Part shown: positions 1 through 54,292 of the stretch, piece after piece
Layout of the letters: each line of letters opens with the position of its first letter
Position numbering within the stretch: position 1 is the stretch's first letter
Origin: Candidatus Peregrinibacteria bacterium CG10_big_fil_rev_8_21_14_0_10_55_24
GTDB taxonomy: Bacteria > Patescibacteriota > Gracilibacteria > Peribacterales > Peribacteraceae
DNA length: 54,292 nucleotides
Direction of reading: 5' to 3'
Assembly (NCBI GenBank): GCA_002772745.1
Contig: PFDV01000004.1
Coordinates: 25,708-79,999 of the forward strand
The notes under the pieces: generated by a model
Databases searched by the model: none
What the model was told of the DNA's origin: nothing
What the model saw: the letters and a program-made list of their open reading frames with translations, nothing else
Position numbers and translations under genes: made by a program

Positions 1-931
1 CACCATCCACATCCATGCGCAGACGGTAGTTCTGTCCCTTATCCAGGTTTCCGGTGGAACTGCGCAGTTTGATTCCCGTGAGGAGCGCATCCTGTCTGCC
101 GGCAACGGCGTCGAAGGCGAAGAGCTCGATGTCCTCGGACCCCTGCGATTGCTCCAAGGTACTGTAGGGTCGCTGTTCCAAGCGAATAGCCGCATGGCGA
201 ATAGGCTCGGGGACGATCACGCAGATCTTGCTGCAGCCATCGCTATCGAGCAGATTCCCGTCATCGCATTCTTCTCTTTCCTCCAAAACGCCGTTCCCGC
301 ACTGCGCCGCCTGAGAAGAGGACGAAGATTGCGTAGCAGAACCAACAGTCGCGATGTTCTCCCCCATGCCCACGATGAGCGCCGCCATCTCGCTGCGTGT
401 CATGAGATGTCCCGGATCGAAGGGAAATTCCGAAAAAATCCCGCGCGCCGCCGCGGCGTCCATGTACGGATCGTACCAGTGATCAGGCGCTTTCACGTAC
501 GTCGGCTTGGGAATGCTCCACGCCTCGATGACGATCTTGAGCGCTTCGGCGAGGATGATGTTCTGTGTCCCGCGGAATGTGCCATCGGGATACCCATCGA
601 TGATTCCGCGCTCCTGCGCCCTGCACGCGTACACCCAGTACCACTGCTCCTCGCCGAGGAAATCGGCAAAGCACCGATGATCGCCCGCATCCGCAAGCAC
701 GTCTTCGCCATCCACCGCCAGCATGAGGATTTTAAGAAATTCCGCTCGGTTGATGAGGATGTCGGGGCGAAAGATTCCGTACCCGTATCCTTCGATAATA
801 CCGCGCGAATGGAGGAACTCCACCTGCGCTGCGTGGGGATGCCCCACGACATCCAGGAACGGCTCCGCCGTTGCCGCCGCAACAGTGAGAGGGAGGAAAA
901 CCGTAACCGCTGCAATCCATGGGGAGCGCAC
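1..931 (-). CDS. Secreted SLH-domain protein with Myxococcus-type Cys-rich repeat (3' end outside window)
   Basis: The minus-strand reading frame is open from a GTG at 931 to the window edge, so the C-terminus is missing. It starts with a hydrophobic signal peptide ending near AAATAEP. SLH-like repeats follow, with the typical signatures RGIIEGYGYGIFRPD and RGIIDGYPDGTFRGT and the Arg/Ala-Glu helices after them. A Ser-rich linker comes next, then CGNGVLEEREECDDGN...DGCSKIC, the Myxococcus cysteine-rich repeat. SLH domains bind cell-wall polymers, so a surface-anchored protein is inferred. The GTG start is supported by TAGAAT eight bases upstream and by the signal peptide beginning there. The function of the last 70 residues is not recognised. 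Confidence 0.85.
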   Translation of the reverse strand, partial: MRSPWIAAVTVFLPLTVAAATAEPFLDVVGHPHAAQVEFLHSRGIIEGYGYGIFRPDILINRAEFLKILMLAVDGEDVLADAGDHRCFADFLGEEQWYWVYACRAQERGIIDGYPDGTFRGTQNIILAEALKIVIEAWSIPKPTYVKAPDHWYDPYMDAAAARGIFSEFPFDPGHLMTRSEMAALIVGMGENIATVGSATQSSSSSQAAQCGNGVLEEREECDDGNLLDSDGCSKICVIVPEPIRHAAIRLEQRPYSTLEQSQGSEDIELFAFDAVAGRQDALLTGIKLRSSTGNLDKGQNYRLRMDVDG

Positions 932-939
932 GGATTCCT

Positions 940-945
940 ATTCTA
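940..945 (-). promoter_or_regulatory. -10 box TAGAAT for the SLH gene
   Basis: TAGAAT on the minus strand lies 8 nt before the GTG start at 931. No Shine-Dalgarno sequence is present, so the transcript is probably leaderless. Confidence 0.5.
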
Positions 946-1095
946 CCGGAAGAGCGTTCCTCGGGCGAACGCTTCCGTGCTAGGCTAGTCACGCGTCCCT
1001 GTAGCCCAACCCGACTTCGCTGCGCTACGTTGGGCACGCTGGATACCTGCCGGAAGGCAGGGAGTGTCGATCTTTCCGCCTCCGCCGTAGATCAT

Positions 1096-1172
1096 GCCTC
1101 CGTAGCTCAGCTGGATAGAGCGCCTGGCTTCGGACCAGGAGGTCGTGGGTTCGAATCCTGCCGGAGGTACCA
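1096..1172 (+). tRNA. tRNA-Arg (anticodon TCG)
   Basis: A complete 77-nt cloverleaf. The acceptor arm is GCCTCCG pairing with CGGAGGT (first pair G-U), then A73 and an encoded CCA. The D arm contains AGCTCAGCTGGATAGAG, the anticodon stem is CCTGG/CCAGG with loop CTTCGGA giving TCG, and the T arm is GTGGG-TTCGAAT-CCTGC. It reads CGA and probably other CGN arginine codons. It stands alone on the plus strand; two hairpins (GCCCAAC/GTTGGGC and CCTGCC-GGAA-GGCAGG) lie just upstream. Confidence 0.95.
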
Positions 1173-1194
1173 CAGCACCTGCAAACTACGGCGG

Positions 1195-1285
1195 ACAGGC
1201 GGAACCGACGTGCCAGCCAAAGTCTGCCATACGCAGACGAAGGCTGGAGGTTCCAGATTTGAATCCTGTCGGGGGTGACATTCGA
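1195..1285 (+). other. tRNA-like remnant with a 12-bp hairpin
   Basis: Shortly after tRNA-Arg lies CCAGCC-AAA-GTCTGC-CATAC-GCAGAC-GAA-GGCTGG, a 12-bp hairpin with one 3x3 internal loop. It is followed by a degenerate T-arm (TTTGAATCCTG) and a TCGGGGG-like acceptor end. A normal D arm and acceptor pairing are not found, so a working tRNA is unlikely. It may be a decayed tRNA or an unrelated structured RNA. A further hairpin, CGGCGG-CAAG-CCGCCG, follows near 1325. Confidence 0.3.
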
Positions 1286-1420
1286 CTTCGCTCACTTTGT
1301 TCGCTGCGCTCATGGTCAGGCACTCGGCGGCAAGCCGCCGCGCTTGCCCCAGAGACAACCGGAAGTGGCATGACTTCAGTGATGGATACACAGAGCATTT
1401 ACTTATTTAGTATTATTTGT

Positions 1421-1426
1421 TATAAT
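1421..1426 (+). promoter_or_regulatory. -10 box TATAAT before the frameshifted gene
   Basis: A consensus TATAAT sits 9 nt before the ATG at 1436 in a local AT-rich patch. An earlier ATG at 1431 is only 4 nt away and opens a frame of just 13 codons. No Shine-Dalgarno site is seen. Confidence 0.55.
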
Positions 1427-1435
1427 AATAATGGA

Positions 1436-1728
1436 ATGGGCAAGAACGCGCAGGAATTCGGCAAGACCGTAGATCAAACACTCGAGAGCACCGTGGGAAT
1501 GCTCGGGCATGTTCCGGCGAATTTCGTCGTCGATCTCCTGATGTTCGAAAATCCATTCAGCGCATGCATCAGGAAGTGCGCGGCGCCTTGTACGACACGT
1601 TGATGTTCGCCCCGCGCGCCCTTGGCCATGCGGCAAAGGGAACGCTTTCGGCAGCTGGAAAAGCCGCCAAAGCACCGTTGGCGGTTCCCCTCATCCCCAT
1701 TCCGGATTCCTATCATCAGGCTGCCTAA
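1436..1728 (+). pseudogene. Small hypothetical protein split by a -1 (or +2) frameshift
   Basis: The first frame begins MGKNAQEFGKTVDQTLEST and runs into foreign-looking residues before stopping at 1603. The frame one base back takes over smoothly around 1546-1564 as RKSIQRMHQEVRGALYDTLM and ends at TAA 1726-1728 with an Ala/Lys-rich tail. Joined, the product would be about 97 residues. The switch point contains a short A4 run but no classical slippery heptamer, so a mutation or an assembly indel is likelier than programmed frameshifting. The product is not recognised. A consensus -10 box precedes it, so it is or recently was expressed. Confidence 0.5.
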
Positions 1729-1748
1729 GGACGCAGGGAGATGCTGGT

Positions 1749-1777
1749 TTGCACTGAAGAGCGTTGGCTCCTACACT
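1749..1777 (+). promoter_or_regulatory. Promoter TTGCAC-17-TACACT for the alpha-CTD-like gene
   Basis: TTGCAC at 1749-1754 and TACACT at 1772-1777 are separated by 17 nt, and the ATG at 1787 lies 9 nt after the -10. This predicts a leaderless mRNA and selects that ATG over an in-frame one at 1622. Confidence 0.6.
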
Positions 1778-1786
1778 CCTTTTCCT

Positions 1787-2104
1787 ATGCCGACGACACA
1801 TGAGACACAAAGGGAAATGGACGAGTGCCTTGACCAATCAGTGAGCAGTATCGGCCTGAAGGTTCGCACCGCGAACAAGCTTGAGGAGTTGGGCCTCTTC
1901 ACTGTGCGCGATGTGCTTGGGTGCTCCAGAGAAACATTACTGAGTACCAGTGGCATAGCTCAAGGTACCCTCAAGGAAATCCTGACGTGTTTGGAGAAGG
2001 TCGGTTTCTACACTGAGAACCGATGGCAAACGCTCGGCATGGACAACGCGCAAAGGGAAACAGCGCCCCCTACTCCCGATACACGTACCGCCGCGCGAGG
2101 ATGA
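1787..2104 (+). CDS. Free-standing RNA polymerase alpha C-terminal-domain-like protein
   Basis: A 105-residue protein. Residues about 15-75 resemble the helix-hairpin-helix alpha-CTD of RpoA: SIGLKVRTANKLEELGLFTV, then DVL...RETLLSTSGIAQGTLKEIL and LEKVGFY. In RpoA this fold binds UP-element DNA and activators. Here it lacks the alpha N-terminal assembly domain, so it cannot be the polymerase subunit itself; a DNA-binding or polymerase-modulating role is inferred. The tail is short and Pro/Thr-rich. The 3' end overlaps the convergent lipoprotein gene by 35 nt. Confidence 0.7.
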   Translation: MPTTHETQREMDECLDQSVSSIGLKVRTANKLEELGLFTVRDVLGCSRETLLSTSGIAQGTLKEILTCLEKVGFYTENRWQTLGMDNAQRETAPPTPDTRTAARG

Positions 2105-3242
2105 CGGCGTGCATCTGGTGCTGTGTGACGTCGATACGTAGAAGTGGCTCGTCCTCTGCATTCATGATCCCCCCCACTGCGCGGGGATCCTGCGCGGAGT
2201 GCTCCTGCAAGTAGACGTTGGACATGGGTCCCCCCACCTGCCAACTGGTGAGTTTTGCGAGTCCTCGATCGATCACGTGCGCGAACTTCTGAGCCGCGGC
2301 GGTATCTCCCGTGCGCTGCGCGAGCGCGTACGCGCTGATAATCCCCTCGTAGGCGTACGCGGTGTTGCGCGTGCGATCGAGCGTTCGGTGGATGTCGATC
2401 ATCCAGTGCGCAAGGTCGATTGCCTGTCGCGCAAACCGATCGGTGTCCTTTAGTTCGCTCGTGGCGAGTTCCAGAAAACTCATCGTCCCCCACTGGTAGA
2501 ACCCTTTCGTAATCGCACTGTCGGGATCAGCGGCCAATGCTTTCGTCACATGACTGCGGATCATCGCGTCCGCCGAGATGACGAGTTCTTCGGCGGGCAG
2601 AGGCACGCCGAATTCCTTCACTGCCCGCGTGAGCGCGAGGAGCGTTTCGCCATCGAAGTATGGCGACGGTCCGCCCCAACCGGAACCATCATCGAACTCG
2701 TAGTTCTCGAAGAACTGTCCGTTCTCGTTGCGTAGGGACCAGAGGAATGCGCTGTACCCGAGCAAGTGATCGTAGAGTTCGGGATAGCGCGATTGATCTT
2801 CGGTGCGGAGGAAGTCAATGAGCGCGAGTGTGAGGAGCGCGACCGTGCCCGTTTTGCCGAACTTCTTCCCGGGATACGTCACAAGCATGCGTCCATCGGG
2901 GAGTGCACTGGAGTGATCGGCAAAGAACGCAAACCCGCGCAAGAGTGCATCACGCGTTGCAGAAGTCGGTGCGTCTGCGTGCACGAGCGCGAGTCCCCAT
3001 AGCGCCCCCGCCTGACGCACCTGGTTGTCGTCGGCTGTCTCCTCCCCCGTGAGGAAGTTCACCTCGTACCGGAAGTTTCCCTCGTCACGCTGATTCGCGA
3101 GGAGGAATTTTCTCCCTTGCGCAAGAGATGCGTCGAGAGTCGCACGCGTAAGTTGCATATCCGTTGGTGGAGGACTCTGCACAGGAACGCAGGACACAAC
3201 CAGAAACAGTGCAAGGCACCAAGCAACAAAGCGCATGCGCAT
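2070..3242 (-). CDS. Lipoprotein with a predicted alpha/alpha-toroid domain
   Basis: The 390-residue product has a lipoprotein signal, LALFLVVSC, with Cys near residue 18, followed by a Pro-rich linker. The rest has repeating helix pairs (AGALWGLALVHAD, TVALLTLALIDFL, DGETLLALTRAVKEFG, GTMSFLELATSEL, YEGIISAYALAQRTG), as in alpha/alpha-toroid proteins such as terpene-cyclase-like or glycan-active enzymes. No catalytic motif can be assigned with confidence, so activity is unknown. It is probably surface-exposed and lipid-anchored. It is convergent with the alpha-CTD-like gene. Met3 at 3236 is an alternative start. Confidence 0.7.
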   Translation of the reverse strand: MRMRFVAWCLALFLVVSCVPVQSPPPTDMQLTRATLDASLAQGRKFLLANQRDEGNFRYEVNFLTGEETADDNQVRQAGALWGLALVHADAPTSATRDALLRGFAFFADHSSALPDGRMLVTYPGKKFGKTGTVALLTLALIDFLRTEDQSRYPELYDHLLGYSAFLWSLRNENGQFFENYEFDDGSGWGGPSPYFDGETLLALTRAVKEFGVPLPAEELVISADAMIRSHVTKALAADPDSAITKGFYQWGTMSFLELATSELKDTDRFARQAIDLAHWMIDIHRTLDRTRNTAYAYEGIISAYALAQRTGDTAAAQKFAHVIDRGLAKLTSWQVGGPMSNVYLQEHSAQDPRAVGGIMNAEDEPLLRIDVTQHQMHAVILARRYVYRE

Positions 3243-3295
3243 AGCGCAACGGTATCAGGTTCGCAGAGAACACGGAAGAGACGCACATAACAAGA

Positions 3296-3320
3296 AAGCG
3301 CCCGAGGAGAGCGGGCGCTT
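3296..3320 (-). terminator. Intrinsic terminator of the Lys-rich peptide gene
   Basis: AAGCGCCCG pairs with CGGGCGCTT across a 7-nt loop, followed on the minus strand by TCTTGTT. It lies 24 nt after the peptide stop codon. Confidence 0.75.
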
Positions 3321-3343
3321 CTCTGCGTACGAACGCGAAAGGC

Positions 3344-3424
3344 TTACCTCTTCTTCTTCTTTGTCGTCTTCTTCTTCGTCTTGCGCTTCGCGGTTTTCTT
3401 CGCCGCTCGTTTCTTCTTCGGCAT
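3344..3424 (-). CDS. 26-residue Lys/Arg-rich peptide
   Basis: A short frame runs from ATG 3424 to TAA 3344-3346. The product begins MPKKKRAAKKTAKRKTKKK and continues with Thr, Lys and a final Arg, giving almost only Lys, Arg, Ala and Thr. It resembles histone-H1-like tails or small basic ribosome or nucleic-acid-binding peptides. A TACACT -10 box at 3472-3477 and a strong terminator after the stop bracket it as its own transcription unit, which argues against chance. It has no Shine-Dalgarno site. Function is unknown; RNA or DNA binding is an inference from charge. Confidence 0.55.
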   Translation of the reverse strand: MPKKKRAAKKTAKRKTKKKTTKKKKR

Positions 3425-3610
3425 AGAAGTAAGGGGGAAGGGTTAGAAAAAATAAATGAAGATTGGTCATTAGTGTACGTCTTCTTGTATACAGTGGAAG
3501 ATCATTCGTGCGGCGTTGCAGAGTGAATTGTGTTTTTGTTACACAAGGATTTTTTTACAAAAAAAGCGGTGCAAGCGCCGTGCGTGAAAAATAATTCGGT
3601 GACCACATCG

Positions 3611-3634
3611 AAAACTCCGCACACAGATGCGGAG
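3611..3634 (-). terminator. Terminator of ribBA
   Basis: CTCCGCA-TCTGTG-TGCGGAG followed by TTTTC on the minus strand begins 2 nt after the ribBA stop codon. A weaker hairpin followed by T7 lies further on near 3559-3580 and may be a back-up. Confidence 0.75.
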
Positions 3635-3635
3635 A

Positions 3636-4844
3636 TTAAACATTGTGTAATGTGTGTCCGAGTTTTTTCTTCTTCGTGAGCAAATACTTTTTTTGATGCG
3701 TACTGGGATTCATAATCTCCAGAGGAATTTGTTCGGTAATGTGCAACCCGTGTCCCTGGAGTCCGACAAATTTCTTTGGATTATTACTTAAGAGACGCAA
3801 TTGCGTCGCACCGAGATCGCGCAGCATCTGCGCACCGATGCCGTACTCACGCTTGTCAGGAGGGAAACCGAGTTTGATATTCGCCTCCACCGTATCGAGG
3901 CCCGCGTGCTGCAACGCGTAAGCACGCACTTTATTCGCGAGTCCTATACCTCGCCCCTCCTGTCGCAGATAGAGGAGAATTCCGCTCCCTTCCTGCGCAA
4001 TCCGCTGCATAGCCAAGTGCAATTGCCCACCGCAGTCACAGTGCAGCGAACCCAAGACATCACCCGTCAGGCACTCGGAATGCACGCGAACAAGCACGGG
4101 TTCTTGCGGATTGATTGTGCCTTTCACCAACGCAACATGTTCACCGTTCTTCGTGAGATCGCGGAACACCACCATCTTCCACATTCCTGTCACAGTTTCC
4201 AATTCCGTCTCCGCTTCGCGTCGTACCAGAATCTCCGTTCGGGATCGGTGCGCGATAATATCGGCAATGGTGATGACAGGAATGCGATGAGATGCGGAGA
4301 ACTTCTCGATGCTCGCTCTGCGCATCATCGTGCCGTCATCATGCATCAACTCGCTGATGACAGCGCCCGGACGTTTTCCGGCGAATCGACAGAGATCGAC
4401 TGCAGCCTCCGTGTGCCCGGCACGAATCAGAACGCCGCCATCGTCAGCACGCAATGGGAAGACATGACCCGGCCGACGCAGATCTGCGGGAATAGACGTT
4501 GGACTGATCGCCGTTTGAATAGTGACTGCACGATCGCGCGCGGAAATTCCCGTCGTCACTCCCCGAGCAGCTTCGATGCTTACGGTGAACGGCGTCTTGA
4601 GGCGCGAGGTGTTCTCCTGCACCATCGGCGGAAGTTGCAGATGATCGGCAATGGAATTCGCAAGCGGCATACATACAACGCCGCCCGTATGACGGATGAA
4701 GAACGCCATGCTCTCTTCGTCGACATCTTGCGCCGCCATCATGAGATCACCCTCGTTCTCGCGATCTTCATCATCCACGACAATGACCATCTTCCCTGCG
4801 CGCAGCGCGTCGAGTGCCGGTTGAATCGTCGCCTCCTGACTCAT
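3636..4844 (-). CDS. ribBA: RibBA: DHBP synthase / GTP cyclohydrolase II
   Basis: A bifunctional riboflavin enzyme of 402 residues, the usual length. The N-terminal half (about 1-200) makes 3,4-dihydroxy-2-butanone 4-phosphate from ribulose 5-phosphate; it has the acidic DDEDRENEGDL motif and RPGHVFPLRA...GHTEAAVDL. The C-terminal half opens the GTP ring; SECLTGDVLGSLHCDCGG supplies the three zinc-binding cysteines and LRQEGRGIGL the substrate loop. It has its own TACACT -10 box 9 nt before the ATG and a terminator at its 3' end, so it can be transcribed separately from the SLH gene and ribE-ribH upstream. Confidence 0.96.
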   Translation of the reverse strand: MSQEATIQPALDALRAGKMVIVVDDEDRENEGDLMMAAQDVDEESMAFFIRHTGGVVCMPLANSIADHLQLPPMVQENTSRLKTPFTVSIEAARGVTTGISARDRAVTIQTAISPTSIPADLRRPGHVFPLRADDGGVLIRAGHTEAAVDLCRFAGKRPGAVISELMHDDGTMMRRASIEKFSASHRIPVITIADIIAHRSRTEILVRREAETELETVTGMWKMVVFRDLTKNGEHVALVKGTINPQEPVLVRVHSECLTGDVLGSLHCDCGGQLHLAMQRIAQEGSGILLYLRQEGRGIGLANKVRAYALQHAGLDTVEANIKLGFPPDKREYGIGAQMLRDLGATQLRLLSNNPKKFVGLQGHGLHITEQIPLEIMNPSTHQKKYLLTKKKKLGHTLHNV

Positions 4845-4853
4845 GGACTGGCT

Positions 4854-4859
4854 AGTGTA
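4854..4859 (-). promoter_or_regulatory. -10 box TACACT of ribBA
   Basis: TACACT lies 9 nt before the ribBA ATG on the minus strand, with no Shine-Dalgarno site between; a leaderless start is predicted. Confidence 0.5.
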
Positions 4860-4916
4860 GCGTCCCCCTCCGCCTGCGGAAAGGAGGAAGATGACCTTTC
4901 GGAAGATTCTCCAGGG

Positions 4917-6257
4917 TCAGTGCAGCTGAATCGTATAGGTCTGCTTTGCGCTCTTGGGCGACTTACGACCGACACCCACGTAGTACGTTCCCGTGGGGAA
5001 ACTGTACGATTGATTGCACTGCGGCCCATCGAAGCCGAACAGATCCACATCACCCATGGCATAGACCAGGCAGCGCACCTGTGCGGCACTGGAGGCGCTC
5101 ACGGTCATGTTCTTCTCCTCGCTCACGGTGAACGTGAAGTAATCCTCAAAATCATTCTCGGTGAGAACGTACGTCGCCGAAGTGCCAGTAGACAAACGGA
5201 TTGCCTGCACGAACCCGTCGTTGCCGTCGCCGGTAGTTTCCTCTGCATCGACATCGTACGTCGCTCCGGCAATGGTGGGCTGCAGTTGCAGTTGGTAGTT
5301 CCCCGGCCTGAGCGCAGTCTTCAAGTAGCATGTGTTCCCCTCTTGGTACCCCAAGTAGTACTCCGAAGAGAATCCGGATTCATTGAGCAAGTAGAGCCGA
5401 CAACTCACTTTCCCCGCCGATGACTGCAAGGAAACCGTGAATGAGGCAACGGTCGACCGCGCGAGGGAGAAGAGGTACGAGAATGTGTCCTTCTCGGTGA
5501 ACTTGCCGCTCTTCGAGAAGGGGAACGTCACGTCCTGACTCTGCGCAACGGCAGAACTCGACGAGGAGGATGTCCCCGTGCTCGTGGAACTCGACGAGGA
5601 GGAGCGCTGCGTCTGCTCACGACTCTCGCGGATATCCGCCGTGAGCGTATTGAAGATGTACGCCGCCGCTTCTCCACGCAGGAGCGGCCAATCCGGATGG
5701 AACTGAGCACCTTCTTGACCAGCTATCGGCAGAATACCGTACTCGAACGCCGCATAGAGATACTTGGTGTACCACGCGGCAACGGACACATCGACGAACT
5801 TCACAATTTCACGATGTTCACCGGTGATTTCCTCCACGGGGAGAGCAAAGACCTGGGTGATCATCTTGATGGCCTCGACACGGTTCACATCGTTGGCCGG
5901 ACGGAACGTGCCGTCGGAATACCCCTGCACGTATCCTTGCGCCGCCGCATCACAAACGTACTCTTCGTACCAACTCCCCGGTTCGACATCGCGAAAACAT
6001 CCGCGACTGGTGGGATCAGGCGTTCTGCCGCGCGCTCGGTAGAGCATCTTGAGCATTTCCGCGCGATTCACCTGACGATCCGGAGAGAAGCGTCCATCCG
6101 GATTGCCGTTGATGACCTGTGCGTTCACCAGCGTTTCCACTTCTGTCTGATAGATGTGCCCATCCGGGACATCCGGAAAGACTGCGGCAAACGTTGGTAC
6201 CACGGCAAAAAGTTGTACGAGAAGAGCGAACGTAAGACCGGTGCTCCAGAAGCGCAT
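4917..6257 (-). CDS. Secreted SLH protein with Ser-rich linker and C-terminal PPC-like domains
   Basis: The start at 6257 gives a clean signal peptide (MRFWSTGLTFALLVQLFAVV, cleavage near TFAA) and 446 residues; an in-frame ATG at 6311 would bury it. Three SLH repeats follow, with NGNPDGRFSPDRQVNRAEM and QGYSDGTFRPANDVNRVEA as clear signatures. A Ser/Thr linker follows, then two beta-rich modules resembling bacterial pre-peptidase C-terminal domains (FSYLFSLARSTVASFTV, YFTFTVSEEKNMTV, TGTYYVGVG). No catalytic domain is seen, so an adhesive or wall-organising role is inferred. It sits between ribH and ribBA on the same strand. Confidence 0.88.
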   Translation of the reverse strand: MRFWSTGLTFALLVQLFAVVPTFAAVFPDVPDGHIYQTEVETLVNAQVINGNPDGRFSPDRQVNRAEMLKMLYRARGRTPDPTSRGCFRDVEPGSWYEEYVCDAAAQGYVQGYSDGTFRPANDVNRVEAIKMITQVFALPVEEITGEHREIVKFVDVSVAAWYTKYLYAAFEYGILPIAGQEGAQFHPDWPLLRGEAAAYIFNTLTADIRESREQTQRSSSSSSTSTGTSSSSSSAVAQSQDVTFPFSKSGKFTEKDTFSYLFSLARSTVASFTVSLQSSAGKVSCRLYLLNESGFSSEYYLGYQEGNTCYLKTALRPGNYQLQLQPTIAGATYDVDAEETTGDGNDGFVQAIRLSTGTSATYVLTENDFEDYFTFTVSEEKNMTVSASSAAQVRCLVYAMGDVDLFGFDGPQCNQSYSFPTGTYYVGVGRKSPKSAKQTYTIQLH

Positions 6258-6320
6258 GGATCCGATGGGAAGGGTTATGAGCCATCGTACCGCACCTTCT
6301 TTGGGAAACACAATGTTTCC

Positions 6321-6785
6321 TTATCCGAGTGACTTGAGTTCTGCAAGGGAATGGAGTGCGGCGCAAGCGGCTTCTTTCCCCTTTTGGAGCCGCTCCCGCG
6401 CCTGTGCAATCGTGGCAACGTAGAGTACTTCGAAAACGAAGGGGACGAGCGTTCTCACTTGTACATCCATCATGCCCCGTGCCACAGCCTCAGCAATGCA
6501 TCGCGCGTGGTGCGTCTCGCCCTCCACGATCACCCCCAGTCCGATGAGCGCGTCGACACTCCTCTGCTTCGCAAGCGCACTCCCGATGAGCGGGATTTCA
6601 AACGACCCGGCAGCGCAGTAGAGCGTGATATTTTCTTCGGGAATGCCTGCAGAGAGAAGTTCTGACCGGGCGGAATCAACGAGTGCATCGACCTCTTCCT
6701 TATAGAAGAGAGAATGGATGATGCCGATGCGCCACGCCGGATCGACGTGCGCAGGTCTGCCGATGGAGGAAACCACTCCCTTCAT
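6321..6785 (-). CDS. ribH: RibH: 6,7-dimethyl-8-ribityllumazine synthase
   Basis: A 154-residue enzyme of normal length that condenses the RibA/RibD product with dihydroxybutanone phosphate. Family motifs are present: AAGSFEIPLIGSALA and GLGVIVEGETHHARCIAEAV, the latter holding the conserved GETxH loop and its catalytic His. The ATG overlaps the ribE stop as ATGA, so the two are translationally coupled. The N-terminal 12 residues are slightly divergent. Confidence 0.95.
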   Translation of the reverse strand: MKGVVSSIGRPAHVDPAWRIGIIHSLFYKEEVDALVDSARSELLSAGIPEENITLYCAAGSFEIPLIGSALAKQRSVDALIGLGVIVEGETHHARCIAEAVARGMMDVQVRTLVPFVFEVLYVATIAQARERLQKGKEAACAALHSLAELKSLG

Positions 6786-7363
6786 GCAATGGAGGTGAAC
6801 CGACGCGTCATGCGCATGAGGATATCCGTCTCGATATTGACATGGTCCCCTGGCTGGAGCGAACCGAGCGTCGTCTGCGCAACGGTGTGCGGCACCAGCG
6901 CCACGGTAACGGTACTCCCCTCGAGAGCGGCTACGGTGAGTGACACCCCGTCGAGGGCGATAGATCCCTTGGGGACAATAGCATTGAGGAGTGCATCGGG
7001 GACCCGGAGCTTAAGGAGCACCCCCGATGCGGGATCACGATGGAGTGCCTCCACCACTCCAGTTCCCTCTGCGTGCCCCTGCACCACATGGCCGTCGAAA
7101 CGACCGGAGGCCTTGAGCGCACGTTCGAGATTGACGCGATCTCCTGGCTGGAGCATGCCGAGTGCGGTGGCAGACCACGTTGCAGGAACAACATCGAACT
7201 GCAGTGTCTCCTGATCCAACGCTATGACCGTGAGGCACACGCCCGCAACACACACACTCGAGCCGATGGCAAGATCATCGAACACCGCGGGACGCTCAAT
7301 GCTCAGCCCCGAAGCCGTACGCTCCTTCATTCGTGCCGTTGCCTCGACGATACCGGTGAACAT
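6782..7363 (-). CDS. ribE: RibE: riboflavin synthase alpha subunit
   Basis: A 193-residue enzyme that dismutates two ribityllumazines into riboflavin. The N-terminal MFTGIVEA and the two tandem lumazine-binding repeats are clear: GSSVCVAGVCLTV with FDVVPATWSATALG, and GSIALDGVSLTVAAL with VALVPHTVAQTTLG; HVVQGHAEGTG links them. It starts 34 nt after the nitronate monooxygenase-like gene and overlaps ribH by 4 nt. No FMN riboswitch is visible upstream. Confidence 0.96.
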   Translation of the reverse strand: MFTGIVEATARMKERTASGLSIERPAVFDDLAIGSSVCVAGVCLTVIALDQETLQFDVVPATWSATALGMLQPGDRVNLERALKASGRFDGHVVQGHAEGTGVVEALHRDPASGVLLKLRVPDALLNAIVPKGSIALDGVSLTVAALEGSTVTVALVPHTVAQTTLGSLQPGDHVNIETDILMRMTRRFTSIA

Positions 7364-7397
7364 GGGTGATGATTGTACCCCGCGACATCACCAATTT

Positions 7398-8672
7398 TCA
7401 GCAGGATTCCTGGGAAACCTGCGCAGCGCGTAAGCCTTGTACATCCGGTGGGGCATCGTGCGTCAGCATGAAGTCGGTCATCTCCTGCACAGTGGGAACA
7501 TATGGAGCATCATCGCGCTGGTAAAGAGCATCGCGGCGAATTGTGGGGGTGAGTGATCCTGTGAAGAATACGCCGCGGGGAGGATGAAGTTCGGGCTCTC
7601 CAAAGCGCAGCCGCGTGAGCTCGTCAGCAATGCAGTAGTGGATATCATCTGGATCGCCAGCCTTCTTGAGGAATTCACAGGTCTCCCGCTTCACGCACCC
7701 CACGCAACGCTGCATGGCCTGACGGATGTAGTCCTGCGTACGCTGCGTAACGGGAGTATCCATGCGCCGCGCAGGGAAGTGGGTCGGACTACTCTCGTCG
7801 GTAACTACACCGATGTTCTCGTTGAGGTACACATCGCAGATCACGTCATTGCGAATCCCCGAAGCATCGGTGAGAGCCGGGCGTATTCCCTCTACAACAC
7901 CGTCTGCGATTGTCCGTGCATACGCAATCTGGTCTCTGTACCCCACTCCCCCTCCGTACCACACAGGTTTCCCCGGCAGTACGTCGCGGATTTGTCCGAT
8001 GACAGTCTCTGGGTCAAAGAGTTCCGGCTGCTCCATCTCCGCCATGCGTCGCAACCCCAAGTGGCCACCAGCGTACAGAGGGTTCTCGTAGTACACGCCA
8101 TCGGGCAGCCGTCCTCCTTTCTTCTGCGCATTGCGCACCACAAGTTCAACCGCCACCCTGCTCGAAGCGATGATGACGTATTTGATGTCGCGGCAATCGG
8201 GCTGTGCCATCCGCTCGGCGAGCTCGCGCGGGACACCGGCACCGACGACGAGAATGTCCGGACGATTCGGATCGGCGAGGATAGCCTCGCGCGTCGAGCG
8301 GTAGTGGAGGAGGATCTCCATGATGTTCGCCGCAACAATGCGGTGCGGATGCCGCTCGCGAATCTCGCTCAAGTCCCGGCAAACCGTATCCCTATTCGCC
8401 TGGTCCAAGAGCTGCGATCGCGCTTCCGGGCTTGAGGGGAGCGGCTTGGGCCACGCGCAGATTTCCGCACCGGGCGCCGATGCCGCATAGGTGCCCAGCC
8501 ACCCCACATCCTCCATGGCATTGACGAGCCCTACGTCCGAAATGCCGACACCCATCCCGCCCTGAATCAAGGGGAAGGGCACCTCCCGGCGGAAGAGCGC
8601 TTCAAGGTACTCCTGTTTCTCTTGATTACTCTGCAGATTCGGCATGCGGAGTTGTTCCGCGAGGGTCGTCAT
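7398..8672 (-). CDS. Nitronate monooxygenase / PfaD-FabK-like FMN enzyme
   Basis: A 424-residue TIM-barrel protein of the 2-nitropropane dioxygenase family. FPLIQGGMGVGIS is the N-terminal FMN-binding turn, with HRIVAANIMEILLHY, GAGVPRELAE and KPVWYGGGVGYRDQIA further along. The Cys-rich CVGCVKRETCEFLKK near residue 330 is unusual for simple nitronate monooxygenases and is closer to longer PfaD-like enoyl-reductase relatives. Substrate is unknown. It heads the ribE-ribH run with only 34 nt between, which fits an FMN user made together with flavin enzymes. A TATGCT -10 box lies 14 nt before the start. Confidence 0.85.
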   Translation of the reverse strand: MTTLAEQLRMPNLQSNQEKQEYLEALFRREVPFPLIQGGMGVGISDVGLVNAMEDVGWLGTYAASAPGAEICAWPKPLPSSPEARSQLLDQANRDTVCRDLSEIRERHPHRIVAANIMEILLHYRSTREAILADPNRPDILVVGAGVPRELAERMAQPDCRDIKYVIIASSRVAVELVVRNAQKKGGRLPDGVYYENPLYAGGHLGLRRMAEMEQPELFDPETVIGQIRDVLPGKPVWYGGGVGYRDQIAYARTIADGVVEGIRPALTDASGIRNDVICDVYLNENIGVVTDESSPTHFPARRMDTPVTQRTQDYIRQAMQRCVGCVKRETCEFLKKAGDPDDIHYCIADELTRLRFGEPELHPPRGVFFTGSLTPTIRRDALYQRDDAPYVPTVQEMTDFMLTHDAPPDVQGLRAAQVSQESC

Positions 8673-8780
8673 AGGAGGCTGACACTAGCATACCAGAAAC
8701 AAAAACAATACTTTTCCTGTGAAACCCAGCTGCAAGCGACAAACTGGCAGTTACTCATGATCCCGATGGGCCCCAAACCC

Positions 8781-8809
8781 TAGACAGGGGACTCTTTTTT
8801 TGCTAGGCT
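8781..8809 (+). promoter_or_regulatory. Candidate uvrA promoter TAGACA-17-TAGGCT
   Basis: TAGACA at 8781-8786 and TAGGCT at 8804-8809 are separated by 17 nt. The predicted start of transcription is near 8816, just before the hairpin at 8820. Confidence 0.4.
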
Positions 8810-8819
8810 TAGGCTTCTG

Positions 8820-8842
8820 CCGCGCCGTGCGCGGTTTTTTTT
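8820..8842 (+). terminator. Terminator-like hairpin in the uvrA leader
   Basis: CCGCGC-CGT-GCGCGG followed by eight T residues is a textbook intrinsic terminator, yet it lies 12 nt before the uvrA ATG with no plus-strand gene upstream to terminate. It may attenuate uvrA. Confidence 0.6.
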
Positions 8843-8853
8843 GTTTCTCCCCT

Positions 8854-11784
8854 ATGATGGATAAGATCGTCGTCAAAGGCGCGCGCATGCACAACCTGCA
8901 GAACGTGGATGTGGAGATTCCCCGCAACAAATTGACAGTCATCACGGGACTCTCGGGGTCGGGAAAATCTTCCCTGGCCTTCGATACGATCTTTGCCGAA
9001 GGCCAACGCAGGTATGTGGAGAGCCTGAGCGCTTACGCCCGTCAGTTCATCGCGCAGATGGAGAAACCCGAGGTGGAGAGCATTGAAGGCTTAAGCCCCG
9101 CAATTTCCATTGATCAGAAAACTGCAGCGCGCAATCCCCGTTCCACCGTAGGCACGGTGACGGAGATTTACGACTACATGCGTCTACTCTGGGCCAAAGT
9201 CGGCATCGTACATTGCCCGGAATGCGGCAAGAAGCTCAGTAAGCAATCGGCATCGCAAATCGTTGATGCCATTGCCACCCTCACGGAAGAAACCAAGGTG
9301 TTTCTCCTCGCTCCCATCGTGGAGGACCGCAAGGGAGCACATACCAAGATCCTCGATGCCATCCGTCGCGAGGGATTTGTGCGCATGCGCATTGATGGAC
9401 AGATCGTTACCGTGGATGAAGATGTGGAGCTCGATCCGAAGAAAAAGCACACCATCGAGATCGTGGTGGATCGTCTGGCGGTTCGTGATCTGGCTATAAA
9501 GGAGGGCGAGACGAATCCGAATCGCACGCGACTGGCCGATTCGGTTGAGCTGGCGCTTAAAAAGGGCGAGGGAACTATGGTGCTCTTTAATGCCGATACC
9601 AAGGAAGAAACGCGCTTCTCTGAGGCATTCGCCTGCCCCGACCATCCCACGATCGACATCCCACAGATTGAACCGAGAAGTTTCTCGTTTAACTCGCCAC
9701 ACGGCGCCTGCGAAGTCTGCCATGGCTTGGGGGCGGTGCTGCAGGTGGATGAAGCCACTCTCGTCCCCAACCCCCGACTCTCGCTGGCCGAAGGTGCCAT
9801 CCATCCGTGGGCGACTTCAGCAACGCGCATGGGCTTTATGATGCGTATTCTGGAAGCGGTATCGCAGGCTGCCGGGTTCAGCATGAATACCCCGTGGAAA
9901 GACCTTCCGGAGGAAGTCAGGCATATCGTACTCTACGGGTACAGCGAGCCTCTCTCCGTCACCTGGCAGAGTGCTTCCTTTGACGGCCAGTACGAAACCA
10001 CCTATGAGGGAGTCATCCCCAATCTCCAGCGTCGGCACCTCGAGACGGATTCCAGTTATGTGCGTTCTCAGATCGAAATCTACATGCAGGAGTTACCGTG
10101 CTCCTCCTGTAACGGCATGCGCCTGAAGCGGGAAATCCTTGGTGTCACGGTGAGCGGCATGAACATCGTCAACGCCACTGAGATGAGTATCAGCGAGGCG
10201 AAGCGATTCTTCTCCTCGCTCATTCCTAACGATGCGTTCGCTGGTTTCGCCGATGCACAGAACCTGGAGCGCGATCCGGCGATTGATCCCTTGAGCGACT
10301 ACCAGTTCACCATCGTCCGCAAAGTCCTGCGTGAGGTCATTGCTCGACTTTCTTTTTTGGAGAATGTCGGCCTCAACTACCTCACGCTCGCGCGGTCCGC
10401 AGCAACGCTGTCGGGGGGCGAGGCTCAGCGTATTCGACTCGCAACACAGATCGGTTCTGCACTGCAGGGTGTTCTCTACGTCCTTGACGAACCGAGTATC
10501 GGGCTCCACCAGCGCGACAATGCGCGCCTGATTGCCACACTCACGAAATTGCGCGACCTGGGAAACACCGTCATCGTCGTGGAGCACGATGAAGAAACGA
10601 TCTCTTCGGCAGATTACCTGCTGGAGATCGGCCCGGGCGCCGGCAAGTACGGTGGGCGCGTCATCGCTCAAGGAACTGCGGCAGAACTCATCAAGAACGT
10701 GCACTCCGTTACAGGAAAATATCTGAGTGGGAAGAAGGTGATTCCCATTCCTGCCAAGCGACGCAAGGGCAATGGCAAGAATATCACCATTCGCGGCGCA
10801 GCCCTCCACAATCTCAAACAGATTGATGTCACACTCCCCTTGGGCATGTTCATCGGCATCACCGGAGTTTCGGGTTCCGGAAAGTCGAGTCTGATCCATG
10901 GTATTTTGGGCCCAGAACTCTTGCGCGCCCTGAATAACGCCCACACCAAGGGCCAGTGCATGGAAAGCGTGGAAGGCTTGGAACACCTCGACAAAGCCAT
11001 CGTCATTGACCAATCCCCCATCGGAAGAACTCCGCGCAGCAATCCCGCAACGTATACGGGCATCTTCACGGAGATTCGTGACCTTTTTACCTCAACGCCC
11101 GAGGCGCGGTTGCGCGGGTACAAATCCGGACGTTTCAGTTTTAATGTGAAGGGCGGCAGGTGTGAGGACTGCGAGGGCGACGGTCTCAAGCGCATCGAGA
11201 TGCACTTCCTCCCTGATGTCTTCGTCACGTGCGAAACATGTCACGGTGAGCGCTACAACCGCGAGACGCTGGAGATCACATACAAGGGAAAGAATATCGC
11301 CGAGGCGCTCAACATGACCATCCGCGAAGCGCTGGAGTTCTTCAGCGCCATCCCCACACTAAAAAAGAAGCTTCAGACGCTTGAGGATGTGGGTCTGGGA
11401 TACATTCATCTGGGGCAGAGCGCCACCACGCTCTCGGGAGGCGAGGCGCAACGCGTGAAGCTCGCCACCGAACTCATGCGGCGCGCAACGGGAAAGACGT
11501 TCTACATCCTCGATGAGCCCACAACGGGGCTGCATTTCGACGACATCACCAAGCTGCTCACTGTATTGCAGCGCTTGGTGGACAAGGGCAACACCGTCCT
11601 CGTGATTGAGCATAACCTGGATGTGATCAAATCCGTGGACCACGTGATTGACCTGGGCCCCGAAGGTGGCGAGGATGGAGGGAGCATCGTCGCCATAGGA
11701 ACGCCGGAAGACGTCGCGAAGATTCCGGAGAGCTTTACGGGGCAGTACCTGAAGAAGATCCTGGAGAAAGGAACGCGAAAATAA
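8854..11784 (+). CDS. uvrA: UvrA excinuclease ABC subunit A
   Basis: A 976-residue damage-recognition ATPase of nucleotide excision repair. The first ABC half has Walker [28 protein letters not shown] and zinc cysteines (CPECGKKL). The middle has [10 protein letters not shown], then the ABC signature [12 protein letters not shown] with Walker [11 protein letters not shown]. The second half repeats this: [13 protein letters not shown], the zinc module CEDCEGDG...[18 protein letters not shown] and [10 protein letters not shown]. Length is slightly above the usual 940. The start is ATG 8854 or 8857; there is no Shine-Dalgarno site. The gene ends in a repeat-rich convergent spacer. Confidence 0.97.
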
Positions 11785-11795
11785 CAGACACGATA

Positions 11796-11960
11796 CGTTC
11801 TGGATGTGCTGGAGGTGCGGCAAGTGCAGAAAGTACTGGATACAACAACAGTGACCACCAGGCCTTCATCAACCTTCCGCACCTTCTGCACGTTCCGCAC
11901 CTACCCAACCTCCCAAACCTTCCACACCTTCCTGACTTTCCAAACCTCCCACCCGTTCTC
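11796..11960 (+). repeat. Imperfect inverted repeats between convergent genes (copy 1)
   Basis: The spacer between uvrA and the thioredoxin-like gene is built from degenerate units like GGTGCGGAAG. Plus-sense units (GGAGGTGCGGCAAGTGCAG) occupy the left half and complementary units (CCTTCCGCACCTTCTGCACG, then CCCAAACCTTCCACACCTTC) the right, so the RNA of either strand could fold into a long imperfect hairpin. A related element lies at 22357-22469, also between convergent genes. A bidirectional terminator or a REP-like repeat are the two readings. Confidence 0.55.
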
Positions 11961-11961
11961 C

Positions 11962-12513
11962 TCACATCCACTTGATGCTGCACCCGATGGCGTTCGCTTC
12001 CGTCACAGGCGGGTCCTTCCCCGCAAGGAGAGCCGTAATTGCATCACGGAGATTGTGCTGCATCACCGCATCGGGTTCCTCCCAATTGTCGTCAATGCGC
12101 CCTTTGTACTTGAGTTTCCGTTCCTGGTCGAATACGAAACAGTGCGGCGTACAGAGCGCGCCAAACGCCTGAGCAATCTTCTGCGATGCATCAAGACAAT
12201 ATGGAAAGGGATATCCCCGCTCGTCGTGGAGCGCCTTCATGGCCTCGAAGGAGTCCTCCGGATACTGCGAGGCGTCATTACTGTTGATGAGGACAAATTG
12301 CACGCCTTCTTCGTCGAAGTGCTCGGCAAGATCGATCAAGCGCTGCTCGTACGCCTGTGCATAAGGACAATGATTGCAGGTGAAGACAATGACAAGAACG
12401 GGGTCTTTGATCATTGAGGAATCCACCGTCATCCCGTCCGTCGCCGGGAGAGCGAACCTCGGAAGCACATCACCGATGGCAAGTGCTGTTGAGTTGTCAT
12501 TCACAAGAACCAT
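11962..12513 (-). CDS. Thioredoxin-fold (AhpC/TSA-redoxin-like) protein
   Basis: 183 residues from the ATG at 12513. The fold is peroxiredoxin/ResA-like: GDVLPRFALPATDGM, then VLVIVFTCNHCPYAQAYE with a CxxC-type site (Cys-Asn-His-Cys), VQFVLINSNDA and LCTPHCFVFDQERKLKYKGR. This matches the family of thioredoxin-like proteins with a CNHCPY motif, which act in thiol redox or peroxide handling. The start at 12513 rather than 12570 is chosen because TACAAT at 12538-12543 places the RNA start between them. It is divergent from the NUDIX gene, with 59 nt between starts. Confidence 0.85.
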   Translation of the reverse strand: MVLVNDNSTALAIGDVLPRFALPATDGMTVDSSMIKDPVLVIVFTCNHCPYAQAYEQRLIDLAEHFDEEGVQFVLINSNDASQYPEDSFEAMKALHDERGYPFPYCLDASQKIAQAFGALCTPHCFVFDQERKLKYKGRIDDNWEEPDAVMQHNLRDAITALLAGKDPPVTEANAIGCSIKWM

Positions 12514-12537
12514 ATGCAAGACGGGAACGGAGCGACT

Positions 12538-12543
12538 ATTGTA
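12538..12543 (-). promoter_or_regulatory. -10 box TACAAT of the thioredoxin-like gene
   Basis: TACAAT on the minus strand predicts transcription starting near 12531, inside the longer frame beginning at 12570 and upstream of the ATG at 12513. Confidence 0.4.
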
Positions 12544-12572
12544 CCATATTGGCTCAGTCGCCTTCTTCATCT

Positions 12573-13052
12573 ATGCCACGCCATTTCACCGCCACGGCCT
12601 TTGTTGTCGACTCACAGAACCGTACGCTGCTCCTCAAGCATAGACGCCTAAGCCGCTGGATGCCGCCGGGCGGACACATTGACCCCGATGAGACGCCGGA
12701 GGAAACCGCGCGAAGGGAATGCAGGGAAGAAACAGGCCTCGATGTAGAGATTATCGGCGATGCACAGGGGGATCTCTTTACTCGCAATCCCACAGAGGGC
12801 CAGATGCTTAAGAAACCTATTGCCATGCTCTTGGAAAACATTCCCGCATCCCAAGAGCGCAACGAACCGGCACATCAGCACATGGATTTTGTCTACCTCG
12901 CCCGACCAATCGACGAGGGGCAGATGCTGACGCTTGCAGAAGAAGAGGGTGAGGAGGTGCGGTGGTTCACCAGGGAGGACATCGCGGCACTCGACGAGAA
13001 GACCGAGATTTTCTCCAATGTGAAGGCGTACATTCTTTCGCTACTCAACTGA
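12573..13052 (+). CDS. NUDIX hydrolase
   Basis: 159 residues. The NUDIX box is complete, running from GGHIDPDETPEETARRE through CREETGLD, with the metal-binding REEE residues, so it hydrolyses a nucleoside diphosphate linked to another moiety. Substrate cannot be read from sequence. The start MPRHFTATAFVVD follows directly from the family N-terminus (FTATAFVVDSQNR). It lies 48 nt before the alarmone-hydrolase fusion on the same strand, which has its own -10 box. Confidence 0.9.
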   Translation: MPRHFTATAFVVDSQNRTLLLKHRRLSRWMPPGGHIDPDETPEETARRECREETGLDVEIIGDAQGDLFTRNPTEGQMLKKPIAMLLENIPASQERNEPAHQHMDFVYLARPIDEGQMLTLAEEEGEEVRWFTREDIAALDEKTEIFSNVKAYILSLLN

Positions 13053-13085
13053 GCCAAATTCTCTACCGCTGCCCTAAAAACGGCG

Positions 13086-13091
13086 TATACT
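13086..13091 (+). promoter_or_regulatory. -10 box TATACT of the SpoT-like fusion gene
   Basis: TATACT lies 9 nt before ATG 13101; no Shine-Dalgarno site is present. Leaderless mRNA is predicted. Confidence 0.55.
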
Positions 13092-13100
13092 ATTTTATCC

Positions 13101-15845
13101 ATGGAGTGGAGTGCATTTAAAGACAGTATCCGGCACTTGTCACCCGCTGACCAGGAACGTGTCAGGAAAGCGTTTGAAATGGCGAAAGATGCACACAGAG
13201 GACAACAACGTAAATCGGGCGAGCCGTATTTTATCCATGCCGTTGCAGTCGCCCATCTTCTCATCGACATGGGCGCTGATGCGGACACGATCATCGCAGC
13301 GCTCCTGCATGACACCGTGGAAGATACTCCACTGACGTTAGCCATGATTGCAAAAGAGCTGGATGGAGAAGTTGCAAGCCTCATCAATGGCGTAACCAAG
13401 TTGGATGCAAGTAAATTGGAAGGGCATCCCACGCTGGAACAGGAAATCGAAACACTCAGAAAAATATTCACCACCATGCAGCAGGACGTTCGCATCATGG
13501 TGATCAAGCTTGCCGACCGCATGCACAACATGAAGACCATTGAGCACCTCAAGCCGGAGCGCCAGCTATCGCTCACGCAGGAAACCCAGACCGTATTCGT
13601 CAAAATTGCAGATCGTTTGAGCATGCGGGATTTTCGCGATGCACTGGAGGAGCTTTGCCTTGGCATCCTGGAGCCAGATCTCCTCAAGAAGCTCGTACGG
13701 TTACGTGGGGAAAATGAAAAGAACGGGAAAAAGGTGATAGAAACCATTTCTCATACACTTACGAAATCTCACCCCACACTTGCAAAGAAGTGCACCCTGC
13801 ACTACGAAACAAAATCTTGGGGAAGACTCCGGGCACAGCTGGAGGCGGAAGGAACTGCCGTGACGGGAGTCACCTCCCTTACCGTCGCGTTCTCCTGCAA
13901 AGATGTTGCCACCTGTTACGAAGTTTTCGGCGCGCTCCACCAGCAATGGCAGCGAGAAACACTCTCCTTTGAAGACTTCATCAATTCCCCCATGATCAAC
14001 GGATACCAGGGGCTGCACACCACCATCATCACCGAGAACGGCATACGCATACGGTGCAAGATACGCACGGAGGCAATGGACAGATACGCCCATAAGGGAA
14101 TCACCACAAAGTGCTTCGATAGTGAAGCGGCCGGAATTCTGGATTACCTCCCCTGGACGCGGCGCATTGCCACGTTGTCCGCAGACACAGCGGACCAAAG
14201 CGAACAGTTCTGGGCAAGCCTGCAGAGCGATATCTTGGGTGATTCCATCACTGTGCACGGCCCCAATGATAAGACGATTACATTGCCGAAAGGTTCTACA
14301 GCACTGGATGGAGCGTTGTACCTCTTTGCCGAGAAGGCGCTGGGTGTCACTTCCATCAGTATCGACGGGAAGGAGGTGTCATTCTTCGCTCCTCTTGAGC
14401 ACGCCGCATCTCTCGACATGACCATAGTGAACACACCCCAGGTGAAGTTGGAATGGTTGGAATGGGTCAACACCGGGTATGCCACAGCGATGATTCGCGA
14501 AGCGTTGGCATCTGGTTCGCGTCAGAAGCGGGCAGCTATAGGCAAACAACTACTACAGAAAGCGATGACAAAGCAGGGATTGGGGTATCTCAAGGAGTTT
14601 AAGGAAGACCAGTTCCTTACGGGACTTCGCGCCTTGGGGTACGCCAAATTCGACGCAGCGCTCGTTGCCATTGCCGAAGGTCGTCTGAAACCTTCTTCGG
14701 CCATTGCTGCGATGCTGTACACCAGAGAAGGTAAGAAGGCAGCCAAGCCGACAAAGCAGCCTTGCATGGTGACGTTCACGCTCTCCGCTCTGTCCCTCCA
14801 CGACGTGGCCGACCGGTTCTCCTTCGTCACGCAGAAGTACGGCATTACACTCTCGAACATTCAACTTGCTCCCGTAGGAGATGGGCGCACGAAGATCGTC
14901 ATACATACATTGCTGTCCCCTGAGGAGGAACAAACGATCATCAACGAATTGAGTGCAGCGGACGCCACTGCAGCAGAAATTTCCGTTACGCCGCGCACAT
15001 CCGTATTTCACTTGCTCTCCGGTCTATTCCTCGTTCTGTTCCTCTGGGGATTGGACCCGGTATTCGCACGATTCCTCATCTCGCAACATCACCTTACACC
15101 CGTTGACTTCACTCTTCTGCGTTTCTGGTCCCTCGCAATAGCGCTTTCGGTCGTGACGATGCTCAGCCGACGCCGCAAGCTCCTGCAGCCCGTACGCATT
15201 GGCAACCCTCTCCTCTGGCTCTCTTCGGTGCTCCTCACGCTCATCGCACTGACGACCTACGCCGCTCTCGAACAGGGAACAGCTACGCACTACGAAATTC
15301 TGATGACGACGAGCGTACTCCTGATCGCGACCGCTGCCGGCACCCTCTCATCGAGAAAGAAGCTCATTCTATGGACGCTCTTCGGCAGCACGCTCCTCCT
15401 GCTCAGGAATTCTACGGCCTGGAATCCGCAGAGCAGCCTCTTCACTCTCCTCTCGCTCGTTTGCTTTTCCGCATTCCTCGCCGTGAGCGGCCGCTACTTA
15501 CGACAAGAGCACATTGCACGGCGGCGGCTGGAGTATTACACGGCCATGCTCATCATCAGTTCCATTCTCACACTCCCCCTCCTCGTCTACGCATCCGAGC
15601 TGATCTACGATCCTTTGGTCGTTCTCCAAGTTACCCTCTTCAGTACCTTCTTCATCGGTCTTCCATATTACCTGTACTACGAATGGGCTCCACGCCAGGA
15701 GATGGGATCTATTATTCCCTTTGCCTACGTCATGCTCACCGTGACATTCGTCGGAGAGTTGCTCCTTACGCATGAATTCGACGAATACACGCTCTTGGCT
15801 TTCGGTGCCATGACTGCCGTCTCGTACTTCACGGAAAAGCGGTAG
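13101..15845 (+). CDS. SpoT/Rel-like alarmone hydrolase fused to a multi-pass (EamA-like) membrane domain
   Basis: 914 residues. The HD hydrolase (about 20-200) keeps the residues needed to degrade (p)ppGpp: RKSGEPYFIH (37-46), HDTVEDT (70-76) and KLADRMHNMKT (136-146). The synthetase region (about 235-325) still shows MINGYQGLHTT and KIRTEAM. Its two catalytic acids appear lost: the Asp before the fifth strand aligns to Ser259 and the Glu of the EIQIRT motif to Arg318. A TGS domain follows (381-445), then a helical segment and an ACT-like region (555-630). From 634 to 912 the chain has about nine or ten hydrophobic segments resembling a DMT/EamA transporter. Standard Rel/SpoT proteins end at the ACT domain. 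The prediction is a membrane-bound, hydrolase-only enzyme; transport is unproven. Confidence 0.85.
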   Translation: MEWSAFKDSIRHLSPADQERVRKAFEMAKDAHRGQQRKSGEPYFIHAVAVAHLLIDMGADADTIIAALLHDTVEDTPLTLAMIAKELDGEVASLINGVTKLDASKLEGHPTLEQEIETLRKIFTTMQQDVRIMVIKLADRMHNMKTIEHLKPERQLSLTQETQTVFVKIADRLSMRDFRDALEELCLGILEPDLLKKLVRLRGENEKNGKKVIETISHTLTKSHPTLAKKCTLHYETKSWGRLRAQLEAEGTAVTGVTSLTVAFSCKDVATCYEVFGALHQQWQRETLSFEDFINSPMINGYQGLHTTIITENGIRIRCKIRTEAMDRYAHKGITTKCFDSEAAGILDYLPWTRRIATLSADTADQSEQFWASLQSDILGDSITVHGPNDKTITLPKGSTALDGALYLFAEKALGVTSISIDGKEVSFFAPLEHAASLDMTIVNTPQVKLEWLEWVNTGYATAMIREALASGSRQKRAAIGKQLLQKAMTKQGLGYLKEFKEDQFLTGLRALGYAKFDAALVAIAEGRLKPSSAIAAMLYTREGKKAAKPTKQPCMVTFTLSALSLHDVADRFSFVTQKYGITLSNIQLAPVGDGRTKIVIHTLLSPEEEQTIINELSAADATAAEISVTPRTSVFHLLSGLFLVLFLWGLDPVFARFLISQHHLTPVDFTLLRFWSLAIALSVVTMLSRRRKLLQPVRIGNPLLWLSSVLLTLIALTTYAALEQGTATHYEILMTTSVLLIATAAGTLSSRKKLILWTLFGSTLLLLRNSTAWNPQSSLFTLLSLVCFSAFLAVSGRYLRQEHIARRRLEYYTAMLIISSILTLPLLVYASELIYDPLVVLQVTLFSTFFIGLPYYLYYEWAPRQEMGSIIPFAYVMLTVTFVGELLLTHEFDEYTLLAFGAMTAVSYFTEKR

Positions 15846-15872
15846 CGTTCCTCCCCGTGGTGAGCAGTGGAC

Positions 15873-17165
15873 TTACTCGGTATCGTCCTCCTCATCGTCT
15901 GCCTCTGGCACGTGTACTGCTGCATCCCTGCCTTGCGGCTTCTCCGCCTTCTTCTTGCGTGCGAGGATGACGAAATGATTGTCATATGCTCGGCCCGTCA
16001 CCGGATCGTGAATCGGCACACGATGGCATGAGACACTCTCGAAACCAATGGCCGTAAGGCGATCCGCAATAATCCGGTAATCATCATCGGCATTCTCTCC
16101 TACAGTGAACGGATTGACTGCGTACCGCAGGCGACAGCGCAGATCCGGCTCATCATCCTCACATCGCACCGGAAGAAGGAGCGCCAAAGCGTAGTATCCT
16201 CCCGGCCGAAGGAGCCGCAGAGCATTCAGCAGTTTCTCACCTTGGTCAGCGACACGATCCATCGTGAGGGAATCCAACACCAGCCCCCCCTTTCCAAAAT
16301 GGTGCTGGAAACTCAGGCGTTCCAGTTTGCCCCCTTGCTGGCCGGCGATCCATTCCTGTGGAGTATCGATCAGCCCGATTCGGGCGTTCTCGTGCTTCAT
16401 GGCAGCGGAAGGGCTGATGTCGTACCCACGCACACGCTCCTCCCCCACCATATTCGCAAGGGTATCGAGTGTCGCCCCGTTGCCACAACCCAGATCAAAT
16501 GCCCAATCCGTATTCTGCCGCAGATGAATCCGCGGAGTGCCCGTCTCCTCCGCCTCTCTCTTTTTCGTTTTCGACCATTGGTACAAGAGTTCGGCTGTCG
16601 TCGTGTCTTGAAGGTAGTGCGGCTCCAGCATGTAGCGCAGCAACGTGCGCAGACGCGTCAGACCTGCGGCGGAGTTCCCTCCATGGCAACACATGGCATC
16701 CAAAAGCGCGACCAAATCATGTATTTGCTCCATGATCGAAGCTCTCGCCGCAGCCGAAACTCGGCTTTCCTTCTTGTACTCCCTGCTCGCAATATCAAAT
16801 ACAGCACCGAAAGCGACTTTTGGATCGACTCCAATCAAGTACTCGATGTACTCCCGCATGCCGGATGGATTCCCGGTGAAGTTCTCTGGCGGCTGCGGCA
16901 GTGCGCGGTAGGCTCCCGTGCAGATGTCGACCAGTGCGCTGGGGCTTGGGTCAGGACCGGCCTCCGTAAGGAGTTCTTGCAACTTGGCACGAGCACTCTT
17001 GGTTTGAGAGGTAACGCTGTCATCTTCGAGCATCTCAGGGTACAACTCGTACAGTCGCAACAGTCGTGCAACTTGCGGATCCTCCCCGTTTAGAGAGGTA
17101 CCTTCCTGCGATCCCGGCGTATCGCCGAAATCAGGAGGATCGGCGTTGTTGCCGTTTTCCGGCAT
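15873..17165 (-). CDS. Class I SAM-dependent methyltransferase, long form
   Basis: About 430 residues. The C-terminal half has a Rossmann methyltransferase core: motif I FDLGCGNGATLDTLA, acidic motif II VRGYDIS, and LLRPGGYYALALLL as the post-motif strand. The N-terminal about 200 residues are helical and Pro/Asp-rich and are not recognised. The tail is highly acidic (DDEEDDTE). Substrate is unknown. The start at 17165 is preferred because a consensus TATAAT at 17178-17183 overlaps the upstream ATG region and lies 12 nt before it. It is convergent with the SpoT-like fusion, with 27 nt between. Confidence 0.8.
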   Translation of the reverse strand: MPENGNNADPPDFGDTPGSQEGTSLNGEDPQVARLLRLYELYPEMLEDDSVTSQTKSARAKLQELLTEAGPDPSPSALVDICTGAYRALPQPPENFTGNPSGMREYIEYLIGVDPKVAFGAVFDIASREYKKESRVSAAARASIMEQIHDLVALLDAMCCHGGNSAAGLTRLRTLLRYMLEPHYLQDTTTAELLYQWSKTKKREAEETGTPRIHLRQNTDWAFDLGCGNGATLDTLANMVGEERVRGYDISPSAAMKHENARIGLIDTPQEWIAGQQGGKLERLSFQHHFGKGGLVLDSLTMDRVADQGEKLLNALRLLRPGGYYALALLLPVRCEDDEPDLRCRLRYAVNPFTVGENADDDYRIIADRLTAIGFESVSCHRVPIHDPVTGRAYDNHFVILARKKKAEKPQGRDAAVHVPEADDEEDDTE

Positions 17166-17227
17166 AAAAGGCAAGAAATTATACAGCAAACCACGACTTT
17201 AACCTAGTATTTATGAGGGTTTCTCTC

Positions 17228-17443
17228 TCAGTGAGTGTCCTGCCGCCTTCGATGGAAGAGCCCCCCCAGGAGAGCGGCAGCAATCTGCGCAACAACCTCC
17301 CGACGGTTTGCTCCAACAGTACTACCCGACTGTGCTTCGGCCGCATCAAGCGCGGCCTTAGCAATCTGCGTAGCTTTTAGTTCCGCAGAGGAGGGCTCTA
17401 GGGGCGATAATTGGCCGAAGGCGACTTCGCTTCCAATGGACAT
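17228..17443 (-). CDS. Small hypothetical protein (71 aa)
   Basis: The frame reads MSIGSEVAFGQLSPLEPSS, an Ala-rich helix (AELKATQIAKAALDAAEA) and a second helix ending AAALLGGLFHRRR. The start at 17443 is set by AGGAG at 17448-17452, four bases before the ATG, one of very few Shine-Dalgarno sites in the window. TTGACA followed 17 nt later by GAAAAT is a likely promoter. There is no recognisable domain; the final helix could be membrane-associated. It lies between the methyltransferase and ileS. Confidence 0.6.
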   Translation of the reverse strand: MSIGSEVAFGQLSPLEPSSAELKATQIAKAALDAAEAQSGSTVGANRREVVAQIAAALLGGLFHRRRQDTH

Positions 17444-17550
17444 TGCACTCCTATTTTCGGTTTTTTGGTTCCTGCTGTCAACGAACATGCGTCAGTATTT
17501 CGCCTGCAATATCTGCACATTGGTTAGTGATATGAACCGGAAATTTGCGC

Positions 17551-17556
17551 TACACT
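17551..17556 (+). promoter_or_regulatory. -10 box TACACT of ileS
   Basis: TACACT ends 6 nt before ATG 17563 and selects it over the in-frame ATG at 17545. No T-box leader is possible in such a short upstream region. Confidence 0.5.
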
Positions 17557-17562
17557 ACGCTT

Positions 17563-20500
17563 ATGTTCGACCCCGTGGACCCCAAGCAGGCGTTGCCCTC
17601 CGTGGAGGAAGGCATCCTCCAGTACTGGCGGGAGGAAGACATTTTCCGCCGCTCGGTAAAGGAGCGCCCAACGGAAGGGAGTTTTAGCTTCTATGATGGC
17701 CCGCCCTTCGCAACGGGGCTCCCTCACTACGGGCACCTTTTGGCAGGAACGATCAAAGATGTGATCCCCCGTTACCAGACCATGCGCGGCAAGCGGGTGG
17801 AACGCCGATTCGGATGGGATTGTCATGGACTCCCCGTGGAGAACCTGATTGAGAAGGAGGAAGGCATAGAGAGTCACCAGCAAATCCGCACCATGGGCAT
17901 CGCCGCGTTCAATGAACTCTGTTGCGGCTCGGTGCAGCGTTTTACCAAAGAATGGCGACAGGTGGTGGAGCGCATGGGCCGATGGGTGGATATGGACTGG
18001 GACTACCGCACCATGGACCCCACGTACATGGAATCCATCTGGTGGGTGTTTGGCGAACTCTGGAAGAAAGGACTCATTGAGGAGGGACACAAGCCCATGC
18101 ACGTCTGCCCTCGTTGCGTGACGCCGCTCTCGAACTTCGAAGTGACCCAGGGGTACAAGGAGGTCACGGACCAGTCGGTGACAGCGAAGTTCGCGTTGAA
18201 GGGAGAAGCGTCTCCCACCTACCTACTCGCATGGACTACGACGCCCTGGACGCTGCCGGGAAACTTGTTTCTGGCCGTGGATCCGAAGATGGATTACGTG
18301 AAGTTTCAGTTCCAACCCCACAATGAATCGGAGGCTTCGTTGTACATCACATCACTTGCTCACTATCAACACCTGCTCCATGAAAACGTTTCTTTTGGAC
18401 ACACAATCCCACCCGGAGGCGAATATCGTGAAGGGGATCAATCCAAGTATTGGATACAGAGCCTAGACGAAGCACGACAGTACAAAGGAAAAGACCTCAT
18501 CGGAAAGCGCTACACTCCCCTCTTCCCTTACTTTGCGGAAAAATACCCTACAGCCTTCCGCATCGTCGGCGCGGACTTCGTGACGAGTGATGAGGGTACG
18601 GGTGTCGTGCACATCGCTCCGGGGTTCGGCGAGGACGACTACAACCTTGGCAAGCGCGAAGGCGTCGAGGTGCTGCAGCACGTGACCATGGAGGGTCGCT
18701 TCGTGGATGAGGTGAGCGATTTTGCCGGAGAAGAGGTCAAGCCGATCGACGATCCAAGCAAAATGGATCGCAGGGTGGTGGAATGGCTGGAGAAACGGGG
18801 ACTTGTCTTCGCCAAGGAAACGTACCGCCACAGTTACCCGCACTGTTGGCGTTGCGATTCTCCGCTCCTCAACTACGCCACATCCTCATGGTTCGTGAAG
18901 GTGGAGAAGATCAAGGAAGATCTCCTCAAGGCGAATGCGGAAACGGAGTGGGTCCCCGCCCACGTGCGCGACGGACGATTTGGCAAATGGCTGGAGGGAG
19001 CGCGTGACTGGGCGGTTTCCCGCAATCGCTTCTGGGGAACCCCTCTGCCCATCTGGCGGTGCCAGGAAACCGGCGACATCGAAGTAATCGCAAGCCGCGA
19101 CGACCTGATGCGCCACCAGCCGATCCGCTTTACCAAAGTCACAACGATCCGACACGGCGAAAGCGAAGGAAACCTGATCCCCATCTACCAGGGGGAAACT
19201 CCGGGAACCGATCTGACACCCAAGGGGAAGAAGCAGGCAAAGGAGGCGGGAAAGAAGCTCTCCTCACAGAACGTCGACGTAATCTACTGCTCACCGCTTG
19301 CACGCACGCAGCAGACGGCCGCAGTCATCGCCAAGCAGACGGGGGCACAGGTGATTGTGGATGATCGTCTGCGCGAGGTCAGCTTCGGTGAATTCGAGGG
19401 GAAAACCGTGGATTTCTCGGACCTGTCGCTGGTGAAAGCGCGTCGCGCACATAAGCTCCAGACCGGTCAGCCCGAATCGATTTACCACTTCCCCGGCATG
19501 GAGCGTTGGAGCGATGTCCAGGAGCGCATCGGAAGTTTCCTTATGGAAATCCTGCCCAGGCACCGTTCGGAGCACGTGCTCATTGTGACACATGCGGATC
19601 CCATACAGAACATCCACCACTTTTTCACGGGGGAAGATCCGCTCAAGATTTCGCATCAGCCCTACCCTCATCTTGCACAATCGCGCACGTACTTCTGGGA
19701 TCACAGAACACGCACGCAACTCGACCTGCATAAGCACATCGTTGATGAGATCACGTGGCCGGCGTCGCACTCCAAAGAGAGTGTTGATGTCCTCGTCGTG
19801 CGCCATGGACAGACCGATTGGAATGCTCAACTTAAGATCCAAGGGAAAAAGGATATGGGGCTGAACGCAACCGGCAAGGAACAGGCATTGGAACTCGCGA
19901 AGAAGCTCAAGAAGGAACGATTCGATGTCGTTGTTTCTTCAACACTCAAACGATCGATAGAGACTGCGCAGATTCTCTCGGAGCAGCTCCACCTTCCCTA
20001 CGAGGAACGCTGGAGTGAGTTCTGTGAAAGGGACTTCGGCGACTGGGAGGGCAAAACCCGCCAAGAAGTCGCCCCCGATTCCAAGGGGCAAATTGCCATT
20101 CAGGACCTTTCGATTCCAAACGGCGAGACGCTCAGCGCATTCCTCGTTCGTCTGGAAGAGGGCCAACGCAGGCTCGGGCAAACGTTTGCCGGTAAGCGTG
20201 TTCTCCTTGTAACGCACGGAGGCGTACTCAAAGCGCTTGACGCACTCAATGGATTAGCCACATTCCGCGAGGTGCGCGACACCTTTGTGGAAAATACCCA
20301 GACACTCGCGCTCAAGCTGGGACCGCAGATGCAGCGCGTCAGCGAAGTCTTCGATTGCTGGTTTGAATCAGGTTCCATGCCCTACGCACAGCCGCACTTC
20401 CCCTTCGAATCGCAGGAGAAGACCCCACCCGGTTTCCCCGCGGACTTCATCGCGGAGGGGATGGACCAAACGCGCGGGTGGTTTTACACCTTGATGGTGC

Positions 20501-21933
20501 TCTCCACTGCGCTCTACGGGGAACCCGCGTTCAAGCACTGTGTTGTCAACGGCATCGTGCTCGCCGAGGACGGCAAGAAAATGAGCAAGCGCTTGAAGAA
20601 TTATCCGGAACCCATGGAGCTTACCAAGCAGTACGGAGCCGATGCCGTGCGCTTTACACTGATGAGCTCCCCTGCCGTGCGCGGAGAGGATCTGCGGTTC
20701 TCCGCCCGCATGGTGGAAGAAACAATGCGCTCGGTGATGTTGCCGTTGTGGAATGCATACAGCTTCTTTGTAACCTACGCGAATGCTGCGAAATTCGAGC
20801 CCGTGGAAACACGGCGACATTCCTCGCACCCCCTGGATCAGTGGATCCGCACCGAAGTGCAGGACCTTGCCAATCGCATGACTGAAGAGCTCGACCGTTA
20901 CGAACTCTCCTTCGCGTGCGCAGAACTCCACGACACCATCGACGCACTCACCAACTGGTACATCCGACTCTCGCGCCGGCGCTTTGCGGGGCGGACCCCC
21001 GTTGAAGACGTGGACGCGAGTGCGGCCTCCCCCTTTGAGGGCATCGAGGAAGAGGACCAGCTCGATGCGCTCCACACGCTCTACGACGTGCTCCTTACGA
21101 TGAGCCAACTCCTGGCTCCGTTCTGCCCGTTTGTTACCGATGCCATCTACCTCAATCTTGTCTCTGAGAATCACGGATCCGTGCATCTCACCGACTGGCC
21201 GCTCCCCAGAGCGCTCTCCAAGGACGAGCAGTCGCTCCTCCAGAAAACCCGCCTGATGCGGCAGATCGTAACGCTTGGGCACCGCGTGCGCGGCGAGCAG
21301 AAGGTCAAGGTGCGCCAACCGCTCGCAAAAGCCATGATTGCCGTTCCCCCCGTGTTACGCAACATTGAGCTCTCCGCTCAGGATCGCGAGCTTCTCACGC
21401 AGGAACTCAACGTGAAGGAGCTCATCTTCACGCAGGATCCCGGCAAACTTGCGGATGTGATAGCGCGCGTTGACGCGCGTGCCGTGGGCCCGCGACTCGG
21501 CGGGCGCGTGCAGGAAGTGATTGCAGCAGGCAAACGCGGTGATTTTTCGGTGGAGGAAGACGGCACGGTGCTCATCCTCGACGAGCGCCTGTCGCCCGAA
21601 GAAGTACAAATCGCCTACCAGGGGAAGGAGGGGACGAATGTCGCGGCAGACCATGGTGTGGTGGTCAGCCTGGATACGGAAATTTCTCCGGAGCTCAAAA
21701 TCGAAGGGAACGCCCGCGATTTGATCCGTGGAATCCAGCGCTTGCGCAAGGAAGCGGGGCTCGCCTTTACGGATCGCATCGCATTGAGTATCGCAGGTGC
21801 CGATGAGGTACTCGCCGTACACGGCGACCTGATCGTTCAGGAAACACGTGCAACCCTGGAGAAGAATGACGGAGCAGAGCAGACCATCGATCTTAATGGA
21901 CACAAGGTGACGATCCGCTTCGAGAAACGCTAA
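17563..21933 (+). CDS. ileS: Isoleucyl-tRNA synthetase with two inserted histidine-phosphatase domains
   Basis: 1456 residues against about 1050 for eukaryote-like (type 2) IleRS. Synthetase landmarks: PHYGH (HIGH motif, 54-58), editing domain with TTTPWTLPGN, GTPLPIWRC, VFDCWFESGSMPYAQ, and KMSKR (1006-1010). Between GTPLPIW and DCWFESG are two domains of the histidine-phosphatase (phosphoglycerate mutase-like) fold. The first (about 523-715) has TIRHGESEGN (His531) and IVTHADP (His677). The second (about 740-918) has VVRHGQTDWN (His748) and LVTHGG (His885). Between them the IleRS segment LHKHIVDEITWP is kept, so these are two separate insertions; the second falls where many IleRS have a zinc ribbon. 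Both phosphatases keep their catalytic histidines. The frame is continuous. Confidence 0.95.
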   Translation: MFDPVDPKQALPSVEEGILQYWREEDIFRRSVKERPTEGSFSFYDGPPFATGLPHYGHLLAGTIKDVIPRYQTMRGKRVERRFGWDCHGLPVENLIEKEEGIESHQQIRTMGIAAFNELCCGSVQRFTKEWRQVVERMGRWVDMDWDYRTMDPTYMESIWWVFGELWKKGLIEEGHKPMHVCPRCVTPLSNFEVTQGYKEVTDQSVTAKFALKGEASPTYLLAWTTTPWTLPGNLFLAVDPKMDYVKFQFQPHNESEASLYITSLAHYQHLLHENVSFGHTIPPGGEYREGDQSKYWIQSLDEARQYKGKDLIGKRYTPLFPYFAEKYPTAFRIVGADFVTSDEGTGVVHIAPGFGEDDYNLGKREGVEVLQHVTMEGRFVDEVSDFAGEEVKPIDDPSKMDRRVVEWLEKRGLVFAKETYRHSYPHCWRCDSPLLNYATSSWFVKVEKIKEDLLKANAETEWVPAHVRDGRFGKWLEGARDWAVSRNRFWGTPLPIWRCQETGDIEVIASRDDLMRHQPIRFTKVTTIRHGESEGNLIPIYQGETPGTDLTPKGKKQAKEAGKKLSSQNVDVIYCSPLARTQQTAAVIAKQTGAQVIVDDRLREVSFGEFEGKTVDFSDLSLVKARRAHKLQTGQPESIYHFPGMERWSDVQERIGSFLMEILPRHRSEHVLIVTHADPIQNIHHFFTGEDPLKISHQPYPHLAQSRTYFWDHRTRTQLDLHKHIVDEITWPASHSKESVDVLVVRHGQTDWNAQLKIQGKKDMGLNATGKEQALELAKKLKKERFDVVVSSTLKRSIETAQILSEQLHLPYEERWSEFCERDFGDWEGKTRQEVAPDSKGQIAIQDLSIPNGETLSAFLVRLEEGQRRLGQTFAGKRVLLVTHGGVLKALDALNGLATFREVRDTFVENTQTLALKLGPQMQRVSEVFDCWFESGSMPYAQPHFPFESQEKTPPGFPADFIAEGMDQTRGWFYTLMVLSTALYGEPAFKHCVVNGIVLAEDGKKMSKRLKNYPEPMELTKQYGADAVRFTLMSSPAVRGEDLRFSARMVEETMRSVMLPLWNAYSFFVTYANAAKFEPVETRRHSSHPLDQWIRTEVQDLANRMTEELDRYELSFACAELHDTIDALTNWYIRLSRRRFAGRTPVEDVDASAASPFEGIEEEDQLDALHTLYDVLLTMSQLLAPFCPFVTDAIYLNLVSENHGSVHLTDWPLPRALSKDEQSLLQKTRLMRQIVTLGHRVRGEQKVKVRQPLAKAMIAVPPVLRNIELSAQDRELLTQELNVKELIFTQDPGKLADVIARVDARAVGPRLGGRVQEVIAAGKRGDFSVEEDGTVLILDERLSPEEVQIAYQGKEGTNVAADHGVVVSLDTEISPELKIEGNARDLIRGIQRLRKEAGLAFTDRIALSIAGADEVLAVHGDLIVQETRATLEKNDGAEQTIDLNGHKVTIRFEKR

Positions 21934-21942
21934 GCTCTCTCT

Positions 21943-22356
21943 ATGTCCTCTGAGCATTCCGGCCCCTCCTGGCCTCTACGCGTTCTCATCAAGGCGCTCC
22001 TCAACATGGGCCTCGTCTGGTTGATGGCGACGTACCTTGATCAGTACTTCCAGCTCACGGGCGGCATAGCGGCCGTGATCATTGTGGGGGCGCTCCTCAC
22101 ACTCATGAATATCTTCGTGCGGCCGATACTGGAGATCCTCACCCTGCCGCTCAAACTCTTCGCGACCATCCTCGCCGTGATCCTGGTGAACGGCGGTTTT
22201 GTGTGGCTGACCATGGAAATCACTCAGCGCATGGACCCTGCACTTGTCCACCTGGAAATTTTTGGCGCACTATGGGGCTGGATCGTTGTTGCTACAGCGT
22301 TCGGCGCAGGAAATTGGCTCATCAAAGAGATGTTGCACCGCTCCGCGCGAGACTGA
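21943..22356 (+). CDS. YvlD-like (phage holin 4 superfamily) membrane protein
   Basis: 137 residues with four hydrophobic segments. GGIAAVIIVGALLTLMNIFV, RPILEILTLPL and LVNGGFVWLTM match the small YvlD/Phage_holin_4_2 family of bacterial inner-membrane proteins, whose function is poorly known. It begins 9 nt after the ileS stop and has no promoter of its own, so it is probably co-transcribed with ileS. Confidence 0.8.
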   Translation: MSSEHSGPSWPLRVLIKALLNMGLVWLMATYLDQYFQLTGGIAAVIIVGALLTLMNIFVRPILEILTLPLKLFATILAVILVNGGFVWLTMEITQRMDPALVHLEIFGALWGWIVVATAFGAGNWLIKEMLHRSARD

Positions 22357-22469
22357 GGTACTGGAAGCGAAGAGGGTGCGGAAAGTTCCGAAGGTGCTGG
22401 AGGTGTTGAACGTGCAGGAAGTTTGGCAACCTTTCTGACCTCACGGAACTTCCCAAACCTGCCAAGGTC
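22357..22469 (+). repeat. Imperfect inverted repeats between convergent genes (copy 2)
   Basis: The same kind of degenerate GGTGCGGAAAG-type units as at 11796-11960. Plus-sense units (GGTGCTGGAGGTGTTGAACG, GTGCAGGAAGTTTGG) are followed by complementary ones (CGGAACTTCC, CCAAACCTGCC). It again fills the space between convergent genes and contains short perfect arms such as GTTTGG/CCAAAC. Confidence 0.5.
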
Positions 22470-22679
22470 CTACAGCGAACGACTGATGAAATCGTTGAGC
22501 GCCCAGCTCATACCCTTGATCGCGGCCTGCGGCGGCACCTTGTGGTACGAAGAGACGATGCCGAACTGCGCTTTCCCTGCTTCATCCGCCCCCTTCTTCC
22601 ACCCGAAGACGATAAAGCTGGGAACCTCCAGTTCCTGTAGAAAATCCTCGATACGCTTCTGAATGTCAGATTGATCCAT
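22470..22679 (-). CDS. Small hypothetical protein (69 aa)
   Basis: The product MDQSDIQKRIEDFLQELEVP...FIVFGWKKGADEAGKAQFGIVSSYHKVPPQAAIKGMSWALNDFISRSL is compact, soluble and codon-like throughout. The start at 22679 rather than 22688 is preferred because CACACT at 22692-22697 lies 12 nt upstream of it and only 3 nt from the other. The family is not recognised. It is divergent from the small membrane peptide at 22816. Confidence 0.6.
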   Translation of the reverse strand: MDQSDIQKRIEDFLQELEVPSFIVFGWKKGADEAGKAQFGIVSSYHKVPPQAAIKGMSWALNDFISRSL

Positions 22680-22716
22680 GGCGGGCATGGTAGTGTGAGA
22701 ACGTGAAAGAGAGTAG

Positions 22717-22745
22717 TTGACTTATTACATAAATAATTGTAAATT
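22717..22745 (+). promoter_or_regulatory. Promoter TTGACT-17-TAAATT
   Basis: A well-formed promoter with TTGACT at 22717-22722 and TAAATT at 22740-22745. Transcription should begin near 22753, giving a leader of about 63 nt, unlike the leaderless genes around it. Confidence 0.6.
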
Positions 22746-22753
22746 ATCATTAA

Positions 22754-22815
22754 AGGTTGGCACCTCTTTTCCCTAATCGACCCTTGTGTGGGTCAAAGGA
22801 AGGAGGTGAGGTGCA
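22754..22815 (+). promoter_or_regulatory. Leader able to sequester the Shine-Dalgarno site
   Basis: CACCTCTTTTC (22761-22771) can pair over 11 bases, two of them G-U, with GGAAGGAGGTG (22798-22808), which contains the Shine-Dalgarno site. Inside this stem GACCC-TTGTGT-GGGTC (22779-22794) forms its own hairpin. A competing hairpin, AGGT-TGGC-ACCT (22754-22765), would free the site. This is the geometry of an RNA thermometer or a ligand- or protein-controlled translational switch. Confidence 0.55.
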
Positions 22816-22914
22816 ATGCTGAGAATCAAGTTGATTCTCGCAGGGATGATCATTGCTTACGTCATTGCCAAGCTGCAGGACGTAGTAATGGGAATCCCAT
22901 TCCGACTTTTCTAG
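22816..22914 (+). CDS. 32-residue single-span membrane peptide
   Basis: ATG 22816 to TAG 22912-22914 encodes MLRIKLILAGMIIAYVIAKL, then QDVVMGIPFRLF: one hydrophobic helix with basic residues near the N-terminus. AGGAGGTG is 7 nt upstream, the best ribosome site in the window, and a promoter is present. This supports real translation despite the tiny size. It may be a functional small membrane protein, a type I toxin-like peptide or a leader peptide for the SLH gene 170 nt downstream. Confidence 0.6.
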   Translation: MLRIKLILAGMIIAYVIAKLQDVVMGIPFRLF

Positions 22915-22926
22915 GTCGGAGAAGAG

Positions 22927-22958
22927 GCGCTCTGCCGGATAGACCCCCGGTGGAGCGC
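22927..22958 (+). other. Stable hairpin after the small membrane peptide gene
   Basis: GCGCTC-TG-CCGG pairs with CCGG-TG-GAGCGC, ten base pairs around one 2x2 internal loop, starting 13 nt after the peptide stop. Only TTACCTTTTCCC follows, so it is a weak terminator at best and could be a processing or stability element. Confidence 0.5.
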
Positions 22959-23086
22959 TTACCTTTTCCCAAAGGGCTCCGCCTGAATTCCTGAACACAG
23001 GAAGTAATCAAGAGGAAGCCAAAGAAGGCTTGCGTGTACTCCATGGGACGCGGGAGAATTCCCCTCCTCCTCTCCCCATTTTCCAA

Positions 23087-23815
23087 ATGCGCTCCACGTT
23101 CCTCGCTTCGCTCTTCGGTACAGCACTCTGCCTGGTCTTACTCCCTGCCAGCGCGCAGGCGTACTCGTACCTGGATTTTGAACCGGCGATCCCCTATTTC
23201 GAGAAAGCGAAGACTGCGCCGCGCACGCAGAGCGACACCCGTGCACTGCGGGGCGCTGCGCGCGTGGATGTCACTACCATTCCACTCAGTACCACGGAAC
23301 GTAAAGAGCGAACCTCCCAGACGGTCACGCGTACACGAACGAGTATCACGGTGGACCGCATCCCTCTCTCTCCGGTAGAAACTGTTGGTACCTTTATCAC
23401 CCGATCGCAGTTCGTCGCGCTCGCCATGCTCGACCTGGCACCCAATGGTATACCTGCGGATTGCTACCCACGTCTCTCTCCCTCCCACTACTGGTTACTC
23501 TTCCGCGATGTGCCAACAGACGCGTTGTACGCTCCCGCACTCTGTACCGCAATGCTGCGCGGCATGGTGCGCGGATACCCTGACGGGTCTTTCCGACCGG
23601 ATATGACCGTGAATTTTGCCGAAGCGAGCAAGATTCTCGCAAAAGGTTTTGCGCTCGCAGGGGATTCTGCGGATTCTTCGGCGCCTTGGTACGTCCCCTC
23701 GGTCAACGCACTGCTTAGTTTGCGCTCATTCCCGGAAACAACACCGCTCGATTCTTCCGTTACGGTGGACATGGCGCACTTCATGCTCGGACGCATCGAG
23801 AGCGCACAGCGCTGA
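23087..23815 (+). CDS. Secreted SLH-domain protein
   Basis: 242 residues from ATG 23087. MRSTFLASLFGTALCLVLLP and the following ASAQAY form a signal peptide with cleavage after AQA. The middle is Thr/Arg-rich. The C-terminal half carries SLH repeats: FRDVPTDALYAPALCTAMLR, GMVRGYPDGSFRPDMTVNFAE, then a partial third repeat. Probably wall-associated. It lies downstream of the small membrane peptide and its structured leader on the same strand, so co-transcription is possible; no promoter of its own is evident. Confidence 0.82.
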   Translation: MRSTFLASLFGTALCLVLLPASAQAYSYLDFEPAIPYFEKAKTAPRTQSDTRALRGAARVDVTTIPLSTTERKERTSQTVTRTRTSITVDRIPLSPVETVGTFITRSQFVALAMLDLAPNGIPADCYPRLSPSHYWLLFRDVPTDALYAPALCTAMLRGMVRGYPDGSFRPDMTVNFAEASKILAKGFALAGDSADSSAPWYVPSVNALLSLRSFPETTPLDSSVTVDMAHFMLGRIESAQR

Positions 23816-24037
23816 TCAACCGATCATCTCTTCATCCGCAAGCGGAGGGGGCGTATCCACCTCGTTGGGGTCCAGATCCGCGATGAGACTGGCAAGCTTC
23901 TCCCGTGTTGTATCGAGCACTTCTTTTCGCTCTTCCTGAACAGAATCCACTTCCGGTGGCTTGGCAGGAACAATGAAGGAAAGCTCAGGTTCTCCTTCGT
24001 TGGAAAGCGGAGCCGGCGCTGCGGGTTTTGGGCTCAT
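23816..24037 (-). CDS. Small Pro/Glu-rich hypothetical protein (73 aa)
   Basis: The product begins MSPKPAAPAPLSNEGEPELS and continues with a charged helix (EERKEVLDTTREKLASLIADL) and an acidic tail ending PPPLADEEMIG. It looks like a disordered protein with one helix. TATATA at 24048-24053 lies 10 nt before the start. It abuts the convergent SLH gene with no spacer. No family is recognised. Confidence 0.55.
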   Translation of the reverse strand: MSPKPAAPAPLSNEGEPELSFIVPAKPPEVDSVQEERKEVLDTTREKLASLIADLDPNEVDTPPPLADEEMIG

Positions 24038-24133
24038 GGATGCGTTTTATATACACCTTAATTGTACCATACTCGCGGCTCAACGGCCAGAGCACTTCTG
24101 CGTTCAAAGGCTTCCTGTCCCGCGTCGGAATCC

Positions 24134-24139
24134 TATACT
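24134..24139 (+). promoter_or_regulatory. -10 box TATACT of the MFS gene
   Basis: TATACT lies 9 nt before ATG 24149 and excludes the longer frame from 24062. Confidence 0.55.
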
Positions 24140-24148
24140 ACCGCCTCC

Positions 24149-25381
24149 ATGTCAGCGCAGACGCGTTCCACACGATCCATTATCGGCCTGCTCTTCGTAA
24201 CGTCGTTCCTGGAACTCCTGGGACTGGGCATCGCGATCCCCGTCTTCGCGCCCATGCTGTTGCACCCTGCACATGGGCTCATTCTCAACATAAGCACAGA
24301 GGCGCGCACCATCCTCTATGGATTCCTGATCGCCACCTATCCGCTTACACAGTTTTTCGGTACTCCGATTTTAGGAGCTCTTTCGGACCATTATGGAAGG
24401 AAGCCGCTCTTGATCCTCTCTCGTGCAGGAACGCTGGTGAGTTACATCATCACCGCCATCGCCATAAGCATCGGTAACATCCCCCTCCTCTTTATTTCAC
24501 GTGCGGTGGATGGTTTTACGGGTGGAAACATCGCCGTAGCCCAGTCTGCTATCGCCGATGTGAGCACAGGCAAGGATCGTTTGAAGAACTTCGGCCTCAT
24601 CGGCATGGCATTCGGACTCGGGTTCATTGTGGGACCGCTCCTCGGCGGAGTTCTCTCCGATCCACACATTTACCCAGCATTCTCCTTCGCCACACCGTTC
24701 TGGGTGGCTGCGGTGATTACCGCGATCAATATCGCCATCGTGCAGTGGAAACTGCCCGAGACCTTACGCGAACGACACACGGTAAACGTGCACCCTCTGC
24801 AAGGATTCGTGAACGTAGTGCATGCGCTGCGCCAACCCAGGTTACGCGTACTCTTCCTGGTTTTCTTCCTCTACGTCCTGGGCTTCAACTTCTTCACGCA
24901 GTTCTTCCAAGTGCTCCTCGTGGGACGTTTCCACTTCGATCAGAGCGATATCGGCTTACTCTACGCGTACATGGGACTGTGGATCACCTTCGCGCAGGGC
25001 GTGACGAACCGCCTTTGCGCTCACTGGTTCCTGCCGAGGAACACCCTCACGGTATCGCTCTTGCTCCTTGGGTGCACGATTCCCCTGCTCCTGATCCCTC
25101 AGCATGCAATCTACCTTTACCTGATTTTCCCCTTCATCGCGAACTTCCAGGGCATCAGTATGCCCAGCGTCACCGCGCTCATCTCCGATACGGCTCCACC
25201 TGGGAGACAGGGTGCCACGCTAGGAACGAGTCAGTCGTTCCAGGCACTGGGCATGGCGTTGCCGGGAATCGCTGCTGGACTCCTCGGTGCGCTCGACGTT
25301 CGTTTGCCCATTTTCGCTGCCGGAGCGTTGGTTGTCGCTGCGTGGATGCTCTACGTGACCGGATGGTGGAGGAAGAATTAG
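24149..25381 (+). CDS. MFS transporter of the TetA-like drug:H+ antiporter type
   Basis: 410 residues with twelve predicted membrane spans. Motif A is visible between spans 2 and 3 (GALSDHYGRKPLLILS), preceded by FLIATYPLTQFFGTPILGA; GFIVGPLLGGVLSD is the motif C region diagnostic of antiporters, and SDTAPPGRQGATLGTSQSFQ is the second-half equivalent of motif A. It is closest in pattern to tetracycline-type exporters, but the substrate cannot be assigned. It stands alone between a divergent small gene and a sigma factor. Confidence 0.88.
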   Translation: MSAQTRSTRSIIGLLFVTSFLELLGLGIAIPVFAPMLLHPAHGLILNISTEARTILYGFLIATYPLTQFFGTPILGALSDHYGRKPLLILSRAGTLVSYIITAIAISIGNIPLLFISRAVDGFTGGNIAVAQSAIADVSTGKDRLKNFGLIGMAFGLGFIVGPLLGGVLSDPHIYPAFSFATPFWVAAVITAINIAIVQWKLPETLRERHTVNVHPLQGFVNVVHALRQPRLRVLFLVFFLYVLGFNFFTQFFQVLLVGRFHFDQSDIGLLYAYMGLWITFAQGVTNRLCAHWFLPRNTLTVSLLLLGCTIPLLLIPQHAIYLYLIFPFIANFQGISMPSVTALISDTAPPGRQGATLGTSQSFQALGMALPGIAAGLLGALDVRLPIFAAGALVVAAWMLYVTGWWRKN

Positions 25382-25416
25382 CCCGGTTTTTCGGCTGATT
25401 CCGGACTCAAATGCCA

Positions 25417-25422
25417 TACAAT
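25417..25422 (+). promoter_or_regulatory. -10 box TACAAT of the sigma-70 gene
   Basis: TACAAT lies 9 nt before ATG 25432; an upstream ATG at 25411 would precede the predicted RNA start. Confidence 0.5.
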
Positions 25423-25431
25423 GCCCTCCTT

Positions 25432-26436
25432 ATGGAACACGTCGACATACAATGTGAACGGTTCTCTGCTGATCCCTCCGTCGAAGATTTGCAAACAATA
25501 GAACACAGTCTCTGTGAGGGGGAGCTTGCTGACAACGCACTTCTCCTCACACACCTTGGTAAGGAGTACAAACGCAACGATAACGTCCAGAACGTTGTGG
25601 GCCACTTGTGTGAGCACCCGCTGCTCTCGCAAGAAGAGGAATTCGACATTGCTCAACGGGCCGCCGATGCGAATGATCCGCTGGAAGCGGTACGCGCCCG
25701 CCATACGCTCGTGCTCTGCAACCAGCGTCTCATCGTGTACTGGGCCAAACGCTACCGCAACATGGGGCTCGACTACCTTGATCTGATCCAGGAGGGCAAT
25801 GTCGGGCTGCTCACTGCAGCCGACAAGTTTGACTACCAGCGCGGTTACAAATTCGCGACGTACGCCAGCTGGTGGATCCGTCAGGCAATGCTGCGCGCAC
25901 TTACGGATACGAGCAGAACCATCCGCCTACCTGCGTACGTTGTAGACCGCCTCAGTACGCTGCGCTCTTGTGAGCTTAGACTCATGGCGCAATCCCCGCA
26001 CAAGCCATCACTGATCGCTCTCTCGCAAGAACTCGGCTGGAGCGTGGAAGCCATAGAAGCACTGCGCAAAGCTCGCAAAAATCCCTGTTCGCTCGATGCC
26101 CCTCTGCATGACGGAGAAACATCATTCGGCAATCTCCTCGTGGCTCCTCAAACATCGTCGCATGTCGAGGTTGTTTCCCGTGAAACACGGGAATTAATTG
26201 AGCGCGTGCTACGCTCTGCTCCGGGAGTTAAACCATTCACTGTGGAAAGTTACCTATGGCACGCGGGGCTCAAAGACGGCAGGCAACGGACTGCGGCGGA
26301 AGTTGCCCTGATCCTTGGAAAAAGTACCGAGCGGGCACGGCAGCATATTGATGTTGCAAAGAGGATTCTCAAACAGAGCCACGCACTGCGTGCTCTCCAT
26401 AATGGAAACGTCTCGGCTACCCCAGGCTCCGCCTGA
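25432..26436 (+). CDS. Sigma-70 family alternative sigma factor with a divergent region 4
   Basis: 334 residues. Region 2 is strong: LVLCNQRLIVYWAKRYRNMG, LDYLDLIQEGNVGLLTAADK, FDYQRGYKFATYASWWIRQA and MLRALTDTSRTIRLPAYVV, that is, core binding and -10 recognition. Region 3 is recognisable. Region 4 is weak: instead of an RLRYGL turn it reads YLWHAGLKDGRQRTAAEVA, then LGKSTERARQHIDVAKRIL. There is no region 1.1. It could be a group 2/3 factor with altered -35 recognition. Its 3' end overlaps the convergent PEP carboxylase gene by 20 nt. Confidence 0.9.
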   Translation: MEHVDIQCERFSADPSVEDLQTIEHSLCEGELADNALLLTHLGKEYKRNDNVQNVVGHLCEHPLLSQEEEFDIAQRAADANDPLEAVRARHTLVLCNQRLIVYWAKRYRNMGLDYLDLIQEGNVGLLTAADKFDYQRGYKFATYASWWIRQAMLRALTDTSRTIRLPAYVVDRLSTLRSCELRLMAQSPHKPSLIALSQELGWSVEAIEALRKARKNPCSLDAPLHDGETSFGNLLVAPQTSSHVEVVSRETRELIERVLRSAPGVKPFTVESYLWHAGLKDGRQRTAAEVALILGKSTERARQHIDVAKRILKQSHALRALHNGNVSATPGSA

Positions 26437-27955
26437 GAACCGCCGCCTCCACGATGTCGCGTTCCAGAGCCTGAGCATCGGGGAGATCCGCATGCAGACG
26501 CTGGAGAATGGTGGAACTTAAATTCCGGTGGATGAGGTGCCGCTCGTTCTGCGGCGCCATCGGAGATCCTAAAAATGCGTCAATCGCCGCCACATCGCGC
26601 TCAATCTCCCGGAAAACCGGATCTTCCTTGGCAAGGAGCCCGAGGTTCTCACGATTGAGATACTTGCCCGCATGTTTGAGATCGGCACGCAGCGCCGGGT
26701 AGTGGCGTTCGAGGAGGGGAAGCAGACCCTCTTCCTGCGCACGCAGAATGCCGCGCCCCGTGGCAATGAGTTCCGGAGGAACGCCGATCGAATAGAGTGC
26801 TGCCGTAAAGGTGATGGCGCGCGGAAGCGTGACCGATCCCACTCCGCGGTTGTACCCGAAGAGCCCGATGTGCTGCAGGCGTTCGCGCCGCGACGGGATG
26901 AAGCGCGCAATGGCATTAATGCGCTGGGCAAGCGCTTCGATAGACCCTGTCCAGAACCCGGTGAACATCTCTGCGATACGCCGCAGTGACGCAAGATCCT
27001 GAGAAGAAACACGTTCCACTTGGCGCCGGGGCGCCTCGCGCTTGATCTCCTCAAGCGCGCGCTCCACATCCTCGTGCGGGTAGTCATAGCGGAAGGCGGA
27101 TTGGATGGAGTACGTCCTTACGCCCGCATACTGCTGCAGGAACGCCTCGGTGTACGTGGGGTTCACGCTGCCGCGGAAGGGCAGAGACCCCGTACCGATA
27201 ATGGGATGAACGGAGATGCCAAGCTCTTCTCCCAATGCATCTGCGGTGCTCAACGCGGCGCGAATGGCGAGGACTGCGGGGACAATCCCCGCATTGAGCG
27301 CAGGATCGGAGCGCGCGAGGAAGAGCCTCAGTCCCGTTTCCTTGAGCGCAGGCACCTCGCTTTGCAAATGCTGCCAGTAGGGACGCAGGATCTTCTCGAT
27401 GCCGAACATCGAGGCGATATCCTCCACGAGCGGGGTCACGCGCAATGCCGCCGTGAGTGCGTCGTGCTCTTTCGCATTCTCGTGGAAGATCGCACGGTGG
27501 AATTCGGCAACCTGGAGGAAGGATGCACGAACTTTGAGGAGCTGCTCTGCGGAGGTGGTGAGCGGCAGGAACATCTCATGGACGGGAGGAGCCGGCACGC
27601 CGATTTCCTGCGCAAGGTCGCTCAAGGAGAGCATGTTCATGAACGCTCGTGCCATGCGGTGCATCTTGGCTCCGTCGAACGCGGGGATGCGGAACGTCAG
27701 GTGAAGTTCCTGCCCCAGCGGCCTCTTTTTAAAGAGCTCCTGCGCTTGGGCGTAGAGCTTCTCCCCCACTGCCTCGTCGACGTACTTGCCTTCCCAATCC
27801 CACATGTACTCATCGATGGGAAGTTCTGCAAACAGCGTGATAAGTTCGCCGATCTCGTCCGCCGTAGAAACGAATGCCGATCCGTCCTTCTTCCACCACG
27901 GCACGCAGGCGTTATCGGGGTGCTGCGTGGCCATGGTGGTTGGCGGCCAGTTCAT
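26417..27955 (-). CDS. ppcA: Archaeal-type phosphoenolpyruvate carboxylase
   Basis: About 512 residues, the length of the archaeal-type enzyme and about half that of bacterial PEPC. It carboxylates PEP to oxaloacetate. MATQHPDNA near the N-terminus is the signature of this family, and YMWDWEGKYVDEAV, GSLPFRGSVNPTY and IQSAFRYDYPHEDV are conserved blocks. The start at 27955 (MNWPPTTMATQHPD) is chosen because TACGCT ends 6 nt before it and the upstream ATG at 28000 would add an unmatched segment. It probably supplies C4 acids in a reduced metabolism. Confidence 0.92.
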   Translation of the reverse strand: MNWPPTTMATQHPDNACVPWWKKDGSAFVSTADEIGELITLFAELPIDEYMWDWEGKYVDEAVGEKLYAQAQELFKKRPLGQELHLTFRIPAFDGAKMHRMARAFMNMLSLSDLAQEIGVPAPPVHEMFLPLTTSAEQLLKVRASFLQVAEFHRAIFHENAKEHDALTAALRVTPLVEDIASMFGIEKILRPYWQHLQSEVPALKETGLRLFLARSDPALNAGIVPAVLAIRAALSTADALGEELGISVHPIIGTGSLPFRGSVNPTYTEAFLQQYAGVRTYSIQSAFRYDYPHEDVERALEEIKREAPRRQVERVSSQDLASLRRIAEMFTGFWTGSIEALAQRINAIARFIPSRRERLQHIGLFGYNRGVGSVTLPRAITFTAALYSIGVPPELIATGRGILRAQEEGLLPLLERHYPALRADLKHAGKYLNRENLGLLAKEDPVFREIERDVAAIDAFLGSPMAPQNERHLIHRNLSSTILQRLHADLPDAQALERDIVEAAVLRRSLG

Positions 27956-28022
27956 GGGGAGAGCGTAGCAGAGGAGTAATCGTCGGTGGTATCGGATCAA
28001 TTAAAAAACTCTGCGATAACAC

Positions 28023-28676
28023 TCAGTACACGGGAATTCCCGTAGGAACGTGCTTCCCGTGCGCGGAATGCTCAAATGCTTCCTCAAGCGCTCTATAGAG
28101 CATCGGTGTCATGCTCAGGAGAAGCTCTTCTTTGGCATAGAGCCCCGGTGCCTGGTACTCGCGGTCGAAGTAATCGACGAAGTTCACGTGCAGGCAATCC
28201 GGCACGATGAGCGGTCGGAAGAGCGCGGCGCAGGTCGGCGCCGCCGGGATGACGTCGACCGAGAGTCTTCCGAGGTACGCAGAAAGCCCGAGCAGTCGAC
28301 TCGCCGCATCGGGGCGCACGAAGAGCACGATGACATCTGCGATATTCTGCACACCCGGCGTGCATTCGACGAACGCAAGAGCTTTGGGATTCTTCCTTAC
28401 CGTGCGCAGGAACCGCTCCAGCAACCGACGATCGGGAAACACGTGCTCGCCGTCGATGTAGATAGAAACGAGCTCCTCCAGAGTCGTTGCATTGGAACAC
28501 GCGAACGTACTGCCGGCGCTGCAGCGCTTGCGCCGGCAGTCGATCGCGAGGGATTTTCCCTCCTTCGCCACCCGAGCAATTGCTACGCTCACCTCTTCCT
28601 GGGTGAGTGGACATGCACTCTCGTTGCAGAATCGAACGGAAACAGGCCGTGCGTGGGTGAGCGCAGAGAAGGTCAT
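28023..28676 (-). CDS. DUF169 family protein
   Basis: 217 residues from ATG 28676, which overlaps the radical SAM stop as ATGA, so the two are translationally coupled. DUF169 features are RPVSVRFCNESACPL at the N-terminus, NIADVIVLFVRPDAASRLL in the middle and CAALFRPLIVPDCLHVNFVD, then DREYQAPGLYAKEELLLSM at the C-terminus. Six cysteines are spread through the protein, some possibly metal ligands. The biochemical role of DUF169 is unknown; its coupling to a radical SAM enzyme suggests the two act on one substrate or cofactor. Confidence 0.75.
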   Translation of the reverse strand: MTFSALTHARPVSVRFCNESACPLTQEEVSVAIARVAKEGKSLAIDCRRKRCSAGSTFACSNATTLEELVSIYIDGEHVFPDRRLLERFLRTVRKNPKALAFVECTPGVQNIADVIVLFVRPDAASRLLGLSAYLGRLSVDVIPAAPTCAALFRPLIVPDCLHVNFVDYFDREYQAPGLYAKEELLLSMTPMLYRALEEAFEHSAHGKHVPTGIPVY

Positions 28677-29845
28677 TGCGTATGGAGGAGTGAACATCCT
28701 TCAGCATGCTCTGCAGGACACCCTTCGCAACTCTGCGGAGCCATGATGTTTGGATTATTGCGGACCTCCGGCGGAATACGGTGGCACGCTGGTGAACTGG
28801 CACGCGGGCAGCCGAAGCGCAGGAACGCTTCACCGCGGCATCCGCCTTTGCACACATCGTAGAGTTCGCAGTCACGGCACGGACCCACGATGTACGCGTC
28901 CTGATCGCGGTACACGGCGAGCGTCGGACTCTTGAGAATCTCCTCAAGAGACTGCTCTTTGAGATCACCGTGCCGCAGGTGCTGCGCGCAGCAGGAGTAC
29001 ACGCCACCGTAGTCACCGTTATCGTTGTTCTTCACGTGCAAACCAGTGATCGACATCGTGCAAGGATTGCCGTAGGCAGGAGGATGTACCGCCGGAGCAG
29101 CAAGCTCGGGATAGTTAAGCACGTCGAATGCGCGGCATTGTTCGAAAAGCTCTGCTACCTGCTCTGGCGTCACGCTCGTAGTCGGCTTTCCGTCATCGTT
29201 CCTGCGGCTGATTTCAATAAACGGCATGATGCCATTTTCGCGACAGTCACAGAAAAAATCGAATGCCTCATCGTAGACGGACATCGTGAGAGGCATCTCC
29301 AGCACGAGTTGTATACCATCCGCTTCGCGAAGTTTCTCAATAGACTCAGCGAGAATTTTCGCATAGTCACGCGTAGTGCCAGCAAGATGATTAACCAATT
29401 CTGGTCTCCCTGGAATGCTCGCATGGGTCACCACGACCGAACGTGTTGCAGAGAGCGTATCGACTAACGGCTGATCGATGTGTGCGCCGCTGGTTACGAG
29501 GATGGGAGATAGACCCTGCTGACGTACTCCCTGGATGATCTCCCGAATATCCTTCCGTAGAGTCGGTTCCCCGCCGAGGAGTGCGGCTTCTCTGAACCCC
29601 ACTCCTTTCGCCTGTGCAACATAATCAAGTACATCATCTATCGGCGTATCTGAGCCGCTATCCTGCGTATCAGCCTGTCTGCTGTAAAACGATATCCTTG
29701 CCCTTGTCACCTTCTGCGTTCGCTTATAGCAAGCCTGGCAGTTCAGATCACAACGTCTTCCGGGAACGACTTCGATACCAAAACATTGGTTGGGTCCGGC
29801 ATCTTTCTCCCGAAACGCCTGTGGTGCGTAGAAACTTTTTTCCAT
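28673..29845 (-). CDS. Radical SAM protein with C-terminal SPASM-like domain
   Basis: 390 residues. The 4Fe-4S/SAM site is CDLNCQACYK, followed by the glycine-rich GFREAALLGGEPTLR. The C-terminal part has CxxC-type clusters (GPCRDCELYDVCKGGCRGEA, then FGCPRASSPACHR, and SCEGCPAEHAEGC), as in SPASM enzymes that bind auxiliary iron-sulfur clusters. SPASM proteins modify peptides, proteins or cofactors; the substrate here is unknown. The start at 29845 (MEKSFYAPQ) is preferred over 29866. The gene sits behind a leader with promoter, Trp-containing micro-ORF and terminator, and is coupled to DUF169. Confidence 0.9.
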   Translation of the reverse strand: MEKSFYAPQAFREKDAGPNQCFGIEVVPGRRCDLNCQACYKRTQKVTRARISFYSRQADTQDSGSDTPIDDVLDYVAQAKGVGFREAALLGGEPTLRKDIREIIQGVRQQGLSPILVTSGAHIDQPLVDTLSATRSVVVTHASIPGRPELVNHLAGTTRDYAKILAESIEKLREADGIQLVLEMPLTMSVYDEAFDFFCDCRENGIMPFIEISRRNDDGKPTTSVTPEQVAELFEQCRAFDVLNYPELAAPAVHPPAYGNPCTMSITGLHVKNNDNGDYGGVYSCCAQHLRHGDLKEQSLEEILKSPTLAVYRDQDAYIVGPCRDCELYDVCKGGCRGEAFLRFGCPRASSPACHRIPPEVRNNPNIMAPQSCEGCPAEHAEGCSLLHTQ

Positions 29846-29868
29846 GGTAATAATTGGGAAATACAAAT

Positions 29869-29896
29869 AAAAACGCCGACGCTGTAGAGCATCGGC
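29869..29896 (-). terminator. Terminator in the radical SAM leader
   Basis: GCCGATGC-TCTACA-GCGTCGGC (8 bp, one G-U) followed by GTTTTTATTT lies 24 nt before the radical SAM ATG and 20 nt after the leader-peptide stop, the position expected for an attenuator. Confidence 0.75.
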
Positions 29897-29915
29897 ACTG
29901 AAACCTATCGGAGTA

Positions 29916-29993
29916 TTACGTGCGCCAGCTGTACAGCGGTTGTCCTAACCGCTGCCACCAGAGACGCCGGTGGTTGGAGGTGTAATGATGCAC
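29916..29993 (-). CDS. Putative 25-residue leader peptide with tandem Trp
   Basis: A GTG 7 nt after the TATCTT -10 box opens a 25-codon frame, HHYTSNHRRLWWQRLGQPL then YSWRT, stop TAA 29916-29918. It holds three Trp codons, two of them adjacent (29960-29955). Hairpins CCACCG/TGGTGG (covering the Trp codons) and AGCGGTT-AGGAC-AACCGCT lie within it, and a terminator follows. This matches the layout of ribosome-stalling attenuators. It could instead be a modified-peptide precursor for the radical SAM enzyme. Confidence 0.4.
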   Translation of the reverse strand: MHHYTSNHRRLWWQRLGQPLYSWRT

Positions 29994-30000
29994 CGTTACA

Positions 30001-30030
30001 AAGATACACTTCCGACATCCAAACTGTCAA
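30001..30030 (-). promoter_or_regulatory. Promoter TTGACA-18-TATCTT of the radical SAM operon
   Basis: A consensus -35 TTGACA (30025-30030) and TATCTT (30001-30006) on the minus strand. RNA should start near 29993, leaving a leader of about 148 nt before the radical SAM gene. Confidence 0.65.
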
Positions 30031-30114
30031 GGAAGTTTTGTAACCTCCTCCCTCCTGCTGCGTAGTAGCCTCTGGACGCGTCATTTGGCTCTGTGCCATC
30101 CCTCGCTCTTTCTC

Positions 30115-30120
30115 TACACT
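30115..30120 (+). promoter_or_regulatory. -10 box TACACT of the ECF sigma gene
   Basis: TACACT lies 9 nt before ATG 30130, with no Shine-Dalgarno site. Confidence 0.5.
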
Positions 30121-30129
30121 ATTCCCGCT

Positions 30130-30696
30130 ATGACCCCCGACGAGCACTCCGCCATTGCGGCCTGCCAGGCAGGCGACCTCCAGCGGTTTACTGAGCTCTA
30201 CCAGGCCTACCTGGACCCCATCTTCGGTTACCTCTACAGACGAACGCTGCACCGCGAAACGGCTGAGGACCTGACGAGCACTGTGTTCCTGCGCGCACTG
30301 GAGAAGATCTCGAGCTTTGACCCCGGGCGCGGGCCCTTCCGCGCCTGGCTCTACGGTATTGCCAAGAACGCGCTCACCGATCACCTGCGCTCAGCGAAGC
30401 AAACCGTGGATATTGATACTGTTCTGGATCTCGCCGGTGACGACGACAGCTGCGCACATGCGAAACTTGCGGTGGATGCAGAGCGCCTACGTTCTGCTCT
30501 GGCCGCACTCGATCCTATGAAGCGCGAGATCGTACTCCTCAGAATCTGGGAAGACCTGCCCTACCGCGAGATCGCCGCGATTGTCGGCAAGTCCGAAGGG
30601 AACTGCAAAGTCCTCTTCTCGCGGGCGCTCGATGCGCTGCGCTCTGAGTGCGGTGGTGCGATTGCTCTCCTCTTCCTCTTCCCCTTCCTCCGATGA
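30130..30696 (+). CDS. ECF-type sigma-70 factor
   Basis: 188 residues, the usual size of an ECF sigma factor (regions 2 and 4 only). Region 2: FTELYQAYLDPIFGYLYRRT and AEDLTSTVFLRALEKISSFD, GPFRAWLYGIAKNALTDHLR. Region 4: LAALDPMKREIVLLRIWEDL and PYREIAAIVGKSEGNCKVLF. Its stop overlaps the start of the membrane anti-sigma gene as ATGA, the classic sigma/anti-sigma arrangement, so activity is probably controlled by an envelope signal. Confidence 0.94.
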   Translation: MTPDEHSAIAACQAGDLQRFTELYQAYLDPIFGYLYRRTLHRETAEDLTSTVFLRALEKISSFDPGRGPFRAWLYGIAKNALTDHLRSAKQTVDIDTVLDLAGDDDSCAHAKLAVDAERLRSALAALDPMKREIVLLRIWEDLPYREIAAIVGKSEGNCKVLFSRALDALRSECGGAIALLFLFPFLR

Positions 30697-32183
30697 CTTC
30701 CCCCCGCATTCGCTCTCTCCTCGCTGATCTCTACGCCGTAGACCCAGAACTTGAGCATCATGAGGCAGAATTGATTCCCTTGATCGAAGCGCTCCTTGCC
30801 AAACGCCCGGACATGAAACCTACGCGGCAGTTCGCCGTGAAACTGAGGAAGCTCCTCATGGAACGTATCGCAGAGCTCTCCACAGAACCCGACAAAGCCG
30901 AATATCGTGTTCCACACTCTTCCTTCCCCTTCTTCTCCATGAAGTTCACCTACACACTCATGGGCGTCCTCGTCGGCCTCCTGGTCGCCGTTCCCGCCAC
31001 CTACTACTTCTCTGGCACTCAGCCCTTTACTCCGACAACGAGCGACAAGGCGCTCTTCTCCTACGCTGTCGAGGAAACGGCTCCATCTGCATTCGGCTCG
31101 CTTGCGCCGCTTCCGCAGGACCGCGCCATGCCAGAATCCGCCGCCATTGGTCGCGGCGGTGGAGGAGGCGGTGTCGGCGGCGGAGGCATGGGAATGATTG
31201 CTCCATACGACGGTGGCACCGTGTACACGTACACGTTTACCTACGAAGGTGATTCTCTGACGCTGGAGGATGAGAGCGTTCCCGTTCTCAAGCGCGTGCG
31301 CCCAACCGATACGCCGTCGATTGCCCTCCCGTCACTGGATCTCATTGATTTGAGGAGTTTCCCCGGCAGCACCGTGAGCAACTTTTCGCTCACGCAGAAG
31401 AGTGCCAACGGTTACTCGATCGGCGTCAACATACAGGACGGCATGATCTACATTAACCGTAACTGGGAGACCTGGGATGACCCGCTCGCGCGCTGTGAGG
31501 ATGCGGATTGCATTGAGCGCTACGCGACAAAGATGAGCGACGTCCCCTCCGACGATGTGGTGATCGCCGCCGCCGATGCGTTCCTCGCCAAGCACGGTAT
31601 CGATTTGACGCACTACGGCGAGCCTGTCATCGACGACACGTGGCGCAGACAGAACGAGCGCGCAACACTCCCCGAGGAGCGCGTGATCCCCGGCTCCATC
31701 CAGGTGACGTATCCGCTGGAAATTGACGGCATGCCCGTCTACGAGCAGTACGGCGTGCCCATGGGCATCACCGTGACCTACGATGTGCGCCTGAAGGCAG
31801 TCTCGGACCTCTGGAACTTGATTTCCCTCAACTTCGAGCGCTCCACGTACCCGGCTGTGAGCGATCCTGAGGCGATTCTCGAGTACATTGACCGGGAATC
31901 CTCGCGCTTCGCCATGGAACCCGGACCCAATACCACGATGGAAGAAGTGACCATTCGCTTGGCTGCGCCAGAGCGCGGCTATGTGCGCATATACCAGACG
32001 AAGGGGAACAGTCAGGAGGAAGTCTACGTTCCCGCTCTCATCTTCCCTGTGACTGCGATCGAGAACGCTCCATCCTACTACGACCGCAAGAACGTTGTGG
32101 TGCCGCTCGCCAAGGAACTCGTTGAGGGCAGCAGTGACGCTCCCATGCCCGTCGAGCCGCTCATTCTGGAACAAGCGGAGTAA
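30693..32183 (+). CDS. Membrane anti-sigma factor (probable)
   Basis: 496 residues. A cytoplasmic helical N-terminus (about 1-80) is followed by one membrane span (TYTLMGVLVGLLVAVPATYY, near 85-105). A Gly-rich linker (RGGGGGGVGGGGMGMI) and a large extracellular domain of about 320 residues without a recognised fold follow. Anti-sigma identity is inferred from translational coupling to the ECF sigma gene and this topology; a classic zinc anti-sigma motif is not seen. The large outer domain presumably senses the envelope. A terminator follows at 32204. Confidence 0.8.
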   Translation: MTSPRIRSLLADLYAVDPELEHHEAELIPLIEALLAKRPDMKPTRQFAVKLRKLLMERIAELSTEPDKAEYRVPHSSFPFFSMKFTYTLMGVLVGLLVAVPATYYFSGTQPFTPTTSDKALFSYAVEETAPSAFGSLAPLPQDRAMPESAAIGRGGGGGGVGGGGMGMIAPYDGGTVYTYTFTYEGDSLTLEDESVPVLKRVRPTDTPSIALPSLDLIDLRSFPGSTVSNFSLTQKSANGYSIGVNIQDGMIYINRNWETWDDPLARCEDADCIERYATKMSDVPSDDVVIAAADAFLAKHGIDLTHYGEPVIDDTWRRQNERATLPEERVIPGSIQVTYPLEIDGMPVYEQYGVPMGITVTYDVRLKAVSDLWNLISLNFERSTYPAVSDPEAILEYIDRESSRFAMEPGPNTTMEEVTIRLAAPERGYVRIYQTKGNSQEEVYVPALIFPVTAIENAPSYYDRKNVVVPLAKELVEGSSDAPMPVEPLILEQAE

Positions 32184-32203
32184 TGTTCCCTCTTCCGCGG
32201 AGA

Positions 32204-32230
32204 CTCAATGCCCCCTCTGGGGGTTTTGAG
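32204..32230 (+). terminator. Terminator of the ECF sigma/anti-sigma operon
   Basis: CCCCC-TCT-GGGGG followed by TTTT; flanking CTCAA and TTGAG extend the stem. It begins 20 nt after the anti-sigma stop. Confidence 0.7.
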
Positions 32231-32258
32231 TAAGGAACGCGAAGCATACTATGTACCC

Positions 32259-32792
32259 ATGACCACCTACGACCTCCACCCACTCGTCGTCCACTTTCCC
32301 ATCGCGTTCCTCTCATTCGCGACCGTATTGGAAGTCGTGCGTCTGAAGATTCTCACCCGCCAGGAATGGTACTTCTACACCAAGGCGGTTCTGCTTATTG
32401 TCGGCGTCCTTTGGGGTTTTGCCTCTCTGCAAACCGGCGAAGGAGCAGCGCGCCTTTACCAGGGCACCAGTATTGTGCAGACCATCGCAGTGCACTCGCT
32501 CTTTGCCAATCTCAGCTTGATCGCCTACGGCATGCTGGCTGCCTCACTCCTCCTCGAGTGGATCGGGCGCAGTGGTGGACTAGGGCCTAAGTTTCCGCGA
32601 CCGATCCTGAGAACTTGGGCGGTGATTTCTCATGTGGAACGGCGCATCTTCTCTGTGCCAGTGCGCATGATTCTCTCGTTGATGGGACTTGCCTGCCTCA
32701 TGATCGTCGGAGCACTGGGTGCTTCCATCGTGTACGGCCCCGAAATAGACCCGGCGGTCTCCCTTATCCACCGCATCTTCGTCGGGCAGTAG
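32259..32792 (+). CDS. DUF2231 membrane protein
   Basis: 177 residues with four to five hydrophobic segments. HPLVVHFPIAFLSFATVLEV near the N-terminus is the hallmark of DUF2231 membrane proteins, whose conserved His residues may bind haem or metal; function is unknown. CATACT at 32245-32250 lies 8 nt before the ATG, which separates it from the upstream sigma operon. Confidence 0.82.
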   Translation: MTTYDLHPLVVHFPIAFLSFATVLEVVRLKILTRQEWYFYTKAVLLIVGVLWGFASLQTGEGAARLYQGTSIVQTIAVHSLFANLSLIAYGMLAASLLLEWIGRSGGLGPKFPRPILRTWAVISHVERRIFSVPVRMILSLMGLACLMIVGALGASIVYGPEIDPAVSLIHRIFVGQ

Positions 32793-32810
32793 GAAGACCT
32801 CAGCTTCTAA

Positions 32811-33062
32811 TCACTGAACGTCTTCGCTCTTCTTTTCTCCTGATGTTCCGTATATCTGATCCGCCAATTCGGGAGCCGCACTGCGGATCTCCTCTTCTGA
32901 AAAGAACAGCTCGGCCACAGCCAGCGGGTGCGTGATGTATTTTTCCCCAGATTTCCGCTTCTGTCCGGCGTGTGCGGAAATCGCAAGGGCATAGGCCTTT
33001 TTCACGTTTTCGCCGAGGCGCTCGTGAATTCTCTTGATGGATAAGGGGATGGAGCCCACCAT
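32811..33062 (-). CDS. 83-residue N-terminal fragment of an RSH (Rel/SpoT) HD domain
   Basis: The segment KAYALAISAHAGQKRKSGEK then YITHPLAVAELFF matches the first two helices of a (p)ppGpp hydrolase domain, including the Arg-Lys-Ser-Gly-Glu and His-Pro motifs seen at residues 37-47 of the fusion at 13101. The frame then ends without the HD pair, the ED box or the later Asp, so it cannot be an active hydrolase. A good promoter precedes it (TTGCCA-16-TAGGAT, 8 nt from the ATG). It may be a decayed gene or a small protein that binds or competes with Rel proteins. Confidence 0.6.
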   Translation of the reverse strand: MVGSIPLSIKRIHERLGENVKKAYALAISAHAGQKRKSGEKYITHPLAVAELFFSEEEIRSAAPELADQIYGTSGEKKSEDVQ

Positions 33063-33070
33063 GACTTCTC

Positions 33071-33098
33071 ATCCTACCGTGTTTATGGCACATGGCAA
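33071..33098 (-). promoter_or_regulatory. Promoter TTGCCA-16-TAGGAT of the RSH fragment
   Basis: TTGCCA at 33093-33098 and TAGGAT at 33071-33076 on the minus strand; the ATG follows 8 nt later. Confidence 0.5.
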
Positions 33099-33116
33099 CT
33101 TGTTGAGAACACCAAT

Positions 33117-33539
33117 TCAAAGGACTTTTCCCGGCGAGTTTGCATAACGCACAATGATTTCTCGTGTATTGGATTCAACGGGAAGCCGGAGTGCTTCCTC
33201 GACGGTTACCCAGACGAAATCCGTTCCCTCCTCATTGAGCCGCACCCTCGTTCCCTTCGTTTTACACGTGTAGTCGAAGAAGATGAAGTGTTTTCGCTCC
33301 TCGAAGTCTCGCCCGTAGATGAACTCCAAAAATGCGAGGAATTTGATGTCAAAAATATCCAAGCCGGTCTCTTCCTTCACCTCTCGTTTGAGGGCATGTT
33401 CGAGCGTCTCGCCGAGTTCCACATGGCCGCCGGGAATGACGTATTTCCCTTTCCACATGGGAGAAGCCATTAAAAATATTTTCCCTTCAGGATTAACAAT
33501 GAGAGCGCCTACGGTAGGTTCGGGAAAGTGTTGCGGCAT
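33117..33539 (-). CDS. NUDIX hydrolase
   Basis: 140 residues from ATG 33539 (a GTG one codon earlier is possible). The full NUDIX box is GGHVELGETLEHALKREV then KEETGLD. The N-terminus PTVGALIVNPEGKIFLM and later WVTVEEALRL are typical of ADP-ribose or nucleoside-triphosphate NUDIX enzymes, but the substrate is unassigned. CATACT lies 8 nt before the ATG. It is the second of three NUDIX genes in this window. Confidence 0.9.
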   Translation of the reverse strand: MPQHFPEPTVGALIVNPEGKIFLMASPMWKGKYVIPGGHVELGETLEHALKREVKEETGLDIFDIKFLAFLEFIYGRDFEERKHFIFFDYTCKTKGTRVRLNEEGTDFVWVTVEEALRLPVESNTREIIVRYANSPGKVL

Positions 33540-33608
33540 CACCGGAGAGTATGGCCGTATCGTGTAGAGAAGCCAAATTGTAATATGTTTTCATCATGGA
33601 ATTTCACA

Positions 33609-33637
33609 TTGTCAATGATCTGCGACTTTGGTACATT
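33609..33637 (+). promoter_or_regulatory. Promoter TTGTCA-17-TACATT
   Basis: TTGTCA (33609-33614), 17-nt spacer, TACATT (33632-33637), then ATG 33644 after 6 nt. It lies inside the longer reading frame that begins at 33596 and therefore sets the true start at 33644. Confidence 0.65.
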
Positions 33638-33643
33638 TTGAAT

Positions 33644-34780
33644 ATGAATGCATACGAGTCAACCCCGGAGGCAGAGGACGAGGACAGAAATGTGCTTGCC
33701 CAGCGCATCGATACATTGGATTCGGTAGTGCACAATCTGCAACAGACGATTGAGGAACTGCGTGGCCGGTTGCAGAGAAAAATCGACGAGCCTGATCAAA
33801 CTCTATTAGCGGGAAACAGTCCGCCTTCACGAGATTCACTCTTGGAAGAGCAGGCGCTTCCAAAAGATCCTATTCCCAGAGAGATGCAATTGGCATACGA
33901 GCAGGACACATCGCGATATTCCAAGCTCGTTCTTCCCACCCCACTTTCCGTTTGCTACGCAATCCTCGATTGCTGCGACAGACATTGTCTGCATTGCATG
34001 TCTGCCAGTAATGAACGTTCGGATACGGGGTTGCCGACTTCTCAAGTCCAAAGTCTCTTTGAAATTTTCAAGGAGGCGGGAGTGCTTCGCATCGATATCG
34101 TTGGAGGAGAGCCATTTCTTCGCGATGATCTATTTACGCTACTCCGATATGCCGCCCAATTGGGATTGGAAGTCACGGTCACCACACACGGAGGATTGAT
34201 CACTGAGTCTCACGCGAAGACGCTCGCTTCTCTGGGCATCATCGTTCAAGTCAGCCTCGATGGGCCGCGCGCGGCCAATGACCGTCTTCGCGGACAGGGA
34301 AGTTTTGATGCGGCGATACGCGGTATTCGTTTGCTCGTGAGCCACTCGATTCCGACAAGGATCAGCTGCACAATCCAGCAAGCGAATTTCGGCGTCCTTG
34401 GGGACATGCTCAAACTTGCCAAGGAAGAACATGTTAAGGGCATCTACGTGAACCCCGTCTGTGCCCAAGGACGCGCGGATCTGCTTCGTGATGATATTTG
34501 TCTCAACCGTGAACAAGAATTTGCTCTCAGGCAGCAAGTTGCTGAGTATTCGATGCAAAGCACAGACAATGCAAAGCTACTGGAGATGAAAAAAGCAGGA
34601 CGGGCAGCGGTGTTCATTAGCGCCAGTGGCGATTACGTTTCGCAAGGTTGGGCGGAAGAAGATTGCGTGCGTCTCGGCAATGTTTTCACGGACAGCATTC
34701 GTGAGATGTGGCAGAGGACGAACATCGACCATGCTGTCCATCTGATGCAATACCTGCAGCATCCATTGGTCTACAAATAA
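33644..34780 (+). CDS. Radical SAM protein with N-terminal coiled coil, no SPASM cysteines
   Basis: 378 residues. The first 60 form an acidic coiled coil (LAQRIDTLDSVVHNLQQTIE). The radical SAM core has CCDRHCLHC (CxxxCxxC), VLRIDIVGGEPFLRDDLF, TVTTHGGLITES and VQVSLDGPRAANDRLRG, close in pattern to PqqE/MoaA-like enzymes. The C-terminal part (AEEDCVRLGNVFTDSIREMW) resembles the end of SPASM enzymes but has only one Cys, so auxiliary clusters are unlikely. Substrate is unknown. It is separate from the radical SAM operon 4 kb away. Confidence 0.88.
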   Translation: MNAYESTPEAEDEDRNVLAQRIDTLDSVVHNLQQTIEELRGRLQRKIDEPDQTLLAGNSPPSRDSLLEEQALPKDPIPREMQLAYEQDTSRYSKLVLPTPLSVCYAILDCCDRHCLHCMSASNERSDTGLPTSQVQSLFEIFKEAGVLRIDIVGGEPFLRDDLFTLLRYAAQLGLEVTVTTHGGLITESHAKTLASLGIIVQVSLDGPRAANDRLRGQGSFDAAIRGIRLLVSHSIPTRISCTIQQANFGVLGDMLKLAKEEHVKGIYVNPVCAQGRADLLRDDICLNREQEFALRQQVAEYSMQSTDNAKLLEMKKAGRAAVFISASGDYVSQGWAEEDCVRLGNVFTDSIREMWQRTNIDHAVHLMQYLQHPLVYK

Positions 34781-34849
34781 GGATGACTCATCACTTGGCT
34801 GCATGATCTTCCGATTCTCGCTATCACATCGCAGCAAAACGTTGAGGCT

Positions 34850-35281
34850 GTGAAGCGAATTGTACTGGTTACCACAGTCTTCGACGTCTGGAGCATTGAG
34901 CACGTCCTGAGCGGAATCTCCATCGGGAGTGCCGTCAAGAAGAGGAACCACAAAGCATTTAAGAAAGTTCTCGGCGAGGATCACAATCACCACTCGTGGT
35001 ACTTCAATCTCATGGGTGTCCTGTTCCTTGGATACCTCTGGGAGACGCTCGAGCATTATCTGGAGGAAGGAATGGCGGGGAAGGGCGTCGAGTACTGGTT
35101 CTAGGGCGTGGAGTTCTGGCCGAACCGGCTTATTGCCGATCCTGCCATGCTCATCCTCGGCTATGTCTTGGCGAAGCGCTACCCCTCCCTCGTCATCCCC
35201 GCGCGGATCTGTTCCCTCGTGTGGCTCTTCGTCCACGTCTTCATCTTCCCGAATTCCATGTACCTGCAGAAGTTCCTCTGA
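34850..35281 (+). pseudogene. Membrane protein gene interrupted by an in-frame TAG
   Basis: From GTG 34850 the frame reads VKRIVLVTTVFDVWSIEHVL...HSWYFNLMGVLFLGYLWETLEHYLEEGMAGKGVEYWF and stops at TAG 35102-35104. The same frame continues as GVEFWPNRLIADPAMLILGY and VIPARICSLVWLFVHVFIFP to TGA 35279-35281. Both halves have membrane-like segments and the join is seamless, so one 143-residue protein seems to have acquired a single nonsense codon. No ATG is available at the 5' end. Either a pseudogene or amber read-through. The protein family is not recognised. Confidence 0.55.
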
Positions 35282-35286
35282 CCACT

Positions 35287-35454
35287 ATGGATCACAGAAA
35301 AGTGAAAGCGTCGGTTGCTGAATTCTGCCGAAGCCGGGAGAAGGTTTTCGTGATTCCCTTCGACGGAATACGCGAGAAGCTCGAAAGGCTGATCGCCAAC
35401 GTCCTGAAAGTGTACGATAACGCATCCTTTCACGCGGGACCGGACAAGCAGTAA
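35287..35454 (+). CDS. Small hypothetical protein (55 aa)
   Basis: The product MDHRKVKASVAEFCRSREKV then FVIPFDGIREKLERLIANVL and a short tail has amphipathic helical character. It begins 5 nt after the interrupted membrane gene, suggesting they were one operon, and a strong terminator follows 50 nt after its stop. No family recognised. Confidence 0.5.
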   Translation: MDHRKVKASVAEFCRSREKVFVIPFDGIREKLERLIANVLKVYDNASFHAGPDKQ

Positions 35455-35505
35455 GGCTGAAGGGAATCGATTGAGAGAGAAGCCGCCGGGACTTGTTCCT
35501 AGCAC

Positions 35506-35536
35506 AAGGCTCTACTCCCCGTGGGTAGAGCCTTTT
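35506..35536 (+). terminator. Intrinsic terminator (plus), overlapping the 3' end of a NUDIX gene
   Basis: AAGGCTCTAC pairs with GTAGAGCCTT over a 9-nt loop and is followed by TTCTTG. The 10-bp stem would also form in the minus transcript. Confidence 0.75.
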
Positions 35537-36003
35537 CTTGAATGTATTGCTCGGGAAATAACATCCTTGATAGAATCGAGCATAGGGACAGGGCATGGTT
35601 TGTCCTCCTCCAGATTCCACCAATCGAAATGGGAATGCTCCTCAGAAAGTTTCACTTCATCATGCGTCGGCTCGATCAGAAAATTAAATTGTCGTACTGT
35701 TTGCCCCGAAGGAGACACGGCATTGAAATGACCGAGATACTCTTTCAATGTCCCGATTCTGAGATTGGTTTCTTCGAACAATTCCCTTTCCAGTCCTTGC
35801 AAGATGGTTTCGCGCGGATCGATCCCGCCACCAGGGATCTCATAGTACCCAGGGAGGAACTCGTCATTCAGTGATCTGCAAACAATCAGTATCCGATTTC
35901 TCACAATCACAGCCGCTCCCGCAAGCAACTTGCCGATATTATTGGTTGCCGCTTCGCGCTGCAGATTCCCGGTAAGTGCTTCCATTTCTTTCCCAAAACT
36001 CAT
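35512..36003 (-). CDS. NUDIX hydrolase
   Basis: 163 residues. The NUDIX box is GGGIDPRETILQGLEREL then FEETNLRIG; AAVIVRNRILIVCRS precedes it and DWWNLEED follows. Residues 1-25 are an extra helix. Its promoter is one of the clearest in the window (TTGACT-16-TATTAT, ATG 6 nt later). The 3' end overlaps a terminator serving the convergent plus-strand unit. Confidence 0.88.
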   Translation of the reverse strand: MSFGKEMEALTGNLQREAATNNIGKLLAGAAVIVRNRILIVCRSLNDEFLPGYYEIPGGGIDPRETILQGLERELFEETNLRIGTLKEYLGHFNAVSPSGQTVRQFNFLIEPTHDEVKLSEEHSHFDWWNLEEDKPCPVPMLDSIKDVISRAIHSRKGSTHGE

Positions 36004-36009
36004 ATATAT

Positions 36010-36037
36010 ATAATAGCAATTTAAATATATAAGTCAA
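36010..36037 (-). promoter_or_regulatory. Promoter TTGACT-16-TATTAT of the NUDIX gene
   Basis: TTGACT at 36032-36037 and TATTAT at 36010-36015 on the minus strand, with ATG 36003 six nucleotides after the -10. The region is strongly AT-rich. A leaderless start is nearly unavoidable here. Confidence 0.65.
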
Positions 36038-36096
36038 TGTTCTGGAGACTCTATGCCTCCTCATCCGCCAGATCCGTAAAGACAGTAGCCCTCTGC

Positions 36097-36726
36097 CTAT
36101 CGCGCCCTCGCTGGCGGCTTCCATTCTACGAGAGCACCGATTTTGCGTTCGATGGCATCGGCGCGGCGCAAACCAGCGATCTGCGCACGCGTGAGGATGG
36201 AGTGGTGAGGCGCTGCATTCAGGTACTCCGGCACGAACCAGAGATTCTCCCCCGATGTCATCCAACCGCGCTCATCCAAAGCAGAGAGATCCACGGGATC
36301 GGAGTACGAGCGCAGCGTCTTGCGCCCGTCACTGATCGAATACTCATGGAAGAAGGACATGACGAGCTCGCGGATAGAACGGTAGATGGGCTCGCGGTAC
36401 CGCAGAACTCCGTGATTGGTTTTGCTGATGGCGCCCCAGTGAGAGCGCAGTTGGAACACGGCGATCACGTGGTCATCGTCAAAGTCCGTTGCCGCCATGT
36501 CGACGAGCAGAGGCAGCCATCCGTGCAAGCGCAATGCCAAAGCCGCAAGCATCGCTCCTTCGATGCAGTGCGCACGTTGCTCCCGAAGCACGCGCCGGGG
36601 AGAAAGGCAGGTATCCCCCTCCGGTTCAAAATTCATTGGGAGCGCATCGAGGTACTCCTGGATCTTCCTGGGGGTGGAGAGCGGGCGCAGTACGCGGAGT
36701 TCCTCGCGGGTCAGGCCGTAATCCAT
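36097..36726 (-). CDS. Transglutaminase-like cysteine protein
   Basis: 209 residues. RRVLREQRAHCIEGAMLAAL places a Cys at the start of a helix, and TDFDDDHVIAVFQ supplies the His/Asp pair; this Cys...His...Asp order is that of transglutaminase-like (papain-fold) proteins. No signal peptide is present, so it is cytoplasmic. Substrate is unknown. TACACT at 36734-36739 lies 7 nt before the ATG. Confidence 0.65.
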   Translation of the reverse strand: MDYGLTREELRVLRPLSTPRKIQEYLDALPMNFEPEGDTCLSPRRVLREQRAHCIEGAMLAALALRLHGWLPLLVDMAATDFDDDHVIAVFQLRSHWGAISKTNHGVLRYREPIYRSIRELVMSFFHEYSISDGRKTLRSYSDPVDLSALDERGWMTSGENLWFVPEYLNAAPHHSILTRAQIAGLRRADAIERKIGALVEWKPPARAR

Positions 36727-36858
36727 ACGTGGGAGTGTAACCCATGATGCAGGAAAACCCTACTGATGCCCGATGGCAGACCAACTGCTGCGAAGCGAAA
36801 CTTTTTCCTTCGGAAACTGTGTGAGACAAGCGAATATCACTATTCCCCTCACTTCTCC

Positions 36859-37866
36859 ATGGAAAAACACCTCCCCATCTTCCTCAGCGGCGTTCTGGCA
36901 TGCGTTCTTCTGACGCAGCCCGCCTTTGCTCAAACCAGTGACCGTGGTTTTGGCCCCGGTGGCCAAGGGGCATTCGATCCCGGGCAGATGCTCGAAAAGC
37001 TCCTAGAAGAGAAGGGTACAGAGCTGCCCGATAACTGGGACGAGATGACGCGTGAGGAGCAGAGTGCATTCATGGAGGAGAACGGGATCGAGATGGGTCC
37101 GGGTGGTAACGGACAACGTGGAGGAAATGATTTTCTCAAACAACGCCTTGAGGAAGCGGGTGTAGAACTCCCCGATAACTGGGACGAGATGACGCGCGAG
37201 GAGCAGAGGGCATTCATGGAGGAGAACGGCCTCATGGGGAGCGGCACACTTGTTCGCGAGCGCAACCTGCTGCGCAATGCGCGACACGCCAGTCGTTACA
37301 AAGCGTTTGACGGCGAACTGCTGCCCAAAGTCACCTTCACGGATGATGGGGAAATCCGCAACCGAGAGGCTGTGGAATTCCTCCAACAGCGCGGCATCCT
37401 TAGTGGTAATGCCGACGGCTCCTTTAAGCCAAAGAATCCCATCAACCGTGCAGAGGCACTCAAAGTAATCATGGAAGCTTTGGGAGAAGAACCCGATACA
37501 TCCGTAAGTCCCACATTCTACGACGTCTCCTACGATGAATGGTTCGCCGGGTATGTGAACCGCGCCTGGGCACTCAAAATCATCCAGGGGTACAGTGATA
37601 ACACTTTCCGCCCTAGCCAGACGGTGAACCAAGCAGAACTGCTCAAAATTGCCTTCGAGAGCTTCGGTATTGATCTCTCCGACTACGCCGTAACAAATCT
37701 GCCTTCGGGAATAGACGCAACTGCTTGGTACGCTCCGTACCTCCAGTACGCACTGGACAATGATCTCCTGGATCTCAATGCCGTGGATTTGGATGCCGGC
37801 ATGACGCGCGAACTCTTCTCTGAGCTGATCTACCGGCTCATTGAACAGCAGGAGAGCATGGAGTGA
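36859..37866 (+). CDS. Secreted SLH protein with a tandem 48-residue acidic repeat
   Basis: 335 residues from ATG 36859, which gives a signal peptide (MEKHLPIFLSGVLACVLLTQ, cleavage after AFA). Next come two near-identical units separated by 48 residues, each with ELPDNWDEMTREEQ and AFMEENG after a Leu-Glu-rich helix, joined by Gly-rich linkers. The C-terminal half carries SLH repeats: RGILSGNADGSFKPKNPINR, KIIQGYSDNTFRPSQTVNQA and a third. The acidic repeat may bind calcium or a basic partner. Wall attachment through the SLH domain is inferred. Confidence 0.87.
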   Translation: MEKHLPIFLSGVLACVLLTQPAFAQTSDRGFGPGGQGAFDPGQMLEKLLEEKGTELPDNWDEMTREEQSAFMEENGIEMGPGGNGQRGGNDFLKQRLEEAGVELPDNWDEMTREEQRAFMEENGLMGSGTLVRERNLLRNARHASRYKAFDGELLPKVTFTDDGEIRNREAVEFLQQRGILSGNADGSFKPKNPINRAEALKVIMEALGEEPDTSVSPTFYDVSYDEWFAGYVNRAWALKIIQGYSDNTFRPSQTVNQAELLKIAFESFGIDLSDYAVTNLPSGIDATAWYAPYLQYALDNDLLDLNAVDLDAGMTRELFSELIYRLIEQQESME

Positions 37867-37872
37867 GAAGCG

Positions 37873-39375
37873 TCATTCCCCGCACGTCCATCCGAATCTC
37901 TGTTGCAACCTGGCATTCACGCGCTCCAGGGACGAACCGGAGAATCTGCCCTCCACACGCGCACACACACGCTCCTGGAATGTACTCACTGTGGCAACAG
38001 GCTCTTCTACTACATGGGTGGCTTCGCTCGGAGGAATGAATGCCGTATTCTCCACCACCGCGCTGCGGCCATCCTCCGCCGGACGTTGCAGAACGTAACC
38101 GCACTGCACGGTGCTGTAATCGGGCGTGAAAGTCGGCTGCTGCGGCGCCGACGCGTGCGACGGAGTTCCTGCAGCAGCCATCCGTTGCCGCAACGCGTGC
38201 TGCGCCCTGCGCGCCGCGCCGCCCCGCGTGAAGGAGTCGGAATCTTCCCCGTATGTCGCAATGAAGCCTGCTCCCTCAGTTATTCCCGACTGCAACGCAA
38301 CAATGGCTTGTGTGGAAGAAATCGTGTCCGATCCAATGATCTGCGATGTTGCCGAGTTGAAGACTGTCGCGGAACCGGCAGTGGCACTCGTACCGCTCAC
38401 AGTGACCATCAGTGCCGTTGCGTAGTTGGAGTTGCCGGGATCCTGATAGGCCAAGAACGCGTTCGTGCTGTCTAATGCCGTCATGCTCAAGTACTGGATA
38501 GTATTGGTATCGAAGACAACGGAAGAGCCCATCGTCGGAGTAGTACCGGAAACGGTGCCGGCAACAACACGACCGTTATTGCCGTCCGATATGTCGCGAT
38601 ACGCAATGGTAAGCGAGGAACTGCTGTGAACGGACGTGGTTGAATTCGCCAAATACTCGGCGAATTTCACAGCCGATCCGTAGGAGGGAACTGCCCCGGA
38701 GGCGTCGGCGATGATGACGTTGCCGTCGTTGTCGGAATCGGCGAATACGATGACCGCATGAGTCGCATCCAACGTCTCCGCAGCATGCGGAGCTGTGGCG
38801 GAAGACTCAAATACAGATTCTGTGCCAAGGGTGATATCCGTGCCGCTCACCGTCCCGATGACGGCTGTTCCGTAGTTGCTGTTGTTTCCGTCGCGGTAGG
38901 CAATGAGGAGTTTTGTACTACTCAGAGCCGCAACGTACGCACCGTAACTGGAATTATCGGAGACGGTGACTGGTGTCCCAAAGCTGATATCGGTTCCCGA
39001 AACCGTCCCAATCACGACCTTCGCGTCGCTGGCAATAAGCTCGCGGTACCCGATGACAACGTGCGTACTATCGAGCTTCGTGATGTTCACGCTTGTCGAA
39101 AGATTTGAGGAGAACGTGGCAATGTCCCCGTACGAGATCGTATCGCCGGAGATGGTCGCCACCTTCGCGCGGTTGATGTTGCCCACGTCCAGATCGCGGT
39201 AGATGACGACCGCCTGCGTAGCACTGAGCACGGCAACGGCGATATCCTGCGGACTGTTGGTATCAAACGTGGATGCAGCGCTCATGGAGAGCGTTGCCGC
39301 AAAAGCGGTCGTCCACTGCAGGGCTACTATTGCTAGGCTGAGGAACAAGTTGATCCCAATGCGTGGTCTGCACAT
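37873..39375 (-). CDS. Secreted repeat protein, probable beta-propeller
   Basis: 500 residues. After a signal peptide (FLSLAIVALQWTTAFAA), about seven repeats of 45-50 residues follow the pattern LDSTHVVIGYRE...AKVVIGTVSGTDISFGTPV, with the core VxYRD...GxxxxxTVSGT. This is the look of a seven-bladed propeller of extracellular type. The C-terminal 130 residues are different: Arg/Ala-rich, Pro-rich and with four cysteines (ERVCARVEGRFSGSSLERVN). No catalytic residues were identified. TACACT at 39384-39389 lies 8 nt before the ATG. Confidence 0.75.
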   Translation of the reverse strand: MCRPRIGINLFLSLAIVALQWTTAFAATLSMSAASTFDTNSPQDIAVAVLSATQAVVIYRDLDVGNINRAKVATISGDTISYGDIATFSSNLSTSVNITKLDSTHVVIGYRELIASDAKVVIGTVSGTDISFGTPVTVSDNSSYGAYVAALSSTKLLIAYRDGNNSNYGTAVIGTVSGTDITLGTESVFESSATAPHAAETLDATHAVIVFADSDNDGNVIIADASGAVPSYGSAVKFAEYLANSTTSVHSSSSLTIAYRDISDGNNGRVVAGTVSGTTPTMGSSVVFDTNTIQYLSMTALDSTNAFLAYQDPGNSNYATALMVTVSGTSATAGSATVFNSATSQIIGSDTISSTQAIVALQSGITEGAGFIATYGEDSDSFTRGGAARRAQHALRQRMAAAGTPSHASAPQQPTFTPDYSTVQCGYVLQRPAEDGRSAVVENTAFIPPSEATHVVEEPVATVSTFQERVCARVEGRFSGSSLERVNARLQQRFGWTCGE

Positions 39376-39383
39376 TGAAGATT

Positions 39384-39389
39384 AGTGTA
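39384..39389 (-). promoter_or_regulatory. -10 box TACACT of the propeller-like gene
   Basis: TACACT on the minus strand, 8 nt before ATG 39375. Confidence 0.5.
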
Positions 39390-39397
39390 CGCAAGGT

Positions 39398-39545
39398 GCT
39401 CGTGGAAAACGAATGATTTACCACGAGCGAGGAGGAGGGCAGTTCGACTCGCTTCGCTCGCTCACTGTCATTCAACTCGGCGAAGACGTGGCCGGAGCGC
39501 CAAAGGCGCTCTGACCATGAGCGAGGCCCGAAGGGCCGAGTCGAA
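39398..39545 (+). repeat. Cluster of nested inverted repeats (structured intergenic element)
   Basis: The spacer holds five complementary pairs: GCTCGTGG/CCACGAGC (39398-39428); an outer stem TTCGACTC (39443-39450) with GAGTCGAA (39538-39545); inside it CTCGCTCA (39457-39464) with TGAGCGAG (39518-39525); and two tight hairpins, GAGCGCC-AAA-GGCGCTC (39495-39511) and GGCCC-GAA-GGGCC (39525-39537). The nested order makes one folded domain of about 103 nt. No gene overlaps it. It could be a small RNA, a palindromic mobile repeat or a recombination scar. Confidence 0.55.
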
Positions 39546-39726
39546 TGGTGGAGACCCTGAAGAAAAGTCTGAACCGGCTCATGGAACAAGTCTTCGGACG
39601 GGCAAATCAATTTTTCAGCTTCACTTCCAAAAGACCTGATAATTGAGTTGTATCAGACTCATTGCGATGCAGAAAGAAGCGAATTGACTATCCAGCGCAT
39701 TCTGATAACTTGCCGCTCCTCCATTC

Positions 39727-41700
39727 ATGAGCAAAGATCGTCTGACCTTCATCGATTGTTTCGAAGGGCGTGATAAGAATGAGCCGCTTCCGGTCTCCAT
39801 TCCCCTGTGCCGTATCGGCGCGACGATTACCACGCACGTTGAAGCGCTCATCGCAGAAGTGAATGAGAAGTTCGCTTCCGATCTCGTTCAGAGGAAACGG
39901 CAGCAGAATACGGGAAGGTTGCGCGCAGTGGAGACACGGTTACAGGAGAATGTGATCGGTGACGGCAAAGGATCGCTTCGTAGTCTTGCAGATGTTCAGC
40001 GTACATACCGGAAGGCCCGACAGATGATACGAGACGCGTGCATGTCACATCCGGAATATAAGGATCGAAAAATGGATGTTGATGTTGCCAGTGCATTGGA
40101 AAAACGATTCGTCGATGCCTGCACTACACTCCGCGCAGAAATCCAAGCGCAGTTTACTGCTGCTGATGGCCCTGCGGACGAAGCGAGAAAGAAGAGGGAG
40201 ATCGAGCAGCACATCCTTGCCATGCGTGCGCTCCTCATCTCCCGACTTGCCGTGCGTGTGCGACAGTGGACAAATGCGCAGCAGAAGCCCGTTGTTTCGA
40301 ACAATGAAACCGTAAACATCGATAATTTCACACTCTTCTCGGAATTCATGTTCTGTCTCGACGAGGCCGTCACTGCTGCTGGAGAACATCCTCAGAACCT
40401 CCACACGGAAGCTGTCCGCGCCGTCGGAAATTTCTGTGATGATGATCTGCAGAAGAAAAAGCTGTTTGGTACATGGCTGAAGACTTTATTGTTGGAACGA
40501 GTAGACCAGGAAACTTTTCGGGGTGCTGACCACCAGCAAAAGCTGGTAATTGCCGACAACGATAATGGTGGACACACACCAGCAGAAAGCGTTCTTCTTC
40601 CCCAGAAATTCGAGCACCTTCAACGGCGCAAAGCACCCGATGACAGAGCGATGTGGCAAATGACACAAGAAGAGCTCTGCGTTCTCAGGGCGCTATATGA
40701 AGAGCGCTCCAAAGGACAGCTCACAGCGCTTGAGGATGATGAAACATTTCTTGCCGAGGCGCAGCAAATCGTCAATGCGCGCTGCTCCGGTGGATTGCCG
40801 ATTGTTCGTGCCGGGTTGGAGATTCGACGAGCGCTCAATCACTTTGCAGCGATGGAGGGGAATCCCCCTGAAGCAACTCCCATTCCTCCTCCACCGGCAA
40901 TTAAAGCGGCACCAAAGCCTTCGGAGCCGACATCTCCGCCTCCGCCACCACCTGCACCGAAGCCGTATCCCCCCGCACTTCCGCCGCACTCAGAAGAGAT
41001 TCCTCCGAAATCTCCTGCATGGGATCTCTTGGATCCCGAGGCAGTCTTGGGGCTGCTGGACGTGATCAGCGCAGATTGCGAAGGCGGGCGGGAACCGTTG
41101 CTCACAGAGGCGCTCAAGAATCTCCATCTTCCGTATTGGCAATATTCGCAGTGGGTGAGGGAGCGATCCGACATTGAATACTGCGCTGCTCTCCTGAATA
41201 ACCGAAAAGGCGGAGGCATACTGCGAGGCCGAATCCCCATGTTTCTCCGGCGTCTCCTTCTCGGGCGTGTCCATGCCGAGTGCCCCGGTGGAGAGGAGCC
41301 GACAGATGCCTTGCTTGCACAGCATGGTCTCACCCGCGCTCGCTACGAACGATGGGCACACCCCGGTGCTCGCATGAAAACCTCTCGTCGTCCGCGGAAG
41401 CCTGTGCCCGCTCCAAAGTCCCCCTGGATACGCGACAGCCGGAGAGGTGCATCTCTCGGGACCATTACGCCTGTATCGGCGCCGGAACCAGTCCTTGCCG
41501 CAGATTCCCTGCCCATTCCTCCCATCGTGCTTGGTGAGCCCGTGCCTACAGTTCTCGGCGCTTCAGTGATCACCGAGGCCGACCACATGGCAACGCCTGA
41601 ACGACCTGGAACACTCCCCCCTGATCTGCAGCTCATTTCAGACTTGCTCGATCAACGGGAAGAGATACTGAGTCTCCTCTTGTCTGAGCCGGGAAAGTAG
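39727..41700 (+). CDS. Large hypothetical protein with Pro-rich linker, first gene of a sigma-factor cluster
   Basis: 657 residues, no signal peptide or membrane span. Residues 1-370 are charged and helical (EVNEKFASDLVQRKRQQNTG, REIEQHILAMRALLISRLAV). A linker of Pro/Ala/Lys (about 380-430) follows. Then come two related helical modules: GGREPLLTEALKNLHLPYWQ...YSQWVRE and GGEEPTDALLAQHGLTRARY...ERWAH, which look like degenerate helix-turn-helix units. It is followed at 54 nt by a 383-residue helical protein and then a sigma factor, all on one strand. Family is not recognised; a regulatory role is only suggested by the neighbours. Confidence 0.65.
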   Translation: MSKDRLTFIDCFEGRDKNEPLPVSIPLCRIGATITTHVEALIAEVNEKFASDLVQRKRQQNTGRLRAVETRLQENVIGDGKGSLRSLADVQRTYRKARQMIRDACMSHPEYKDRKMDVDVASALEKRFVDACTTLRAEIQAQFTAADGPADEARKKREIEQHILAMRALLISRLAVRVRQWTNAQQKPVVSNNETVNIDNFTLFSEFMFCLDEAVTAAGEHPQNLHTEAVRAVGNFCDDDLQKKKLFGTWLKTLLLERVDQETFRGADHQQKLVIADNDNGGHTPAESVLLPQKFEHLQRRKAPDDRAMWQMTQEELCVLRALYEERSKGQLTALEDDETFLAEAQQIVNARCSGGLPIVRAGLEIRRALNHFAAMEGNPPEATPIPPPPAIKAAPKPSEPTSPPPPPPAPKPYPPALPPHSEEIPPKSPAWDLLDPEAVLGLLDVISADCEGGREPLLTEALKNLHLPYWQYSQWVRERSDIEYCAALLNNRKGGGILRGRIPMFLRRLLLGRVHAECPGGEEPTDALLAQHGLTRARYERWAHPGARMKTSRRPRKPVPAPKSPWIRDSRRGASLGTITPVSAPEPVLAADSLPIPPIVLGEPVPTVLGASVITEADHMATPERPGTLPPDLQLISDLLDQREEILSLLLSEPGK

Positions 41701-41754
41701 AGCGTCTTTTCCATTGCATTCCATCCTCCAACATGTTCCAATGCCAACCTTTCT

Positions 41755-42906
41755 ATGAAGCATTCACCTGAATCACGGGGCTCAATGCACCCCTCTGCAA
41801 GCCCGCATTCCGCACCAACGGAGGTTGGTGCGGCACGCACACAGACCCAAACCGATGCATTGGCGATGGTGGACGCGGCGGAGACCGAAGACACTGCAGT
41901 ATTACCGGTTGAAGTGCAGACCGAGATCGATGAGCTGACCCGGCTCCTCCTGGAAGAAGCACCTGCTGATCATGGGAAGGGTTTCAATTCCACACCGGAG
42001 TATCGGCAGCGCGCTGTGCGTGCCGCCGCCCTATTGCGCGAATACCTCGGGCACGCCAGTCCGCTGTCTGCGCGGGCAGGCGTGTTGTCAACTTCTGTCC
42101 AGAGATACATGGAACGAGATGGCACGGATGTTCTAACACCGGAAGAGACGCAGGCGATCGCAACGCTCAGCAGTGCGCTCGAGGGCAGCGGCCAGTCTTC
42201 ACGCATCGGAGAGGAAGACGGCAAGAAATTACTGGCGCTCGTGCGCTTGCTCCGCAAGGGGAAGCTCGACGAGCAACTGAGGACATTTCGTGAGCAAGAA
42301 CACCTCACGGTGTACCGGCTCTCCAAACAAGAGAAGAAGCACAGGTTGGTTCTGACGAAAAACTTAGTCCCAGAACTTTTTTCAGAGGAGGGGGCACCCA
42401 GCGTGTCTTCCGCAGAACCCCTCTCCGCTGTCCCTGGCACCGCACCGGAGGACGCTCCTGTGCCGGAAACGAACGACGTTGTTCCTGCTGCGGCCACACC
42501 CGAAGCTCCCAAGGAAGAAGCATCTCCAACATCTGCTGCGTCGCACGTTACCGCACCTTCCAATGGAGAAGGATTTTCCCCCGCGAAACTCAGCATCATC
42601 GACCGCCTCACTGCGCAGAATGAAAGGGTACTCACTGCATTGATGGACCTGGAACCCCACGACGAGCGTATTGCTGCACTTGCTTCACTCATGGAACAGA
42701 ATCGCGCTCTTCTCGGAACACTCGGGGTAAAAATTTCTGAACAGTCGCCTGTACCGGTGGAAGCGTCACCTGTGCAAGCTCAAGTTGAAGCCCAAAGCCA
42801 GCAGGCTCCCCTGCAGTACCTCACACCCGGCGGTGGGAAACTCGAGATCAGCCGCGAACTGAGAGGGGTGTTGGTCTTGATTTTGGAGGGTAAGGAGACT
42901 AGTTAA
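41755..42906 (+). CDS. Hypothetical helical protein with Ala/Pro-rich linker
   Basis: 383 residues without signal peptide. A disordered N-terminus (rich in Ser, Thr, Ala) leads to a helical domain (about 50-215: VEVQTEIDELTRLLLEEA, RQRAVRAAALLREYLGHA, EEDGKKLLALVRLLRKGKLD). A Pro/Ala/Glu linker and a second helical segment follow (LSIIDRLTAQNERVLTALMD, IAALASLMEQNRALLGTLG). Both this and the preceding protein share the helix-linker-helix plan. It ends 19 nt before the sigma-factor start. Function unknown. Confidence 0.6.
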   Translation: MKHSPESRGSMHPSASPHSAPTEVGAARTQTQTDALAMVDAAETEDTAVLPVEVQTEIDELTRLLLEEAPADHGKGFNSTPEYRQRAVRAAALLREYLGHASPLSARAGVLSTSVQRYMERDGTDVLTPEETQAIATLSSALEGSGQSSRIGEEDGKKLLALVRLLRKGKLDEQLRTFREQEHLTVYRLSKQEKKHRLVLTKNLVPELFSEEGAPSVSSAEPLSAVPGTAPEDAPVPETNDVVPAAATPEAPKEEASPTSAASHVTAPSNGEGFSPAKLSIIDRLTAQNERVLTALMDLEPHDERIAALASLMEQNRALLGTLGVKISEQSPVPVEASPVQAQVEAQSQQAPLQYLTPGGGKLEISRELRGVLVLILEGKETS

Positions 42907-42925
42907 GAAAAGGCCCTGATTTAAA

Positions 42926-44257
42926 GTGAATCCCACCGCGTCCTCACCGGAATTGCCGTCGGCCCCTTCCCCGATTCTGTCGGACAGGTGGACTGTGTCC
43001 GGTGCGGTGCGCATAGCAACACTGGAACAGATTTGCGCTCTCTGTGACGGTCAAATTTTGAATTTCGAAAGACTGAGGGCGCTCATCCCCTCTCGCCCGG
43101 CGATCAATAGTCCTGCAGCTCCGTGTCCGCCTGTTCCGGAATCTGCAGAGCAACGTGATGCCGCAGCGTCGCCACCCGTGGTCCATCTCACTCCTGGAAC
43201 AGATGATCACCAGCCGTGTAGTCAGGATGGAGTGCCCACGATCCGGAGCAGGACGCACCGACGCATGGGTGCTGTTGCGCTTCCTGTATTCCCCATTGCA
43301 CATTCCGAAACTCAAGATGACCAAAATGAAGTCCTTACCAAGGGCAAGAAGGTGGATCGAATACAAAGGATTCGCGATATGCCACTTAACTTCATACCCA
43401 ATCCCGTATTTCAGGAGGCGACGCATGATGCAAAATTGCATGACGAATTGCTCACCCCCTGCGCGATACAGAAAACGCGTCAGAGGATCCCTTCGGGCTT
43501 ACCAGCGTACTTAGGCTCGCTCTATGCAGTTCCTCTCCTCTCGAAAGAGCAGGAACAGCACCTCTTCCGGCAGATGAACTATCTGAAATTCAGGGCAAGC
43601 ATGCTCCGCAACTCTCTTGATCCCCAATCGCCGTCACAGGAAGCCATGGATGAGATCGTTGCGCTCTATGCCCATGCAGTTGTAGTGAGAAATACCATCA
43701 TTCGCTCGAATCTGCGCCTTGTTGTCTCCATCGCAAAGCGCCATGCACGTGAAGCAGAAGATCTGTTCGAGCACATTAGTGACGGGAATATTTCTCTCAT
43801 GCGGGCTGTTAATTCATTCGATTTTGCAAGAGGATTCAAGTTCAGTACGTATGCTAGCTGGGCAATCATCAAAAACTTCGCTCGCACGATTCCGCAAGAG
43901 AGCCGTCGGCATGCAAGAGAGACGCCCGTTTCCGATGAGGAACTGTTGGCGCTCGTAGGAGGAGAAGAACAATCCCTTGACTACATCGATCAAGCCGACA
44001 GAGTGGGAAAACAAACCGCAACAATGGATCAATTGCTGCAGATATTGGACGAGAGAGAATTTGAAATCATTGTCCTGCGGTTTGGATTGGATGGCGAAGA
44101 AGGGAAGACGCTGAAAGATATCGGAGCGATCATCGGTGTATCAAAGGAGCGTGTTCGGCAATTAGTAGACCGATCCATGGAAAAACTGCAGAGTGAAGCG
44201 GAGGTGGTTGGGGTTGATTATTTCACCCTTTTCCCGGAGGAAGAGCTGACCTCATAA
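42926..44257 (+). CDS. Sigma-70 factor with a long low-complexity N-terminal extension
   Basis: 443 residues from GTG 42926, though the start is uncertain because the first 170 residues are Pro/Ser-rich. The sigma part is clear: IPSGLPAYLGSLYAVPLLSK (region 1.2-like), NTIIRSNLRLVVSIAKRHAR and GNISLMRAVNSFDFARGFKF, STYASWAIIKNFARTIP (region 2). Region 4 is intact: FEIIVLRFGLDGEEGKTLKD and IGVSKERVRQLVDRSMEKLQ. AWAIIKN in place of AWWIRQA is unusual and recalls planctomycete-type factors. It closes a three-gene cluster whose first two genes are unknown. Confidence 0.88.
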   Translation: MNPTASSPELPSAPSPILSDRWTVSGAVRIATLEQICALCDGQILNFERLRALIPSRPAINSPAAPCPPVPESAEQRDAAASPPVVHLTPGTDDHQPCSQDGVPTIRSRTHRRMGAVALPVFPIAHSETQDDQNEVLTKGKKVDRIQRIRDMPLNFIPNPVFQEATHDAKLHDELLTPCAIQKTRQRIPSGLPAYLGSLYAVPLLSKEQEQHLFRQMNYLKFRASMLRNSLDPQSPSQEAMDEIVALYAHAVVVRNTIIRSNLRLVVSIAKRHAREAEDLFEHISDGNISLMRAVNSFDFARGFKFSTYASWAIIKNFARTIPQESRRHARETPVSDEELLALVGGEEQSLDYIDQADRVGKQTATMDQLLQILDEREFEIIVLRFGLDGEEGKTLKDIGAIIGVSKERVRQLVDRSMEKLQSEAEVVGVDYFTLFPEEELTS

Positions 44258-44259
44258 AG

Positions 44260-44436
44260 GTATTCCTTGATTTAATCGATGGTGGAGCTGGAGGCACGAG
44301 TTTCAAACTTTTTGAGCCGCAAAACACCGAACTCATTATAACAGCAGAACGACTGAGAGGACTGACAAATTCACTGTTTTCGATAATTTCCATCCTCAAA
44401 AATCCGCCTGAAAATCCATGGCGATTTGTGATGTAA
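44260..44436 (+). pseudogene. Orphan coding fragment without a start codon
   Basis: The frame KLFEPQNTELIITAERLRGL then TNSLFSIISILKNPPENPWR reads like real protein and is open from 44218 to TAA 44434-44436, but has no ATG, GTG, TTG or CTG start and follows directly on the sigma-factor stop in another frame. It is probably the 3' remnant of a lost gene at the point where the sequence turns AT-rich. Confidence 0.35.
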
Positions 44437-44498
44437 ACGATATATGAGTCAAGAGAGCTGCCGGGACTTTTCAAACTTTTCCCAGAATGAGAAATGGC

Positions 44499-44684
44499 TT
44501 AGTAATAGGGTTTTCCTTTCTCGTCGATACCCAAAGCATTCGGATCATCGAGTGGTTTTTGATCTCGTATCTGTTTGATGGTCATAAGTAGGCCGATGAC
44601 GTTACTCATCTCCACATCGTCCAAATCTGGATCAAAGTCGGCCATAGTGGGCAGACCATAGAATTGTTCGAGAAGAATGTTCAA
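44499..44684 (-). CDS. Small acidic hypothetical protein (61 aa)
   Basis: The product reads MNILLEQFYGLPTMADFDPD, then LDDVEMSNVIGLLMTIKQIR and a polar tail ending GIDEKGKPYY. It uses a TTG start chosen because AGGAG lies 9 nt upstream; ATG 44645 is the alternative. The ORF lies just before the ParB-like gene on the opposite strand, in AT-rich DNA. No family recognised. Confidence 0.5.
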   Translation of the reverse strand: MNILLEQFYGLPTMADFDPDLDDVEMSNVIGLLMTIKQIRDQKPLDDPNALGIDEKGKPYY

Positions 44685-44752
44685 GCACTGTTGCTCCTAA
44701 ATGGAAATACAGCAAGCTTTAAAAAGAGCCATAAAAATGCAATACTACAAAT

Positions 44753-46207
44753 ATGATGACTGCTTCTAGTACTTGGCAAGATTCTAAAGTAGAGATCAAG
44801 GACTTACATTTAGATCTGCAGAATCCAAGAGTGCCTAAGCATGTTAAGGATCACAATGATATAAATCAGATAAGAAATTATTTATTGGAAAAAGAGGATG
44901 TTATTAGTATTGCCGAAAGCATCGTGAGGAGTGGATATCACAAAAGTGCCACCACTATTGTTTGCAAAGAAGGAAATAAATTCATTGTTTTAGATGGAAA
45001 TAGAAGACTTGCTGCATGTGAATTTTTACTGAAGCCCGAACTATCTCCTAATGCTCGTGACAAAAAGAGGTTTGAAGAATTGCAAAAGCTATTGGATATG
45101 GATGAGATCAAAGAAATTAAGATTGCAGTTGCACCAACACGAAAAGCGGCCGAAAAAGAAATTTGGGATATTCATGTTAAACCATTACTAAAACCTTGGC
45201 AGGTCTTACAAAAATTGAGGATGTATCGAAATTTGGTTGATTCTGGTGTTGATATGCAATCTGCGGCAAAGGAGTATGGAGTATTGAAGAGCGACTTTAA
45301 GAATGATTTAGCAAAATTATTCTTTTATGAACGAATCCTTGAAGAAACTCCTGATGCTAAGGGGCAAGATGAGCTTCTAGGTTCGGGTTTCAACAAGATA
45401 GACAGAGCAATTTTAAGTTCAAATGGCAAAAAACTGCTTGGTTATGAAATCGATGATAATGGAAGAGTAAATCCGACTGACCAAAATAGCTTCAATGCCA
45501 AGCTCAAAAAGTTAGTACCGTTTATAGTTGAGCCAGGTCACATTGAAGCACAGGCTAGTCAGGAAAAATTAAAAGAAACTATTTTTTTCAAAATTGATCC
45601 TAAAGCATTTCCGCTTAAATCTGCGAGTAAGACCAAGTCTGCACCTCTTCAGAAGAATACAAAGAAATCAGCAAAAGTACCGAAAGGCTCTTTAGTGAAG
45701 CCAGATTGGATTACTCACGAAGAATATCTGCAATATATAGGGAGCGATAGGGTAAAAAAGATGTTGCAAGAAATGAAATCGCTTGATCCCACAGATCATG
45801 AAAATATTCTTATTGTATCTTTACGGGTGCTTCTGGAGCTTTCTCTTTACCATCAGCTTGAGGGGAAGGGGCATATTCAAAAAATGATAAAAGACTATAA
45901 GGCATCTATATCTGCTAAAAATGCCAATAATGCTAAGAGCGGTAAACCTCTATTGCAAACCAAGCAAAATTGGAGTCCTTCTTTCAGGGAGATGTTAGAT
46001 TTTATTACAGACGCATCAAATAACATTATTGCTGATCCTCACGCTCTGACCGCTCTGCAAAAAGTTATAAAAGGTGATACAAATTTTGTAGAAGATTTAA
46101 ATACATTTATTCATAATGCACGCTACATGCCTAAAAAAGGTGATTCGGAAAAAACATGGTCTCATTTTGGGAGATTATTATTTGAAATCACTTCTAAAAT
46201 TTCGTGA
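44753..46207 (+). CDS. ParB N-terminal-domain-like protein
   Basis: 484 residues, AT-rich. The N-terminal part has the ParB/Srx layout: IKDLHLDLQNPR, a Ser/Ile helix (IAESIVRSGYHKSATTIVC) and then FIVLDGNRRLAACEFLL, where DGNRR corresponds to the GxxRR loop that binds CTP in ParB relatives. A helical middle (KPWQVLQKLRMYRNLVDSGV) resembles the ParB helix-turn-helix region. The C-terminal 200 residues are Lys-rich and helical. It overlaps the adenine methyltransferase start by 4 nt, so the two form a unit, as in phage- or defence-associated modules. AATACT lies 6 nt before the start. Confidence 0.75.
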   Translation: MMTASSTWQDSKVEIKDLHLDLQNPRVPKHVKDHNDINQIRNYLLEKEDVISIAESIVRSGYHKSATTIVCKEGNKFIVLDGNRRLAACEFLLKPELSPNARDKKRFEELQKLLDMDEIKEIKIAVAPTRKAAEKEIWDIHVKPLLKPWQVLQKLRMYRNLVDSGVDMQSAAKEYGVLKSDFKNDLAKLFFYERILEETPDAKGQDELLGSGFNKIDRAILSSNGKKLLGYEIDDNGRVNPTDQNSFNAKLKKLVPFIVEPGHIEAQASQEKLKETIFFKIDPKAFPLKSASKTKSAPLQKNTKKSAKVPKGSLVKPDWITHEEYLQYIGSDRVKKMLQEMKSLDPTDHENILIVSLRVLLELSLYHQLEGKGHIQKMIKDYKASISAKNANNAKSGKPLLQTKQNWSPSFREMLDFITDASNNIIADPHALTALQKVIKGDTNFVEDLNTFIHNARYMPKKGDSEKTWSHFGRLLFEITSKIS

Positions 46208-47061
46208 TGTTCTATTCTCCTCTACGATACCCAGGCGGCAAACAAAAACTTGCGAAATTCATCTCTCAAGTTTGCGAATTAAATAACATTAGTGGCCATT
46301 ATATTGAACCATATGCGGGAGGGGCATCAGTAGCGTTATTTCTTCTACTGGAAGAGAGGGTCTCTAAAATAACTATTAATGATGCTGATCGCTCCATTTA
46401 TGCATTCTGGCATTCAGCATTATATGAAACTAAAAAGTTTTGTAACTTGATAGAAATAACAGAGGTAAACATCGAAAATTGGCATAAGGCAAAAGCAGTA
46501 CAGCAAAAGAAGGATAGGGCTCCATTATTAGCATTAGGTTTCTCAACTTTCTTTTTAAATAGAACCAACATTTCTGGAACTTTAAATGCGGGAGTTATTG
46601 GTAGCTATAAGCAGACAGGTAAATACAAGATCGATTGTCGGTTTAATAAAACTACTTTAATCGAAAGAATTAAGAGAATTTCTGCGCGTAAAAATGATAT
46701 TGTCCTTCACAATCTTGATGCTATTGAACTCATAAAAAAGCTACAAAAAGAATCTTCGGAGTCGAATTCAATCTATTACTTTGACCCACCGTATTATTTG
46801 AAGGGCAAATCGCTATATATGAACCATTACGAACATGAGGATCATCGGGAGATTTCTGATCTCATTCAAAGTATAAAAAATGTTAATTGGATTGTTTCTT
46901 ATGATAATGTTCCACAAATCAGAAAATTATATAAAAACATTCAGAAGCGAAAAGTATATTCACTGGGATATTCAGCTCATGGTATTAGAAAGGGCAAAGA
47001 AATATTATTTTTCAATAATCAAATATTGGTCCCAAAAATTAAAGATCCTATTAAGGTCTGA
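46204..47061 (+). CDS. D12-class N6-adenine DNA methyltransferase
   Basis: 285 residues, about the length of Dam-type enzymes. LRYPGGKQKLAKFI and YIEPYAGGASVAL form the SAM-binding region, and IYYFDPPYYLKGKS holds the DPPY catalytic motif; order and spacing are those of the D12 (alpha) group. It methylates adenine in a short DNA site that cannot be read from sequence. It is translationally coupled to the ParB-like gene, and no restriction enzyme is next to it, so it may be an orphan or use the ParB-like protein as partner. Confidence 0.92.
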   Translation: MMFYSPLRYPGGKQKLAKFISQVCELNNISGHYIEPYAGGASVALFLLLEERVSKITINDADRSIYAFWHSALYETKKFCNLIEITEVNIENWHKAKAVQQKKDRAPLLALGFSTFFLNRTNISGTLNAGVIGSYKQTGKYKIDCRFNKTTLIERIKRISARKNDIVLHNLDAIELIKKLQKESSESNSIYYFDPPYYLKGKSLYMNHYEHEDHREISDLIQSIKNVNWIVSYDNVPQIRKLYKNIQKRKVYSLGYSAHGIRKGKEILFFNNQILVPKIKDPIKV

Positions 47062-47551
47062 TGTCTTGGTAGGGAATCAGCGGCAATTCATAGGATAGCG
47101 TGAGGGGGTGCCCAGGTTGACCTTTGCCGGTGATAGTAATAGCCATTGTTGCTACTTGATGTGCGTTGAGCCAATCAAGGACGACCAAATCTTGTCGTAG
47201 GTGCAGACCGTGGTTACCCCAGGCACAAACGATTGGTCCTTGATATGGATCACCTTTTGCTGTTCGGATCGCTGTATCGAAATGCTTTTTATTGTCTGGT
47301 TCCTGCGGTGCCGGATGTTTCTTCATCTCTTCTGGATCAGATGTACGAACTGCGAATAAATTAACAACGCGCAAGCTGCCGCAACCCCATTTCTTTGAGA
47401 AGCCAATGCACTTGCGGATTGTTTGGTCATCGACGGTTGCATCTGCCGTTGAGGGATTTCACATAATGAAGGTGGCGATCTTCGGACTTGATCCGAACTC
47501 GCGAGTCAGCAAATAGCGATACGTGCCGCAGTCGGAGATAATCGCATTCAT
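47051..47551 (-). pseudogene. DUF1643 gene interrupted by an in-frame TGA
   Basis: From ATG 47551 the frame reads MNAIISDCGTYRYLLTREFG...KIATFIM, then TGA at 47459-47461, then NPSTADATVDDQTIRKCIGF...SLRVVNLFAVRTSDPEEM to TAA-type stop at 47051. FIM-x-NPSTADA is the conserved core of DUF1643, where the missing residue is normally Leu; TTA or TTG to TGA is one base change. The rest (AWGNHGL, GKGQPGHPLTLSYELPL) is intact. It is a recent nonsense mutation, since no decay is seen elsewhere. DUF1643 proteins are often found in phage and defence islands. Confidence 0.75.
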
Positions 47552-47682
47552 TTGTAGATTGGATTTTAGCAGTTTTATCTGCTGAGTTTAACTCCCGTTA
47601 GCTTGAGATATTTATCTTTTCAAACCGACTTTTGCTCTTCAGATAAACAAAATCCTGAATTGTGTTCTATATAGTGGTGGAG

Positions 47683-47787
47683 ATGATTAAAAATTCGTGG
47701 AACCAATTAGAGCAGATGGTTTTAGCTTGGGCAGAGCAATTGGCATCTGGTCCGATCAGAATAAATCAATCGATAGGTCAGGCCTAA
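47683..47787 (+). CDS. Very small ORF (34 aa), doubtful
   Basis: ATG 47683 opens MIKNSWNQLEQMVLAWAEQL, then ASGPIRINQSIGQA. GGAG lies close upstream and TATATA further up. It overlaps the end of the convergent toxin-like gene. It could be a truncated gene start; support is thin. Confidence 0.2.
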   Translation: MIKNSWNQLEQMVLAWAEQLASGPIRINQSIGQA

Positions 47788-48262
47788 TGAGAAGCAAGAT
47801 CGCTTGCCAGTCTTCTCTGCGCTTAGGATCAGATGGAATTGGGAAGGTTTTTGTTGCATTTGCAATTTGATCTAGGTCTGACTGATTGATATCTCCATAT
47901 TTTTCTACTTCCTGTGCTTGCGCTCTTTGCTTGAAATAGTCAAACGTCATCATTTGTATAAATCGCAGATTGACGTAAGTAATTTTTGGAAAGATAGGGC
48001 TCCCTAATCGGATGCAATGACTGTCGTTCTTATAGTCGTCTTGTGATGTGCAAATTGCTATAGGGACTTTTTGTAAGCTCAAATCTAGGTCGGAGAGACA
48101 TACGAAGAATTTATTTTTCACTTGGGTTAGTGAATCAGGCAACAGATACTCCAAATTGTTGCAATGAAAACATGAACCTTTTGCCAAGGCCTGGGCCAAT
48201 AGTGGTTCAGGAAATTTGTGAAGTAAGCCCAATCTCTTGACGGGTAATTGTACTAAAATCAA
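47756..48262 (-). CDS. Putative toxin partner of the Panacea antitoxin
   Basis: Up to 168 residues; the start is uncertain because the frame overlaps the antitoxin gene by 56 nt and the first 25 residues are poorly conserved in look. The core (KNKFFVCLSDLDLSLQKVPI, then AICTSQDDYKNDSHCIRLG and PKITYVNLRFIQMMTFDYF) has the beta-rich, MazF/PemK-reminiscent pattern of small toxins that contain VITSQD-like strands, but this is a weak resemblance. Identity as toxin rests mainly on its overlap with a Panacea-domain gene. The final helices are polar. Confidence 0.45.
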   Translation of the reverse strand: MILVQLPVKRLGLLHKFPEPLLAQALAKGSCFHCNNLEYLLPDSLTQVKNKFFVCLSDLDLSLQKVPIAICTSQDDYKNDSHCIRLGSPIFPKITYVNLRFIQMMTFDYFKQRAQAQEVEKYGDINQSDLDQIANATKTFPIPSDPKRREDWQAILLLIRPDLSIDLF

Positions 48263-48749
48263 GAGGGGCTTTTTCTCCCGGCTTTAATCCCTTCTTTTGA
48301 GCAGACTCCATCGGCGGCGTTTTGTATGCCAACGTCTTTAAGCCATTGAAATCTAAATCTTTCACTTTCAAAACCACCCTCTTAGTAATTGCTGCCTCTA
48401 AATCTGAGAGCCTCTGTATATGAACATAAGAAATTGAACTGTGTTTTGTTTTACTTTCAACATCACTAGGACCGAGTACACCTTTGTGAATTAAATCCTT
48501 TCTATAATCATAGATTCTATTATCAAAAGGGCCGAAATCCCACCACTTCCAATTTAAGTTCGTAATTTTGTTTCCCGTATATCGATAACTTGCAACATCG
48601 CAAAGGTACAAAGTTTTTGTAAGAAAGAAAATGTCACACCTTTTATTGTTTTCAGTTAACAACGCATAAATATAAGTCGCCAGATCCTTGGTTTTCTGAT
48701 CCAGCCGCTGCCCAAAGATACTTTCAAACATATTGTACAAAGTGTGCAT
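48207..48749 (-). CDS. Panacea-domain (SocA/DUF4065-like) antitoxin
   Basis: 180 residues. IFFLTKTLYLCDVASYRYTG, KITNLNWKWWDFGPFDNRIY and DYRKDLIHKGVLG follow the Panacea domain pattern (LLYLADvasyr, then Wxx..GPf..xvY). Panacea proteins are antitoxins that neutralise many unrelated toxins, usually encoded next to them. Here the downstream gene overlaps by 56 nt, which fits a co-translated pair. ATG 48731 is an alternative start. Confidence 0.72.
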   Translation of the reverse strand: MHTLYNMFESIFGQRLDQKTKDLATYIYALLTENNKRCDIFFLTKTLYLCDVASYRYTGNKITNLNWKWWDFGPFDNRIYDYRKDLIHKGVLGPSDVESKTKHSSISYVHIQRLSDLEAAITKRVVLKVKDLDFNGLKTLAYKTPPMESAQKKGLKPGEKAPLDFSTITRQEIGLTSQIS

Positions 48750-48841
48750 AAATTTAGCTTATAGTGATGGAATGGACAATATATAGGTGTTGACGCATGT
48801 AAATACCTTTAATTACATCTCTCAGACTCACTTAGAGGTGT

Positions 48842-50800
48842 CTATGGCTGAAGTATGCCAATAAGTTGATTTGTACTATCGAGCAAGTCATCACTAAGCG
48901 AATCTTCGATTTTTGACGTTTGCTCTATAGAATCACGAATATAAAGCATCGTGTTATAAAGCGGCATTATCCCTTGAACTGCCTTTTGAGAATGGCCGTA
49001 ACCTTTTTTAAATTCATTGAGTTTATCTGTCAAAAACTCAACTGTTCTCTCGCAATCCCCTTTCCAATCTCCTGCAGCGTGTTCTGCCCTCCTTTTCCAT
49101 GCTGCAATTTTTCTTTCTAACAAAGGCCGTAACGGTTCCTTAGGACGTATTGCGGTGGGTCTGAGCGTTGAAAAATGAGTTCCGAAAAATAAATAGTTTC
49201 TCCATTCCAGCGGATCATTAGGGTTCGCATGTAACTTCAGTGCATCCCAGAATGATTGCAGGAGTGTCTTTGTCATAATCTCGTCATAGAAGGCACATGC
49301 TACATAAGCTGCCGGACTTGGCATCGAAACAGGCCAGCATGTTCCGATATAGCATCGTGCTCCTGCAAAAATAAAAGACGATGCTAGTTCTGAGATGGAA
49401 CTACAAGAATTATTGAAAACGACAGGATTCAAATCAGTGACGTGGTATGAACCCAAGGATGCGCCATCGTAGCAAAAGATTTGATTTGAGTGAGGCACAT
49501 AATTAATTGGCTGCCTTTCTGGTTTTGAGTTCCTTATAACAGCAAATCTCATTTCCATAGGAAAAGTTTTGAAATCACTTTCCTTCCATGGAACACCATC
49601 AAATGTTGCCCTCTTAAAAATCGCCTTCGTACCTACTCTAATCATTCCATCCTTATCTGGTTTAGCTAATTGAGGCTTCGCGGTGATTACCTCCTCAACA
49701 ATCATTTCATGTGTTTTTCCCTCATATTCAAATTCGTACTTGCATCTATAGCCCTCACCCTCTCCCCCGTGTGCTGAGATATGCAATAACTCCATCGGGA
49801 AAAAATGGATAAAGCTCTCCAGTTCTTCCACAGAAGCCTGCTCTTTTTCAGATATAACCGCGTAGTAATGACAATCTCTCGATAGTTTTTGCAGAACAAA
49901 ATCCACCTCATCAAATCCTCCATTTTGATTAAATCTCTCAGGAGCAAAAACTACGCCCAATCCTATGAAAGAGTGATGATGCTCCCACCAAATGTTATTA
50001 AACAAAAATCTGCAAAGATCAGGATATCGAAGGACATGGCTAACGGGACACCCATCACGAAATGCTAGTCCGTACGGCAATCCTGTCGTTATAAAGGTCG
50101 CAGATTTATAGGGACTCAAATCAATTGAGCACTGATCATTAATTTTTTTCTCTACCTCTTGCAATATTGCCTTGGCCTTATCAGGGTTTTTGACCAAATT
50201 GCCGTCGATCTCACTAAATTTATCCTGAACCTCTTCTGCTTCCTGCCTACTTACTTTATTAAGAATTTTCAACCCTGCACGAAAAGCAAAAGCATAATTC
50301 GCAGTAATCACATCTGATAAATCACCCTCTGCTTCAAGGGCGAACAAATCATCGCCAGCAGATAGATCTAAATTTAGGGGTGCAGCTTTTTCATCTGGGA
50401 TGAGTAGCAAGTTGTTTCTCTTCGCGTGAAGTAAGCCGATGGCAAAATCTTGTGAGCGGCATCGTAGCTCACCCTCGAATTTCTTTTTAAGAAACCTGAG
50501 TCTCCCCTTTACCATGAAGCCACTGTGGATCTTGATGACCCTGTAACCCTTTAGCCTGCTCTTTAGCGCTTCCTCTTCGTCCTCTTCTAAGCCAGCAAGT
50601 ATTACAACCTGTGGATCAAGCATCTTTATGGCTTTCGATTTTCTCCCTGGCTCAAATTCGTGTAGCCATAGTCTTGGTGCATAGAAAACGGAAAAATAGG
50701 TGTCCTTTTCGTTAAAATAAGACGAAATGGATGCCGCTAGGTTCGCATTTCCAGCTATACAAGCCACTCTGGTTTCAAAATCAGGAATCTTTGTTTCCAT
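48842..50800 (-). CDS. CHAT-domain (caspase-like) protease
   Basis: 652 residues, AT-rich. The C-terminal half is a CHAT protease: LLHISAHGGEGEGY supplies the catalytic His (His344), and VVFNNSCSSISELASSFIFA the catalytic Cys (Cys466), followed by the typical GARCYIGTCWPVS and Ala/Phe helix. The N-terminal 330 residues are not recognised and may sense a trigger. CHAT proteases act in several bacterial defence and cell-death pathways. It is divergently transcribed from the TPR-HEPN gene, with 64 nt between start codons, so the two are likely co-regulated. Confidence 0.85.
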   Translation of the reverse strand: METKIPDFETRVACIAGNANLAASISSYFNEKDTYFSVFYAPRLWLHEFEPGRKSKAIKMLDPQVVILAGLEEDEEEALKSRLKGYRVIKIHSGFMVKGRLRFLKKKFEGELRCRSQDFAIGLLHAKRNNLLLIPDEKAAPLNLDLSAGDDLFALEAEGDLSDVITANYAFAFRAGLKILNKVSRQEAEEVQDKFSEIDGNLVKNPDKAKAILQEVEKKINDQCSIDLSPYKSATFITTGLPYGLAFRDGCPVSHVLRYPDLCRFLFNNIWWEHHHSFIGLGVVFAPERFNQNGGFDEVDFVLQKLSRDCHYYAVISEKEQASVEELESFIHFFPMELLHISAHGGEGEGYRCKYEFEYEGKTHEMIVEEVITAKPQLAKPDKDGMIRVGTKAIFKRATFDGVPWKESDFKTFPMEMRFAVIRNSKPERQPINYVPHSNQIFCYDGASLGSYHVTDLNPVVFNNSCSSISELASSFIFAGARCYIGTCWPVSMPSPAAYVACAFYDEIMTKTLLQSFWDALKLHANPNDPLEWRNYLFFGTHFSTLRPTAIRPKEPLRPLLERKIAAWKRRAEHAAGDWKGDCERTVEFLTDKLNEFKKGYGHSQKAVQGIMPLYNTMLYIRDSIEQTSKIEDSLSDDLLDSTNQLIGILQP

Positions 50801-50864
50801 CTGAAAAATGTGAATGGTGATTTTGGGCTAAAATAGCGTTCATACTTCTTATTTTAGACTATTC

Positions 50865-52481
50865 ATGAATATTAACGATCTTATGCATGGTATCTCCAAT
50901 CTTGTGGGAACTGACCCACAGGAGGCGCTGCGCGTTATAAAGGCGAATAAGGTCGAATTGGATAAATATTTAAATGGTCGCTTAAACAAGAGCGGCTTTT
51001 TGATAGATATTGGCAGCAACTTGGAAGACGAAGCCATAATAATGGAAGGATTAGATGGAATAACGAAATTCATGAATGATTTGAGCAAGGAGCCTGCTGA
51101 AACACAGGCATCCCTTTATCCCCCAGCACTTTATAATTTCGCAAATGGCTTCTCAGCCCTGAGTACAATTGAACGAAAGCGGAGTGGCGGCATTATTAGT
51201 CCCGACAATGAGACATACCAAAAGACGAAAGAACTTTATCGCATGGGTTTTGCCCACTCATTGCTTCAAGACGATGCCCAAGGAGCAAAGCTCAGAATTA
51301 ACTATGGAAATGTTTTATCAAGCATGGGGAGGAGCCTGGAAGCGATACATCAATTTGAAGAAGCCATACGAATCGATCCAAATAATCCAATCGGCATTGG
51401 CAATTTAGGTGTTGAGCTTGCGCTGCATTCTCGCATTAGCGGTGATCCGCACCTATTGGTAGAAGCAAAAGATTTATTGCTAACTGCTCTCGGCAAGAAG
51501 GAGGCCATGATAGAAATTGCTGGTGCTCACATAGAAGGGCATTACAAAGCGTATTTAGATTGGGTAACACGAAGGATGGATGCGCAAAGACTGTCAAAGG
51601 AAAAACCGGCGTCATTGTTTGAAAAATTTCATAAGCACTGGCGCAAATTGCGCGTAAGGAAGCCAGACAAAAAATTCCTAGAGATGTGTAAAGAAAATGA
51701 GCTGTTCCTCAATTTTGGGATTAGAAATAGGGGCAGTGATTTTATTGCAGACACAATTTTCCCTTATTCGCTTACAGCTGGCATGGAAGATGATGTAACC
51801 ATTCCTCGATTACTTAGAACTGTGAACGAAATTAAAGAGAGGTATGCCACAGCAAGGTTTTCTCTTTTTGAAGCTCTCCATCCGTTATTTGATCTAAGTC
51901 CTTATGAGAATATGACTTATTATGCCGATACCCTAGATTATGCTGCGTACGGTCTGAGAGTAGCCAAGGTCAAGTTCGCTCTTGAAAATGCCTTCAATAT
52001 CCTCGATAAAATTGCGTTCTTTCTCGATTACTATTTAGAACTAAAAATGGACGAGAATAGCATCAACTTTTTCAACATTTGGACGGAAAAAATTAATGGT
52101 AAAAGGCAGCTTAAAAAGTCGATCCACGATCGCATGAACTCTAAATTGATGGGCTTGTATGATCTATCGATCGATCTTACGCCAGAGGGCTATCTCTACC
52201 CCATCAGAAAGAGCAGAAATGTATCTACTCATAGGTACTTGATTCCGCATGTTGAGGGTTGGCGCATGGGCACAGAGATAGATGGCGAGGACTATCACCT
52301 AATGTATGAAGAATTAACAGAAAAGACGATCAAGGTACTACAAATCGCACGTGCTGCCGTTATCTATATGATTGCCCTAATCAACGAGGAAGAATCGAAG
52401 AAAAAGTCAGGTGGTAGTAAATCTGCTCCTGTGATCTACCCACCGTACGAACACTTCAATTTCAATCCTGCAAATCCTTGA
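50865..52481 (+). CDS. TPR protein with C-terminal LA2681-like HEPN domain
   Basis: 538 residues. Residues about 125-215 form TPR-like helices (AKLRINYGNVLSSMGRSLEA, IHQFEEAIRIDPNNPIGIGN). The C-terminal part (about 365-520) matches the LA2681-like HEPN pattern: KFALENAFNILDKIAFFLDY, then NSINFFNIW, GLYDLSIDL and IRKSRNVSTHRYLI. The last holds the RX4H motif (Arg451 to His456) of HEPN ribonucleases. HEPN toxins cut RNA when released from control. A natural hypothesis is that the divergent CHAT protease cleaves this protein to activate or destroy it. TATTTT lies 9 nt before the start. Confidence 0.75.
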   Translation: MNINDLMHGISNLVGTDPQEALRVIKANKVELDKYLNGRLNKSGFLIDIGSNLEDEAIIMEGLDGITKFMNDLSKEPAETQASLYPPALYNFANGFSALSTIERKRSGGIISPDNETYQKTKELYRMGFAHSLLQDDAQGAKLRINYGNVLSSMGRSLEAIHQFEEAIRIDPNNPIGIGNLGVELALHSRISGDPHLLVEAKDLLLTALGKKEAMIEIAGAHIEGHYKAYLDWVTRRMDAQRLSKEKPASLFEKFHKHWRKLRVRKPDKKFLEMCKENELFLNFGIRNRGSDFIADTIFPYSLTAGMEDDVTIPRLLRTVNEIKERYATARFSLFEALHPLFDLSPYENMTYYADTLDYAAYGLRVAKVKFALENAFNILDKIAFFLDYYLELKMDENSINFFNIWTEKINGKRQLKKSIHDRMNSKLMGLYDLSIDLTPEGYLYPIRKSRNVSTHRYLIPHVEGWRMGTEIDGEDYHLMYEELTEKTIKVLQIARAAVIYMIALINEEESKKKSGGSKSAPVIYPPYEHFNFNPANP

Positions 52482-52683
52482 AATATCCACATAAATTCGT
52501 GGCGGATCTTGCGTCCTTGCATGATGTTTAAAATACTCTGCTAGTTAAATATGAACACTGGAAATTTTGGAAGGTAAACCATAAAAACAATCCTTTTTCT
52601 AAAACCACTTTGTGAATTTCAAAATCGAAATCCCTCTGTTCCTCCGAGCTACCTTAAATCCACAATAGTACTTCCCATAGATA

Positions 52684-52710
52684 GAAAATCGATTTTCCAA
52701 AAAATTTTGG
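52684..52710 (+). repeat. Two adjacent AT palindromes in a 343-nt gene-free stretch
   Basis: GAAAATCGATTTTC (52684-52697) and CCAAAAAATTTTGG (52697-52710) abut. They are the only structure seen in the stretch 52482-52824, which otherwise holds no convincing gene. They could be operator sites or a recombination or end-joining scar of the island. Confidence 0.4.
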
Positions 52711-52812
52711 CCAAGTTTGCACATACTTGGAGTACTTTCGTACATGTCTTGGATATCTCTCTTCCAGAGGGCACTCTCACCATGAGTTTTCGGACATCTA
52801 CGCGGGGGAACG

Positions 52813-52818
52813 TATACT
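52813..52818 (+). promoter_or_regulatory. -10 box TATACT of the terminase-like gene
   Basis: TATACT ends 6 nt before ATG 52825; no Shine-Dalgarno site is present. Confidence 0.5.
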
Positions 52819-52824
52819 CTCGAT

Positions 52825-53304
52825 ATGGAATCACTGTCTTTCGCACTGAGCCGCGAAGAAATCATGGGGCACTTGGAGGCTGCCACGGCTCAGCACTGGC
52901 AAGCCGCCCAATCGTTGGGAGTGCGTATGAATGGCCGCCCTACGAAATATAGACCAGAATTTGCACTATTTGCCTACAGCCTCCTCACCGATTTTCGGAC
53001 TATCGCCACCATCAGCTATGTGGCGGCAATGCTTGGCGTTTCTCGTAGCACGCTCTATTTGTGGTTGCAGACGCATGACGACTTCAAATTTGGCGTGGAG
53101 TGCGGCAAGGCGTTGCAAGAGTGTTGGTTGGCCACTTGCCTCCTGCACGGTCATCCCAACGCAAGAGGCATCCTTTTCGTGCTCAAGAATCTGCATGGCT
53201 GGCAAGAAGTGGGCAGGCAATTGCCACGTGCGGATCTCGCAAAAGAAATGAGGGAACGTGAGAAAGTTGGCGAGGAGCAGAGGCTACGGGCTGTGGTCGT
53301 CTAG
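52825..53304 (+). CDS. Phage terminase small-subunit-like HTH protein
   Basis: 159 residues. GRPTKYRPEFALFAYSLLTD then YVAAMLGVSRSTLYLWLQTH and DDFKFGVECGKALQE form the helix-turn-helix of terminase small subunits, and ARGILFVLKNLHGWQEV is the matching C-terminal motif (usually ..IFxLKNR..W). It would bind phage DNA ends for packaging. No large terminase, portal or capsid gene is in view, so it may be a prophage remnant or an island gene; it lies between the CHAT/HEPN pair and a transposase. Confidence 0.7.
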   Translation: MESLSFALSREEIMGHLEAATAQHWQAAQSLGVRMNGRPTKYRPEFALFAYSLLTDFRTIATISYVAAMLGVSRSTLYLWLQTHDDFKFGVECGKALQECWLATCLLHGHPNARGILFVLKNLHGWQEVGRQLPRADLAKEMREREKVGEEQRLRAVVV

Positions 53305-53362
53305 TCACAGTGCGGGTATGTCGTTTTCACATAATGACTATTCAGTTAAGGAACAAACACCG

Positions 53363-53368
53363 TAGAAT
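53363..53368 (+). promoter_or_regulatory. -10 box TAGAAT of the transposase gene
   Basis: TAGAAT ends 6 nt before GTG 53375. Confidence 0.45.
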
Positions 53369-53374
53369 AGCATC

Positions 53375-54292
53375 GTGAGCTACGCCTACCGTAGTATGGG
53401 TGTCATGGGCTTGTTCGACACGCTCGCGAGCGAGGAGGCATGTGAGCACTACCTCATCAACGTGCGGTGGCCGGACGGCATGGTCTGCAAGCACTGCGGC
53501 GGCACATCGTTCAAAGTGCAGGCGGGCAAGACCAGAGGGTATCGTTGCGATGGCTGTCACCGCTTCATGTCTCCTACCACCGGCACGATCTTCCATCGCA
53601 CGCGCACGTCGCTGCGGGAATGGTTCGTCGCCATCTTCCTCGTAGCAGCGGACAAGCGCGGACTCTCCGCGCTCTTCCTCGCGGAGCAGCTCGGCGTCAG
53701 CTACCCAACCGCGTGGGCGATTCTTCAGCGCATGCGTCACGCCATGGCGAAACGGGACATGCAGTACCTGCTGCCCAGTCGCGTCGAGATGGACGAGATG
53801 TTCATCGGAGCGCCAACGGAAGGCCAAAAACGAGGCAGGGGTACGGAGAAGACGCCCGTTCTCGTGGCGGTGTCGTTCTTGCCTGGCAAGGAAGGGAAAG
53901 AGTACGTGGGGTTCGCGAAGATGCGGGCGGTGAAGACCATCGATGCGCCGACGGTCATCCGCTTCGCGAAGGACGTCATTGAACCGGGAGCAATCGTGCG
54001 CACCGACGGCCTCGCGGTGTACCCGTCGTTGGAAAACCACGGCTTCACGCACAATCCCGACCCCGTCGGCAAGCGCAAGGCACACATCGTCCTGCCGCAC
54101 GTTCACACCTTCATCAGCAACCTCCGCTCCTTCGTCATGGGCACGCACCACGGTCTCGACGAGACGCACTTGCAACAGTACCTCGATGAGTTCTGCTGGC
54201 GATTCAACCGACGACGATGCCACCATCAGATGTTCGACCGTTTGCTCTTGGCATGCTTGGAAAAGGAGGAGCTGCCATTCTGTGCCTTAACT
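53375..54292 (+). CDS. IS1595 (ISXO2-like) transposase, 3' end cut by the window
   Basis: At least 306 residues, still open at the window end. An N-terminal zinc ribbon (CKHCGG ... CDGCH, about 37-62) is followed by a helix-turn-helix region (SALFLAEQLGVSYPTAWAIL) and the ISXO2-type DDE domain: VEMDEMFIG (first Asp), IVRTDGLAVYPSL (second Asp) and THHGLDETHLQQYLDEFCWR, FNRR (end of domain). GTG 53375 is favoured over ATG 53396 because of the -10 box six bases before it. Confidence 0.9.
   Translation, partial: MSYAYRSMGVMGLFDTLASEEACEHYLINVRWPDGMVCKHCGGTSFKVQAGKTRGYRCDGCHRFMSPTTGTIFHRTRTSLREWFVAIFLVAADKRGLSALFLAEQLGVSYPTAWAILQRMRHAMAKRDMQYLLPSRVEMDEMFIGAPTEGQKRGRGTEKTPVLVAVSFLPGKEGKEYVGFAKMRAVKTIDAPTVIRFAKDVIEPGAIVRTDGLAVYPSLENHGFTHNPDPVGKRKAHIVLPHVHTFISNLRSFVMGTHHGLDETHLQQYLDEFCWRFNRRRCHHQMFDRLLLACLEKEELPFCALT

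What the first reader, a model, noticed from the sequence alone, without database searches (positions are those of the whole stretch)
19129..20320. Two independent histidine-phosphatase domains inserted in isoleucyl-tRNA synthetase
The IleRS frame is unbroken, yet between GTPLPIW and DCWFESG lie two phosphoglycerate-mutase-like domains, each with an intact RHG site and a second catalytic His. The IleRS strand LHKHIVDEITWP is kept between them, so they entered at two sites, the second replacing the zinc-ribbon segment. Phosphatase activity attached to tRNA charging could act on a charging by-product, an alarmone or the tRNA end.
Basis: partly seen in the sequence, partly recalled or inferred. 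Interest (0 to 1): 0.85.

Follow-up and report, generated by a model that had tools for sequence, protein, structure and literature searches.

The report
Phosphatase enzymes nested inside isoleucyl-tRNA synthetase
In a group of tiny, mostly uncultured bacteria, the essential enzyme that loads isoleucine onto tRNA carries one to three complete phosphatase enzymes built in frame into its surface loops, and related phosphatases sit inside other essential enzymes of the same bacteria, so an enzyme domain appears to have been copied repeatedly from one essential protein to another.

Summary
Window 17563-21933 (+) is one open frame for a full isoleucyl-tRNA synthetase (IleRS) with two branch-1 histidine-phosphatase (HP) domains in the zinc-ribbon (CP2) region. 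Both active sites are intact. It is the genome's only IleRS, and its only two HP domains are these. It is no assembly artefact: the same gene recurs in dozens of Candidatus Peribacteria assemblies, and single-domain versions occur across Patescibacteria (HP-IleRS in 16 of 117 sampled genomes). Sister HPs sit in ValRS (1-3 copies), one AlaRS and one UvrB. The embedded HPs group apart from standalone phosphatases. The AlaRS copy falls inside the ValRS copies; the UvrB copy is sister to the IleRS copy of the same genome. Domain 1 entered a zinc-ribbon loop; domain 2 sits where the second zinc knuckle was, but the zinc cysteines were probably lost first. The five catalytic residues are conserved almost without exception, so catalysis is selected. 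The substrate is unknown; the genome has its own mutase-family enzyme and pyrophosphatase. Best reading: active passenger phosphatases nested in essential hosts and copied between them; a role in charging chemistry is possible but unproven. No description was found in the open literature searched.

The parts
17563..21933 (+). Isoleucyl-tRNA synthetase (type 2-like) with two nested histidine phosphatase domains; open frame from TTG 17545, likely start ATG 17563 (1456 aa)
17725..17736 (+). HxGH (HYGH) motif of the class I synthetase active site
18229..18642 (+). CP1 editing domain motifs (TTTPWTLPGN ... GTGVVHIAPGFGEDDY), intact
   Evidence: the model matches solved IleRS editing domains, Z 25.4
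19036..19062 (+). GTPLPIWRC: start of the CP2 zinc ribbon; only one cysteine of the first knuckle remains (WRCQETGD)
19126..19722 (+). Histidine phosphatase domain 1 (site A, zinc-ribbon loop); RHG 19150-19158, Arg in SPLAR, Glu in LREVSFGE, His in VTHADP
19723..19761 (+). Retained IleRS strand DLHKHIVDEITWP between the two inserts
19774..20325 (+). Histidine phosphatase domain 2 (site B, place of the lost second zinc knuckle); RHG 19801-19809, His in VTHGGV 20209-20226
20332..20373 (+). IleRS resumes: QRVSEVFDCWFESG
20578..20592 (+). KMSKR motif

Best explanation
Shown: a complete editing-type IleRS carries two HP domains with intact catalytic residues in its CP2 zinc-ribbon region, as one polypeptide. 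It belongs to a family of nested HPs found mainly in IleRS and ValRS of Patescibacteria. Inferred: each nested HP is an autonomous, active phosphomonoesterase (phospho-histidine mechanism) that sits on a surface loop of an essential, constitutively made host enzyme and works as a passenger. It hydrolyses small phosphorylated metabolites or nucleotides, largely independently of charging; the host supplies expression and protection from loss in a streamlined genome. The family has spread by repeated in-frame copying into insertion-tolerant loops of the same and other hosts (IleRS site A, site B and two further IleRS sites, ValRS CP2, AlaRS, UvrB). The exact substrate is not determined.
For: Catalytic R/H/R/E/H kept in essentially all 93 first and 54 later IleRS-embedded domains; exceptions are mostly truncated rows. 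Domain 1 evolves as slowly as the synthetase core (64.2% against 65.0% mean identity to the window; domain 2 39.9%). The window genome has no other PF00300 domain. In the 117-genome sample, genomes with a fused HP lack a standalone one more often (12/18 against 33/99, Fisher p 0.016, not corrected for kinship). Embedded HPs as one clade fit better than the free tree found (AU p 0.88). The AlaRS copy lies inside the ValRS copies (99), and the UvrB copy of G042 is sister to the IleRS copy of G042 (99). Other enzymes are nested in the same hosts: GNAT, NUDIX and a Y1 transposase domain in IleRS, a serine hydrolase beside the HP in UvrB. The AF2 model keeps the IleRS fold (Z 35.6 to yeast IleRS, 652 residues) beside confident HP folds (Z 23.7 to PspA).
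Against: Apart from one UvrB and one AlaRS, every HP-bearing frame over 600 aa that was checked is IleRS or ValRS (20 matches in the phylum sample; 28 of 29 further frames in the class sample). That bias hints at a link with these two editing synthetases rather than a random host. Two or three copies in one enzyme are hard to explain for a mere passenger. The p 0.016 is weak and not corrected for shared ancestry. No activity is measured.
Confidence: 0.45

Rival explanations
1. Cis-acting clean-up: the phosphatase acts on a nucleotide made at or near the synthetase, such as AMP, an ApnA product or a nucleotide antibiotic, possibly with NUDIX in enzymes that have both.
For: Strong bias to IleRS and ValRS, at the CP2 position near the active site. 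NUDIX and HP occur together in some IleRS (L058, L061). Mycobacterial MutT1 joins NUDIX and HP and acts on diadenosine polyphosphates (PMC11784022), although there the HP domain's own activity is unknown.
Against: The same family is in UvrB. The nearest solved relatives are phosphoserine phosphatase PspA and broad-range PhoE. Apart from the IleRS strand itself, no residue beyond the general HP set is invariant in divergent site-A domains. The window protein itself has no NUDIX.
Confidence: 0.22
2. Regulatory or sensor role: binding or hydrolysis of a phosphorylated metabolite in HP moves CP2 and so tunes charging or editing.
For: Inserts are within CP2. Domain 1 evolves at the rate of the core. 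A RelA/SpoT-type gene lies just upstream.
Against: HP also occurs at loops far from CP2 in sequence, such as after KMSKS, in AlaRS and in UvrB. No direct evidence.
Confidence: 0.15
3. Structural replacement: the HP folds substitute for the lost zinc ribbon as a scaffold, and catalysis is incidental.
For: In the window's family the zinc cysteines are gone and HP stands in their place.
Against: The catalytic residues are almost invariant. L040 carries HP at site A with all four cysteines kept, so the insert does not need zinc loss.
Confidence: 0.1
4. The domain supplies a missing metabolic enzyme (phosphoglycerate mutase or pyrophosphatase).
For: The only PF00300 domains of the genome are here; soluble pyrophosphatase PF00719 is absent.
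Against: The window genome has a 512-aa metalloenzyme-family (PF01676) protein of the size of cofactor-independent mutase and a membrane pyrophosphatase.
Confidence: 0.04
5. Assembly chimera or pseudogene.
For: None for the window; a few relatives have broken frames (L118, L147).
Against: Same architecture in dozens of independent assemblies, including single-contig genomes G027 and G029.
Confidence: 0.01

Closest known systems
NCBIfam NF040702 ileS_w_GNAT (IleRS with N-acetyltransferase domain)
   Same: An enzyme domain nested within IleRS; GNAT is also found nested in IleRS of this class (L046, L047)
   Different: Different enzyme; the window protein scores 266 bits against a cut-off of 1999
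Mycoplasma penetrans MetRS with appended aminotransferase (PMC7694997)
   Same: Reduced-genome bacterium; a catalytic domain on an aaRS, shown there to feed the aaRS its amino acid
   Different: Appended at the N-terminus, not nested; one host; different chemistry
Mycobacterial MutT1 (NUDIX + RHG histidine phosphatase; PMC11784022)
   Same: HP domain joined to a nucleotide-processing domain
   Different: Not within a synthetase; no NUDIX in the window protein
PspA phosphoserine phosphatase (4ij5, 4ij6) and PhoE (1h2e)
   Same: Same HP branch-1 fold and catalytic residues; nearest solved structures
   Different: Free-standing enzymes; substrate specificity cannot be transferred at this similarity
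Inteins
   Same: In-frame insertions in essential genes, at several sites and hosts
   Different: No Hint or splicing domain found; the insert is a catalytic phosphatase expected to remain in the protein

Membership tests
Isoleucyl-tRNA synthetase (TIGR00392) | Score above the curated cut-off | tested here: met
   837 against 621 bits
Isoleucyl-tRNA synthetase (TIGR00392) | HxGH and KMSKS-type motifs and CP1 editing motifs | tested here: met
   HYGH, KMSKR, TTTPWTLP, GTG..HIAP; model superposes on solved IleRS
CP2 zinc ribbon seen in many relatives (a sub-feature, not needed for IleRS membership) | Two CxxC knuckles | tested here: not met
   WRCQETGD and no second knuckle; also absent in the window's family members shown there
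Histidine phosphatase superfamily branch 1 (PF00300) | Profile match above gathering score in both domains | tested here: met
   146.0 and 140.4 bits, cut-off 21.7
Histidine phosphatase superfamily branch 1 (PF00300) | RHG, second Arg, acidic residue, second His | tested here: met
Histidine phosphatase superfamily branch 1 (PF00300) | Phosphatase activity | not testable with these tools
   needs an assay
Phosphoserine phosphatase PspA or archaeal-type dPGM, as a specific function | Curated equivalog cut-off | tested here: not met
   PspA 164 of 350; dPGM_arch 145 of 225
Alpha-ribazole phosphatase CobC (TIGR03162) | Curated equivalog cut-off | tested here: inconclusive
   197 against 162.9 bits, but the score comes from two stretches, i.e. 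both domains
Intein | Hint/splicing domain | tested here: not met
   no such domain in the Pfam scan
ileS_w_GNAT | GNAT domain nested in IleRS | tested here: not met
   no GNAT in the window protein

The most novel reading that the evidence does not exclude
A catalytic protein domain that behaves like an itinerant insert: one nested-phosphatase lineage of Patescibacteria has been copied in frame between loops and between essential genes (IleRS to a second IleRS site, to ValRS with up to three tandem copies, from ValRS to AlaRS, from IleRS to UvrB), without splicing out, alongside other nested enzymes (NUDIX, GNAT, Y1 transposase domain, serine hydrolase).
Probability: 0.35. Interest if true: 0.88.

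Novelty: new variant of a known kind. Interest (0 to 1): 0.72.

Why it matters
Synthetases with appended enzymes are known one at a time. Here one enzyme family is nested, often in several copies, inside two or more editing synthetases across a whole bacterial radiation, with its catalytic residues strictly kept. It gives a natural series (none, one, two or three domains; zinc kept or lost) for testing whether a nested enzyme works with its host or only rides on it. It also raises a testable question about how domains are copied in frame between essential genes in reduced genomes, and makes automatic gene names in these genomes easy to misread.

Tried and rejected
Missing phosphoglycerate mutase: rejected for this genome, PF01676 protein present. 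Missing pyrophosphatase: PF00719 and PF02833 absent but membrane PPase present. Chimera: rejected by recurrence. Random decay: rejected by catalytic conservation. Exclusively aaRS host: rejected by a UvrB case. Recent tandem duplication of domain 1 as the origin of domain 2: only 32 of 93 aligned columns identical; a common family-specific origin is not excluded. Whether HP in IleRS was gained once or often: the IleRS core tree needs 16 changes, at least 11 forced by well-supported branches, while the HP tree tends to one embedded clade; vertical loss against lateral spread is not settled. Orientation of the HP active sites towards the synthetase site could not be measured (no coordinates or PAE returned). 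Nine literature searches gave no description of HP in IleRS; only open-licence PMC papers were covered.

Full report
WHAT IS THERE. The + strand frame 17545-21933 (likely start ATG 17563, 1456 aa) encodes an isoleucyl-tRNA synthetase (TIGR00392, 837 bits, cut-off 621) with HYGH, KMSKR and intact editing motifs. Between GTPLPIWRC and DCWFESG it holds two Pfam His_Phos_1 domains (146.0 and 140.4 bits, cut-off 21.7) separated by the retained IleRS strand DLHKHIVDEITWP. The genome (1.29 Mb, 98.8% complete) has no second IleRS and no other PF00300 domain.

WHERE EXACTLY. In a relative without an insert at these sites (L047) the segment reads GTPIPAWRCEKCGEIHVISSRAELENLTGKEVPDLHKHFVDELVFGCEKCDGKMRRIPEVLDCWFESG, a two-knuckle zinc ribbon. 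Site A is the loop before DLHKH; site B is the second knuckle. L040 has a phosphatase at site A with all four cysteines kept. One-domain members of the window's family have already lost the second knuckle (TITWKDRDGRTFRRIP), so zinc loss probably preceded insert 2; secondary loss of domain 2 in those members is not excluded.

HOW WIDESPREAD. A scan of one genome per species found the gene throughout Candidatus Peribacteria: of 43 loci with the region complete, 35 have two domains, 7 have one and 1 has three (my count). Single domains at site A occur in other Patescibacteria, including Parcubacteria, Paceibacterota, Zambryskibacteria and Nomurabacteria (L150-L156, L158, L174, L175). In an even draw of 117 Patescibacteria genomes, 16 have HP in IleRS and two more only in ValRS. 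In the class, HP also sits at two other IleRS loops, in ValRS CP2 (one to three copies), in one AlaRS (L092) and in one UvrB (L329). Among 29 further long HP-bearing frames of the class, 18 are IleRS, 10 ValRS and 1 UvrB.

OTHER NESTED ENZYMES. GNAT (L046, L047), NUDIX (L058, L061) and a Y1 transposase domain (L054) are nested in IleRS, and a serine hydrolase next to the HP in UvrB. These loops therefore accept a variety of inserts.

SELECTION ON CATALYSIS. The catalytic R, H, R, E and second H are kept in essentially every IleRS-embedded domain (93 first, 54 later). Across 16 divergent site-A domains these five are among the few invariant residues. Domain 1 is as conserved as the N-terminal synthetase core (64.2% against 65.0%); domain 2 is less so (39.9%). 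ValRS copies are looser: 2 of 9 lack the second His.

HISTORY. In the HP tree the embedded domains fall largely apart from standalone ones; holding them together gives a better likelihood than the free search found (AU p 0.88), which means one embedded clade is not rejected, not that it is proven. The AlaRS copy falls inside ValRS copies (99) and the UvrB copy of G042 is sister to the IleRS copy of G042 (99, FastTree). On the IleRS core tree presence of HP needs 16 changes, at least 11 forced. This fits copying between hosts together with frequent loss; the balance is not settled. Domain 2 as a copy of domain 1 within the family is not excluded (AU p 0.588).

STRUCTURE. AlphaFold2 on residues 6-1095 with 43 sequences gave pLDDT 83.9 and pTM 0.82, with most HP blocks near or above 90 apart from the cap of domain 1. 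The IleRS body aligns to yeast IleRS:tRNA (8wnd, Z 35.6, 652 residues, 2.8 A, 43% identity), the HP part to PspA (4ij6, Z 23.7). Domain orientation was not assessed.

FUNCTION. Active phosphatase: inferred with high confidence from the conserved residues. Substrate: unknown. A missing phosphoglycerate mutase or pyrophosphatase is not the reason. Genomes with a fused HP more often lack a standalone HP (12/18 against 33/99, p 0.016 uncorrected), which fits a passenger that does a general phosphatase's job. The strong bias to IleRS and ValRS keeps a cis role in charging or in clean-up of its by-products alive.

NOVELTY. Nine searches of open-licence papers found no description. The nearest known cases are ileS_w_GNAT, the M. 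penetrans MetRS-aminotransferase (PMC7694997) and mycobacterial MutT1 (PMC11784022).

Noticed in passing
window 13101-15845 (+): RelA/SpoT-type protein (HD_4, RelA_SpoT, RelA_AH_RIS) whose C-terminus looks like an EamA-type membrane transporter (below Pfam cut-off, E 4e-4), in one open frame.
   Followed up: partly
L329:2061-5435 (G042): UvrB with a histidine phosphatase and a serine hydrolase nested between TIYVSATPGHYEL and QQIIRPTGLLDP; its HP is sister to the IleRS HP of the same genome.
   Followed up: partly
L092:292-3471 (G058): Alanyl-tRNA synthetase (class II) with a nested histidine phosphatase related to those of ValRS.
   Followed up: partly
L066 (G058), L064 (G040): ValRS with three and two tandem nested HP domains; the first of the three has lost its second catalytic His (VIGNSQ).
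   Followed up: partly
L054:1823-5755 (G041): IleRS with a Y1 (IS200-like) transposase domain nested in the editing-domain region.
   Followed up: no
L315 (G078): IleRS whose site-A loop holds a short insert that looks repeat-derived (SVIASGAKQSPASKTEARNV...), with other low-complexity stretches elsewhere in the same gene.
   Followed up: no
L313, L314 (G085, G102): About 122 extra residues near CP2 and about 100 in the editing region of IleRS, without a Pfam match.
   Followed up: no
L102, L146: Peribacteria-like IleRS on contigs titled Kiritimatiellales and Lloydbacteria; probably binning contamination.
   Followed up: no
L118, L147: Peribacteria IleRS genes with broken frames in the HP region; assembly error or decay not distinguished.
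   Followed up: no
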